Source: Coprinopsis marcescibilis
Taxonomy: Eukaryota > Basidiomycota > Agaricomycetes > Agaricales > Psathyrellaceae
DNA length: 64,000 nt
NCBI GenBank assembly: GCA_004369085.1
Contig: ML210201.1
Location: 1-64,000 of the forward strand
Reading direction: 5' to 3'
Shown here: one piece after another, positions 1 to 64,000 of the stretch
Layout: each line of letters begins with the position of its first letter
How positions within the stretch are numbered: position 1 is the stretch's first letter
Program-made: the position numbers and the translations under genes
Notes under the pieces: generated by a model
The model's database searches: none
Seen by the model: the letters and a program-made list of their open reading frames with translations, nothing else
Told to the model about the DNA's origin: nothing

Positions 1-538
1 GCAGGCTGGTTGCGTTGTCGGAAACGTGGTGACGTGGCGTCCAAAGATCGTGAAACGACGGAGGGACTTGCGCATTCGAGCTGATAGCTTGGGAATTGCC
101 ATCGGCTGTCGTGGCTTATAGGGTGGTAGAGAGCATTCCATGATGTGAGAATCGAGAGAGAGGAGAGGAGGATATTTGGTTTAGGTGCTTAGTGAGGTAA
201 AAGGAGATTTGGGGCGATTTCGATGCAGAAAATTGGTATGTTGTGGTGCAGATTCCTCACTAGAGTGTTAATCAAGTGGTTCTGAGCTTTAAATGAGCTT
301 AACGGCGACAGAGAGTGCCCGAAACTCGTCTGTGGCCGGAACGATGGTGGTGGTTGTTGTTGTTGTTGTTGTTGTTGTTGTTATTATGTGTTATTTGCTT
401 TGTATAACTTTCGGTGCAAGATTCGATCTATCCCCAAAATAACGACTACGCAAAAACCATACAAGAAGCCCAGAAATTAAAATCCAAATGAGAAAACAAA
501 AACTTTTCCTTGACTCTCGCAATAAATGCAAAATATAT
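1..538. other. Intergenic left edge
   Basis: I see no convincing coding exon here. The stretch is mixed sequence with one trinucleotide microsatellite, described separately, and ends at the 3' side of a minus-strand tRNA gene. It could be the upstream or downstream flank of a gene lying outside the window. Confidence 0.5.
352..382. repeat. (TTG)n microsatellite
   Basis: About ten uninterrupted TTG/GTT trinucleotide units follow a GGTGGT lead-in. The tract is noncoding in the models proposed here and likely to vary in length between strains. Confidence 0.9.
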
Positions 539-609
539 ACACCCAACGGGAATCGAACCCGTGCCGCTTGCTTGGAAGGCAAGCATGATAACCACTTCAC
601 CATGAGTGT
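539..609 (-). tRNA. tRNA-Gly (anticodon TCC)
   Basis: On the minus strand the 7-bp acceptor arms ACACTCA and TGGGTGT pair fully, with one G-T wobble. The anticodon arm CTTGC-CTTCCAA-GCAAG presents TCC, which reads GGA glycine codons. The T arm carries GGTTCGATTCC with a standard T loop. The gene is 71 nt and has no intron, which is normal for eukaryotic tRNA-Gly. The D-arm segment GTGAAGTGGTTATCA matches the RNA polymerase III A box. It lies head to head with the phosphodiesterase gene, about 155 bp upstream of that start codon. Confidence 0.95.
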
Positions 610-764
610 GCTTGACAAACTTTGCCACACGATCGAGCTGCCGGACCGCGACTTGGACCAGTGTTCTGGCACAGCACAAACCCAGCTTGTCCTCGTCGAA
701 CCACTGTAATATCGTTTTCCAAGGTCCACACTTTCTACTTATACGATTCCTCCAGTCCCAACAA

Positions 765-2837
765 ATGTTTCTATCGCGCTGGGCGACGCGCAGTCATTCC
801 GGAGAACCACAAGAGGAAGAGCGAGACGGTCTGTTACCCCAGCCGGCAACGCTCTCTGGAAGTGATAAACCTGTCTCGGACTCCCACCGACAATGTTCAA
901 GCTACCCACTGAAGAAGGCTGCGACGAACTTTGTTTATTTCTTGGGTGTAGCAGCGGCTGGGTATCTCCTGTTCAACGGTAGCAGGAATGGATTTTCTGC
1001 CCCCCTGGGCCAGCAAATGCCTTCAAGTCCCTATATGTTCTCCGGAGACACCACAAAGTCCAACGGAACCCATGACTTCAAGCGAACTGTGGTGATGGTA
1101 TCTATCGACGGTTTGAGGTGGGCGCAATGTCTAAGTATTGACAATTCAGTGTATCTGACTGTTGTGAATGTAGAGCAGCTTATCTCGACCGAGGACTGAC
1201 ACCTCATTTGTTGGACATTAGCAAGAAGGGCCTTCGTGCAAAGGCGATGAGGCCAATTTTCCCTGTGAGTATACCAAATGCCTGAGCAGTCTCTGAAGCC
1301 TGACCAATCTGCCTCTTAGACTCTAACCTTCCCGTGAGCAGTCTTAAATTACAACACATCCAACTCAGGACTTATGGCAAACCCTTTGTAACAGCAACCA
1401 CTGGGCCCTAATGTACGTTCACGTCTTACCGATGCCCTGCGAAACTAACACATACCATAGGACTGGCCTATATGCTGAATCCCATGGAATTGTCGCCAAC
1501 GTACGCATCTTTGCATCGACAGTTACCCCACCTTAACCCTGAATTCCTCAGAATTTCTGGGACCCTGTCCTGAAAGAAGAATTTCAATACAACAGGATCA
1601 AATCAGCATGGAAGCCAGATTGGTGGCTTGGTGAACCCGTTCGTCCCCTTCTACTTTGCCGAATCACCCATGTTCCAACGAAGTTATAACATAGATGTGG
1701 GAGACGGCCGAACGAGCAGGTGTGCCAACCGCCAACTTGATGTGGCCCGGTCCTCCCAAGACCATGTCCAATGCGTCGTCGACCTATTTCGTTCCTTGGA
1801 AGGTGGGGTTGACGGTCTGTGATGAATATCTCGTTGCTTATAGTTGATGCAGGATCGTGTATCTCTCGGCGAGAAGTTGGATCAGATCCTCCATTGGATT
1901 GATTTGCCATTGGAAGAACGGCCGCAACTCATCGTAGGCATGTACTCTCTCATCTCGTTGGTGTCCATTTCTGAATGTTTTGCTTCACAGCATACGAACC
2001 ATCTCTTGACCAAGCAGGTCACGCAACCGGACCAAACTCAAAGCGAGTCAATGTATGCACAACATCTCATATGTGGGACCAAAGCCCTAATATGCTATTC
2101 AGGAAACTCTTGTCAACGTGGACCTTTTCGCCAAACACCTAACTGAAGCCCTCGGCGCTCGCAACCTAAACGCCATCGTCGACATCATCTTCGTGAGCGA
2201 CCATGGCATGACCGACACCAGCCATCCTGAATTAATCTACCTTGACGACCTTATCGGGTTGGACGGGGTCAATGCCATTACTCACGCGGATGGTTGGCCC
2301 GCCATGGGCCTGCGATTCCGCGAGGACACCAACGTCACGCAGCATCTCAATGCGCTCGTCGAAGGCTCAGCACGGCACCCGGACAAATTTGACGTTTATA
2401 CACGGGAGAATATGCCGGAGAGGTGGCATTTTTCTGACAACGAGAGGATTGCGCCGATTTATGTTGTACCAAAGATTGGGTATGTATTGACGACAAAGGC
2501 GATCGGTGAGACGGGGATGAACAAGGGGGTGAGTATTGTCCCTGTGAGCCCTGTAGTCCCATCTGACTTTCCCGTTTAGAGTCACGGATATGACAACGGT
2601 GCACAAGAAATGCACGCCATGTTCGTTGCGCATGGTCCCTTTAGCTATCACGCCAAATCACTTGCGAACGGGAACCGGCCGCGCAAGATGGGTTGGCACA
2701 CTGCTTGCGAAGATACCTACATCATGGACACCTTTCAGAACGTCGAAATCTATAACCTCGTCATGAAGCTGCTGGGAATAGACAAGGCTTCCGCTCCCAA
2801 CAACGGCACAGTCGGATTCTGGGATCAATATCTGTAG
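765..2837 (+). CDS. Type II membrane nucleotide pyrophosphatase/phosphodiesterase (NPP family)
   Basis: Predicted to hydrolyse nucleotide phosphodiester or pyrophosphate bonds on the outer or lumenal face of a membrane. A hydrophilic N-terminus is followed by one hydrophobic segment near residues 55-70 (NFVYFLGVAAAGYLLF), giving a type II anchor. Alkaline-phosphatase-fold metal and catalytic motifs occur in order: VSIDGLR, TFPNHWALMTGLYAESHG with the nucleophile threonine, DQAGHATGP, SDHGM and SHGYDN. This is the set of the NPP family (yeast Npp1/Npp2, animal ENPPs). About nine short introns are needed. Two exons are tiny (1320-1333 and 1395-1412), and the intron 1938-1990 only keeps the DQAGH motif in frame if it uses a GC donor. 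The start at 765 was chosen because upstream in-frame sequence overlaps the tRNA. The stop codon ends at 2837. Confidence 0.9.
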
Positions 2838-2944
2838 ACAGGCTTAACACCCGCATACCACTAGAATATATAATTTTAATTTCGGAATTGGGTCCAACGA
2901 TGGTGGTAGAGAGCATTGGATTGATATGTATACAGTTTCGCGGA

Positions 2945-4201
2945 TTACAACTTTGGTCCTTCCACACCTAGGCTGACCCTCTTGGCATTGTTCATGTTGA
3001 CCTCGATGGGGACTGTCAATGCCATTTGGGTTGCGGTGGCGAGGCAGATCTGCTTCTCCCTCCAACCCTCTTTGATAGGCCTTTCACCGATGTTCGAAGG
3101 GGCGCTCCAGACCTCGACGTAGATATCGTGCCGGGATTGGGGATTGCTAATGAATCTCCCAGAGGAGTATATCCCGGCTGTCCTCTGTGAGTGTTCTAGG
3201 CCGAGCATGCAGATAGGGAACTTGAAATCGACTGCAAGAGTCATGGTGGGGAACCAGCTGGAGCCAATGTAAGCGGGAGCCTGAGGGACGATGATTGTCG
3301 TACTCACCTGACCCCAATGTTCCCTCGCTCTTCTCTGGGAAGAAGGGAGATTGTGTTTGAAAACATGTCTACCAGGAATGGGATGTATATATTTGACAGC
3401 TTTTCGGTTGGCGTTTTGAATTCGAACCAGGCTGCCCATTCGAGGCCGCTGCCGCCCACTGAGTTGGGAGTCGCGCGGTTGGGGTGGGTGGGGTTGTTTT
3501 TCTGGATGGTTTCCAGGTCATATGCCCAGCCGACGTTCTTGCTGAAGTTGGTCATTTTGTTGGACAGGGGCATGGGTTTGGCTTCGGAGGGATGTGAATA
3601 GATGGGGACGCGACGTGCATATGGAGAAGGGGCTTTCAAAGTTATTCCTTGTGCGTCGTCGGAAGGCGAGTTCACGCCAAATATCGCGTGTGCAGTAATT
3701 CGTAGGCCATCCTACGTTATCTATTAGCGTGATTCGGTCTTGTGGTCGGGAGATTGTCCACGTACTTGTTGAACGAAGTCTGCAGTGAGGTTGGTGAAGC
3801 CTTTGCCGGCCTTCAAAGTTTTTACCCTAACCACGAATGGAGCGGACGGGGTTGTCGGTCTCAGGAAGTGTGCTGAGATGTGGAGGGGGTCAACATGACT
3901 AGTCGACACTTGGTGTTGGATACAAGCCTCCAATACCAAGGCCAACACGTATCCTGGTTGGCATTGGTGAGAGATCGCTTGACCAGCATCGCCTGGTGTC
4001 CTTCAGACTCACCACCACACGGTACGCTGAAAGAAAGACGTCAGTTCCAGCAGGAGAAAGTATGTCAACCTCCACCCACTTCCCAATATTCCAGGTGGGG
4101 TCAATAATCCCTTCGTATGCCGCGGTTCTTCCACTGTTGGCGGAAGCTGCGTCGTCGGAGGCAACTGTGCGAACCTTCACTGCATCGTTGTAGGGTGCCA
4201 T
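2945..4201 (-). CDS. Thioesterase-like hotdog-fold protein
   Basis: Recognised as a member of the fungal thioesterase-like superfamily, a double hotdog related to acyl-CoA thioesterase II. It probably hydrolyses an acyl thioester, with unknown substrate. The N-terminal hotdog shows the helix context NIGNVPCGGYVLALVLEAC, then a strand motif RPTTPSAPFVVRVKTLKAG and DFVQQDGLRITAHAIFG. The second half has WFEFKTP and WFPTMTLAVDFKFP. Joining NIG to GGYVLAL needs a 14-nt exon at 4013-4026 bounded by a CTTTCAG acceptor and a GTGAGT donor. Later introns split after DFVQQ and after the GNIGV segment. The gene converges on the phosphodiesterase gene with a gap of about 107 bp. No targeting peptide is obvious. 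Confidence 0.8.
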
Positions 4202-4745
4202 TTCAAGTTGGAAGGGTTAACGGGTAACTGCAAGGACATGGTGGCCATTCAAGAGCGAAAATATGTAACATCCGAGTCAGGGGCGGCGCCTATTCCCGGT
4301 AACCTTCTGTTGACAGTAACCGAGTCCGTGATTACGGTGCTGCCAATCCAAAGCAGAACTCGCTGAAATAGCATAGATTGCTACAAACGCAATATAAATG
4401 GCGTTAAAAACGTACAAATGGTCGACGAATCCATCTATTCTCACCAAAAAGTAATGGTTGCCGTCTCTGTCAGACGTCGTCGTGATCATGTTGACACGGC
4501 ATTCCCTATTAGTGGCGGTTTTGTGACAAGACCGCCTCCACAGCTTTTCAGCGCTACCCATCATCCCTGCTTTCGACCTCAGTTCTGTACTTTTACATTC
4601 TAACCGCCATTCTTTTCTCTTATGACAATATACTCCATTCTTTTGTAAACTGAACGTATCGCAGCACTGGACTGAGCACAGCCAACCCGCAAAACACCGA
4701 CACCGAGCCCAGAAGATACCTGTCAAATTTTCCCTATTCAATTCA

Positions 4746-6242
4746 ATGCCAACACGAAGGACGATACCGCTCATCAATGAGCACGAACTACAGCCTAGAA
4801 ATGGCACTCCGGGCCACTCTATATCGTTATCCGACCTTCCACCACCAGAGAAACCCAAGAAGCCATGGTATTACCGTTTGCCGTTAGTCGGTAAGTGATA
4901 CACCGTTAGCTCAAGAATTTTTTATGAAAACTGGCTTCCCGCAGGTACTATTGGCTTTATTCTAGCACCTCAGCCATCGATTCTATGGGTTTTAGTGCAC
5001 CACCATCTGCAAACTTTGAAGAAAACCCACATCTTTCTGATTCATTTAGTTGTGATATACACACTCAACTTAATGATAATGGCTTCACTCTACGTCTGTG
5101 TCACAAGAGACCCAGGGCCAGTGACTCTAGAACCAAATCAACAGGAAGATTATGCGGGTGATGACGACGAGGATGTTGGACTTACGGAGGCTCTAATGAG
5201 TGGAGGTGGAGAAGACGATTTCATGAAGCCGGGAAGGTGGTGCCGAACGTGTTGGGTGAGTGCTATGCATTACGAGCTTGTTCACTTTTTGTTCAAACGC
5301 TTGCATAGGCACCTAAACCTGAGCGAGCTCACCACTGCTCTGTGTGCGATCGCTGTGTACTAAAGATGGGTATGTGTACAGCCTTATCTTGGAATGAGTC
5401 GGTCCTCACCTGCCAAAGATCACCATTGCCCTTGGTTAGGCGCAACATGCATTGTATGTACCATGCTTTTCAAACCGAATAGAGAGACTCAAATCGGTTT
5501 AGGGTCATAGAACATACCCCGCATTCGTTCACTTCCTCACATGTATCACGATCCTGGCTATCTACATCACTACAATCTGTGTGAACGCGGTGATATGGTC
5601 GTTTAGAAACCCTTTCGAAGTGGTACGTGTCCCTTGAACATACAGTGCTGCTTTAGCAACTTACATAGGTTCAGATCAACCCAGTAACACCTATCCACGA
5701 ATTTGCAGTGGTCGTGTATGGAGGAATGTTTGCAGTTGTCATTGGTCCATTTGCCGCATACCACTACTATCTAATCTCGTGAGTCTTTTGCTCGCTTTGC
5801 TCGCCTTGAAATGCTGTTAACTCGTTGTTACAGGACGAACCAAACGACTCTCGAAAACATCTCGCCGTTCATGCTCTTGCGTCACCTCCCACCTCTTCCT
5901 CGTTCAGGGCACGGTCTGTCAGACCCACCGCTTGAGCCTGAACTATCATATCATCAACGACGCGCCGTCAAGGACGCACACGGAAAAGTGTACATGTATG
6001 ACGTCGGCTGGAAAAAGAACTGGGCCCAAGTCTTTGGATGGGATACCAGACGTGGATGGATTGAACGAATTCTATATGGAGGCGCTTCGTGAGTAGCTAC
6101 TGTCACTCTCATTTGTATCATGCACGTGGCTGAGATTGGACAAAGACCAGGAGATGGACGTTATTTCCCCCGGAACCCCCGGTCAGAAGCGATGCTTGCT
6201 AATCTTGCATCTGAATTAGTGAAATTGGACAGAAACGCCTGA
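4746..6242 (+). CDS. DHHC-type protein S-palmitoyltransferase
   Basis: Integral membrane enzyme that transfers palmitate to cysteines of substrate proteins. After a basic, proline-rich N-terminus come two membrane helices with the lumenal or loop segment VTRDPG between membrane and zinc finger (the family DPG motif). Next is the cysteine-rich domain AHHCSVCDRCVLKM followed by DHHCPW, with the catalytic cysteine in DHHC. Two more helices follow (AFVHFLTCITILAIYIT and VVVYGGMFAVVIGPFAAYHY), then the TTxE motif in NQTTLENI. An intron falls exactly between KM and DHHC. At least six introns are needed. The acidic linker DDDEDVGLTEAL before the zinc finger is unremarkable for fungal Pfa enzymes. 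It resembles the Pfa3/Pfa4 group, but I cannot decide which. Confidence 0.92.
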
Positions 6243-7160
6243 ACCCGTTCTTTGCTAAACTATACATTACTCATCTAATCTTTCACCTCGGTTTCGGAGC
6301 TTTATGTCGATGAAATTCACGGAATTCATGGAAGAATTCGTTGGAGCCGTGGCCACAAGCTTAAGCTTTGGTCTTGTTAGGCGCAATGGTCACGGTTATG
6401 ATACGCGAAGACGCCATTATTGCGTTCTCAGTTCACGGCGAGAGTATATATTCCCTGCCCCTCCGTGGCGATTACCTCTTTTCCCTTCATGTGTAATGAC
6501 CATCTATTCCCTACATCTCCAGGATCTGCACCGACCATTTTTGCTCACCTTGCGTTCACACAGGGGTTCGCTGACATTGAATTACCCCACGCTAGACCGT
6601 TCTCGGACCCGCCTGAAGCCCATTTATTCTGTATTCGAACCCAAACGATATTTCAACCCTCTTTTACAGCGCCGAACACGAATCTCCGGGTCTTTTGAGG
6701 TCGTTCTGATTATGCATCTGCTCACCTGAGGGAACACCGTCGCACGTGTTGCTTACCGATGGCCGTCCAACCAATTATGGTGGCTCGTTGGTGGCATGTT
6801 GGTAAGGTCCAGATCGCATCTATACCTCCCCAAAGGAAACATCGCCTTACCGTTTGGCCATTTTTAGATCCGAAGAACAGTTCCTGGCACTTGCGTGACG
6901 CATCGAAGGCCTCAGAGATTACAGCATTTATGGTTCTCCGTACACTCAGCCAGAGAGCCAGGGTCACTGCTTTGTTCTGATTGGCCCTCCTACTCTCGAA
7001 CTGGCTGACGTCATGTAATGCGTGACCTGGCGCTGGGGCCTGTCCATATAAGAACGGAACTGAGAGGGTGCTTTCTGGCTAAACCTGGAGCGGGCAACTC
7101 TCGATTCTGTCGCCCTTGTTTTCTCAGATTTTTCCTGCTTTTTCTTATACTGTCGTGACC
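6243..7160. other. Intergenic region and egt1 upstream sequence
   Basis: About 0.9 kb between the palmitoyltransferase stop and the egt1 start. Short open frames at 6304-6729 have no recognisable domain or splice logic, so I read them as noise. The final 200 bp look like the egt1 promoter, annotated separately. Confidence 0.5.
6980..7052 (+). promoter_or_regulatory. egt1 core promoter with CRE palindrome and TATA-like box
   Basis: A reverse CCAAT element (ATTGG) lies at 6980-6984. A perfect cAMP-response-type palindrome TGACGTCA lies at 7006-7013, and a TATA-like TATAAG at 7047-7052, about 110 bp before the egt1 ATG. TGACGTCA is the classical binding site of ATF/CREB-type bZIP factors such as fission yeast Atf1, which act in stress responses. 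Control of egt1 through it is inferred from position only. Confidence 0.5.
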
Positions 7161-10100
7161 ATGCCTGTCGAAATTATCGACGCCCATACTGCCTCGCAGG
7201 ATGGCATACCGACTTTTGACCTCTCAAAGCAGATTGTGGACGGACTTTCTCGGCCTGTGGGAGAGAAAGAGATGCCCACCATGTTGCTGTACGATGAGAG
7301 AGGATTGAGGTTGTACGACGACATCACGACCGCTGCCCCAGAGTACTATTTGTTCGGAGCTGAGGAGGAAATCTTGAAGAACCATGCCGATGAGATTGTC
7401 AGGAGCATGCATGGGCATCGCTCTGGGCATGGAAATCTCATAGACGAAGTCGTCCTAGAACTCGGTGCAGGGTATGTTACTTTCTTGGTAGCTTTTGGTC
7501 CCCGGCTCACCAGTCCACCCACCCAGTGCTTTACGCAAGACTTCTCATATTCTGCTCGGCCTCTCGCGCTATGTAGACGACTCGAAGACGACGTCTCCAA
7601 TCACATATTACGCCCTCGACCTTGAAAAGCGCGAACTGGAACGCACCCTGGGCGAAATTGAGGCCTCCGACATTGGACGCCGTCTTGATGGCAAGGTCGC
7701 AACAAAAGGCATATGCGGTACATACGACGACGGCCTCAAGTTTATCGAGAACGGCGGACTCGTCCAGGGCGATAGGGGCGGGTTCTCGTCTGCCTTCGTC
7801 GACGGTTTCAACGCCCGCGGCGGTTCACCAATCTCGAGTGACTCTTCAGAGAGCGATTCCGGCTCTGAACCTCCCAGCTCAGAGCCCTCGAGCGCGGCCG
7901 GATGCCAACCAGAACTTCTCCATATCATGTTCCTCGGCTCTTCGATAGGTAACTTCCCCCGGGAAGATGCAGCTTCATTCCTTCGTTCACTTCCATTACG
8001 ACCCGGTGTTGGCGATACGCTTTTGCTCGGCCTGGACCACGATAACGATAAAGGGAAGATAGAAGAAGCGTATAATGATCGCAATGGGTACACCAAGCGT
8101 TTCATTATGAACGGCCTCAAGAACGCCGGTCGGACTTTGGGCGATGACCATATGTTCGATGAAGACAAATGGGATTATGTGAACTATTACAATGCTGTAC
8201 GTTTGGATTGCCCACATTTTCGTGTCCCTGAAAGTTTACTGATCGTCGTTTCAATATAGGCTGAACGTGAGTTCTCAAGCGAGCGTTTCATTTGCCGAAC
8301 TGTTCTAACCTTTGACTCAGGGCGGCACGAAGCGTACTTCAGGTCCAATTGTTCTCAAACTATTACAGTTCTTTCCGACAAGAAGGAATTCACTTTCGTG
8401 GAGGACGAGATGCTCAAGATCGAGGAGTCTGTCAAGGCACGTCGTACTGTTGCAATAAGCTCCAGTTCATTCTAACTCGCAACACAGTACTCAGAAGTCG
8501 ATGCATACACCCTCTTCTCCAATGGCAACCTTCGACCTATCCAAAGGTGGACCGATAGCAATGGACAGTACTCCTTGTGGCTTTTGGAACGTCCACCGAT
8601 CAGCTTCCCCCTGTTGCATACCCCCGGGCCTGTAAAGCGAGTTGGACACACCGTTGAACCAGCCACACCATTCGGTTTCCCCGCTCGAGCGGAATGGGAA
8701 AATGTATGGGAGCTCTGGAATTTGGTCACACTGGGCATGATCCCACCATCGATGCTCCATGAAAAGCCGATCGATTTGAGGCATATCTGTCTCTTCTACT
8801 TTGGCCACATCCCGACCTTTTTGGATATACACTTGTCGAGATTGTTGAACGAGCCACACACAGAACCTGAGTCGTACAAGGTATGAGATTTCCGGTAATT
8901 CGTCTACAATTCGTTCTGACGTCGCGTTGTATAGTACATTTTTGAGGTTAGCGGAACATTTCAAACCTTCTTAATATGCTTGATTCTCAACCCGTTGATA
9001 GCGCGGTATTGACCCCGACGTCGAGGATCCCACACAATGCCATGTAAGCTTCATCGGAATTACCGCCTGACGGCTCCAGATTGACCCACCCCTAGCCTCA
9101 CTCTGAAGTACCGCAGGAGGAGGCGGACTGGCCAACCCTGAATGCCATCCTTCAATTCCAAGCACGAGTCCGACAGCGAGTCAGGAGACTGTATGACGAC
9201 TTGGAATCTGGGAGGGTCACCTTGACGCGCAGAATCGCACGCGTATTGTTCATGACCTTAGAACATGAAGCGATGCACGCTGAAACGTTGCTCTACATGC
9301 TGATCCAACGTGCAGGTAGCGGTACCCTTCCGCCAAGCGGCTTTACCGCTCCCCACTGGGAGTCTCTTGCGCAATCATGGGATGCCGCGCCTGTTCCGCA
9401 GGAGAAGACTATTCGTCTTGGTCCTGCTACGATTTCTCTAGGACATGATGACGATGAAGAAGAGGATTCCAGTGACACTGACCCTGCACATATTGCCCAA
9501 CACGAGTTTGGTTGGGACAACGAACATCCCAAGCGGGAACTTGTGGTCAAAGAATTTGCGATCGAGTGGAGGCCTGTCAGCAACGGCGAGTTCTATGCAT
9601 TCTACAGTGGGGAAGGGAAGGGCAAGATTGAGTTGCCAGCGAGCTGGGTCGCAGAGGATGGTGTCATGAAGGTGATTATTTTACCTCAATCCAATGCCCT
9701 GCCATCTAACTTCTAGACCTGATAGGTTCGAACGCTCTACGGTCCAGTTGACATGGAAATCGCCTATAACTGGCCTGTGATTACCTCTTACAATGATCTT
9801 TCTACCTATGCCACTGTGAAAGGAGGACGGCTTCCAACCGAACCAGAACTTCGATTGTTCTACGATAAGTTCGAAGCAGGGTACGAAGGAGGCGCGAACA
9901 CTGGCTTACGCAACTGGCACCCCGTTCCGTACGTCCGATTTTCAGCCTCTTCTTGGTCAAAGCGTTGACTTTTATGATTCCAGCGCGACCACCGGGCTGG
10001 CCAGAGGCCATGGAAGAGGGTCCAACGGAGGGGTGTGGGAGTGGACATCTACCACCCTCGACAAGGTTGACGGCTTCCGTCCTTCGAACTTATATCCAGG

Positions 10101-10322
10101 TTATTCCATGGATTTCTTCGATGGGAAGCACCAAATCGTGGTATGTATCCATTCAACTGACTCTTCCCTTTGCCAACTTGTCTGACGGTTCTGCAGTTGG
10201 GTGGCTCCTACGCGACCATTCCTCGTATTTCCGACAGAAGGTCTTTCCGCAACTGGTACCAGAGAAACTATCCCTATGCATGGGTTGGCGGCCGTATCGC
10301 CTATGACCTCCCCAATAACTGA
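7161..10322 (+). CDS. egt1: Ergothioneine biosynthesis protein Egt1 (EgtD-EgtB fusion)
   Basis: Bifunctional fungal enzyme: an EgtD-type domain trimethylates histidine to hercynine with S-adenosylmethionine, and an EgtB-type domain joins hercynine to cysteine as a sulfoxide with oxygen and iron. The N-terminal methyltransferase shows LYDERGLRLYDDI, the SAM motif LELGAGALRKT split by an intron, FLGSSIGNFPRED and the end motif IEESVKYSEVDAY. The DinB-like domain contributes LRHICLFYFGH and LEHEAMHAETLLYM, the HxxxHxE iron site. The C-terminal FGE-sulfatase-like fold shows GGRLPTEPELRLFYD, GGVWEWTSTTLD and GGSYATIPRISDRRSFRNWYQ. Protein length is about 880-890 residues, the usual size. A serine/acid-rich insert sits within the methyltransferase domain near 7833-7905. 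The intron 8437-8487 has a GC donor. Egt2, the next pathway enzyme, is not in this window. Confidence 0.97.
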
Positions 10323-11186
10323 CTTCGTTGCAACCATATGCTTTATCACTTCCTGTGTGGCTCCTCCGTCTTACCGTAAGCCATGTAAATCAGCTTGATT
10401 CTATCATACGTCATGTACGATTTGAGTGTACAATTTGAGAATGAAGAGAGTATTCACCAGCGCTCCGCTCTATCAAAGCATAAAACGTGAGATTGGTCGA
10501 GATGAAAACTGGAGAGGGGAGTGCCCAAATCGGCTGATTCTCAAGCTGAATGTTTAAGCTGAAACCCTTCGGCGAACAAGCCTTCATTTAGGATCCAGCA
10601 TGATGCATGATCGATGATTACATAATGATTGATTGATCGCGGAAGCATTGTCAAGTGTGGCTCCAATGTTGCCCTACTAATAATTCAGATTGAGTACTCC
10701 TAGGTACTCCTCTGCTACAGTGCACTCACCACTCAAACCTTGCATACATGGGCGGTGCGAAACGTAGAACTCCGACCAAATTGAAAGGCCTGTAGCGATC
10801 ACGATGTGGGACTGTTCAGGTCGAGACGAGCTCCTCAAGTTTTACCGCGACGTTGCCGGGTTTTAAGGTGAAGGCGAGGGGCTCCGTCAACATCGCGTCC
10901 ATTTTCTGACCATAGTAAGTATGTCTGCCAATGGAGGTGACAACCGCAGCCCAATTTGATATAAATCTCTAGGAAACTAGGAAGAACATTGCATTGGCAA
11001 CATCAACGTCTCACGATATTTCGTGTCCAAGAATAATACGGCTGCGAAGAGTTCTTGATACGTCCAGCTGCTACAAAAACAGGGTACGAGATTAAGATGT
11101 TTCTCTCCGGCCCCACCCAACTCTGAGTTCTCCCTTCTTTCCACAGGACCACTCTCTACAGATCTGTTACCACGACATTGCTCACG
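10323..11186. other. Intergenic region
   Basis: About 0.86 kb with no supported exon on either strand. It holds the 3' flank of egt1 and the upstream region of the next gene. Nothing repetitive stands out. Confidence 0.5.
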
Positions 11187-12553
11187 ATGTCCAACACTGA
11201 TGGAACTCGGCTCATATACCTCGATGATACTCACCCATTGATGACATATGAGGGGAGCTGGACCATAGACAGTGAATTGCACGATGACTTGGACCACAGA
11301 GTCAACAATGGCAGTCAGCATCGCACGACTGGGACCGCGTCTATGACATTCGAATTTATGGGTGCGCCGAGTGCTAACCTCGAGCTCTTTTCCGTGGGGT
11401 TGCGAATCTAACACTGCGGCAATGACAGGTCAGCAGCTGGTAATAGTCGGAACCATTAGGTCCCGAACCACGGCTTCAGGAGAGTTGGTGTTGCCTAATT
11501 ACCGATGCACCGTGGATGGAGATGAAATGTGGAAACCTGAACATTCGGTCGCGATATCCGTCAATCGCTTCGAACATTGCACGACTCGCGATGTGATTCT
11601 ACCACCTGATGTTCGTCACACCTTCCGCTTGGAGGTTGAAGCTACAGAAGAGGCCCCTTTCTGGTTGGACTTTGTCTTCCTTCGGCCAACAAGAGCTCCT
11701 TCCACCCATCTGGAGTTCACGAACTATTGGACGCAGCTCAGAAACGATGACGCGAGTCTGCGGTATAGCTCGGGATGGGAAGAGTTAGCGGACCCCACGT
11801 CCATGTTCACAAATACACCAGGCAGTCGAGTGGACTTGCAGTTTATCGGTAAGCACCGGCTACTGTTGTTCTGGCCGTTATGTCACCTTTCACTGATCTA
11901 CGAATGTAGGCACAAAACTTACTTGGATAGGAAGATTACTTGCCAATCAATCTGCCACTCCTTCAACAGCTACGTACACCTTGAACGGAGGAGACCCCGT
12001 CGAAGTTGCTCTTCGTGGCCGCGTGTCTGAACGAGATCCTGGCGAATATGTCTTATTTGAAACGTTAACTTTGCCGCGGACCCGTCACAACTTGTCAGTT
12101 GTCTACTCGGGGGACGCAGGCGCACCTCTTGTGATGCACTTCCTTCTCGTGCCAGACGGAGACATGTTCGAGCGGGATCCTGGAAGCCTAGGATCCGAGC
12201 TTGACGGCCGGGTCTTTGAAACGACACCTTCAACAACTACAAGCGGTCCGCCATCCAGTTCAGGAAGCACTAGTAGACTCGAGAATTCTGCGGGCCAGAC
12301 AGCGCCCGTTGGAGCTATTGTTGGCGGTGTGGTTGGAGGGGTAGCGTTTCTGCTGTTGCTCGTGTTAGCGGGGGTCTTCTTCTACAAGCGTCGTGGTAAG
12401 CGAAGGAATGAGAAGGGAGGAGTGAACGAAGTTCGGACGGAGCATTCAGTGACTACTGGATCGTCCCTACTGCCTTCTACATACCCAATATCTCAAACTT
12501 CACCTTCGGTCTCTAGCAGACCATTGATTGATAGTGCGCCTGCAAATTCTTGA
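11187..12553 (+). CDS. Single-pass membrane protein with beta-rich ectodomain
   Basis: I do not recognise a named family. The layout is one common in agaricomycetes: two jelly-roll-like segments, then a serine/threonine/proline-rich stalk (TTPSTTTSGPPSSSGSTSR), one transmembrane helix rich in Gly/Val/Leu (AIVGGVVGGVAFLLLLVLAG) and a basic cytosolic start FFYKRRGKRR. The first segment includes FEFMG-QQLVIVGTI and the second DLQFIG-TKLTWIGRL, suggesting two related ligand-binding beta sandwiches. Two introns are needed, ending near 11431 and 11910. There is no N-terminal signal peptide, so topology would rely on the single helix. It may be a surface sensor or adhesion protein, but this is a guess. 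Confidence 0.75.
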
Positions 12554-12922
12554 TCCCACTCGATCCGAAGCAGCTACTGTTCAAAGGATGGCACTACCGG
12601 CGTACACGCAGTAACGGTCGGTAGTACGCCCAATTTCCTTTGGAGCAGCCCTCATGTGTTCTGTATAGTCGGTAGCCGCAGCTTCAATTGATTACACCCT
12701 ATCTGACTACATAAAACCAATTTTACTATGCATGGCCCGGGACAGGCATGAGAACTTCAGTGATCAGTGAACTCGGCTTGAAATTGAAGTTGCACCCGAG
12801 GGCAGGGCCGCCAGGGTGGTCTATCAGTGTCACACCCGTGAGACATCTAGGACCGGTTGGAGCCGCCCTTCGGCGTTGGGCTTGGCGCTGTGATGTGCAG
12901 CGGTCTCGAGAGTTCCGCGACG
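12554..12922. other. Intergenic region
   Basis: 369 bp between two same-strand genes. Short GC-rich open frames overlap the 5' flank of the GPALPP gene, and I see no independent gene. Confidence 0.5.
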
Positions 12923-14119
12923 ATGGCAAACATTGGGCCCCAGCTGCCTCCACATCTCCAGCATCTACAAGGAAGCAATGTCGGCGATAGTGATGAGGAA
13001 GACGTCGGTCCCGTGCCACCATCAGTAGGTCCTCAAATACCCCCAGGATACGACGTACAACGTCGGAAGAGCGACAATGAGGGCGAAGCAACTGGTCCTA
13101 CGGCTGGGCCAACGATTCCTGCACATTTGTTGAAGAAGCGAAATACTAGTGAAGACAAAAGGGGTAACAAGAAGTCTATGGGACCGGTTGCTGGACCTTC
13201 TCGTCCTTCTCCGGAACGACAGCCAGCTACTGGGAGCTCGAACAAGCGAGTACTGGGACCAACCTTACCGTCATACGGGCCCACGTATGACCCCCGGACA
13301 TTTTCTCGGGCACAGGATGAAGACGACTCGGACGACGATGTTGGTCCGAAGCCGCTGCCGGCTGGCATGAAGCACGAAGAGTCGGACGCTGTAAAGGAGT
13401 TTATCGAGAAAGAGGAACGGCGGAAGAAACATTTGGAGGTTAGCCACACTGCTTTAGCATATTCCGTTCTACACCTGACGATATGCTTTCAGGAATCTAA
13501 TAAACCCAAAGCTGCCAAACGAGATGAGTGGATGCTGGTGCCACCTTCGCATTCCGACTTGCTTGGAAGTATGTTGCCGTTACAGTCTAAAACTCGCGTT
13601 ATCTGACCATAGCCTTGGAGATTTGGACCCCACGAAGATGAAGAAAGGGCGACAGTTCTCTAAGAACACCGCTGAGCGGTCAAACGATATGTCACTGTGG
13701 ACGGAAACCCCTGCAGAACGCCAGCAAAGGCTGGCCGACGAGATCACCGGGAAGAAGAGGAGAGCTGCCGACACCGCGCCTATAGACGACGATGTCGATA
13801 AGAAGAAACGAAAACAAGAAGAAGCCCTAATTAGGAGGGGTGTGGAGGAACATACTGTTAGTAGATCTTCCGAATTCTGCAGGAAGGTGTGCTGACCAGT
13901 CATATACAGAAGAAAAAGCGGGGCGGTGCCCTTGTCGAACAGCATGCAGCCGCTGCAAAGACAGCGGACTCTGATGAGGCCCCCGTTATTTGGGACCACG
14001 CTCGGGATATGGCAATCGGAGGGCGGCTGATGGACGACGGCAAACGAGACACAATGCTGAAAGAAGCGAAAGGGCTAGGGAGTCGCTTCAGCAGCGGAAA
14101 GAGCGGAGGATTCTTGTAG
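12923..14119 (+). CDS. GPALPP-motif protein with DUF3752 C-terminus
   Basis: Nuclear-type protein of the GPALPP1 family, whose role is unclear. Repeated GPxLPP-like motifs occur in the first 150 residues: IGPQLPPHL, VGPVPPSVGPQIPPGY, GPTIPAHL, LGPTLPSYGP and VGPKPLPAG, separated by acidic and basic low-complexity stretches. The C-terminal DUF3752 region has RDEWMLVPP, DPTKMKKGRQFSK, DMSLWTETPAERQQRLAD and the family ending DARLMDDGKRDTMLKEA-like segment (here GGRLMDDGKRDTMLKEAKGL) followed by GSRFSSGKSGGFL at the stop. Introns follow KKHLE and the VEEHT segment. The intron near 13570-13615 has an ambiguous donor: the obvious GTATGT shifts frame, whereas GTTGCC five bases later keeps it. Confidence 0.85.
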
Positions 14120-14341
14120 TTTCTTTGTAAGTTGACTTGTCTCTTGCGCACCACGCTGTACATTACCAGGCTCGATTTTGACATACACCCACCCAACACT
14201 GGCATCCCGCGAAACAACTTTCTTTCCGGCGATCGGTTTACAGCATTGTGGTATTGCACAGGTGACCGGTGACGCCTCCTGACTCAAACTCGTTAGAAAG
14301 GAGTGACTCACTAGAACCCTAAGTTGCGTTCTGGACGCCAT
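14088..14341 (-). CDS. Possible 59-residue spliced ORF, antisense overlap
   Basis: Starting at an ATG on the minus strand, two good introns (GTGAGT...GAGTCAG and GTAATG...TTACAAAG) join three exons. The reading frame contains TCAIPQCCKPIAGKK and GWVYVKIEP, four cysteines in all, and stops inside the last exon of the GPALPP gene on the other strand. I recognise no family. The splice sites are convincing but the product is very short, so it may be an untranslated antisense RNA or chance. Confidence 0.25.
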
Positions 14342-16157
14342 GACTGAGCGTATTTTGAAACCCACTCAGGTATATTCTAAATGCGCCCTCATGAAAATGT
14401 CAGCCACCCTCCTCCTGGATTAGATACGCGAGGCCCAGGGGCCTATAAAAGGTCCCTGTCCTCGCCTTCATCCCTTATCTTCTCTTCCCTTCTCAAGGCA
14501 ATCATCTCCTGGTCTCAAAGCCTCTCCCGCCTTGTGTTAGCATCCATGACTCGACTTCTATCCTACTCTGGCAGCTTCTGCTGGCCACTGCCCATCATCA
14601 TTGGCGATTATGCTACCCGCTTGCAGCAATAACTGCCTATCACTATTAAAACCCAGTGAGCTCCCTTCTCGTATCTCGCCTTGTTTATGTTTGCTCATCA
14701 TTTATCGCAACAAGCCGCTGATCCTGACGCCACGCCTAACAGAGGCTGTAACTCTCGAGTCTGAGGGCGTCCATGTGCTTATGCGTACCACTTGGACAGT
14801 CCCTACCCCTCCCCTTAGACGATGGCCTAAATCCCACTGTTGACAATCCCTTACCGGACATTTCTTCGGAAAAGGGGTGACGCTCTTGCGCACTGACCCA
14901 CACGGTCTTCTTCATGTCACTCATCTTCTTCGGGGGACAGAGAACTGGAGTTGATGCGCGTCAGCGAGACGGTTGCGAAGCTCGCCTTGTGCACGAGATG
15001 TCGTTGGGGAACGACATTTTGGCGCAAGGTGACTTCCAGCGATTCCCAACTCATCCTCCCTATCGCGAGGAGGGTTGTGGCGTTGCTGCCTGTGTCTGGG
15101 CCTCTGTTCTGTGCATGCCGGGTGCGACTTAAGGTCAATCCCTGCCTCTGTGGGGCTTAAGCCCAGGAACAAAGGTTGAAGTGGTAGGTGTCTTGGGTTG
15201 TCAGCCGCAAATCATGGATGGGACTGTAGTGGCATGCGAGCTGGCTGCTGTCCATTGTAAGTCGCAGTCTCTACTCGCCGCACTATAATTCATCGGATTT
15301 ATAGAACACTCTTAAACAAAACCATATCATATCCGTAACGCCATCCACTCCCTCATTTTATCATCCCAAACGTCTAATCATGTCCGACCTCAGCTGTTAC
15401 TACCATAAAAATCGGTCATTGAACTTCCCGCTACTATCTATCATGGCGGATGGGCAGTTCAGCTGTGCTGTGAGTTGTCTCTCGTCTTTAATTCCATCAA
15501 CATGTACTTATCACCCTTCAGGACTCTACGCCGCAATATACCGCTGCCAGTCCTTTCTCCAGATGTAGGCTCTTTAGGACTTGTGTTTCACCTGGCCACT
15601 TGCTGACATGCGAAAATAGTTTATGCTCTCCGTGTTTGACGTCAGTCCGTTGTATCTGATATTTGCCATGCCATGATGCAAAATGTCTATGGCTTGCCTG
15701 TATTATTTTGCCCCTTTCTTTATTACGTTTATATTTCATGCATACCATTCCAATCGCAGGACTTTTATTATACCAAATATTTTAATATTTTGTACCATGG
15801 TCGTACCTAGGCAATGTTAATATAAGAGAACAAATGATACGAGACGAACAGTCAGTATGCCTATGGCACGGGGTTTGACTTCAAATACTTGCAGTTCACT
15901 ATGCGCCGGTGTATTGCAGTCTCGCGCGCCACTGTATGTTCTTTTGCCCCCATTTCTGGACCCTCTTGGCCTCTTGGCCTCTCAGACCTTCGGACCCCCG
16001 GGACGTCGGACTCGATCGTCCGGCGTGAGTGGACGTCCGTCATCGGTTGGGGTGCGTTTTCCTTTCACACCGAACTTTCACCTCTCAATTTGGTGGCGAA
16101 CTGTCTGGCCAACAATCCGCATACATAGCACACACACACACACACAATCCGTGGAAT
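14342..16157. other. Long intergenic region with an orphan TATA box
   Basis: No long exon is supported. A strong TATAAAAGG lies at 14443-14451 and is followed by pyrimidine-rich sequence and short open frames. One of these can be spliced with a GTGAGC...CTAACAG intron into a peptide of about 50 residues starting near 14609, without similarity to anything I know. This may be the promoter of a noncoding or very small gene. A (CA)n tract lies at the right end. Confidence 0.35.
16129..16146. repeat. (CA)n microsatellite
   Basis: Nine CA dinucleotide units lie just upstream of the F-box gene start codon at 16158, probably in its 5' leader. Confidence 0.9.
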
Positions 16158-17898
16158 ATGGCCAATGTACCTTGGTCTTTAGCTAGCCATATCAATGATG
16201 TCATTTCTTCAAAGGGAGGGCACCAACTTTCACTGGCGCGTACAAGCACTACCACGGTGAGTGCCACACTGGCTTGGTTGAAGCGTCGGACTCGGAGACT
16301 TATTAAATGGGCTAGGTTGAGCTCAACCTTACCAGCCTACCAGAAGAACTCATCATTGCGGTTATGGAGTTCGCCGAGTGGAGTGACATTCTAAGGTTGC
16401 GATGTGTGAGTATTCGTACGTCAAGGCGCTCGACATATTTAAAGGACCATCCTTCAGTGTTGCAAAGTCATGCATTCCACATCACGAGCGAGATCCATTT
16501 GGGTCGCACTGCTTCATCGATACTATCTGACGGTTTTTCCAAGGCCTTTCCTTCTACCAAAACCTTTGGAACATTGCACATCGAGTGAGCTGGAAGTGCT
16601 CATCACGGGGTGGTTTAGAGACGTGCGCGACTTCTCCAACGAAATTTCCCCGCCACAGACGTCTACACTCCAGATGAACAGCGCAGAGCATCGAAAGCTC
16701 GGTACCATTCCTGGCGGTCGCTTCATGCTATACTCGGCGTATCAAGGCAGTGTTTATTACCAGGATCCCCAAAGCATACCCAACACCCCGCCAACGATGC
16801 TGATCCGATCGCCATTTCACGAGACCCTGACGAAACGTGCGGTCATCATGAACTTCTCGTTCGAGCCACTCCTCCCTCGTAACAGTGGCTTTCTCAGCCT
16901 TGAAGCATTGGAGGACCAATGGTTTCCCCGGTCGCTAAATCTAGTATTGACATGGAACGACTATGGAAACACATATCGAAAAGTTGAGGAAACTGTCATC
17001 GAAGTTTGGACACTACTTCCTCAGGTCGTCTGCGGTGAACTGGTAGGATATCTTAGCAAACGACTGTCATCCTTTAACGAAGATCCATACGGCCAAATGA
17101 TCTCGTGCGCGATTCTTGGTGACAAGGTTGCCTATGGCATGTCTGGAAATCGGGGGGACGATGATCCCGCTGTTGTCGTTGTGAACTGGGCTGGGCTTAC
17201 CAGAGGTTCATTCCCAGGCCATCGCATATACTTCTCGATTTTTCCAACGAAGGTGGGCTTGCATTCATTGGTGCCTGCCCGGTCCCCATAACTTACAAGT
17301 CCTCTGCCAGGACTTGACGCTTCTACCTGATGATCGCATTATGGTTGTTTACAGTCTATATGTTCAAATTTGGAAGTTGGGGCAGGGAACTCCCTCGTCT
17401 TCTCTTCCGCCTTCAAAAAGGCAAAGAGCTCCCTTTCTAGATCCAGCCTGGAAGGAGTCTTTCGAACATCCAATCAGATTTAGATCTTGCACATCCACCC
17501 CCTTTTTCATCCGAAATTCCGTTCGGATTGTCATCCCCACTGTGGGAGGTCTCTACGGGATCGTTTTGCCTTGCTTCGCCAAGGGGTCAGGTGGGGATCG
17601 ACCGATAGAGGTGGTACACTTGGTCCAGGGGCAATACACGCTTGCTGATTCTGATAAAATGCAATGGTACGGTTACCGAAAGGGCGCGTCGGTTTTCCAC
17701 CGCCGTCTGGCTCTCCAGTACTCCTGGCCTGATGACCTTCAAACTCCTTTCGCTGGAATCGCCCATCCAATCCCTGACCAATACAAGGCTTGGATTAGCC
17801 CACACTTTTACTTCAACGAATCATTGAACTGTATCCAGTCGCTTGATGACTACACGTCAAAGTATCATGTTGTCAGCCTCAATCAACCTGTAAATTAA
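16158..17898 (+). CDS. F-box protein
   Basis: Predicted substrate-recognition subunit of an SCF ubiquitin ligase. After a short first exon (MANVPWSLASHINDV), exon 2 encodes the F-box LTSLPEELIIAVMEFAEWSDILRLRC, continuing after an intron into CKVMHSTSRARSIWVALL. The rest is about 450 residues of beta-strand-rich sequence without recognisable repeats, typical of the large agaricomycete F-box families. Three introns are needed, near 16258-16318, 16406-16458 and 17252-17311. The stop codon ends at 17898. The substrate is unknown. Confidence 0.85.
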
Positions 17899-19413
17899 CG
17901 TGTTCTAATTTATAGACAATGTGCTTGTTATCCTCCTCTGTTTTTCCCCAAGGTCTAAATCTCCAGTTGCATAATGGCTGGTCTCGACCCAAAAGCTCTC
18001 CAAGAATTGCTTTCCCTGCGTTGAAAACGGCAGTGGGTTCAACAAGAATCTAAAATCATCCCAAAATCATGAGCTTCCATCAAGCTCCATGAAAGCAAAC
18101 ATTAGACATACCCAGTAAGTTAAAATCTTGAAGATGTCCGCGAGGGACACACCATTCCCGCCGTCTCCTTCAGAAGTAACATCAAGGGTGCAGACACCAA
18201 TGACAGTACTCTCCTTTCGGCTTAGTGAATCCCCAATGTGGACCCCAAATATCTGCGTTATCCCATCGCTGATACACCATGTGACACCTTCACTAGTGGC
18301 ATTGAGGTACGTCAGACATGCATGGAATACAGTCAACAATGCTACTCACCAGTTGAGCGACGGTATCATATACAGCTGCTTCTTCGCTACAACGTGAGAC
18401 TAGACGTCTATATTATAGTTTTCTCAGACATTTTGTTGATTCGTGAATGAAGGGCGAAGGCCCCAAGCCCTTGCATCTCCTGTATATTGAAGGATGGACC
18501 ACTTGTAAGCACGAGTGGTACGGAAAGGACAGGTGTATTTTCAAAGTGCTGCAGTATTAAGTCACAGGCGTCTGAGCGCAAAAGAAGATTGATTGCTGAT
18601 GCATATATATCGCAAAATCTGTGGGACATCAGTCCTTGGGAGTCCCATTAATGTAAGTACCTTTCGGCGCTAAATATGTCCTCTAAGTTTCACGGCACCA
18701 AGCCATATCTCTGAAGCATCCACAAGTTCAGGTTCAAGCTTGGGAGGCCCTCGTAGGAGCATCTCAACATTTTATCGAATTCTTTGTGCTTACGTGTTCC
18801 GCTAAAAATAATCACCTCTGCTGTCCATCTTCAAGCTGGTGATCGTATGTTAAAGGCTAACTCGCTGCAGATATAATGGGAGACGGTTAATGTATTCAAT
18901 GATTCATTAAAGTCCCTGTCAGAAAGCATGAAGTGCTACCTACAGCTCGGACTCACTAGAGCTTGACTCGAGGACTTTGCTTTGACGCGCATGGACTAAA
19001 GAGAGTGTTTCTCGCTGCACCGGCATACCCCGAAGTCTAAGTGCGCCGAGCTTGTCAACTCTTACGTTCAAGAACCTGGCGTTCAATTCTTTCCAGAGAC
19101 AGATTTACAGTTTGGATTTTTTACTGTACAATTAGTTACACTGCGAAATGGAGGAGACAATTGCAGCGAACAATGTATTAGTAAAGGAGCATCATTAGGG
19201 GCTTAGAAAATCGAAGGGTGTTTAAGGTAATTCCTAGTGAGCAAAAGGTCGAGTCGAGTTGGTGTTTGCGTGTTTGAATTTGATGCATATGATGATTAAG
19301 GCAGCTGTGAAAGAGAGCTTCGTCAGCATCAGTATAAGAGTGGAAATTCACATGATCCACGTACCATTAAGTTATGAGAGTGTCGGCTAGTCAGGCTGCG
19401 TGCCATGGGGCAC
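17899..19413. other. Intergenic region with possible decayed gene
   Basis: About 1.5 kb. Minus-strand open segments at 18067-18339 and 18408-18629 may be exons of one gene and are listed separately. The stretch 18640-19400 shows nothing I can support. Confidence 0.4.
18067..18629 (-). CDS. Unrecognised protein, possible multi-exon gene or remnant
   Basis: Two open segments on the minus strand read like real protein: MSHRFCDIYASAINLLL with LTSGPSFNIQEMQGLGAFAL, and CISDGITQIFGVHIGDSLS with GVCTLDVTSEGDGGNGVSL. They can be linked by introns GTCTGA...TTGTAG and GTGAGT...CACTAG with a small exon between. The end after ILTYW is unclear because a further donor (GTATGT) leads into sequence where I find no clear last exon. 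I assign no function. It may be a degraded gene next to the duplicated pheromone-like block. Confidence 0.3.
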
Positions 19414-19587
19414 CTAGGCAATAACGCAGTAAGAAGTGGAACCACCACCTCCGCCTGTCTCGAAGTCGGAGGGTGCATCAACGACGGGGCGCTGAGCGAT
19501 AACGCAGTAGGATGTTGAGCCGCTGCCTCCGCCGGTCTCTTGGTTGGTGGGGGTGTCGATGGTAGGGAGGACGATGAAGGAATCCAT
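19414..19587 (-). CDS. Pheromone-like CaaX precursor 1 (two internal units)
   Basis: Intronless 57-residue precursor. It begins MDSFIVLPTIDTPTNQ and ends in the CaaX box CVIA directly before the stop, as in farnesylated fungal mating pheromones. Two related units are visible: ETGGGSGSTSYCVIA at residues 17-31 and ETGGGGGSTSYCVIA at 43-57, joined by a spacer QRPVVDAPSDF. Only the C-terminal CVIA can be prenylated directly. An internal CVIA would first need a cut after its alanine. The MDSF start and glycine-rich unit match the basidiomycete pheromone family (Pfam PF08015) as I know it. The TATA-like ATTATATA at 19671-19678 lies 84 bp upstream. An alternative is a secreted or intracellular prenylated peptide outside mating. 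Confidence 0.85.
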   Translation of the reverse strand: MDSFIVLPTIDTPTNQETGGGSGSTSYCVIAQRPVVDAPSDFETGGGGGSTSYCVIA

Positions 19588-20544
19588 TGCGAGGTGGTAG
19601 TGGTAGTGGTAGAGGACTTTGATTTGATTTAGCTCTGAAGAACTGAGGAATCTCCCTCAAAGGGTGCCGGATTATATACTCCTGCAACCCCACACTTTTG
19701 AGATTAACACTTCATAAATCGCCGATCGGTGAACATGAGATGGGCGGCGCCTACGTTATCCACCCTAGCCGTCATCATGATCCATCGTTATTGTTCGGAT
19801 TATTTGGTAGTACTTTGTGGATTGCGCACGCTGGATACTAATCTGGATGGCCTTGCAAGTGTTTACAGAGAGTAATTGTTAGATGCGGGTACTGTGAAGA
19901 CCCGGCCGCTAAGTCCGTTTGAATTGCTATTGTATTTCGGTGCGATTCCCGGTGGAGCACAATTGGCCATGGCCGTTTGCCGGCATTCACAATAAGATGA
20001 AGACCGAGTATGTGAGACTGGAGGTGGTGAGCATTTAATTCAGTTTGTATTCCTTGCACCCGCGTTTAGCGCCGTTTACTTTTTGTTGCGGGAACGCGGA
20101 TCGATCCCTGGACGTGCGAATCCATCGCTCTCAAGTTGGTCATGTTAGTTTTTATACAAGGATTCAGAGTCGTAAGGCCCTCCTCGTGAGTACATACAGC
20201 ATACGTCAGTAGAGTGTAGAATAAGAGTATACTGCTAATACTGAATTCATCTGCTCCAATGGACCAGCGGGAATTCTGTCTCCAACTTGGCGTGGATCGC
20301 AACCTTGCTCTCAATGAGCGCCTAATCGATACATCCGACAAATAGCGTCTCACCAATGGTCATGGTCAGGCCAACGCACGAGTAAAATAAAAAGCGAGGT
20401 CTATAGTGTGTCATACAGGACAAAAAGCTCTCCCGGAGCTTGGGACGCTGCCAACCAAGTCACAATGGTCACTTCCGTATATGATAGCTAACCAAAGCTG
20501 TGCACATGCCACGCGACGCCCTTGCACTGTACCGACGATCGAGC
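19588..20544. other. Spacer between pheromone-like copies
   Basis: Contains the upstream region of precursor 1. A minus-strand open segment at 20066-20356 has no recognisable domain, and alternative frames there carry stops, so I do not call a gene. It may hold an older decayed copy that I cannot align. Confidence 0.4.
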
Positions 20545-20937
20545 TAGAGCTACCGTATGTTGACCGCGATAGGCTACGCAACTATGTAGTCATATGCCCT
20601 TTATGGGGCTGAGCTTTCCAAGACGCTTCTTATGTTACAGATGGGTTCCATAAATTTCTCAATTACGATCCGAACCACTGGCGGTACAGCTACGCCATTA
20701 CAACAAGTATGTAACCGATTATATTAAAGGGCACTATTTTGAGAAGGTCGAAGGGGGTATATGGATGTGGCTTTAAGGCAGGAGCTGATATGGTTGGAGT
20801 GGATGTTGGAATTAAGGCAGTCTAATCTGCAGCGGGAGAGAATCAGCAATGATGTCGCAATCAAATATTGCGGATTGCACTCACCGTTTCATAGCTGTCA
20901 GCCAACGCGTATGAGTACGCTGTGTGCCTATACTCAC

Positions 20938-21111
20938 TTAAGCGATGACGCAGTAGGAAGGGGAGCCGCTTCCAGGTTTACCGCTCTCGAAGTTGGCGGG
21001 GGCATCAACGACGGGGTGTTGGGCGATGATGCAGTAAGAGGTCGAGCCGCTAGGGTTACCGGACTCTTCGTTGGTGGGGGTATCGATGGGGAGAGTGATG
21101 AAGGAGTCCAT
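20938..21111 (-). CDS. Pheromone-like CaaX precursor 2 (two diverged units)
   Basis: Intronless 57-residue precursor beginning MDSFITLPIDTPTNE. The first unit ESGNPSGSTSYCIIA ends at residue 30 and the second ESGKPGSGSPSYCVIA ends at the C-terminus, with QHPVVDAPANF between. The two units differ from each other and from those of precursors 1 and 3 in the stretch before the cysteine. That is where receptor specificity is set in basidiomycete pheromones. A TATAAAG box at 21169-21175 lies about 58 bp upstream, at the same distance as in precursor 3. It sits in duplication unit A. Confidence 0.87.
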   Translation of the reverse strand: MDSFITLPIDTPTNEESGNPSGSTSYCIIAQHPVVDAPANFESGKPGSGSPSYCVIA

Positions 21112-21854
21112 TATTGCTTTGTACTAGATTGGAAATCTGGAGATACGCAGAGGCCAAAACCGAAGGGACTTTATACCCGAGGGTGTCGCTTTCGGTTGCA
21201 GTTGACAAAAAGGACTACTTGCTTGCCCAAAGACCGCAGCTACCACTCATCTATTGTACGAGAAATCAGTGGTCTTAGCCAACCAGTCCAAAAAAGCATG
21301 TAGGAATGACCATGACGGAGCTGGGACTGACAGAAACTTGTGCAAGTTGTTCCCGGTTTGTCCGCTTCAATTGTATCGACCTTGTCAGGAAGAGGTGAAG
21401 GTGGCCCTTTTACTTTCTCGTATCGTCCCAATTAAGGCTTGATGTGGTCGACCCAGGACCGCTGTACGGAAGGATTCATTCCAGGATCGCGGATTCAGCC
21501 ATTCTGGTCTTTTGACCGGTGCGATTCGGGCGCTTAAGACCCATCTGACGCTAAGTGGTCCAAACTCAGTCGTTCGATCGATTGCATATGCATGCAACGG
21601 TTGGATCACCACAAAGTCCGCCAACTGACTGACCACAAACTCTGACAAGAGCCAGGCATTCGGGTGTTGACACCATTTCACTACTGTGAATAGAAAATCG
21701 CTTTATCAAAAGGTCGTGTTACAAATATCCGAGCCTAAAAGCTAAAAGAATTTGAGGGGTGAAGATCGAAGTGGTCATAACAGCTAGACAGGCTCACCAC
21801 GAGGGAAATGGCCTCCTCGGTGGGTTGTGTGTGGTGATTGCAGCTTGTGGCTTG

Positions 21855-22025
21855 TCAGGCGGTACCGCAGAAAAACATAGAGCCGTTTCTTCCGCCGGTC
21901 TCGAAGTCGAAGGGATTATCGACGAGTAAGGGTTAAGAGACAACAAGTAGGACTTTGAGCTGTCGCTGACGGCGATCTCTTGTTTCGGTCAGTGAGAATC
22001 CATGATGACAGTGAAAGGACTCCAT
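21855..22025 (-). pseudogene. Decayed pheromone-like precursor copy A
   Basis: Aligned with the intact copies by position in the duplicated block. The start reads MESF, but the following sequence is shifted and meets stops before the second unit. The last stretch is still legible as FETGGRNGS and ends in CGTA instead of CVIA, keeping the prenylatable cysteine position. A TATAAAA at 22061-22067 survives upstream. I infer loss of function from frameshift and stop codons. Confidence 0.75.
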
Positions 22026-22570
22026 TTCAAAGAGCGGGGGTGGTAGAAGCCAAGGACCGTTTTTATAGGACATAGCGAAGACCCAAAAGATAATAGCTGA
22101 GCTAGGGACATCTGGGGTGCCGCTAGCGCCTATTCAATACACCTGATCGCAACTCGCAGGATGTCGCCTTCCCAGCTGTAGTTGACCGAAAGCTCTGCTT
22201 GGCCCGGGTTGAGTTACCGTATGTTGACCGCTCTGATAAGTATTCATAGGCAAAACTCATGGGGCTAAGCTGCTTCTTGTGTTGGATTTCATAAATTCTC
22301 AATTACGATCTGAACCAGTACAACTGCGCCATTACAATAATAATAGATAGCCGATTATATCAAAGGGGGTATGGTGAGAAGTTCGAAGGGGGTATATGGT
22401 CGTGGTGCAGGCAGGAGCTGTAGTAGCCGAATCTTGAGAATGGGTGTTGGGACTAGGACAGTCTGCAGCGGAAGAGACTCAGGAACGATGTCACAACCAA
22501 CTATCACGGATAAAACTCACTGTTAATAAGAACTGCCCGGCCAACGAGTACGCTGTGGGACCGTACTCAT

Positions 22571-22741
22571 TTAAGCAATGACGCAGTAGGAAGTGCCACC
22601 GCTACCACCGCCGGTCTCGAAGTTGGCGGGGGCATCAACGACGGGGCGTTGGGCGATGACGCAGTAAGAAGTACCACCGCTGCCACCGCCGGTCTCTTCG
22701 TTGGTGGGGGTATCAATGGGGAGGGTGATGAAGGAGTCCAT
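22571..22741 (-). CDS. Pheromone-like CaaX precursor 3 (two identical units)
   Basis: Intronless 56-residue precursor. After MDSFITLPIDTPTNE the unit ETGGGSGGTSYCVIA occurs twice without any difference (residues 16-30 and 42-56), separated by QRPVVDAPANF. The end is CVIA followed by a TAA stop. Perfect identity of the two units contrasts with precursor 2 and suggests recent homogenisation within the gene or selection for one mature peptide in two doses. A TATAAAA box at 22799-22805 lies inside a short palindrome (GGGGTATAAAATCCCC), 58 bp before the start. It lies in duplication unit B. Confidence 0.88.
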   Translation of the reverse strand: MDSFITLPIDTPTNEETGGGSGGTSYCVIAQRPVVDAPANFETGGGSGGTSYCVIA

Positions 22742-22798
22742 GAGTGCCTTGTGTTAGATTAAAAATCTGGAGAGACGTAGAGGTCGAAACTGCGGGGA

Positions 22799-22805
22799 TT
22801 TTATA
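22799..22805 (-). promoter_or_regulatory. TATA box of precursor 3
   Basis: TATAAAA flanked by GGGG and CCCC on the minus strand, 58 bp upstream of the start codon. Precursor 2 has TATAAAG at 21169-21175 at the same distance, and precursor 1 has a TATA-like box at 19671-19678. Confidence 0.65.
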
Positions 22806-23759
22806 CCCCGAGGGGTGCCATTTTCGGCATAGTGGGCGACAAAAAGATGGTACTACTTGCTTGCTGAGAGACCTCTGCTGCCACCCAGCTATTATCAGCG
22901 GCGTTAGGCGTTTCGTCCATAAAATGTAAGTAGCAATGATCGTGGATTGGAGGGCAGGGGAAGTGACAGAAATCTGTGCAAGTTGCCCCGGTTTGTCCGC
23001 TTCAATTGTATCGACCTTGTCAGAGATAAGTCAAGAAGGTCCTACACTTTCTCAGATTCTCGCACTCACAAATGCGTTGTATTTGGTTAGGACCGCTTTA
23101 CAGAGGTCTCCATTCCGGAATCGTATTCGATCATTTTGTCCTCGGTGGGTGCGGGCGCTTAAGACCCATCTGGTGCCAAACGGTCCAAAATCTACGCGAA
23201 AATCTGCCCTGTCTTTCGATCGATTTACATCTGCACGAAGTAGGCTCCATTTCTTGGATCACCACACAGTCAGACGTCTCAAAACAGTGGCATTTAGTGG
23301 CATGCCGTTCTGGGAGGTATATCGCTGGCAATGCCAGTGTCGATCTCACCCACGGACTTAGTACCTGCAGATTCAGACCCGAGAAAAGGCATTCGGGTGT
23401 TGGCACACCGCCGCATTACTGTGAATTGCAAACTGGTTTATTAATAGCCTACTACAAATACCCGAGCCCAAAAAGCTAGATCAGAGCGGAAACGTTGGCA
23501 AAAGCGCGTTTTGGAGCGTGAAGATCGAAGGGGGTACTGTCGGTCACGTCATTCAAAGAGAGAGACGTCGAAAGAGATATGCTGCTGTTGCTGGCCGAGC
23601 ATCTCGCTTATGGTCTTACATGATCAAAAGGACACTTCTGAAAGAAGAGAAGTAAGACAAAGGTCATCGCTCTGAGTTGGTGGCCATAAAAGCTGTAGAT
23701 TTCACTTACCATTGGGAAGCCTGCCTCTTCGGCGGATTGCGCGCCGTGAACGCAGCTCG

Positions 23760-23931
23760 TCAGGCAATAACGCAGTAAGAAATGGAACCGTTTCTTCCGC
23801 CGGTCTCGAAGTCAGGCGTCATTATCGACAACCCAGTAGGGATTTCGAACCGTTGCTGACCCCGGTCTCTTGTTTCAAGGTTAGTGGGAATTTCTATGGT
23901 GAGAAATACCGTTTACAGCGAGGGAATCCAT
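23760..23931 (-). pseudogene. Decayed pheromone-like precursor copy B with intact last unit
   Basis: Starts MDSLAV and then meets a stop, unless a short GTAAAC...CATAG intron is used. The first unit has lost its CaaX segment and runs into stops. The last unit is still intact: FETGGRNGSISYCVIA followed by a stop. The upstream TATA is altered to TATAGAT. It is most likely a pseudogene, although an unusual start or splice could still express the last unit. Confidence 0.7.
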
Positions 23932-24553
23932 TTCAGTGAGCGAGTGTGGTAGAAACCTTACTATCAAGGACCGTATCTATAGGACATAGTGAAGGCTGTA
24001 CGGCCGCCGGAAGACAATAGCTGAGCTAGGGACATCAGGGGTGCCGCTTTGCCTGGTCCTTGCTCCTCTGTGGTTTGCCTCAGGGCCCAAAGGTCAATTC
24101 ACCGGGGTCCCCGTCTTTATTGAAGGGGGGCAACAATTTGATCTTGGCTCTCGTTTGGCTCGATGTAAGAGGGAATAGACCTCTGAGAAGGAGATAAGAG
24201 TATACTCACATCAGTGCTTTCGCCTAGCCCTCCTCAGTCCTGGAATTTACAAAAGCTCCACTGCTGGTCGTAAACCGGCCAAATCTTGTTGAAAGTATCA
24301 GGATTCATTTGCAATCGTATCTTCCTGGGGTTAGTCTGATCAAGGGCTTTTTACCTGAAAGTAGTCAGTGGGAAACCACCCAGAAATAACCGACTAGTGT
24401 CATTCTGTCGGGCAGTGACAAAGATGAGCTGAAGTGCGTGGTGCGAAAGATTACCGTGGTTGCCTAGGGGAGTGAGATCAAGTCAGGTCGTTGGTCCAGG
24501 ACTCGGAATCAAGGAGATCAGGACCGCTTTGAATGGAAGCCGCCTTGGGCACT

Positions 24554-24902
24554 GGACGACTTTCCACGGAGGTTTAGAATCCTAGATTATTTTCTAAACG
24601 AGCCCTGCCGAAAAGCCGAACGTCTTGGCTGCCCTTTGGGGAAAGGCAAAGGCTCCGCTGTCACTGCAGACCCCATTCTAAATCCTGACTCTAGACGAGG
24701 GTCCCCTACCCCCTCTCCAGACTCAGACGCACTTTCTAAACGAGATTTNNNNNNNNNNGGGCGGCCGACGAGTCTGAGATGGTTTATCTCTTCCTCCTAG
24801 ATGTGTCGGTGGTTTAGAACAGATATTCTAAATTCGCATTCAAAGTCCGACATCAGCCATTTAGAAATAATCTAGGATCCTAAACACGGTGGAAAGTCGT
24901 CC
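24554..24902. mobile_element. Foldback/MITE-like element with assembly gap inside
   Basis: Terminal inverted repeats of about 45 bp: the left end begins GGACGACTTTCCAC and the right end is its complement, both continuing into a TTTAG-ATCCTAGATTATT-like segment with few mismatches. Flanking ACT at 24551-24553 and 24903-24905 could be a 3-bp target duplication. No transposase is visible. The interior is cut by ten Ns, so its true length is unknown. Confidence 0.7.
24749..24758. other. Assembly gap (10 N)
   Basis: Ten Ns inside the foldback element. This is a placeholder length, and assembly probably failed because of the inverted repeats. Confidence 0.98.
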
Positions 24903-25979
24903 ACTCATCCCTGTCATCGCATGTTTGTTGGCGAAGCAACTCTAACTTACGGTAGATGTCGAAACCACATGGACCTCGAGTGTCGGGTCAATGATCGGTG
25001 GATGAGGACGACATTATTGAAAGGAATATCAGATATCGGGACAAGAATTGCCGAACTCTAAGGATTGCAAGAGATCAGAGCACCCAGAGTGCGAGCACCA
25101 TCCTTCGATAGCATGCAGATTTCCTGAAGAAGATCGTTGGGGTATGATTCTGTGAACCGGCACTCCCTTACCTCCACAAGGCACGGACCATGTTTCTCTG
25201 TGAAAATCTGTCCGCGCTTCAGAGTCAGATGCCTTGAGGTGTTCGCAACAGATGGAATGCAGATGTATGTCAGTGGCAGTTACTTGAGTCCGCACTAGCA
25301 GGAGACTCAAGGCTCTGCAGGAGATGTCCAACCAGTGCTGCTTGAGATCATGATTCAGAGCAAATATGGAACTGTCACACCGTTACGCCGCTTCCAAGCA
25401 GACCAGAAATTCGACATATCCATGGACTTTGGACCTAGGGAAGACCTATTACAAGCTCACCGTGAATACATAAGATTTTAAGGGAAAAACCTGCGGCAGT
25501 TTCAAGGAAAAATAATGGCAAGAGAAGGCGTTGTGGGATAAAAAAAAAAGGATTGTGTGACGGAGCGTGACAACGGCGGCGGTTGACAACAACAAGACCA
25601 CAACACAACAATATTGGGGCCACATCATCCTGCCATCTTGTCTAGCTTTTACCGTCGTAATCGCTACTCGTCGCAGACAATTCCTCTGCTCGTCGTGCTC
25701 AACGTCGACCAACACCGTTTCTACTAGACCGGCAGGCTCCGCTGGTCTCGTCTAGAACACTCGCAGTACACAGTCGACGCACACAGGGTCTACACCCCGC
25801 CGTCCTTTGAACAGCTTGTTTCTAGTTCGTCCAAAGACTCGACGTCCAGGACCAAATTTCACAGCCAACAGCACCAACAATCTTCGACAGCATCGTCTTT
25901 TCAACTTATCGCTTGCGGAACACCCAATTTTCACATTTTCACCCACATCAATATCTTCATTTTTGTAACTACTCTCAAT

Positions 25980-28045
25980 ATGAGTCTTCGACCACCTTCT
26001 ACCAGTCCCAGTCCATCGCCAGGACCCGCCGATAAGATCAGCGTTCGCCAGTCGATGGGTCCTTCAGCGCGAGGAACTCCGACTCTCGCACCCGCCTCTC
26101 CGCGTCCTGGAGGTCAGGGGAGTGCCAGGCCCACTAGCGAGCTATTGGGCAGCGGTGCCATGTTTCAAACACCTGAAGGTATGTTGACCCGGTGTATCTT
26201 TCCAGTTAGTATGCTAATCGTCGTATCGCAGCGGAGGCACTTGATCAATGGTTTGAAAATCTACAAAACTACGAAGCCACTCTGGTACGTGTCTGTAACA
26301 ACACCAAGAACAAAGAAGTTGACCAGTTTCGCAGGAGGATATGGCTGCTGCCTCCCTCGATGTAAATTTTAAAGAAGAACTGAGCGCCATCGAGCAATGT
26401 ACGTTTCAAGTTCGCCGCCCAGTGCCCCTGGCACTCAACTTTGTGATTTAAACAGGGTTCAAAGTTCTCTCTGAAGCAGAGCGCACAGCCGCTCTTTACA
26501 GTCTTCTTCAGCACTCTACTCAAGTGCAAATCAGGTTCTTTATCACCGTCTTACAGCAGATGGCGAGATCAGACCCAATGACAGCACTCCTGAGTCCCGC
26601 CATGGGTTGGTTGGCATCTCGACTTACATGTATCATACCGGCTAATCATGTCTACAGGTTCTATGCAAAGTCAAATGGAAGCCAAACTTGCGAGCATAAA
26701 GTCTCCTGGTCTCAAGTCTGGTTTACCGGCTTCCCCTACCGCTCGAAACTTTACCCCTGGAAATCGCCAGTCTGTGACCTTGGACACCACTTATCTTTCT
26801 CCTGATTCTGCTGCAATTGCGACACCCACTATCAGCAATGACGCCGCCGCGACTCTTGCTCAACAGAGGGCCAAGCTCAATGCCTCCCATCGCATTTCTG
26901 CGCCCGTGCTTGCCAGTAGCAGTATTGACCGCGCGTCCTGGGGCCCCTCTCAGCTCACCCAGGTTAGCGAGCAGCAGGCTCCCGCTCAGGAAATCGTGAT
27001 GAACGCGTCCCGACCCAAGAGTAGCGACTTCTCTGGCACCATTGCTTCTCCACGCCTTGGTGAATCTGGCCAGAGCGACAGCTGGGCTAGTATGGTCTCC
27101 ACCCCTCTTATCCCCATGTTCAAGGACACCCGATCTACCACCCAAGCCACGGAATCCGCACCCAAGTCCGACAGCCACTGGTCCAGGAACAATCCCCCCG
27201 CTGTTCCTCGCATGGGCGATCCCACCACTCGCCGACGCACTAACAAAGTTGGCAATAACAACAATGGCAACGATCAGTCATCCAGCGGTGGTGTCTATGA
27301 CGATAACGGAAACCCGATTGGAAACCAACAACAACCTGGAAGTGGCATGAGGAATGTCAGTGGTGGTTGGTCTGGTGCTAGAAGCCCAGCTCTTTCCAAC
27401 GCATCCTCGAACAGGTTCGGAGATGACAACAGCAACAATGGCATGAACGGATTAGGCATGCAAATGAACGGATACGGCGTCGGCCTCGGTAGCCCTGGCT
27501 TAGGTATGGGTATCCCTGGAATGGGAGTCCCTCCTCTGAGCCCATTCAACATGAACATGGGCATGTTGAGCGCCATGGGCATGACGCCCGAGGCTCAAGC
27601 ACAGCTACTCGCCGCGCAAATGGCCGCCAGTGGATTTGGCCAGCCCAACTTCTTCGGAATGCAACCCCTCTCTGCGGGTATTAACCAACGACGTGGACCC
27701 TCCGGTGGGCGATCTCCTGGTTTGAAGAGCGCATCTAGCGTTGGCAGTCGTGGCGATGCTACACCAAAGGGAGAGGAAGACGTCAACCCTGAATTGTTGG
27801 GCGATATCCCGGCCTGGTTGAGGAGCTTGAGGTTGCACAAGTACACCCCCAACTTTGAAGGCTGCAACTGGCAGGACATGGTCCTCATGGATGAAGCCGC
27901 ACTCGAAGCCAAGGGTGTCGCCGCCTTGGGGGCCCGAAGGAAGATGATGAAGACCTTCGAGCTTGTTAGGAAGAAGATGGGAATCGACGAAGGTCCACCC
28001 CCTAGTGCACCACCCAGCGCCGCCCCTTCTATCAAGTCTCCTTGA
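25980..28045 (+). CDS. VTS1: Vts1/Smaug-type SAM-domain RNA-binding protein
   Basis: Post-transcriptional regulator that binds hairpins of the Smaug recognition type in mRNAs and promotes their deadenylation and decay. The N-terminus is rich in Ser/Pro. A conserved helical region follows across several short exons: [55 protein letters not shown]. The centre is low complexity, with an Asn-rich run and a Gly/Met-rich run near 27430-27600. The C-terminus holds the SAM domain: [59 protein letters not shown], here cited by its start near 27808 and end near 27984. Four introns lie before 26660 and the rest is one exon. Length is about 590 residues. Confidence 0.93.
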
Positions 28046-28747
28046 AAGGGTCCGGTCGGATTGAAGGACGCTGCTGCGATGTTGTGGTAGTCCAAAGGAA
28101 AGGTGACACATGTTGACCGGCCTCAGGTTAGGATGTGGGCCGTTTATACCCGATTCTTGACTTTCTTTTTTCTTCTCGATTTGTCTATGCCCTCTTCTAT
28201 TTCTTCAGCGAAGAACATTTTACGACTTTCTCCCTTCCCCAATTGTTCTTCCAACCTGTCCGGTCCGAATTTATGTTGCAGGAGATGGTGAATGACACTC
28301 GTTCACGGTATGATGATGAACCTTTACCATCTATTAGTGACCTTAATTATCTGCGCATTTCGACCAGCCTTCTTATACGTATCAAAATATTTTTCTCCCT
28401 TTACTAGTGTCACAATTATTATGAATGTCACCCCAATAGTATGATAGCTTGTAGTATACGCCATTTGCTTAGTCCATTTACGATTCACCGTGGGTTCGAG
28501 TAGTGCTTGTGTAGCGACATGGCGGTTGAAACTTGAAATGGCGCCCCCACTCCGAATTCTGTTTTCTTTATATTTTCTGCCGATCACAACCCCCTGTAAC
28601 TTATCACGAATGGATGTATATTTGTTTCTAACCACAGAACAAGAAGCGAGTTTGTATCGCCGTAGTGGGAGCGGCTAAAAAATCAGCAGCGAGTCCCCGT
28701 TGAATGCGAACGAACTGTCATTGAGAAGGTCTTCGATATCGAATAAT
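28046..28747. other. Convergent intergenic region
   Basis: AT-rich sequence between the VTS1 stop and the stop of the minus-strand F-box gene. It probably holds both 3' untranslated regions. I see no gene in it. Confidence 0.5.
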
Positions 28748-30427
28748 TTACATCCCCATGTAATCTAGAATCTCTATCCGTGTCCAACTATCGATTAAGC
28801 ACAACCTTCCGCGGTAACCATCAAAGCCCAACAGCTCTCTATTCTCCAGACCTGCGGGAATCTTCAATGATTGAACGGATATGGCACTGGGTTCGGTGCC
28901 GTGTTGATGCTGGATGTGATATACGTTCAGATCAGGGGGGAACGCGGAGCTTTGGGTGACGGCAAAGCCCACGCCGTTGTTGGACGTCGAGGACAATGAG
29001 CTGACAGCGATTCCGGCGAGTTTCAGCGGATAAGAGCACCTGGTGCTGAACTCGATCATGCCCGAATGGGACAATCGAGCATCGAGGAGCTGGAGGTTGA
29101 TTTCGGCGGTCCACCTGACTGGGTGCGGCATGTATGCGATGGTTAAGAGGCTCAGATCATACTCGACGCCCCCGGTCGCTTCCGCCGTTTGTGGCGTGCG
29201 ATGAGTGCGCTCTTGGTCGTTTAAAGAAGTGGAGGCAGAGGTAGAGGTAGATGTAGAGTTTAAGGCAGAGTTTGATCTTGTACGGTTGAAGAGGTTGATT
29301 CTGGACAGCATTTGTGGATAGACGCCGCGATGGGAGAGCTTTAGGTGTGGGTCTTCTATTGCTTGTACTAGGTGGCCGTTGGGGGTGTGGGGTAGAGGAT
29401 AGGCTTCAATGTGGGTTTCTGTCCGGAGCGGATAGATTGTAAGGAGATGGCTGGGAGAGAACGTGTAGTTCATGTGACTGAGATCAGAGACTTTCTGGAT
29501 CTGCGACTGTGCGTGGACATAGATTCGTTAGTGTCAGTACCAAAGCGGGACAATGATGAGTTCGTACATGTCTTGGAACGTAAAATATCGAGTTGGATGG
29601 GATGTGATAAAGCTCCGTTGGTTCGTCCCTTGAGACAAACTCCTTGACTAGGAGAATGTAATCACGGCTCAGTTTGACTTCGATTATACGTTCCCCCGGA
29701 ATGACAACTTGGAGAGTTACAGTCGATTGGGTACCATCAAGGCAGAGCTTCAGAACCATACTACCGATCCGAGTTAGCTTTCGCGCAAAAGAGGATGTTC
29801 AAGGCACTCACACTCTTGTAGGATACGAGCAAATGAAAGTGACCCAGATTGAGCTCTCGCCTTGGTCCTGGGCGTTGGTTTGGTGGCTCAAGTAGCCAGG
29901 GACCATGTCAATGGCGCAAGGACATTCGTAGGACACCAAAGGCGTGTGGCGGTCCCCGTCCAGATCATACCATGAGATCCGGCATTCTTCTGCTATTTGC
30001 AGATAGCGCCCAGATATCATCTGGGCATCGAATCCATAGGTTGGGAGTTTGCGAGGAAACGTGTATTTGCTGGGAGTGCGTGGGGCGCGTGAGGGGTTTG
30101 GACCCCATGTTCTGTAAAGCAGAGTGGATCGAACGAGGAGACGCTCGAGGTCTCGGGCGTGCTGGTGGGACAGAGGTCCGAGGGGTAGAAGCAGCCTGGA
30201 GTGGGTATACACCGAGTGCCAGACGGCGCGCTCAGCCCCCGCAACCATGAGGGCACGAGATGCCTGCGACAGGTCGAATGTCCCGGTAAACAACTGTGAG
30301 GTCGAGGTAGGAGAAGCGCGCCACATACCTTGCGTACATTGATGACGTCTTCGACATCCAGGTAACCAAGGATTTCGGAGAGAACATCACCATTCAAATG
30401 CGAGAGTGACAGAGTTCCGGCGGGCAT
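28748..30427 (-). CDS. F-box protein
   Basis: Exon 1 encodes an N-terminal F-box, LSLSHLNGDVLSEILGYLDVEDVINVRK, continuing after an intron into ASRALMVAGAERAVWHSV. The remainder is about 450 residues including LVKEFVSRDEPTELYHIP and a serine/threonine-rich stretch (SALNSTSTSTSASTSLND) near 29220-29270. It ends RIEILDYMGM at the stop. No WD or leucine-rich repeats are recognised. It is likely an SCF substrate adaptor. It diverges from the family X polymerase gene across about 540 bp. Confidence 0.83.
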
Positions 30428-30964
30428 GATTGTGGGGTCAATGGGAAACCAAGGGCAATGTGGGACTTGAGGCTTGTTTCCGCAATTTATAGGCAGAAAC
30501 TGGACTGGAGTAGCCTCCTAGGGATCCGCGCTAGCAGAAGTCCATTACCAAGTTACCGCATTCAAAATGCCACAATCTATGCTCGATGTGGACGACATGA
30601 GGAGTGTTGCCACCTTACCCCTTCAGTCCAGCTGATCATGTCGCCCAAAGTGACAAGATCCTAATATAAAGATTATCAGACTGCTCGAAGCTTGGAGAAG
30701 TCTTCCACACGTTTTCCGCACAAACGACATGGGACCACAGTAGCCGCCACGCACTGCAAACGATGTTGTAAAATTGAATCGAGTTTCTCCGACATCATGG
30801 ACTATCCCTTGGCTATTTTCATCGTTGTATATCCCTGGAGATTTCAAAATCTCCAGGGACTCAGCGCTTCCGACTCGCGCTGTCACGGTGACAGTACTTG
30901 GTGGTGAGAGGAAGAGATCAGCGCACAGCCACCGCCAGCTGCCCCTTTCCTTCTCGACATATGG
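30428..30964. other. Divergent intergenic region
   Basis: Shared upstream region of the F-box gene (minus) and the polymerase-like gene (plus). Short open frames on both strands are not supported. It contains one long perfect inverted repeat, annotated separately. Confidence 0.5.
30832..30859. repeat. Perfect 13-bp inverted repeat
   Basis: TCCCTGGAGATTT and its exact complement are separated by two bases (CA). It sits about 105 bp upstream of the polymerase-like start codon and about 405 bp from the F-box start. It could be a dimer-binding operator or form a hairpin in a leader RNA. Confidence 0.85.
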
Positions 30965-32704
30965 ATGCTGGCCCGCCATATCCTCCATTCTCCACGTTCA
31001 ACTCGGATACTCTCTTTTTGTCGCAAAAATGTGCAATTCTATAGCACCCAGCTCTTTCGGACGCCTAACGAGGCCGTCTTGAATATGCTTCGTAAGGGTG
31101 AGATGCGTTGTCAAGTTTTGTGACCTCGAACAGCTTTTTGACATTTCCGTTCAGAAAAAGAACAGGAAGCGCTTCTTGCAAACCCCAATTCATTCAAAAT
31201 AAATGCTTTTGTGAATGCAATAAATGTCATTTCGCAACTGGAAACGACCATTCGATCCGGTGATGATGAAATTCTGGCGGTAAGTGTGTGTTTGCCATGG
31301 TATATCACTACGGAGTACTGAGTATCAGGATCTTCGCAGCTGAAAGGCATTGGCCCGGGAATCAAGAACAGAATCCACCAACACTTTATCCGCCACGATA
31401 TGGCCAGGGCTCGTATGTGATGTATACGTCTGCTAACATCCGCGGCTGAAACAGTGAGTTCACAGAAACCTCCAAGGAAACGGAAGACGCCATGAGAAGG
31501 AAGGCGGTCCTCGACTTGCAACGTGTCCCAGGCATAGGGTGTGTGTGTATGGCCTTCTTTTGTGGAGATTGAGTTTTAACCTCAATCTAGGTCCGTCAAA
31601 GCAAAATCCCTAGTTGAGGCTGGGTGCATGGGCTTGGAGTCCCTAATTGGCTCGGAAAAGTTTCATGAGCAATTGACCCCGCAACAGATTATCGGGCTGA
31701 AATATATCGACCACCTGGAGGTACCTGCGTCACGCGAGCTGGTAGAGAAGGTCCTTGTGAGTCCTCGGATTTGTGTCCTATCCCTCGCAACGTCCTAACC
31801 AATTCCGCGGTAGGAGCTACTCCGAGACAACGTTTCATCGAAGTATGAAATTATCCCTGTCGGTGAATTGTGAGTCGTGTCGTGTCCACGACCTCCGCAT
31901 AAACTCACATCGTGTTCAGCCGGCGGAGGTTTCCCAAGTGTTCATCAATAGAGCTATTGCTTATCCATTCCGAACATGCACACATACCAATACCGACCGC
32001 TCCCTCGCCCTTTGCCGAGGACCCCCTTGGCACACTACGATCTACGAAACGCGCTATAAAGAAGTCCGATCGACGTCCAGGCCTTACCAGGAAGGACCGC
32101 GAAAATAGCAGCCTCCACAGTGATGTCATTCCGTTGCTGCAGAAACGCGGTCTGTTCACGGACAAGATCTCGGAAGCACACAATTCATGGACAGGTGTAG
32201 TTCGCCTACCTCCACAATCCCAAGTTCGGAACCTACTTGTCGAAAGCAGAGCTGAGGCTTTGCCTTTACGCATAGAGCCTGGTGACTACAGGCGAATAAC
32301 CATTCAGTAAGCTCATTCACTGCGACGTGTTTAGCGCATGTTGATCCGTCATTTCCAGCTCCGTTCCACAAAAGTCAAAGGCTGCTGCACTCTTGCACTT
32401 GACAGGCGATGACGAACACACACGGCAGCTCGAACGCAGAGCTGACGCAATGGGAATGCTCTTTGACGAATTTGGGTTATGGAAATGGAACCACCAAGAA
32501 CCTGAACCCTGCACAATCGAAAATGCCATAGCGGATCCCAGTACCCTGTCGAAGCGAGGCTTTTGGAGTCTCCTCAAAGCTGATGACGAGCAGGATATTT
32601 TTGATACGCTTGGTCTACCTTACGTGGACCCAACGAGAAGGAACTTTGGATTCCTCCGTCCAACTCGACCTAAGCAGAAGAAATACTCCTCGGCTTTTGT
32701 TTAA
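30965..32704 (+). CDS. Mitochondrially targeted family X DNA polymerase-like protein, catalytic site apparently lost
   Basis: The N-terminus reads MLARHILHSPRSTRILSFCR, an arginine-rich, acid-free presequence of mitochondrial type. After an intron comes the 8-kDa-like helix-hairpin-helix region (NAINVISQLETTIRSGDDEILALKGIG) and a second hairpin VPGIGSVKAKSLVEAG, then helix LKYIDHLEVPASRELVEKV, as in polymerase beta relatives. The palm should show GxxRRGK...DxD. Here the matching segment is VGEFRRRFPKCSSIELLLIH, with serine and glutamate where the two aspartates are expected, and the third aspartate position (usually RRIDI) also appears replaced. The C-terminal thumb is preserved: LLHLTGDDEHTRQLERRADAMGMLFDEFGLW. 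Six or so introns are needed. It is probably a noncatalytic DNA-binding or repair accessory protein. Confidence 0.75.
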
Positions 32705-32881
32705 CCTCAGCTTACCTTTCAGCCTACTTAGACGTGTATGAACCATAAACCATATTCTTCCTGTAGTTAGACCCTGTATTACCACTTTTCCTCTAACCAT
32801 ACATCACCCAATTTATAGGGGTTTTCAGCTTTACTCATCCGGCAATCAAACCTGTGATAGCTCTTGCCTCCTACCACAACC

Positions 32882-34324
32882 ATGGCATATCTTACGAAGC
32901 CTACGGTGTACAACATCGAGGATTCCAATATCGCTCTGCTTGGCTCAGATGTGAGTTAGCTGGCACCGGTATCTCATCCCGTTCGTTTCATATCTATTCA
33001 AATCCTTGGGTTTTGGCACCCATGCTGACCACCAATCTCCAGGTGGAGAAGAGGGTTCGCGAGAATGCTGGTGACGCCGAACCTGCCTGGGAGACAGCAG
33101 GCCAGGATGCTGGACTGAAGATATGGCGTATCGAACAGTTCCATATCGCGGATTGGGCCGAAGATCGTTATGGATCTTTCTATGCTGGGGATTCATACAT
33201 CGTTCTGTATGTGAGTGCTGGACACCCATTTCCTGTCTAAACCAACTGAATACTAATCTACCTGCTATAGACCTACAAAAGCTCGCCGGAAGCCAAAGAT
33301 CTGTCGTTCAATCTCCACTTTTGGTTGGGCGCCAACACGACGGTCGACGAAGCGGGGACAGCCGCGTACAAAACCGTCGAACTGGATGACCGTTCGTCAC
33401 ATCTGTGTTTACCCATCAATAATACATTGACAGACTTCAAACTTGAACGTAGATCTGCACGGAAAGCCAGTTCAATTCAGGGAAGTGCAAGGTTACGAAT
33501 CGCCTCAGTTCCTGTCCTACTTCCAGAGATTCACGTGCCTGGATGGTGGTGTGGCAACTGGGTTCCGCAAAGTAGTCGACCCTCCACCGCTCGACGTCCG
33601 CAAACTCTATCGCATCACGCTATCTCGGCTTCCAAGTCGGATTGGCGAAGCTGGAAAGTCTAAATCTACCCTGGTTGTCCGAGAGGTCCCAGCTGAAGCT
33701 GCCAGCTTGGTCGCAGGAGATACCTATGTGTTGGATAGGGGAGAAGAGGTCTGGCAACTCAATACTACAGAGAGTGCTGGCCAGGAGCGATACAAGGCTG
33801 CAGAATTTGTGCAGAGCTTGATCGCTGAGAGGAAGGGTCAATGTCAGCTCAAGGTCTTTGGTGAGAGCTCAAGCTATCGTTCGTAAGGCACCGTGATTTA
33901 TAGCGTTATGTTCTCAGACGAAGGTCACTCTGGTGTCTCCGGGTTCCTCGGAGAATTCGGAGAAGGTACCACACTCCTTCCTTCACCCTTGGCCAACCAG
34001 CAAACCCAGCCAATCAAGATCTTCAAGGTCTCCGATGCATCCGGCAAACTGGAGTTCACCCCTCTCCAAGGCCCAGTTGGCTCTCTACTCTCTTCTAGCG
34101 ACGCCTTCCTAATTGATGACACTCATAACTTGGCCCGTCCGGCACTATATGCATGGATTGGGAAGCAGGCATCACTGGCGGAGAGACGTTCGGTCATTCA
34201 GTATGCGCAGAATTATCTCTACCGGGAGAGGGATAGCCACGTGGGGCTTCTTGGGGTTCCTATCATCAAGATGGACGAGGGCAGAGAGTCAAGAGACTTT
34301 ACGGACATTCTGTCTGCGTCGTAA
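32882..34324 (+). CDS. Severin/gelsolin-like actin-binding protein
   Basis: Predicted calcium-regulated actin-filament severing or capping protein in the cytoplasm. Three gelsolin-like repeats are visible. G1 has LKIWRIEQFHIADWAEDRYGSFYAGDSYIVLYTYK and LHFWLGANTTVDEAGTAAYKTVELDD, followed by the G1-G2 link PVQFREVQGYESPQFLSYF. G2 has TYVLDRGEEVWQLNTTESAGQERYKAAEFVQ. G3 has IKIFKVSDASGKLEFT, DAFLIDDTHNLARPALYAWIGKQAS. This three-domain form matches severin/fragmin and CapG size, about 385 residues. The start was chosen at the first ATG after a pyrimidine-rich leader. Introns follow LLGSD, YIVLY, ELDD and the KVF segment. It is convergent with the EgtD-like gene. Confidence 0.9.
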
Positions 34325-34586
34325 GCCTGAAGCTAGTATTTTACTAGTATTAAGTACAAGGACCGCCATGTGTGCACTGAAGAAATAATGGCGCTGTACA
34401 ATATCAACGTGACATATCACTTCATGGGACAACAAGAGGTGGGCGTTCCAAAAGCCAGAGCGAGTACTGCTTCTTCGTATCTGTCCACCTTTGTACAGGT
34501 CGGAGATTTCCGTTGGAGAAGAGGGCGTGTGCATCGGCTTCTGAGTACTATTGTGTTGTGAATGAGTGAGAAATGAGCGACAGTAC

Positions 34587-35774
34587 CTAACTGCCTACCT
34601 TGACAGACTCCTCGATTTTAATCATCTCATCTTCAAAGAAACTGAATTCTTTCTTATCTGAAGGAACCGTAATCGTCTGCGAGCATTTGGACCGGTAGTA
34701 TGACTCATGGCACCCTGGGTCAAAGTTTAATGGGTTGTTCAGCGAATGTAGCGCTCGTCGAAGCTCACGTTCAGCCTACATTCCGTCGACGCGTCAGCCA
34801 GGTTCCAGGGACATGACATGGAATATGACCCAGCAACGTACGTAAGTGTAAATGTTTATGTATTCCCATTTATCTTCGTTGAATAAGCTGTCATCCCCTA
34901 AAGTTCGACCAGCGTTCTTGAGGGCGTTCATCTTGAAGCGCTTGGTATACCCCTTGCAATCATTGTACGCCCTTTCTATCTTTTCCTTGTCGTTATCGTG
35001 GTCCAGGCCGAGCAAAAGCGTATCGCCAGCGCCAGGGCGCAACGGCAGGGAACGAAGAAATGGAGCTGCATCCTTACGGGGGAAGTTGCCGATTGACGAA
35101 CCGAGGAATATTATGTGAAGTGGGACACTAGATGCTGGGGAACCGCCGCGACTCGACGATAGCGCAACCCTACCACCATGTACGAGTCCACCGTTCTCGA
35201 TAAACTTGATACCATCGTCGTATGTACCCCACATCCCCTTTATGAGAACCTTGCCGTCCAGACGGCGCCCAATGTCTGAGGCTTCTATTTCGCCCAGGGT
35301 GCGTTCGAGCTCGCGCTTCTCAAGGTCTAGGGCGTAGTATGTGATGGGAGACGCCATCTTCGAATCGTCTACATATCGAGAGAGGCCGAGGAGAATATGA
35401 GAGGTCTTGCGCAAAGAACTGGGTAGAAAGATGAGAAGGAACACAGAGTGCGCGAAGGGAGGTAAATACCCTGAGCCAAGTTCCAAGACGACTTCATCTG
35501 CGGGATTTTCATCATCAGAGCGATTTCGATGCATGCTCCCCACAATCTCATCTGCGTGGGTCTTCAATATTTCCTCCTCCGCCGCAAATAAGTAGTACTC
35601 TGTGGCAGAGGTTGTGATATCGTCGTACAGCCTCAACCCTTTCTCATCATAGAGCAGCATGGTAGGTATCTCTTTTTCACCTGTAGGACGCGAGAGCCCA
35701 TCGATGACCTGCTTCGAGAGGTCTATCGAGATCGGTATGCCGCCTGCATGGATATCGATAATGTCGACTGGCAT
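34587..35774 (-). CDS. Partial Egt1 paralogue: stand-alone EgtD-like histidine methyltransferase
   Basis: A diverged copy of the first part of egt1, about 27 kb away and inverted. It starts MPVDIIDIHAGG, parallel to MPVEIIDAHTAS in Egt1. It keeps LLYDEKGLRLYDDI, the SAM motif LELGSGSLRKT across the same intron, FLGSSIGNFPRKD and, after two more conserved introns, RSKCSQTITVPSDKKEF and IEESVK. It then reads VGS and stops, because the intron that follows this point in egt1 is not joined to further exons. The iron-site domain, the FGE-like domain and the last methyltransferase strands (KYSEVDAY onward) are absent. The serine-rich insert of Egt1 is also absent. It may make hercynine only, be regulatory, or be dying. 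An in-frame ATG at 35828 would add 18 residues. Confidence 0.83.
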
Positions 35775-35953
35775 AGTTGGCAGAAACGAAAAGTGAGAAT
35801 CCGGACTTTGGGACTTCGGTGAATCCAAGTGTCGGAGGGTAAATCACGACTGAGTAGAATCTCCGTTTTGAACCGGCGAGTCTTCAATATATCATCCAGA
35901 AATCTACTCTACGAACCTAAAAGGTCCAGCTGGCTAAGTCAGCTTTCTTTAAA

Positions 35954-36394
35954 ATGCGATCTGGGTACACTACCAAGCCATCAGTGAACCACTTCGACGT
36001 GCATCTGGCAGAACCCTTGGTAAGCGAGCATTTGCTAGACAAGTTGGCTGAAATCTTGTTGGAAGTTGCAAGTTGAATATCTCTGAACCTTCACCTTCTT
36101 GTAACTCACGTTGTAGCTACTAGCCGAAGGAGGAGTAGCCTTCGAGGCGGTGAGTTCGGAGCACTATGCAAGGCAAATCAGTCGCTGGGTCGCTAACCTA
36201 GATAAAAATTGACCTTTCGCTAGGTCGTAACCGAAAGTCGCAAATTTATCGTAGAAAGCACCTACCGTAGGCTACTACTCTCTCTCCACGCAGGGCTGGC
36301 GGCAGAAATATCGCCACGGGACGTGAAAAGGAGGCTAGGATTGGCGTACCCAGTCATAGACGCTGTCCCACCAGTGGTGTTGCGACGCTACTAG
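35954..36394 (+). CDS. Small unrecognised protein, three exons, 89 residues
   Basis: Exons 35954-36019, 36117-36149 and 36224-36394 join in frame through two phase-0 introns with GTAAGC/GTTGTAG and GTGAGT/CGCTAG ends. The second intron has a CTAAC branch-type motif close to its acceptor. The product begins MRSGYTTKPSVNHFDVHLAEPL, here positions 1-22, and ends AYPVIDAVPPVVLRRY. It is rich in arginine and aliphatic residues with a likely helix around KFIVESTYRRLLLSLHAGL. I know no matching family. Clean frame across three exons argues for a real gene. It could be a mitochondrial or ribosome-associated small protein, but nothing proves that. Confidence 0.45.
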
Positions 36395-36992
36395 GTCGAC
36401 ATTGAGCTCTCTGAGCCTGTCTGAGGTCCTAGGCATCGTCTATCCAGTATCTACAGTTCTGCTGCACTAGTATAGCATTATTAAGTGCGTATAATTGACG
36501 CTTATGAGCCAAAGTTGACATCGTACCTAGATTATAGATATTTGAGTAGTGAATTTGGAATGTCCAGACTTGAAGCTTAAAGAAACCTTCACTGCCGATC
36601 AATCCCGGAGCGACGGGATGAGTCAGGGGTTCCCACGATGGCTACTGTATCCGGCTCGGTCCGCCATCTCCAAATAGCGCAACAGCCCCTGTCCTTATGG
36701 TAGTTCTTTGAGTTCAACTCCCAGAAACATTTACATTCCAAACAAACCAGAGAACAGCTATATGCAACATACATGGGGGTCTCCAGTATCGTATGGCAAC
36801 CACCGGCTATCTCACCTCGAAAGATCAAACACCACATGCCAATTAGCGTTTACGGCAGTTAATGTGAAGGCCGTGCATTGGGACGGCTTGGATTAATAGT
36901 AAGCCAGCTTGCCGGGACCGACGCGTGTCATCTCCAATTGTTCTTTCCTCCGCCCATTGTCCTCAGTCAACGTCCTTTTGAACGCAACGTCT
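36395..36992. other. Intergenic region
   Basis: About 0.6 kb upstream of the Sec14-like gene. A minus-strand open frame at 36589-36837 has no supporting features. Confidence 0.5.
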
Positions 36993-38323
36993 ATGCCTGA
37001 ACCAGAGTCCAGTGTTCAAGACACTCAGTCGAAAGCAAGCGGTACAACGACACCTGCGACACCAGTTCCAGACTATGTCTTTACCGACCCAGCTACCCCG
37101 GCCCAGTTCGTAGGACATCTAGGGCACCTAACTGAGGCCCAATCAGAATCGTTGGAGGAGTTCAGGGCTCTCCTGGTGAAAGAGGGCCTCTACAAACCCC
37201 AAGCCACGTCAGACGACGGAACATCGACATCTTTGCCCTCCCACGACGATCCGACATTGTTGTGAGTCTAATGAGAGGCCCAGGTACTTAATGTGTGGAT
37301 AGTTGCTCAAATCGTGTCATCGTTGCTTTACCAGACGATTCCTACGCGCTCGAAGCTTCCAGCCACCCGCTGCCGTCGTTCAGTTTAAAGCTGCGGAGGA
37401 ATGGCGAAAGCAACACGACGTCGAAAATCTGTTCGCGACCGGATTTACCACTGAGGAAATAGAGGCCGCCAGGATGTTTTATCCCCGTTGGACAGGACGT
37501 CGGGACAAGGCAAGTCTCTACGATCCTATTATCTCTGTCCCTTTATCAACGTCAACACCTTAACAACAGCAAGGACTCCCCCTCTACGTTTATCGCGTCT
37601 CAGAGCTTGAACCTATGCAGAAAGAGCTAGATGCCGTATCTGCAAAGCGGAAATATCAAAGAATGTCAGTCCACACCCCATTTATTCCATTCATCAACCC
37701 CTAACATTTAAGCATTATCCAGAATCGTCCTTTACGAGATCATGGTTCGCTTCTCATTCAGCCTATGTTCCCATCTACCCCATCCAACATCCCCCAACCC
37801 AATTTCATCTACTACAACGATCATAGACCTGGGCGAGGCGAGCTTCTCATCACTATTCAGACTGCGAGGCCACTTCTCGGAGGCATCCAAACTCGCAACA
37901 CCATACTACCCCGAAACGCTCGGTACAATCGTGATCGTAAATTCGCCCGCTTTCTTCCCCACAATATGGTCCTGGATCAAGGTACGTACCAAGTACCGTC
38001 TACCACTAGTATGCATAACTCATCACTGGTACTTGCTCCAGGGCTGGTTTGACGAAGTCACCCGTCACAAGATACACGTCCTCGGTAGAGACGCCAAGAC
38101 CGAGCTCCTCAACCTTATACATCCTCAAGACCTACCCAAGATGTACGGCGGAGAGCTAGAGTGGGTGTTCAAGGACCAACCTCAACTAGATGCGGACGCT
38201 GCCTCAGTACTTCCCGATGGAAAAATGCCCCTAGGACCCATCATCTTCCAAGACGGAAAGGCCATTAAACCTGAAGCACCCTCCCCAGTTAACAAGCCCA
38301 ACGGAACTTTGTCAAATAAGTAA
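36993..38323 (+). CDS. Sec14-like CRAL-TRIO lipid-transfer protein
   Basis: Predicted cytosolic phospholipid (phosphatidylinositol-type) transfer or sensing protein. A low-complexity N-terminus (SGTTTPATPVPDYVF) leads to the CRAL-TRIO N helix bundle with LRRFLRARSFQPPAAVVQFKAAEEWRK. The lipid-binding domain includes GLPLYVYRVSELEP, IIDLGEASFSSLFRL, ATPYYPETLGTIVIVNSPAFFPTIWSWIK, GWFDEVTRHKIHVLG and the end LPKMYGGELEW. The tail is short and ends at 38323. Four introns are needed. The family order LLxFLRAR, then YPE, then FP.iW, is standard for Sec14 homologues. The start at 36993 is the first ATG compatible with family length. Confidence 0.9.
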
Positions 38324-38698
38324 CTAAACGGGCGAAATACAAATACAGAAAGACGCGTGGCGTGATATGAAAGGAGAATCAGCTCTTCCATTCATGACGA
38401 CGAAATGATCTACTAGAGACTTTACATAATTTGTATGGGGTGGTAGTGATGATGACAATATGTACAACAAACTGTGCAAATGCGAATACTAAGTATATTG
38501 TAGTCTGGTATCTTTCAGTGTCCAATTAAGGGTAATTAGCACCTTGGCGAGCGAAATGTGCAGCTGGAGGGCAAGAAATTAAGCTCCACCCGGATGAGGA
38601 GCAAGGGGGAACGGTGACAGCAACAAAACATACCCAAAGCATGAGGAGAGGAAAGTGAGTGAAAGCCAATAAGTTACAAGGAATGAAGTGTCCAAGAA
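38324..38698. other. Convergent intergenic region
   Basis: About 375 bp between the Sec14-like stop and the SCC2 stop, AT-rich, probably 3' untranslated regions of both genes. Confidence 0.5.
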
Positions 38699-41600
38699 TC
38701 AAAGGAATTCGTCGTCCTCTGGTTCGGCGGTAACGCCATCTTCGTTCCAGATCTCCAGGAACTGGTGGACGAGATAAGCTATCCGGCCGGAAGAACACAA
38801 AGAACTAGCACTTACCCTGATTTTCTGCTGTTCTGCATCATGGGTGGTGTGAATAGGAGTCACAGCATATGGGAGTTTATCCCAAGAAATGGCTCGGTCG
38901 TGTTTCTTCATAGCTGGTTTGTCACCAATTGCGCTCTTCTTTCCAATAACAAATTTGTTACATTTGCTGTTTGCAATATTAGGGGTGACTGTGGATGTTT
39001 ACGGAAGAAAGGCTTACTCTTCAGATAGCGAGTAAAGAATTTTGAGATGCGCTTTCAAAAGCATGACCATCGCAATGATAATGGAACTCCTCATAAGGGG
39101 GATGGCATCCCGGCCACCATAGACTAAGCACAGACGTCAATTGCTGAGCTATTATCATGATCACGGGAAAAGGCACTCATACCTCCAATGGCCGAAGTTG
39201 TGGTGGTTGTAGATGCGTCGGTCGTCTGGCTGTCCGGTGGCCCATCGGCCATGGACGACTGCGAAGACACCATCGGTTGCTGTGAAGACGAATGGAGATG
39301 GGATAGAAGATGCGAAGGAGAGATGACATCCAATAGCTGCATTCCAGTCGTGGAAAGCACACTCGTCAAATATTTGATGACGGTAAAGACCTCTTCCTGC
39401 GTCTTGTATTCAAAGCTGGCAAAGTTTTCCGCCATATACCGAGTGAAGTCAACGTCGTCCTAAGCCAGAATTAGTACATGATGTGATAAAACTACAGTGG
39501 AACGCACCTGTGTTGCGTTGTACGACTCGCCCTCAGAGAAGACTTTGACCAATGCCTTCAAGAAATCTTGACGAGTCGCTCGCTTCTCGCGTACGAGTGA
39601 GTACCATCGTTGAAGCAAGGCCACAGGTGGACCTTGTGCCCGATAGCCTGCGCAAGATTATGAATAAAAGATCTATAACCTGATGAAACGACGAACCATG
39701 TATAGGAGAGCCTTCAGGGACAATCTTCTTTTGGTAATCGAAAGATTTCCTTGCGCTGATGGAATATCGAGTGTTGAGGAGCGAGGCGTGTTTGGAGTTC
39801 AGGATTGAATGGAGAGCAATGGCGCGGCTGCTAAGTTGAGATACAGGACTTGTTTCTAACGCGATGATAATGGGGAAGGACTGATGAATTGGTCAGGAGG
39901 AAACTTCTAGGCGTGGGAATACCAGTCATACCTGCAAAGGGTGGGCTAAGCCTTGCTTGATGGTGAAAGTCAACACATCAATAGCAGCTGCTTGAATTTG
40001 AGAGTTTTGTGACAGAGCCGCTTCGAGAATGTGGCTCAGGTAACGTTGTACGATAGCAGAGCTGACACTGTCGCAAAGGATTCAGCATGAGACCCGCACA
40101 CCAATGAAGCAAACATACCCAGAATCAGCGAATCCATCAGTGTTGCCAACCAACTCTTCCATGTTAACATCCACAATTACTTTGGCGTTCTTGTTTTTCA
40201 AAGACTCTGTAAACAGCGTTTGTAAGACATTACTACTCCAATGATAGGCACTTTACCTTTCTCCTTAGCCGAGTGCTTCTCCGACTCCGAGATCAAAAAG
40301 TCTTGCAAAATCTTCAAGAGCCTTGAACGAGGCTCTTCATCTGTCGAGTCGAATACTGCATCCATCACGGACGCGGACTCTTCTTTCGTCATCAGGGTTG
40401 GTTGGGCTCGAAATAGAAATCCTGGCGAAAGAGTTAGTTGCTGAAGGGCTGACTACGCGAATGCCAGTTTACCTAAACACTGCAGCAACCGGTTGCGAAC
40501 CGATGGCTCGCTGTACTTTCCATAGACGCGCAAAATCGTGTTGTAGATGTGTTCCATTACCGAGGTTTGAGACACTGAGTTGATGCTGGCAGCCAGATCT
40601 ACGGGAAGTAGGTTAAAACCTAGCTTCTGTAGTTGTACACGCGACTTACTTTGATGTTCAAGTCTTAGACGGTCGAAGGGACAGTGCTCTCCAAGCAGGG
40701 CGACAATGTAGACAAGTGCAAGCACAGCTTTACCTTCATTGGCAGCAAGCTGGTTTGAGGGGCGATTAAGGAAAAGGAGCAGTTTGCCTGTGTCCTTCAG
40801 GTCAGATGTTGGGAGTTGGGAAACAGATCGAGATGTACTGACGGTTGCATCCACTCAGGAGGTTTATCAGTGGTTGGAAATCGTGAGTGAGTTGCTGTAC
40901 CACGGTGCATATGCAGCTAACACACTCTTGGAGGATCTTGGGGGACATTATCTTCTGTTTCGAAAATAAATGTCGCAAAACGTACCTGCGTCATACCGGC
41001 AGGACCTTTCGGATGCATTATCATTGACTGCAGAGAACTTTGCAAATCAAGACCGAATTTTTTAGCAGTCTTCGGCATGTGAGGAATGGACACTCGGAAA
41101 ATCTTCAACAAATAGTCCGTTGTATAAATCTCCTCCTGCTGCGAGAATGTGAGAATCGACCTTGCATGTGATAGGATATACAATTACCGAAGAAGCTGCG
41201 TTCTTTAGATATGGCAACAGCGTCAATGCATAGGTCCCGGACAAAACAGGGGGGTATGCTGAGGTGAAGAGGTGTATTGTGCGGACGCAATTGAAGATCG
41301 TCTTGGGAAGGATACTGGTGGGTCAAGAAAAAACATGAAATTCGGGTACACAACTCACGAATCCTGGTAGATCTGTGGCATCAACGAGACCATCTATCAA
41401 CGCTTCACAGATCTCTGTGTAGCGGTTATGAAGCAAGGCGGCTTCACTGCCCTCCTTTTCGGCCATGATCTTGTGCAAGATATCTTCCAAAGGCGAGTTC
41501 TTGTCCCTGAAGTATGCTGCCGTCCCCATGATGATTGAGACTTTATTGAGCAGCGCAGCCTTCTCTTGATTGGGATTATTCGCGTTCGCCCTATTTTTCA

Positions 41601-44600
41601 TGGCTGAAAGAAGGGGTACGGGAGGGAACCATAGTTCTTCTAGGGTCTTGATAGCAAGGTCTTTAACGCCATCGTCTTCGTCCATCATGCGAAGGACGAG
41701 GCGGCTGCAGATATCGATTTTCCTCTGAGTATCTTCTGTCACTGCATAAAATGATTTCAAGAGCTTTATAACACGCTTCCTGACACCAAGACCCGTATCC
41801 TGGATGATAATTGAGTAACTAGCTTTTGTTTAAGAGGGACGACATACCGCCATTCGCTCAGCAATCTTTGGATAATAATCACTCGCGACCTCGGGGGAGT
41901 CGATCATATACTTCCCGATCAGTTCTACAGCTGCATCTCGGACTGCGGGGGAGCTGTCCAGAAGATGACTTTCAATACCTCGACGAACGTTGGACTTCAC
42001 AGTAGAGGTTAAACGCCAGAAGGTTAGGACAAAAAAAGGTCTCACAGTGGCGAGAATCGTGGCATCGCTTGTTACGATCTGACCCAACGCGCGAAGAGCC
42101 TTTGTGCGCATGAAGATAGGGGGCGCATCCAACGCCATCAAGATGACGTTGACGATAGGCTGGAAAGAGTGCTTGAGGCTCTGTAAAGAACCAATTTCTT
42201 CTGAAAGTCTGTCAATGCGAGAGATTTCTTCTTGAGACCTGTCGAATAAGGTCAGTATCAATTGTGCCCGATGAGGTGGCCACGAACCCGCTATCAAAAA
42301 CGTCTGTCGATGGGTCCTTCCAGACTTCACGCAACGCCAGCTTAACCTTCTGACCAAAGGGGAGAAGTCTCTTTGGATCCTTCAAGTTGAGATCGTCGTC
42401 CTCTTCGGGGTGATCAAGCCAGACGTTGACTTGTTTCAAAGCTGCAGCGAGTTCTTGGCCAAGAATCGCTGCTGTCAGCTCTCGGGCGCTCTGGAATCAG
42501 GTCAGTCAGCGTCATATCATGAGTTAGATTTGCATACTTACATCATACGCCTGGTCTTCAGAGGAACGTTTGCACAAATGGGCGGCAACGTCGCGATGAG
42601 CTTCCATAAGCTTTGCGAACTGCTTAGTACTCTGACTTGCTACAATCTGTGGCAAGTCTGGTTAGAAAGGTCCCAACGTTGAAAAGTTTGACCTATGATC
42701 TACCTCGTCCAGCGACTTCAAGTCTCGATATTCCGAGTCCTCTCTTCCGACACCCTTCTGAACCTTCAAGACGCTTGACCGGATTTGCGCTGCGATGACA
42801 CCCAAATGGTCGAGAGCCATGGTCTTTGCAGCATTGCTATCGGTTTGGGCACTCGACTTCACGTCATCCAGCGAAGAAACCATAAACTTCGAGGCAATAC
42901 TTAGCAGTAAACTGGCGGCAGGCCATTCTGGCCAATAAAGCACCACCAAGAGATCATCGATGAGGTTATCAAAGATGGCACGGTACTCGGCTTCATTCGA
43001 GTTCTTCGTCGCTTTTCCCTTGCCAGATCGCGAGTTGAGGAACAGAATGATGGTTTTGGCTGCTTTAGTCGCCGAATCTAAGCCACTGCCATAAAGTCGG
43101 ATTTCGTCCGTATCGAGCTCATCGAGAAAGGGTTCATCAGGTTGGGCATTCTGGCTCTCGGAAAAGCTCTCTTGTCTCTTCAGAGTGAGCTTGTTCTGAC
43201 GTTCTTTTTCCAATCTCCTTGCATTGGTTCTGACATCGTGAGCTGAGGTCTGCACAAGCTGAAGAAGCAGAGCTGAGACAGTTCGTATCGATCGGCCGTC
43301 CCTTAGTCTGGCAGACAATGAACAATTGGCCTATAATCAAATACAGTAAGTCACACACCGGAATTGGCCTGCCTTCTGTTTCGTGTCTGAAAGTTTGATT
43401 AGCGAGCTCAAGATTTCTTCAATGATCCATGATCGCTGGTCCTCATGGTTGGCGAATATCTAGCCAGAAGAATAAGACAATGTACAAGTTGTAAACAGGC
43501 AGAGACACTTACACTCCGAATCAAAGACAAAGCATCCAGTCTCAGGGCACGCATTGCACTCTTTCCAAGAGTCCGATTCACCACATTCTCCTTCTCCTTC
43601 TTGCCACCCTTCGACACATCGTCACTCCCACTTTCAACCACGAAGAAAGGACCAATGGCGATGTAAACCGCCTGGATGATGATGCTGTCTGACATAGCTA
43701 CACTTTCCGCGTTGGCCAGTGCATTGATTCTGGGTAAAACTGAAGAAAGCGCTTGGAAGATTTCGTGCATTTGTTTTCGATGGCTCGATTGCGAAGCGGT
43801 GGCTGAAGGTAAGGGATTGGGGTCATTTCCAGCATTCTTGACCAAATGCTGCAAGGCGCTGTTGTACATCTTGGCATTAAGCGAGTCGGGGGAGGCGCCT
43901 TCAACGAAAGGATAAAGCACTTTTGTCAACTGGTTCTTGACCGCGTTTAAGCAGCTCGTAATGAGTTCTTCAGAATACAACTGCAAAAAAGGTTAAAAAA
44001 ACACCCCGTCAGGGGATAGCGGAGTGCACATGCCTGTTTGGGGAGTCTATCGCTGGCCAAAATGGCCATGCAACAATCTGCAGCCAAAATACTATCCAAG
44101 GATAAATCCAATTGCACGTTGAGCTTTTCTAGTTCGATCTCGTCCAAAACTCCCGTTGGCGTGTCGTTCTTCGCAATGTCATCTCCTTCCTCGATCCCTT
44201 CCATAGCATCGTCGTCTTCAGCTACCTCTTTCCCCTTCTTCGATTTGCGGGATCCCTTCTTGACCGGCGAGCTTCTCGCAGACACTGTTCCGCTGCTACT
44301 GGCAGCATTCAATGATCCGATTTGTTGGAATGGGTCCACGTCCTCGCCAGCCTTGACGCTGCGGTCGAGTACTTTCAACAGGCGGGACAATGTCTGAGCA
44401 TCGACGTCTGCCATCCGCCCAGCCTTTGACCTAGGAGTCGATAAGACACCACCAGCGCTAACGCCGACCTGCCGCATTCGTTTGGTTGGCCTAGAGACCT
44501 GCCCAATGTACTTCAACAATTTCCGAATGATGGCCGACTTGAGCATCGGACGAGTGCAGTCGGTGCTGAGAGTTGAGAAGTACTCTTGTGGGAGCTCATC

Positions 44601-46356
44601 TCGCTCCATTTCGGCGGGTAAGGCATCTTCGGCTTCGAATATTTCATCTACAACAGTGGCAAACTTCTCAAGAGGTACTGGAGACTGCGCTAAGTATGAT
44701 GAACATTGCGTCAAGGAGAAATCGTACTCACTTCTGTCATCGCGATCGCCTGTGCGTTTAGCAGAGGTGAAGCCAAGCCGTACGCGAAGGGGGGTATCTT
44801 CATTCGACCCATAACCACCCAAGTCTGGCGTATCTCCACTCTGATTGTAATTCCGACCCTTGCGTGAAGAAGAAGGCGTCAACCAAGGACTTGGAGGTAT
44901 AAGAACAAATGCTTTATTCACAATTCGGTTCGGTGTAGGCGTCATTGGCACGGTTGCCCTGGATGGGGTTGACGCCATGGTAGTTATTGAGGTCGACGAG
45001 GGAGTGGTGTGCGAAGGCGGTGCAGTTGGGAATATCCTCTTAGATGTAGGGGTGCGCGGGACAGAAGATTGCGGAGTGCGGAGGTTTGTTGGAAGTTGAG
45101 CCGCTAAAAGTGGCTTGTATGCCTGCAATCGCTTGTGCGAAGGGGATTGAATTTCGACAACTGGCTTCCGCTTCTGTGGGGTAACAGACGGTGGCGACAT
45201 GACACTCTTCAAGGCGAGGGGGTCAGGGCTTGAATCCGCCATCGGTGGTTTCTGGGCAGGTGTTCTTGGTCGCTGAGCAACTGGGACTGGCATCGGTTGT
45301 TGCTTCTTGGGAGGAGGGATGAATCTTGCTGCAGCCGTTGGTGGTTTCGCTGCCTCCATATCTCGAGTCTTCCGTTCCAAAAACTCGTTGAAGAATGTCC
45401 CCGAGTCTTCAGCTCTGTACACAGTTGCGTGCACTGACGGTCCACCTGGCGGTTGCTGAATGGGTGCAGAGACCCGAGGTTGTGGGGACGGTTGTGGTTG
45501 AAGCTGAACATGTTGAGCATGCTGAGGTTGCGATTGAAGCTGAAAATGCTGAGGTTGCGGCTGATGCTGATGCTGAGCATACTGAGATTGCGGTTGCGGT
45601 TGTGGTTCCCGGACTTGGTTCTGACCAGGACTGCCTAACGCAAACGCCAGAGAAGAGGACGATGTGCTAATCCCAGGTGGAGGCGGCGTTGGATAAGCGG
45701 AGCTTGACGGTGTCCTTTGAAACACGGACTGGGCAAACGGAGTGCTCTGGTAGCTCGACTGGGTCCAGGTATGTTGATTTCGCTCTTGGTAAGGATATGA
45801 ACTGTGTTTCGGGTCAATACAGTACATGTATGCGCCAAAAAATGGGCATACCGGGTTGCCTGCTCGTTCAAAAGTCTAACTGATTGGTCCCTTGCTCCCT
45901 GCCAAAAGTTTGCCTGTGCCTGGGGTACCGTCGGGGAAGCAAGGTACGACAGTTGTTGATCATACTCGGTATATTGAGTAGGTGGTAAGTTCTGCTGCGC
46001 CGGGTATGCAGTATGGGGTTGCGACGAGTAATATGAGGGCTGCACAATGCTGGGAGGTGCCGCTGTCATATTAAGACTGCTGAGGTGTCGCACGGCTGGG
46101 GAAAAAAGCTTAGTTCATCGCTGCCGGCGTTGAAAAAACTGGCGATCTCACTATGCATCGTCGGCGTTGCCGAAGCCATGGGATAGCTTGCCAGTAGCTG
46201 CTGAGCACTGTGCACCGTCTGGTTTGCGGCGTTCGTGAAGGTGTTCGTATGGCTATTATTCGGACCTTGTTGCTGATGGTTAGGATGGCGGCTGTGGCCA
46301 TCGTTGCGACGATAATTAGGATGATTTTGAGGGTACCATGGATTACGATTGTCCAT
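38699..46356 (-). CDS. SCC2: Cohesin loading factor Scc2 (Nipped-B/Mis4 family)
   Basis: Large nuclear HEAT-repeat protein that, with Scc4, loads cohesin on chromosomes. The gene spans 7.7 kb with many introns and would encode roughly 1,900-2,000 residues. The N-terminus is disordered and Gln/Pro/Ser-rich (near 45480-45830). A conserved segment follows: [21 protein letters not shown] and [22 protein letters not shown]. The HEAT core carries the family signature [40 protein letters not shown] and [10 protein letters not shown] near 41870-42140, then [19 protein letters not shown]. The C-terminus ends [22 protein letters not shown] basic/acidic stretch [15 protein letters not shown] near 44190-44260 may be a nuclear localisation signal. 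It diverges from the helicase gene. Confidence 0.95.
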
Positions 46357-46640
46357 GGTTGTCAGCCAATAACAGCATGAAATGAGAGGGGGAAGACGTC
46401 GAGCACGTTGGCGACAAGATCAGGCACAACGTGCAAGGACAAGCCCGCGACGCGCCCACTGAAGCGGTCAGTCACAGTCACGTCACGCTGAATTCTGATC
46501 AGACCGCATGTCCGGCCCCTAGCATCAAAATTTTGCGAGTTCAACAAATGCAGACCTCGTTTCTCTGTGTTTCCTCCTTATTTTCTCTTTTCTTGGCTCT
46601 CTAAACTCTATAATCTTGCTTTATACCTTTTCGTACTGCC
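46357..46640. promoter_or_regulatory. Divergent promoter of SCC2 and the DEAH helicase gene
   Basis: Only 284 bp separate the two start codons, so both genes must share this upstream region. The half next to the helicase start is T- and CT-rich, as in many fungal leaders. No clear TATA box was seen. Confidence 0.6.
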
Positions 46641-49360
46641 ATGGTCCAAACTAATGGCCAGTTCAAGCAGAAATCCCACCAGCTATGGCGAGACAAATCC
46701 AAGAAGAACCAGCAGCGGAAGCCCTCGAAACACATTCCCTGGGTTGACGTCGAGGACGACGAACCCAAAACCAATTTAAAACGACATGGAGCCATGGTCA
46801 ACGGGGACAATCCTAATCGCCGGAAGAAGCCCCGACACTCCTACACTAATTCTTCTGCGAGGGAGTCCGTCCAGAACGACGCCCCAAATCAAGCAGGTCC
46901 TTCAAGCCCAACTTCTATCCAGGAACAACGGAAACAACTGCCTATTGCCCAGGGTCGAGAAGCGCTTGTGGAAGAAATACGAGCCAACGATGTCACAGTA
47001 TTATTGGGAGAAACCGGTTCAGGAAAAACTACTCGTAAGTCAGAACGCTTTGGCGATGGGAAACACATTTTCATAATTTTTGAAGAAATACCCCAGTACA
47101 TCTTCGAATCAGGAATAGCAGGGACGGGTGTCATAGCTATAACACAACCTCGTCGTGTGGCAGCCACGAGCCTCGCAACACGAGTTGCCCTCGAGCAAGA
47201 ATCACCGCTCGGAAAACTTGTCGGCTACTCAGTTCGTTTCGACGAAAAGTACAACCACGATACCCGCATCAAGTACATGACGGACGGCATGATTGTCCGA
47301 GAACTTCTAGCCGATCCCAACCTCTCAAAATACAGTGTGGTCATCGTCGACGAAGCTCACGAACGGACGCTGCGAACGGATTTGCTACTCGCGAATTTGA
47401 AGAAGATCCTAAAAACTCGGAATGGCCCTGTCGCTCCTGGCGCGAAAGGGAAGAACCAGAGTAATCCCTTGAAGGTTGTCGTTATGAGTGCAACCCTTGA
47501 CGCAGAAAAGTTCAGCGCTTTCTTCTCTGGGTGAGTTATTAAGCAACTTTTCTGCACGCTTGACTGGACCTCCATGGACAGTGCGAAGATCCTATATATT
47601 CAAGGCCGGCAGCATCCTGTCAAGATTTACCACTCCGCGGAAAACCAGATCGACTACGTTGATTCTGCGATGCGAACCTTCTTCCAAATCCATATCGATC
47701 GGCCACTGGGAGATGTACTTATATTCCTCCCTGGACAGGAAGACATAGAAAGTCTTCAGGCCTCTATAGAGCACTTTGCAAAACGACTACCTGAGGGTGT
47801 CCCAGAGGTAGGGCTCCTTTATTCTCCTCTCTTTCATACTGGACTGATTCAACGATACACAGGTTCTCACATGTGCCATGTACGCTGCCCAAGATCAGAG
47901 AAAGAATTCCCAGGTGTTCTCAGCGGCACCACCCAATACCCGAAAGTGTATTCTCGCCACAAACATTGCAGAAACCTCGATTACGATACCCGGCGTCAAG
48001 TACGTTATTGATACTGGCAAGTGTAAAGAAAAGCAATTCCTCGCAAGAGCAGCAGGAGGAGGTGCGCTTTTAATCTTCTTGGATTCACTGAAGCTATCCC
48101 TCATTTCCCATCAGGTCTTGATACTCTGCTCACAAGGGATATCACACAATCTTCCGCAATGCAGAGGTGTGGTCGAGCTGGTCGAGAGGTTGGTCGTATA
48201 TCTGTTCCTTTAAGCATCGCTTCTCACCTGTCTATTACAGGGAGCAGGCTTCTGCTTCCGACTCTATACAGACAAGTCCTTTAAGGACATGGAAGTCTCT
48301 GCACAGCCGGAAATAGTCCGCTGCAGCCTCGCTTCCAGTATACTCCAGCTCAGATGCCTTGATCTTCACTTGGAAGAACTAGATCTCATGGACGCACCAG
48401 ACATTGACTCGAGTTCGTTATATGTTCGTGCATGTTTGGAACAGAAGCTTACAACGCATTCCAGTTCAATCCTCTTTGAAAACGCTCTGGCTGCTCGGAG
48501 CAATCGACAATACCGGAAAATTGACGCAGGCAGGTCGGGAAATGGCTGCGTTCCCTCTCGAACCACAGTATGCATGCGCAGTCGTCGCGTCCAAAAACTA
48601 CGGTTGTACATCCGAAGTCCTCGACATCGTCGCTGTCATTTCGGCCTCATCCAAGCTTTACATTGATGTCGCGGAACAACGCGAGTCGGCAGCCGAAGTT
48701 AGGCGGAAATTTAGGCACCCAACAGGCGACCACATGACTACGCTCAACGTCGTTCGCGCATACCGCGAAGTTACTGCAGACAAAAACGTGGTTTCCGGTC
48801 CAGGTACAGGCAACAAGGAGAAATCGGCCAAGAAGGAATGGTGTCGCAAGCACTTTCTGAACGAACAAGCGTTGTCGGAAGCCAACGATATTCGCAAGCA
48901 GCTGGAAACCGTTTGCGAAAGGAACAACATAAACCATACTCTGTCAACTACTTCTCGAACGTCTCAGAAAGACGACGACAGCAAGGGGTATGCGGAGGAT
49001 GAAGCTATATTGCGAAGTTTTGGCCATGGATTGGCTGAAAATTCAGCTTTTCTCCAACCTGATGGTTCTTACAAACAAACCATGGGACCCTCTGTACGTC
49101 CCCCGTCGAGTACAGTACTCATTCGTGACAGCTAACATCGCTTTTAGGCCGTGAAAATACACCCCAGCTCCACAATGTGCGAAAAAAAGGTTCCAGCCAT
49201 TATCTATGACGAATTGGTACGTCTAGCAAAAATCGGTTGCAGGAACTATGATCTGATCAACTCGTAGGTATACACGAACAGCATCTACGCACGCGGCGTT
49301 TCGTACATTCCAAAAGGTTTCTTCAGCAGCTTTGCCGCCTTCCAGCAGCGCAAAGCATAA
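46641..49360 (+). CDS. DEAH-box RNA helicase, Dhr2/DHX33-like
   Basis: Predicted ATP-dependent RNA helicase, probably of ribosome biogenesis in the nucleolus. After a basic N-terminus come the superfamily 2 motifs: GETGSGKTT (I), TQPRRVAATSLA (Ia), VIVDEAHERTLRTD (II), VVMSATLDAEKF (III), GDVLIFLPGQEDIESL (IV), ATNIAETSITIPGVKYVIDTG (V) and QRCGRAGRE (VI). The helicase-associated domain has LKTLWLLGAIDNTGKLTQAGREMAAFPLEP, and the OB-fold end has VYTNSIYARGVSYIPKGFFSSFAAFQQRKA. Length of about 750 residues fits the Dhr2/DHX33 branch better than splicing helicases, which have long N-terminal extensions. At least eight introns are needed. Assignment to that branch is by length and motif context. 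Confidence 0.9.
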
Positions 49361-49536
49361 AAGTTGGGACATTCCAACGGCATACAAACGCTTGATGTCC
49401 GCCACAACACTTCGTAGCGATGACTGGACATGAATCAGTCGAGGCATACATGCATTGTTACCAACATACTACTACAGGCTACTACCAATACATCTGAATT
49501 CCTAGGTCTTTGTTATTTCTGCCGATCTCCGATATC

Positions 49537-52327
49537 TCACGCTTTCACTGTAGATGGAAGTCTCTGAGACGTCTTGGGTGGAAGTTTCGAAGCCACCTTG
49601 GTCGCCTGTCCCTTCTCCGGCTCCGTGTCCATATACACCTTCGTCATCCTCACTAGGTCATCCATCTGGCCATAATCATCCAACGCTTTGGCAATCTTGA
49701 GCCAGTTTTCGGGCGTATAGTGCTCAACATATTTGTCCTTCTCGCCAAAGATTGACCCAAAGAAACCTGGAGAGACCTTCTCAACCCACCGCCTTTCTAA
49801 TATCTTCTTTCCGAGGTTGAATCTGAAGTACTGCTCGCTGTCGACGAAGCCCTGTGCGATTTGGTTGGCGTGCTCGGAAGAAGTGATCAGGTTGACCAAG
49901 GCAAATACTGTGCCTACCGCGCTGGCAGCGTTCGTCAGCACGTTTGAGCCCGTCTCCGGAAGGGCTATGTTGGGATTCATCCCGGTTCCGATAGTGACCA
50001 AGCAACCCAATGGGCGAGCAAACCCAAATTGCAGCCTTGATTCGAGGAGGAGTCTACAACACGGCAGTCAATCCCCGGAGTACAGTGGAGGGCTGGAAGC
50101 ATACTAACAGAAGAACAGGATTATTGAAGCCAACACCGCCGTCGATGTATTCGAAATCGCCGAGTTTGATTCGAGGGAAGTAGGTTGGTGCAGCAGAGGT
50201 GGCTCGTGCAGCTTCCCAGATCTTGAAGTCCGCAAATGACTTGTCGACACTCTTGTTGGTGTATGTCCTCATGTGGGTCGCAATGCTGTTGTTCAAGTTG
50301 TCTGCCCGGCAAGTCGTGACGAATCTACGTTGATTCATCGTGTTATTGGTATGTATGTCCTCTCTAGTGAACTGAAACCAGCACTTACACTTTACAATCG
50401 TTCTTATCGTCCCTCATCGGCGCATCAGGATTTTGAGTGTACTGGCCAACAACCGATTTGATAGCTGCAGCGAGGACTTCCCCGGAGTACCTAGCACCGG
50501 TGTCAGCTGCATTGTCTACCTTCTCTAGGACGCCAGCCGAGAATATCTTTTTAGCCAGGTCGGTGTAGGCTGCGATGCACTGGTCGATGGTCATTCGCAA
50601 CCGACCAAGCATGATCGCAATGAGGCTATTTATCATGTCAATGAATGCAATGAAGCAACTGTGAGTTTTGAACTAACCCTCCTGTACTGGTTCCAGCCAT
50701 CATATCAAAGTAGTCGCATGGCTTAGCATTTTCGTCACCAGCCACTTGGCGCATAATATCTTTCAGAACATAGAGTGAAGATATTCCTCGAACTCCTCCT
50801 CCATCTATTCACAAAATGTCAGTCTTTTTTTTTCGCGTCTTGGAATAAGATCTCGACTGACCAAGGGAGAGGAGGCGGAGAGGCGGATCATTCTGGCCAT
50901 AGGTCCTATCCGCGCGCAATTCTTGGTTCAATAACGACGTTTCAACGGATTGGGCGCCAGGCTCTCCTTGCGGGGTGGCCTTTCCCAAGTAGTCCTTCAG
51001 CAACTTCTCCAAATCGGCATTGGATGCGATGATCTTTCCCCACTTGACCTTGGGCTTCGGCAGAGGTTTGCGAGTGACTAGTAAAGGTACAATGATCCGT
51101 TTCAAATTTGCGAAACGCCGTTTAGAGTCATTGTCACGTACCCTCTTTGGAGACGCGTACAACGAGCCTGGCAGAACTGGCATGGAGCTCCCAGCCCACG
51201 AACCTGGTCGAGGGACGAACACCGATTGCGTTCCCGGGTTTGAGATTGGAGAAGATGTCGTCGACTTTGCTCGTGAAGAGGCGTCCAAAAAGCTCTTCTT
51301 TACCTTGGTGACCGACAGGTACATTGTGGCTCCGCCAAACTAAAGCTTGTTCGTTGTTTTTCACAGGAGTGGTCGAGTCGGGGTTCTCGAGGATGACCAA
51401 GTCGAACCAGCTCCATATGTTGTCGCCAGTACCCTCCTGGGGTTGTCCGACATGGCGAACCACTGTGAAGAGCTGAATGTCCTGTAGTTTCGAGATGGTC
51501 TCAGCATCTAGAGCCTGGGTGCAATGTGATTAGTTCAACTCCAGTGATATGAGCAATGAAAAAACTCACAGGGGTAGTAAACCAGATCTTATCCGTTTGC
51601 TCGTTAGACTCGGATGTGAGGTCGCATTCCGTTGTGGGGGTCAGGGTATAGACTCCATCTTCGACCTTGCCAGCATTCTCGCTCGAGGTTTCAACACTAT
51701 CTCCGATTGACCATGAAGATGGAGAGAACAGGTCTAAAAGGTAGTTGATGAGCTCAACTCTAGTAACATGTCCCGTGCACCTACCGTAATTGACGAATTT
51801 GCATAGCAAGCGACCATTTTGAGCATCGTTGAGCCATCCACTGTACTTGGCGCAGACGTGGACTCCAATTACATTCCCAACCTTGATAAGTCGCAGTTAG
51901 GCAGGTACGAGTATAAATTGCTTGTGGGAATGCATACCTCGATGTAGTCAAAGAGGTCATGTCTCCTGTCGAAGATCTTACCGAAATGAAGAGTGTCTGC
52001 TTTCCTGTCGTCAAGAGGATCAGTCCTGTTTCCGTGACTTCTCCAGACGAGGGGCTTGTCGTTTTTCTTGCTCGGCTCGGTGGCTTTGGCGTCCTTGTAA
52101 ATGGCAAGCTCGAACCAGCTATAGGAAAGAGACTTGTTCAGCTCCGAGGTGTCGAGCCCTTGGTCCCCAGAGAGAGTTTCGAGCTGAACCTGGACAGCCC
52201 TGTAGCAGAACTTCCTATCGATGGGTTCTGTTTTGAACCACAAGTGGGAGACGGTGTCGTCAGAGTTTGCCTCTACGAGACACGGTGCAGAAGATTGTGC
52301 GAGTATTTTTCCGCTGGATTTAGACAT
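49537..52327 (-). CDS. Patatin-like phospholipase with duplicated N-terminal module
   Basis: Predicted lipid acyl hydrolase. The C-terminal half is a patatin domain: oxyanion loop DGGGVRGISSL, nucleophile elbow GTSTGGLIAIMLG, and catalytic aspartate motif YIDGGVGFNNP, with ARATSAAPTYFP between. The N-terminal half contains two copies of a module I do not recognise, marked by KPLVWRSHGN and ALVWRSHNVP, each followed by a GxxFD/GRLF segment and a strand like IGVHVCAKYSGWLN or IGVRPSTRFVGWELH. The protein ends in a tail beyond the catalytic core rich in Lys/Ser/Pro. Around seven introns. Patatins with extra N-terminal modules in fungi often belong to signalling or self-recognition proteins, but no NB-ARC or NACHT domain is present here. 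Confidence 0.88.
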
Positions 52328-52686
52328 GGCGATTGTTAGGGCTCCTGGAGTCGCAATCCCCCTCAGCTTTTAAGCAGCCTGGAGGAGATCTCGATTGACA
52401 GGAACACACCGCCCATATAACTGGCTCTGTCATTAAGCTCCGTCCAAGACATCTCCATATCTGAAGTCATTCCAAACAGGTGTGGAAGTCAATGGGTAAT
52501 TCTGATGGTGCCTTCTGGTACAAGGGCGAACTGGAGTTTCGTCCAGGCTATCCCATTCGGTGGGGTACGGAACCGATTACAGACGACGTTGCTTTGGCTT
52601 TCGAATCGAAGCGCTCACAAAGACCGATGTATTTACCTGTGTCCAGAGTCAAATCTGTCGCTCGGGATACGAAAAGACCGGATTTC

Positions 52687-53418
52687 TTAACTTGGATATC
52701 GACAGCGGTGATGTGATAGAAAACAGTGGGCACATGATGGTCGAACTTGAAGCCAAGTCTGCACTGTGCAAACCGCATTCACTGAGTTGGCTGTATACAC
52801 CTCCGAGTCGACCAGCGCAACCCCTATCCATAGCATTCCATCACCTTCGGAATTCTCATACATGTAAAGATCCTTATCAAGATGCTTCTCGAGAACGTTG
52901 GCGCAACCTCCTCAAAAAAGCGACCTTTAAACAGCTCTAGGAGATTGCCTGCCGCACACAGCAAGCTCTGTTCTAAATCAGAAGTGGGAAGCTGTGTCAT
53001 CTGACCTTCACTTCGGTCCTCGTAAAAGCAAGGCTTTTGACGGTTGTAAACTACTTACTTGGTTTCTGCGGTCGGTGTCTGGCGTGGTGTATTCTTGAAG
53101 CTTGAAGTCGGTCCAGTCAGTTGTATCTGTCAGGAGAAATCAACTCATGGCAGCGAGTAGATGGGCGGCGTTTTGAGTTTCGGTTAATCTGATATTAGGA
53201 GGGGTTAAGGAACCGGCGCACAGAGGCGTTCGAGAACCGTTTGCGGTTCGCAACTTGCGATAAACCGATGTTTTCTGCCTGAGTGCCAAAATTACTTCTA
53301 CAAGTTGATCTTCACCCAGGAACGACTCCGCGCGCGAAATCCCATCCACGACGGTCTTGTCAACCGTATTACAGTGAAGATCATGTAGAGCACTGTAGAG
53401 TGGATGCGACGAAGGCAT
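52687..53418 (-). CDS. Hypothetical protein, multi-exon, uncertain model
   Basis: Exon 1 is an open segment beginning MPSSHPLYSALHDLHC with a helical, acidic composition (ESFLGEDQLVEVILALRQK). Downstream, after an exon reading LTDFKLQEYTTPDTDRRNQ with a GTAAGT donor, a later open stretch reads KDLYMYENSEGDGMLWIGVALVDSEVYTANSV in segments, before a stop ending at 52687. The exon joins are unclear and I assign no family. It lies directly upstream of the patatin gene on the same strand. Confidence 0.35.
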
Positions 53419-53575
53419 TATAGTTTAAGGACCTCGACTATGATCGTGTTTGTTCTGTTTTTTGATCTAGGTACGAACGTCACTGTACCTCTGGGAAGGC
53501 CCACCGATAAATCCGGAACCCCGCATGGACCCTCCTAGTCTGGACTCTGACGATCATTTTGGCTTTCAGGTTGTA

Positions 53576-54732
53576 CTATTGCTCCCCTAGAGTTTATAAG
53601 TTACCAGGAGTTTATAAATTGCATTTCTAGACACAGAAATGTCGTAGGAAGCTCAAATAAACTGTGGAAATGATGGATAAATTTTCTAAAACACTGATTC
53701 ACCTTTTTTCCTAATTTTAAAATGAGGGAGGAAGACAGGAGTTCTTGTTTAAGGGCTAAATCATGGGAAGAGGAAGTGCATGGCACAGGATCTGGTCAGA
53801 TCGGAGGTGATCTAGCAGGGCGTTCGCTGCAGTTATTTTTTTGAGGGTACTAATGCATGTGTACAGCTGGCTTGCAAAGAAATATCTAGAATATATGGAC
53901 CCAGAAGGAAGAAATTGACTTGAAAGTGTGGAGGGTAGTTCTGAGAGTGACGAGCGTGACATATTTAAACTCCGCTCAAACTGTCTTNNNNNNNNNNTAC
54001 TATTGCTCCCCTAGAGTTTATAAGTTACCAGGAGTTTATAAATTGCATTTCTAGACACAGAAATGTCGTAGGAAGCTCAAATAAACTGTGGAAATGATGG
54101 ATAAATTTTCTAAAACACTGATTCACCTTTTTTCCTAATTTTAAAATGAGGGAGGAAGACAGGAGTTCTTGTTTAAGGGCTAAATCATGGGAAGAGGAAG
54201 TGCATGGCACAGGATCTGGTCAGATCGGAGGTGATCTAGCAGGGCGTTCGCTGCAGTTATTTTTTTGAGGGTACTAATGCATGTGTACAGCTGGCTTGCA
54301 AAGAAATATCTAGAATATATGGACCCAGAAGGAAGAAATTGACTTGAAAGTGTGGAGGGTAGTTCTGAGAGTGACGAGCGTGACATATTTAAACTCCGCT
54401 CAAACTGTCTTTGATCAACGCCAGGCTGGCAATGGAGGCGCGCGACCTGGGGCAAAGCAAGTGGTGATTCAACGCGAGCGGAGTTGCGTTCGGCTGAGTG
54501 TGACAGGCGTGACCGAGGCGTGACATTCTTATAAAGACTATGGATTTTCGAGTTGCACTCACCGGAATCCTTCCGTTCGTAGTATTCACTTCTCTTTCCC
54601 CAAAATAATTACATAGACCTTGAGATAAGATGATTTTCTACCAACCCTGAACATCTTATAGGATTATTTGCCCGGGAACATATGTAAATCCGAGGATTAT
54701 TGAAAAACTTATAAACTCTAGGGGAGCAATAG
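53576..54732. mobile_element. MITE-like TIR element, duplicated around a gap
   Basis: Left and right ends are inverted repeats beginning CTATTGCTCCCCTAGAG and extending together about 28 bp. TA dinucleotides flank both ends (53574-53575 and 54733-54734), the insertion signature of Tc1/mariner-type elements. No transposase is seen. The first 414 bp including the flanking TA occur identically before the gap (53574-53987) and after it (53998-54411), so the real element is probably the 0.73 kb stretch 54000-54732. Confidence 0.75.
53988..53997. other. Assembly gap (10 N) between identical 414-bp sequences
   Basis: Ten Ns. The 414 bp on either side are the same sequence in the same orientation, which suggests overlapping contig ends that were scaffolded instead of merged. 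Confidence 0.95.
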
Positions 54733-55105
54733 TACTTACCCGTATTGGGTCGAAGGTACTGTAATAGGCGTAAGAGAACTTACCTGAACTAAGTGAGAGT
54801 TGTAATAGGATTTCATTATTATAACCCTTCCATTATTATAACCCTTCCATAGTGACCCCCATTCATACGTAGTTATCGTTATCTCCTACAGGACTAGTCC
54901 AAAAATCGGGTGGACACGATGTCTAGTGCCAGCAAGTTAAAACTGGTCCAGCCTTCGTCGTCTCACCAAAATGTCCACGGCAGGCTGGGTTACTGCTGAA
55001 GCACTCAAGTGGGTTGTGAAGTGCCATTACAATGGCTCTAACTGATCACATCGACACGTTCTTTGGCATTTTCACAGCTGTACCTGCCTCTCGACCAGGA
55101 CCACC

Positions 55106-56104
55106 ATGAACTCATACCAGCGACTACCCCCAGAGTTATTGCTGCATATCTTTGAAGAAGCCTGTCTTTCCAGCTGGCGGGAACGTAAATCCTCCCAAAG
55201 CCGAGTCGCAAGTAGGCTACTAGTTGGGGGTGTGTGCAGGAGATGGCGGTGTGTCATTCAAACCACTTCGACATTCTGGAGTCAGATATGCGTGGTGCTC
55301 TCAGAGTCAGCGGATACCAATGCCTCTCAGCTTCGATATCTTGAATATTGCATCGAGCGGTCGGAAAAGCAACCTCTGTCAATCTGCATACAGCAGCTCC
55401 GGTCACAGAAACTTTCATTGGATCCTCAGAAACACGAAAAATACCGACACGCGTTTGCCGAAGCGATAGACCTTTTGGCCCCTCATTCGGAACGATGGAT
55501 GGAGATCGATTTCTTCATTCCAAGGTGCACACCTTGTCCTAGCCTCCAGAAAATAAAGGGTCGTTTACCCTCCCTACAATTCCTGGATATTCAAGTATCA
55601 TCTTTCCGATACAGTATTCGAGATCATCAACCAGCGCTACCCCTGGAATCATTCAGCTCTGCGCCTCGACTATCCACCCTCCATTACCCGGCTGATCGAT
55701 TTTCTCTTGAAGTAGACTGGACGACTCTCACCTCTTTTACATGCGCATCCCTGTCGCTCAGGGAGGCCTTGTATATCCTTACAAAGTCCGTCAACCTTCG
55801 CTCATGCAACATCAAGATATTTCACTCGGACTTCGATGGAGAAACGTCGCTCATTTCTCTGCGGTTTCTGAAGACCCTAGTCCTTCGAGATTATCGCTTG
55901 TCCACCAGAGTTCAACTGCTAGACTGGATGGTCCTGCCAGCGTTGAACCATCTGGCAGTCAACGCGACGGTGCAAGGTCAGGCAATACAATCGCTCCTAT
56001 TGCGCTCGTCGTGCAACGCGACGGTTCAGAGACTGGGGGGTTCCGGGATTCGTGGGGCTCTTGAGACCGCGGTCTCAGGACTTGCGTTGGCTGCACACAC
56101 GTAA
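55106..56104 (+). CDS. F-box protein, single exon
   Basis: Begins with a typical agaricomycete F-box: LPPELLLHIFEEACLSSW, then VGGVCRRWRCVIQTTSTFWSQICV. The rest (about 270 residues) has leucine-rich, strand-helix sequence such as LPSLQFLDIQVSSF, LRSCNIKIFHSDF and LRFLKTLVLRDYRL, consistent with degenerate leucine-rich repeats. It stops after SGLALAAHT at about 332 residues, shorter than many family members (450-550), so it may be truncated at the C-terminus. It is likely an SCF adaptor. Confidence 0.85.
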   Translation: MNSYQRLPPELLLHIFEEACLSSWRERKSSQSRVASRLLVGGVCRRWRCVIQTTSTFWSQICVVLSESADTNASQLRYLEYCIERSEKQPLSICIQQLRSQKLSLDPQKHEKYRHAFAEAIDLLAPHSERWMEIDFFIPRCTPCPSLQKIKGRLPSLQFLDIQVSSFRYSIRDHQPALPLESFSSAPRLSTLHYPADRFSLEVDWTTLTSFTCASLSLREALYILTKSVNLRSCNIKIFHSDFDGETSLISLRFLKTLVLRDYRLSTRVQLLDWMVLPALNHLAVNATVQGQAIQSLLLRSSCNATVQRLGGSGIRGALETAVSGLALAAHT

Positions 56105-56315
56105 AGCAACAGTCAATATATGGTTTACTGCTTTCCTCACTACGTACCCATAATTTAATCGCTCGATTTTCACCATTTCTCCGAAGATAGGGGCTAAATA
56201 TGTCATTGAGTCACATGCGGCTCGGCACGTGGAATAATTGACGCGTCGTCCCCGAAGGCATCGGACTTGGCTCCTTCTCGAATATTCAATCATCTTCTTG
56301 ATTCCAACCACCACT

Positions 56316-58754
56316 ATGACTACTCCAGTAAAGCTCTACGTATACGACCTCAGCAATGGCATGGCCAGACAGCTCTCTAGACAGCTTACCGGTAGACAGA
56401 TAGACGGAATCTGGTAGACGCCTATACAACGTCTTGGGGATTGGAGCTAAACATGTTCAACGGACAGGCACACATCTGTTGTCGTATTCAACAACGAGAT
56501 ATTTTATGGACAAGGAATTAGTATAACTCAACCTGGAAAGTCTCATGTACGTGCCCCTGTTATCCGAATTTGATTTTATTGAAAGAAATGTTCAAAGCAC
56601 GGCACGCCGATGCAAATCCTCGACATGGGTGAAACGGCGATCGACGAAGCGACTTTTACTGCCTGGCTATCCGAACTTAGGAATCACTATACCGCAGATA
56701 AAGTAAGCTTGCTGTTTTCGTTTATTGGGATACAAGACGCTCATGATGTTTTACAGTATCATCTACTCGGTGAGCTCTACCACGGCCTCCGGAGGATCCT
56801 TTTCTCAATGCACAGCTACAATCCCAAGAATTTAACTGTAACTCGTTTACCAACGATTGCGTTGGCTTCTTGACCGGAGCATCGATCCCTGATTTTATAA
56901 AGGGTACGTTCATGTGCACGGAACCAGCACAAACCTGCTTAAAATGAGCCGTCTAGATTTGCCAACGGATTTCTTGTCTACACCATTTGGTCAATCACTT
57001 CGCCCAACAATTGACGCAATGTATCGACGACCTACCGCCAACGCGGCTCCAGTACCGGCGCCTAGCGCCCCCGGACAACCTCCCCAAGCCGTGGACCAAC
57101 AAACGGCAGCTGCGATCATTCAAGCTGTACAAGCCATGGCTGCCTCCCGTGGCAATATGCCCAATGGAGGGGCCAGCGTAACGCCTCAGCAACCAAACCC
57201 TATCGCCGGCCCTATCCACATCATCACCAATAATCCAAGCTTCCAATCATTCCTCAGAACCCATAAGGCTGCTGTTGCATTCTTCACCAGTCAAACATGT
57301 CCACCATGCCGAATGATTGAGCCAGTGTTCGAATCACTAGCGGAGGAAAGGGGTTTTCGTTCTGATAGAGACGGTGCTGGCTTTGCGAAGATCGACCTTG
57401 GAGTCGGTACTGCGAACCAGGTTGCAGGACAATATGGTGTTCGTGCAACGCCCACTTTCATATTCTTCTTGAACGGACAGAAGGTAAGCTAAAAAAGGGT
57501 TCCATACGCCCTCCTTGAACTGGGACAATCTGATAAATATCTTGGTAGGTCGACGAGCTGAAAGGCGCTGATGCCGCAGAACTAAGGTCCCAAATCAATC
57601 TCCTCCTCTTCCAAGCTTATCCTCGTGAGTGAGATGGACCCGTTACTCTTGTTTTTCGGCGATTGACTTTGAGCCCCGTCAGCTCACCCTCATACCAAAT
57701 TATCTCTCCCTTCCATCCAGGCCCTGTCGCTCAACCCCATCCTGTTCACTCAAGTGCCAGCCATTGACACTGTTCTGACTAAGTTGTCAGGGTTCATCGA
57801 CAGCGCCTCATGGCCAACCTCAGTGACCCAGTCGCAGTCAGAAGTCAAACGGGTACTTGTCAGCTCGGTCTCGACGTATTTGAAGGGCCGATTCGCGCCC
57901 CCCGTGGGTGCAGCCAAAGCGAATTTACCTTCCGCTACCGCCACCCTTCTGCAATCATGGTCCCATGTAACCAAGACCCTCGTAACAGCTCTGCCCATCG
58001 AGTGTCTCTTCCCTCTGGTTGACATGTGGCGAGTCGCGCTTCAAGATCCAGCAGTCGGGGTATGGCTCGCCGCATTCCCGGCTCAAGACCCAATCAACAT
58101 TTTCTTCCCAAACGCCATATCCGCAGTGCAACAACCCTCCAAGCAGTCTAGGAACTATGTGCTCACAGTCCTACGCCTGCTCTCGAATGGGTTCTCTTCG
58201 CCTGTCAGCGCGAAATGGCTGTTAACTGGTGCGGTGCGGGAACGTCTGACGCAGGTCGTCGTCCCAAGCCTCCTGCACGAAGACGCAGCGATTCGGACTG
58301 CCGCTGCCAGTCTGGCGTTCAACTGCGCCGCTTATTTCCAGAAGGCTAGGACGGAGGCAGTTCGGACTGGTAAGCGGTGGAGTGCGGAGAGTGAGGGTGA
58401 GGATATGGGAGACTGGCAGGTGGAGATTGCCAGTGCGGTGGTTGAGGCTATCGATAGGGAGAGGGAGAACGAGGAAGTTGGTAAGTGTATCTCTCACTCT
58501 TGTTCATCCGAATTTCGACCTCATTCACTGATCCTGGCCCTGCAGTGCACCGACTTGCTGCTTCTCTGGCGTTCTTGATCCGTTTGTCGCCGGTGCACGA
58601 TGTACAACTGGTACCCCTTCTGGAGGTACTCCAAGCCAAGCAAGTACTCAAATCCAAGTTGGCTAAAGGTACAGGTTGGACTGCAGATGGAGGAATTGCG
58701 AAACAAGACATCAGAAAGCTCGTCGGGGAGATTTCCGACAAGTTATGTCCGTGA
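56316..58754 (+). CDS. PPPDE peptidase - thioredoxin - PUL domain fusion protein
   Basis: Three domains in one protein of about 610-640 residues. The N-terminal PPPDE (DUF862, desumoylating isopeptidase-type) domain shows [17 protein letters not shown], the catalytic histidine in [14 protein letters not shown] and the catalytic cysteine in [17 protein letters not shown]. The thioredoxin domain has [17 protein letters not shown] with the CPPC redox motif and the cis-proline segment [10 protein letters not shown]. The C-terminal PUL domain (as in PLAP/Ufd3/Lub1, a Cdc48/p97-binding ARM fold) runs from [14 protein letters not shown] to the stop, with [21 protein letters not shown]. The composition suggests a ubiquitin or SUMO-related function linked to Cdc48. 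The same domain order is known in other fungi and plants. At least seven introns. Confidence 0.93.
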
Positions 58755-59182
58755 TGCTTGGCGTAGAGCATAATGCCCTCAGGTGTCCCTGTTATGCAGA
58801 TTCATTGTTATCATTGCGCTACTACTTATTTATAGTAACGGTATATGTACGTGTTAGATGGTGAGGAGGTCGGGTGGTGTGTTTGGGAGTACTACGGTCG
58901 TTAGAGTTGCATGACAATGGAGCGGACTAGTGTGTATGTGCATGGGAAACACAGTCGGTGTGTGGAGGCCTTGCCTGGGATCCCTGCGGCAAAAGTAGCC
59001 AAACATGGGATGGATGCAAAGCAAGGTGAAGAGATGAAAAGTGTTCTAAAAGTACAGAAAGACTTGAGCGTCCTGAATGTCGGAAGACGATGAAGAAAAG
59101 GTATAGATGTGCACAAAAGAGTTCGGAATCGCAGTAAATGGAATCGGTTAAGATGTACGGGAAGATTCATCTTCAAGCTAGA
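58755..59182. other. Convergent intergenic region
   Basis: About 430 bp between the stops of the PPPDE fusion and the Kre9-like gene. I see no gene. Confidence 0.5.
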
Positions 59183-60159
59183 TCAGAATGCGAGAACCCA
59201 TGCACCGACGATGGTGCAAAGGAACAAGGCAGGGTTCACGGAGATCCGGAACCCACTGCTCCCACCACTTGCACCTTGTGCGGGTGGCTCTGAACTGGGG
59301 CTAGGGCTGGACCCATCAGGGCTCGACGAGGGGCCTGAATCGGGGGTCTCAGTTACACTCCATGAGGTTATGGGTGGGGACACTCCGCCGGTGATGGTCG
59401 TGCCGGAGATAGGGATGGGCTCAGTGATCAGCGTTGGTTCGAATGGCGAGCTTCTTGTCAGGCTTGGGGCAACGCCGGGAAGAGAGGGGCCTGGCTCGGT
59501 AGGCGGATTCTCGCTGTCGATGCGCGTGATGGCGAACGAGGGAGAGGTGTTACCCGAATTGCCCATCACTGTAAACGATAAGAGTAAGCTTTTGGGTGGC
59601 AAGATGATATGCAATGGATAGACGCACAGACGATGAGATAGTCGGGTCTTGGTGGGACATTAGGGACCGTGATGTTTATCCTCCCTAGACGGATATGAAA
59701 GCCTTGCGCTAGCGGGTTTTCTGCAGATCCGGCGGTAAGCAACAGATGGAACTTGCGACTGAAGAAACGCACCAAAGTCCAGGTTCAGGCTATCCCCCGT
59801 ATCCCGGCCGAGAATTACTCTTCCCTGTAGGTTAGTGATTTCATCATCTGTTGGTGGGAGTTGGGTGATGTCCCTAAGAAGTCGCGTTAATGAGGCAATC
59901 GACAAAGTTGAACGCTGTCCACACACCAAACAACTGTCTGGACTGAGCCGACAGGCCATATACTGCCTGCATCTGGCTTAATGATGCGAGGGACTACCAC
60001 ATCGCGTTCGCTTAGCTCACGAGCGTAGTAAGCCTTGTTGACTTTCTCCAACAGTGACCTCCGAAGTATGGACTCGGAACCCATTGGTGTGCTGGAGACT
60101 TGCGTTGCCAAGAGTAGCGTGCAAAGAATGCTGGACGTGGACAGGTAGGCGGAAAACAT
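59183..60159 (-). CDS. Kre9/Knh1-like GPI-anchored cell-wall protein
   Basis: Secreted serine/threonine/proline-rich protein of the Kre9/Knh1 N-terminal domain family, linked in yeast to beta-1,6-glucan assembly. A signal peptide is clear: hydrophobic ILCTLLLATQV followed by SST. The domain shows the PxxGxxWPVGxxxTVVW signature as PDAGSIWPVGSVQTVVW, then ITNLQGRVILGRD, NPLAQGFHIRLGRINITVPNVPPRPDYLIVLMGNSGN and SPSFAITRI across three introns. A Ser/Pro/Thr stretch with SSSPDGSSPSPSSEPP precedes a C-terminal hydrophobic tail (NPALFLCTIVGAWVLAF), typical of a GPI signal. The first exon between signal peptide and domain carries dibasic ILRR, a possible Kex2 site. Confidence 0.87.
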
Positions 60160-62059
60160 CGTATGTTCGTGAAGGATGTTCGTGGTGCGAAAATAAGGCC
60201 GTGATGGTTGAACTGGACTTGAGATAAACGTAATACGTCGAACGTTGTGCCCAGCGAGTGAAAGTCGGAGTGCAAAATCTGCGGGTCATAAGCGGTAAAA
60301 GAAGAGGAAGATAGCTCTTGTCAGTTCATGCACGTCTCACATCAGAGGCAAGAGAAGAGGCAAAAGTTTGTAAAGGACAGAACGATGAAATATAGGCGTG
60401 GAGTACCCGGAATGGGTAGAATATATGAGACCTGGCCCTTGCTGCCTGTAATGGCTTCTATCCTGGAAGGATACATGTGAGGTACAGCCTAGTACAGCGT
60501 GCTTCTCGAGTTCCGGGTCTGTCAGTCCCGAAGAACGACCAGCATGCTTCCGGGCGCGCAGTGCAGTGTCAACAAGGCGGAAAGAAGGCTGCGTCGATGG
60601 GGCATGTCAAGCAACATGCTGCGAGCAAAGGTGCAGCCTACGGCGCAGAAAGGACAATTAATCGATATCGGATGCTCACCGTTAGCTGTCACTAGGTAGT
60701 ATGTGGCGTTGAGTGCCCTTCTTCGGTCACGCTAATGAATGCGAGCTTGAATATCTTCAGTCGTTATTCGGTCGTCAAAAGGTCCTATTGTCCCTGTCGT
60801 TGCTTCCTGGCAGCTAAGCTTTCAAGGGCGTTCTGGGTGATCCTGCTCTCCGATAACCACTGAAAGACATATCATTCCGTTGTCAATACTGGGCTGCACG
60901 ATTCCATAGGGTTCACTCACCAATGCCTCGTTGGCACTGCGTTGACGATGGTGACGGGGAGAGTCCAGAAGACGATCGAATGCTGGCAGTGGGGTCGGGG
61001 GTATATATACTTGTGATTCGATCTTTCGCCGTCATATGGTCTGCATTCCACAGTTGTCACTCGGTTATCATTCTTCCATAAGATGTGCCAGTGGTTTGGA
61101 AGAGCATCCCACAAAGGTTAAGGCTCTACTCTGCCTTGATTCAGCTGGAAAATCGAATCAAAGGATGACTTGGGACAGACTAGAGAGCTATCTGGGCCAG
61201 ATAGGGGTTCTAGAACCATGGAGGAGGACCATCATGTGGCCATATGACATCAACCTCATCAGGCGTCTTCCCAGAAATTTGATTTCTCACCACATCCTCC
61301 AAGACCCATTAGGCGGTGGGCGCAGTTTTGACCCAGTGGCTTGGACGCAACCGTAACGGTGGGCATATCACCATTCTATAACGGGTTGCAAGTCTGCGCT
61401 GACCTTCTCTGTTGCAGGATGAAGTGCCCAAGGCTTATGATTCCTTATAGTATTCGCCTCTCAGCGCGCTGAGATTCGGAGGATCGTGTGGCGATTTGCA
61501 CCCTGGTCTGCAGTACGCGGTATCACTGGGACCGATGCTTCTTCCCAATCGACTGAAAGCGCCTCACTCCGAATTGTGATATCACGAAATTTAACGGGCC
61601 AAAGTGCTACTGTCATGAACGGACGGCATGTCTTTGGTAGACAGAACGCATGTCGGTCAGTTGGCTTCGTCGCGAGCTTTTGCTCAATCATGGCGACGAA
61701 TCGCTTTGTATTCCAATAACCTTTGAATTACTGCGACAGCAGCATCTGAAAAAGGGGAACTTTGCTCTAACGCGACTTATGAATAGGTCCAGCTCCTCGC
61801 TACCGTCAACGATAACGGTACCTTCTGCTTGATTCTGGTTCTATCTCTGTACATATTGTACGGGCATGTTGACCCTAACCAGGAAAGACCTTCAGGTAAC
61901 TTGTACGTCAGTGCGTTACTCCCTTCAGAACCTTTTTTAACCAGAAAGAACAACAGCTGACTTTTCGAAGCTCTGCATACTGACTGTTTTTCTTGCTTCA
62001 CTGGCGGTCGCTGTTCGAACTTTCTTGGGACCTTGAAGCTGTTACTCAGAAAATGGGTA
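60160..62059. other. Intergenic region
   Basis: Open frames at 60477-60695, 61036-61356 and 61461-61832 show no domains and no consistent splice pattern, so I call no gene. The region probably holds the promoter of the Kre9-like gene and decayed sequence. Confidence 0.4.
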
Positions 62060-62298
62060 CTATACTGAACGGGAAGTTCGGTGCAACCACAAGTTCGTTT
62101 TCGCCCACTTCTCCACCTCTGGAGGCCCTGAAAATTGGCACAACGACTGATATGAACTCAAAAAAAAATGAATATGTGATTTTTTGGGCAGAAAATGGTC
62201 AGGAAGCGGGAGCGCCAAGACCGTGCCAAGACCATTTTGGCGGGGAAAAACAGGGAAAAACGAACTTGTGGTTGCACCGAACTTCCCGTTTAGTATAG
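62060..62298. mobile_element. Foldback MITE with 42-bp terminal inverted repeats
   Basis: The 239-bp element has near-perfect 42-bp ends, beginning CTATACTGAACGGGAAG on the left and the complement of CTATACTAAACGGGAAG on the right, with one mismatch. TA at 62058-62059 and 62299-62300 is the likely target duplication. The CTAT start and TA target match the element at 53576, although internal sequence differs. No coding capacity. Confidence 0.85.
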
Positions 62299-62636
62299 TA
62301 TGCGGTTTCTGGGACAAATTACTTAAAAGTCTAAATATAGATTTTTTCAGGTCTTTCTAATGTTTGGGCTAGAGGCCGCTCAGCCAGGGCAAGGGCGTTC
62401 TCGGGCATTGGAACTTCAGCATTTAATCACAAAACCACAGGACCGCCTGGCCACCTCTCCATGGCATGGCCATTTGAAGGACAATCAAGCTGCGAATCTC
62501 TCTGTCCCCTGCTCCACTACATTCTCTCCTCCTCCTCACAGTATCTTCGGCTGCAAATTTCTCGACACGCATGAACTCATATCTTTGAACTGCACATTTC
62601 CGTTGAACGACGTCAATTTCCTTCTATTTGAAAAAC
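62299..62636. other. Upstream region of the membrane protein gene
   Basis: About 340 bp with a short open frame (62360-62644) lacking features. It contains CT-rich leader sequence before the proposed start codon. Confidence 0.4.
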
Positions 62637-63928
62637 ATGTCTGAAGGAACGGTTATCTCTCCGTCTGAAGCGACTGTCCCCTACTACTTCCTTTCACCAT
62701 CCGAAGCGTATGAACTAAATTGGAAGAACAATTCTTTGGCCTTTTTACTGCAGTGAGCGGCATATCTCAGCAACAAGCGACAGAACTGAAATCAACCAGA
62801 TCTTTGCATGGGACCTCGTACATTCATTGCTCGGAGAATCACGATTCCTAACTAAACTAACGCTGCCGCAAGTGGCGTATGCGTCTTCCAGGTAAGTGCA
62901 GCTTCGCGCCCTCAAGCTCTTGGAATGAACGAACTGTACAGGGTCTTTACTGCTGTAGCTTTGATTTATGCTTCAATACTTGCCGGTAAGGCCGTACTTA
63001 GTCAAGTCATGGGGACTGTACTAAGAGAACCTCACTTTAACCCTATTGATAGCCCATCCAACAGGTGACTGTAAGAAACATCGTCAAGCAATGTCAGTAA
63101 TTATCACCATAGCGATCGGGTCATACACTTTCCTCGTTCTTCTCCGTATTCGAGCGCTTCTCCACGGGATGTATGGCCTCCCGTGGATGTTCACGGCTGT
63201 TTGGCTGGCCCACATTGTTCTTGTATTCCTCAGCAAAGCCGTCCTACGGAGCGACCAAGGAGTAAACGTTGGCCCGACCGGTTTTTGTATGCCCTGTGAG
63301 GGGACACCGTACTACAGCGCTGCTTCCGCAGTTCTGTGCTTCTACAGTACCGCTGTCTTCGTTGCCACATCCTGTCGATTGCTCTCTATATCTTCACCGG
63401 AGGCTAGTCTGGATCTCGATTCGAGCAACCCGCGTGGACTCCTTTGTCGTATCAAGCATCCATTCAGTGGCAAATACCTACCTCCGTTCTCGAAGAACGT
63501 CTTGCGTGGCGGGCAACTATACTACTTGTGAGTCCATGCTTGCTCTACCATCTACCGCAGTTGTGACATATCTTTACAAGACCCCATCAATGAATTCTAG
63601 CATGACGCTTGTGTCTAGCATCTTGTGCGTCGTAATGCCCGTAGTAACAGAAACGCTCGCTGGGGGCTCGGCACTCGAATTGCCCAACACTGTGATCATG
63701 AACATCATGATCTGTCGGATATACAGAAACGCCAAGCTCACACCGTTTAATGAGGAAAAGGACTGCGACTCGTTTATTATGAAGGAGCTGGCGTTTAGCC
63801 CACCGCGCCCAGATGCCGACTCGCAACCTTGTGCTACAACTACCAACCTGCCGGGCACTGAAGCTGAACACAGGGAAGGGGATTTGGAAACTGGGCGGTG
63901 TCACTTGCACTCACGTGCGACGTGTTGA
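62637..63928 (+). CDS. Multi-span integral membrane protein, agaricomycete family
   Basis: Polytopic protein with no assigned function. From 63046 on the exons encode several hydrophobic helices: MSVIITIAIGSYTFLVLLRI, WMFTAVWLAHIVLVFLSKAVL, AASAVLCFYSTAVFVATSCRLL and, after an intron with CTAG acceptor, FMTLVSSILCVVMPVVTE and NTVIMNIMICRIYRN. A cysteine-containing loop PTGFCMPCEGTPYY lies between helices 2 and 3, as in the large agaricomycete family of such proteins. Upstream exons INQIFAWDLVHSLLGES and VFTAVALIYASILA belong to it. The first exon (MSEGTVISPSEATV) is a guess because its splice to INQIF is not resolved. It stops at 63928 with a charged tail. Confidence 0.65.
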
Positions 63929-64000
63929 ATTGAAGGAGGGGTGGTTGGAGCTTCAGGCAGGGAAAGGTGGTCAGTGGCATTCGTTAAAGGTCGATGAGAT

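What the first reader, a model, noticed from the sequence alone, without database searches (positions are those of the whole stretch)
19414..23931. Pheromone-like CaaX precursors that carry two units each, with a buried CVIA
Three intact and two decayed genes encode short peptides that begin MDSF and end in CVIA, the CaaX box also used by yeast a-factor. Ordinary basidiomycete pheromone precursors, as I know them, give one peptide from the C-terminus. Here each intact precursor has a second unit inside, ending in CVIA or CIIA followed by QRPVVDAP or QHPVVDAP. That internal box cannot be prenylated unless the chain is first cut after the alanine. Either two mature peptides are made by an unknown cut, the internal unit is a relic of duplication, or the double unit is recognised as a whole.
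Basis: partly seen in the sequence, partly recalled or inferred. Interest (0 to 1): 0.9.

Follow-up and report, generated by a model that had tools for sequence, protein, structure and literature searches.

The report
Two-copy pheromone-like precursors in mushrooms
These small mushroom genes each encode two nearly identical copies of a pheromone-like lipid peptide, and the buried copy is kept intact by selection, so the precursor is probably cut to give two signals rather than one.

Summary
The window (Coprinopsis marcescibilis) has three intact two-unit CaaX precursors and two decayed ones. All three intact proteins pass the Pfam PF08015 cut-off. The genome search found 14 two-unit genes plus single-unit relatives, none of the 14 on a contig with an STE3 match.

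Database searches gave 107 unique two-unit precursors (14 from this species; many unnamed metagenome entries). The ten residues before the internal and terminal Cys agree 87.5% within a precursor, against 41% between precursors and 38% in the flank upstream. Closest pairs change both units together: 112 shared sites, 58 expected. In 12 of 14 C. marcescibilis genes the two cores differ at 46% of synonymous but 3.6% of nonsynonymous sites. That argues against a relic.

Right after the internal box, 104 of 107 have K, R, H or Q (4% in the rest of the spacers). I infer a cut there, giving two farnesylated peptides. No processing was shown.

Tandem CaaX precursors are already reported in red yeasts, Microbotryum, rusts and ascomycetes, so this is a new variant of a known kind.

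The parts
19414..19587 (-). Two-unit CaaX precursor, 57 aa; internal core ETGGGSGSTSYC, terminal core ETGGGGGSTSYC
   Evidence: ORF; PF08015 40.4 bits; codons
19495..19506 (-). Internal CVIA box of gene 19414, followed by QRP
   Evidence: Read from sequence and translation
19417..19428 (-). Terminal CVIA box of gene 19414
20938..21111 (-). Two-unit CaaX precursor, 57 aa; the two cores differ (ESGNPSGSTSYC and SGKPGSGSPSYC)
   Evidence: ORF; PF08015 29.2 bits; codons
21022..21033 (-). Internal CIIA box of gene 20938, followed by QHP
20941..20952 (-). Terminal CVIA box of gene 20938
22571..22741 (-). Two-unit CaaX precursor, 56 aa; both cores ETGGGSGGTSYC
   Evidence: ORF; PF08015 35.0 bits; codons
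22652..22663 (-). Internal CVIA box of gene 22571, followed by QRP
22574..22585 (-). Terminal CVIA box of gene 22571
21855..22025 (-). Decayed copy: starts MESF, stop inside, ends CGTA; no inner CVIA or CIIA in any of three frames
   Evidence: Three-frame translation; DNA match to the other decayed copy
23760..23931 (-). Decayed copy: starts MDSL, frame broken, ends FETGGRNGSISYCVIA; no inner CVIA or CIIA in any of three frames
   Evidence: Three-frame translation; weak match (E 0.03)

Best explanation
Each gene is a two-copy member of the pheromone-like CaaX lipopeptide family of mushrooms (the non-mating-type kind by sequence). The chain is cut just after the internal C-a-a-[A/S/T/C] or C-V-V-F-[A/S], at or beside the conserved K/R/H/Q. 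This frees a second CaaX end. Both halves then follow the usual route: farnesylation, removal of aaX, carboxymethylation, N-terminal trimming before the Gly-rich core, export. The result is two copies of the same or nearly the same peptide of about 11-12 residues per precursor, probably for one STE3-type receptor. Shown: the two-unit design, constraint on both cores, their co-variation, the conserved junction residue. Inferred: the cut, prenylation of the internal unit, the receptor and the role.
For: Within-precursor core identity 0.875 against 0.41 between precursors, 55 of 107 identical, 0 of 10,000 permutations as high. In 49 disjoint closest pairs both units change at 112 shared sites, 58 expected, 83 to the same residues. 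Within-gene cores: pS 0.46, pN 0.036 in 12 of 14 genes. dN/dS between paralogues 0.08 internal core, 0.12 terminal core. K/R/H/Q right after the internal box in 104 of 107, and in 36 of 37 after thinning below 60% identity, against 4% elsewhere in the spacers. Single-unit genes on C37 and C16 encode the same cores as internal units. Genome matches to prenyltransferase, ICMT, M48 N-terminal and Rce1-like families (general families, weak support).
Against: No peptide, transcript or protease data. The internal aaX is the least constrained of six regions (dN/dS 0.31; leader 0.12, spacer 0.17, terminal aaX 0.20). 37 of 107 internal boxes are CVVF, not an A/S/T end. Q or H at 46 of 107 junctions fits no plain trypsin or Kex2 cut. 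P0041 and P0109 have Ser for the internal Cys. In 25 of 107 some other precursor's unit 1 matches better than the own unit 2. Two of 14 C. marcescibilis genes have diverged cores.
Confidence: 0.65

Rival explanations
1. Only the terminal unit matures. The internal unit is kept alike by gene conversion or repeated re-duplication, without a product of its own.
For: One C. marcescibilis subfamily (C47 and C56:65-67 kb) has only 2 or 3 synonymous differences between its cores. For other species only proteins were compared, so conversion is not excluded there.
Against: C132, C176, C216 and C56:19414 keep the core residues with 4 to 9.5 synonymous differences over about 10 sites. The flank beside the core is not homogenised (0.376). 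The junction residue has no reason to be kept.
Confidence: 0.16
2. The double unit is one product: the chain is trimmed before the first core and acts as a bivalent, singly farnesylated peptide.
For: Only the terminal box is a free CaaX end without a further cut; equal cores would suit a bivalent ligand.
Against: Single-unit genes in the same genome encode the same cores. The internal box keeps a C-V/I-V/I form in all 107, which the filter partly required, and a junction residue, which a joined product does not need. Unit spacing varies from 16 to 32 residues.
Confidence: 0.1
3. The internal unit is a relic of duplication under no selection.
For: Two decayed copies show that copies do decay; P0041 and P0109 have lost the internal Cys.
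Against: dN/dS 0.08 for the internal core, no weaker constraint than the terminal core; co-variation; in C141 it is the terminal core that has changed.
Confidence: 0.03
4. Splicing removes one unit, so each gene ends up single-unit.
For: The repeat length (about 78 nt) would suit a short fungal intron (recalled); 8 of 14 genes have loose in-frame GT...AG candidates.
Against: 0 of 14 have the strict GTRNGT donor. Public models P0001 and P0002 run through both units.
Confidence: 0.03

Closest known systems
Non-mating-type pheromone-like CaaX precursors of Agaricomycetes (C. cinerea GGGSGNGAYC, L. bicolor GGGSGNNAYC; PMC8305134, passages)
   Same: MDSF start, Gly-rich core ending YC, CVVA/CVIA/CTIA-type end, genes not beside receptors; C. 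cinerea entries P0042 and P0047 share the NEETGGG and DFETGGG flanks
   Different: Those C. cinerea entries have one unit; here two units with a buried box and a K/R/H/Q junction
Rhodotorucine A / RHA precursors of red yeasts (PMC3068285 and PMC3236058, passages; Akada 1989 seen only as a reference)
   Same: Tandem pheromone units separated by CaaX-like spacers in one chain. A Lys after each internal CTVA box is recalled, not seen in a call
   Different: Different phylum branch and unrelated core; mating-type genes; more than two units (recalled)
MFA1 of cereal rusts and Microbotryum precursors (PMC10977897, passages)
   Same: Tandem pheromone peptide repeats in a CaaX precursor
   Different: Three repeats that differ from each other; linked to a mating receptor
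T. reesei hpp1 (PMC3068285) and V. dahliae Ppg2 (PMC11077750), passages
   Same: Repeated CaaX-type motifs inside one short precursor; Lys and Asn marked as putative processing residues in Ppg2
   Different: Ascomycetes; three or five repeats; hpp1 has Kex2 sites, none conserved here

Membership tests
Fungal mating-type pheromone family (Pfam PF08015) | Score above the curated cut-off of 22 bits | tested here: met
   40.4, 29.2, 35.0 bits for the three window proteins. Of 29 aligned relatives only 16 match at E 0.01 or better
Fungal mating-type pheromone family (Pfam PF08015) | Short precursor with MDxF start and C-terminal CaaX | tested here: met
   14 of 14 two-unit genes
Fungal mating-type pheromone family (Pfam PF08015) | Farnesylated, carboxymethylated secreted peptide | not testable with these tools
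   Needs mass spectrometry
B (P/R) mating-type pheromones | Gene beside an STE3 receptor | tested here: not met
   STE3 matches on C24, C40, C210 only; two-unit genes on C56, C47, C176, C132, C216, C141
[quoted passage not shown]
   consensus from PMC8305134 passages
Tandem CaaX pheromone precursors (rhodotorucine type) | Two or more near-identical units with internal CaaX-like boxes | tested here: met
Tandem CaaX pheromone precursors (rhodotorucine type) | Several mature peptides made from one chain | not testable with these tools
   Inferred from selection and junction only
Tandem CaaX pheromone precursors (rhodotorucine type) | Common descent with RHA or MFA1 genes | not tested
   Their sequences were not fetched; similar design may be convergent (inference)

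The most novel reading that the evidence does not exclude
Mushrooms use a dedicated, uncharacterised pre-prenylation endoprotease that reads C-V-V-[A/S/T/C] or C-V-V-F-[A/S] followed by K/R/H/Q and cuts there to create new CaaX ends, giving two matched lipopeptides per chain; the same activity may serve the tandem pheromones of red yeasts, rusts and ascomycetes.
Probability: 0.33. Interest if true: 0.75.

Novelty: new variant of a known kind. Interest (0 to 1): 0.55.

Why it matters
CaaX prenylation needs a free C-terminus (established knowledge, recalled), so a buried box implies a cut before prenylation. No enzyme for such a cut was named in the passages I read. This family supplies 107 natural variants with a sharp junction rule, in a genus with laboratory genetics, so the cut becomes testable. 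It also shows that the little-understood pheromone-like peptides of mushrooms are under strong selection for the exact core, which argues for a receptor and a role.

Tried and rejected
Relic: contradicted. Splicing away a unit: 0 of 14 genes with a strict in-frame intron. Plain Kex2 or trypsin processing: Q or H at the junction in 46 of 107. Link to a receptor locus: STE3 matches lie on other contigs. Further MDxF CaaX genes in the stretches scanned (window and fetched loci, not the whole genome): none beyond those listed. A 3'UTR intron, reported for A. bisporus, appears as a loose pattern in 7 of 16 loci and was not pursued.

Rows dropped: of 150 sequences (136 database proteins, 14 own genes) 111 were kept as two-unit (107 unique, 14 of them C. 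marcescibilis), 29 set aside as terminal-box only, 10 had no recognised end box. From the printed sequences, three of the 29 are two-unit-like: P0079 lacks the MDxF start; P0041 and P0109 have Ser for the internal Cys. Of the 10, P0006, P0060, P0088 and P0117 run past the terminal box, P0073 ends CAIA, P0105, P0110, P0112 and P0133 have a broken terminal unit, P0048 is an over-long model of the C16 single-unit gene. The filter required C-[VIT]-[VIT] at both boxes, so that part of the box conservation is built in. Relatives were found with two-unit profiles, so their share is no natural frequency. About 8,000 candidates were scored in each alignment search, and one search listed 120 of 127 hits. 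One search used 12 of 14 genes within genes, and 19 of 91 gene pairs (18 for the leader) between genes, chosen by subfamily and not independent. One search used 98 of 107 sequences.

None listed a title or abstract describing two-unit precursors in Agaricales. The library lacks most subscription papers, so this does not prove absence. Papers were seen as passages found by terms, or as listings, never whole.
Full report
What is there. The window is positions 1-64000 of contig C56 of a 36.3 Mb genome. Public protein names place it in Coprinopsis marcescibilis (Agaricales, Psathyrellaceae). On the minus strand, 19414-19587, 20938-21111 and 22571-22741 encode 57, 57 and 56 aa, each from MDSF to CVIA with an inner CVIA or CIIA. 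Decayed copies lie at about 21855-22025 and 23760-23931; they start MESF and MDSL, and no inner CVIA or CIIA is readable in any of three frames. The three intact proteins pass the PF08015 cut-off, two stretches each. None of the three rows is flagged as a window protein; clusters at 90% identity may hide one.

The family in this genome. A whole-genome search with one precursor gave 17 matches: 14 two-unit genes (C56 six, C47 three, C176 two, C132, C216 and C141 one each), single-unit genes at C37:151201 and C16:157717, and one decayed copy of the window. PF08015 itself found three single-unit genes, C86:19036, C210:313 and C210:4046, but not the two-unit ones in that quick search. STE3 matches lie on C24, C40 and C210, so the C210 genes are by position the mating-type kind and the two-unit genes are not beside a detected receptor. 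Some copies sit in duplicated segments: 19049-20101 is an inverted copy of C56:80944-81991 at 84.6%, and C56:64649-67280 matches C47:4961-7602 at 86.5%. All 14 and two single-unit genes have a TATA-like box at -130 to -45 (shuffles: mean 2.3, maximum 8 of 16).

Same peptide in single and double genes. The C37 single-unit precursor ends ETGGGSGSTSYC-TIA. This is exactly the internal core, not the terminal one, of the window gene at 19414 and of its copy at 81462, with 5 and 6 of 12 codons different. The C16 single-unit precursor has ETGGSRGSTSYC, the core of both units of the C132, C176 and C216 genes and of the internal unit of C141.

Selection. For 12 of 14 genes, those whose cores align without a gap or major change, the two cores of one gene differ at 46% of synonymous and 3.6% of nonsynonymous sites. 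Between paralogues (19 of 91 pairs, not independent) dN/dS is 0.12 leader, 0.08 internal core, 0.31 internal aaX, 0.17 spacer, 0.12 terminal core, 0.20 terminal aaX. So the internal core is at least as constrained as the terminal one, while the internal aaX is the loosest region, which is a point against my reading. Nine of 14 genes have identical 12-residue cores, three differ at one residue, and two diverge: 20938, and C141, whose terminal rather than internal core has changed. The C47 and C56:65-67 kb subfamily has few synonymous differences between units, so conversion or recent re-duplication may act there.

Spread. Alignment searches of 5.8 billion proteins gave two-unit relatives in Coprinellus, Candolleomyces, Ephemerocybe, Hypholoma, Hebeloma, Gymnopilus, Pholiota, Lyophyllum, Collybia, Tricholoma, Tricholomella, Termitomyces, Dendrothele and Mycena (Agaricales as recalled), in Punctularia (Corticiales), and in many unnamed metagenomes (sequences; kept set). 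The C. cinerea entries found, P0042, P0047 and P0130, are single-unit. Among 107 unique two-unit precursors core identity is 0.875 within a precursor, 0.41 between precursors and 0.376 for the flank; 55 are identical. Compared with the best unit-1 match in any other precursor, the own unit 2 is closer in 51, equal in 31 and further in 25. After thinning to 37 sequences below 60% identity the within value is 0.884 and the between value 0.373. In 49 disjoint closest pairs unit 1 differs at 137 sites and unit 2 at 148; they share 112 (58 expected), 83 with the same residues in both. For other species only proteins were compared, so gene conversion is not excluded there.

The junction. The fourth internal residue is A 52, F 37, S 7, T 5, C 5, P 1. 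The F class continues with A (32) or S (5). The next residue is K 34, Q 30, R 24, H 16, A 2, D 1. K/R/H/Q make up 4% of the rest of the spacers. This rule, placed where a cut is needed to free a CaaX end, is the main sequence argument for cleavage. K and R make up 41 of 42 in the F and C classes; Q and H make up 45 of 65 in the rest, which does not fit a plain trypsin or Kex2 site. The V. dahliae paper marks Lys and Asn as putative processing residues beside internal CaaX-like boxes (passage).

What is known. Tandem rhodotorucine A precursors with CaaX-like spacers and three-copy hpp1 of T. reesei are discussed in PMC3068285, tandem RHA2 of red yeasts in PMC3236058, three-repeat MFA1 of cereal rusts, with mention of Microbotryum and ascomycetes, in PMC10977897, and five-repeat Ppg2 in PMC11077750. 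[quoted passage not shown] All were seen as passages. So the design is known elsewhere. The two-unit state in this mushroom family, its spread, the unit matching and the junction rule were not described in the titles, abstracts or passages that my ten searches brought up.

Mechanism. Most likely an endoprotease cuts at the junction before prenylation, and both halves are farnesylated and exported. The genome has matches to the families of the later steps (prenyltransferase, ICMT, M48 N-terminal domain, Rce1-like), but these families are general, and three of the four also match some prokaryotic controls. The product, the protease, the receptor and the biological role are inferred.

Noticed in passing
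window 7083-7622 (+) and 34797-35843 (-): Two related genes for a histidine-specific methyltransferase (PF10017), facing opposite ways about 27 kb apart.
   Followed up: no
window 24553-24903: Inverted repeat arms of 21-22 nt around about 0.3 kb with a 10-N gap (24749-24758) inside; looks like a small inverted-repeat element beside the second decayed copy.
   Followed up: no
window 19049-20101 and G000:C56:80944-81991: Inverted duplicate carrying one precursor each, 84.6% alike outside the coding part too; similar segments link C56 with C47 and C176 with C132.
   Followed up: partly
L045 (G000:C141:48189-48362): Two-unit gene whose internal core is canonical but whose terminal core has changed, the reverse of what a decaying internal relic would show.
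   Followed up: partly
Mycena homologues P0106, P0113, P0114, P0119 and metagenome P0103, P0120: Distinct subfamily with internal box CVVC followed by KED and Ser rather than Tyr before each Cys.
   Followed up: no
G000:C24:906-1972: STE3-like receptor match with stop codons inside the matched frames, perhaps a decayed receptor or introns.
   Followed up: no
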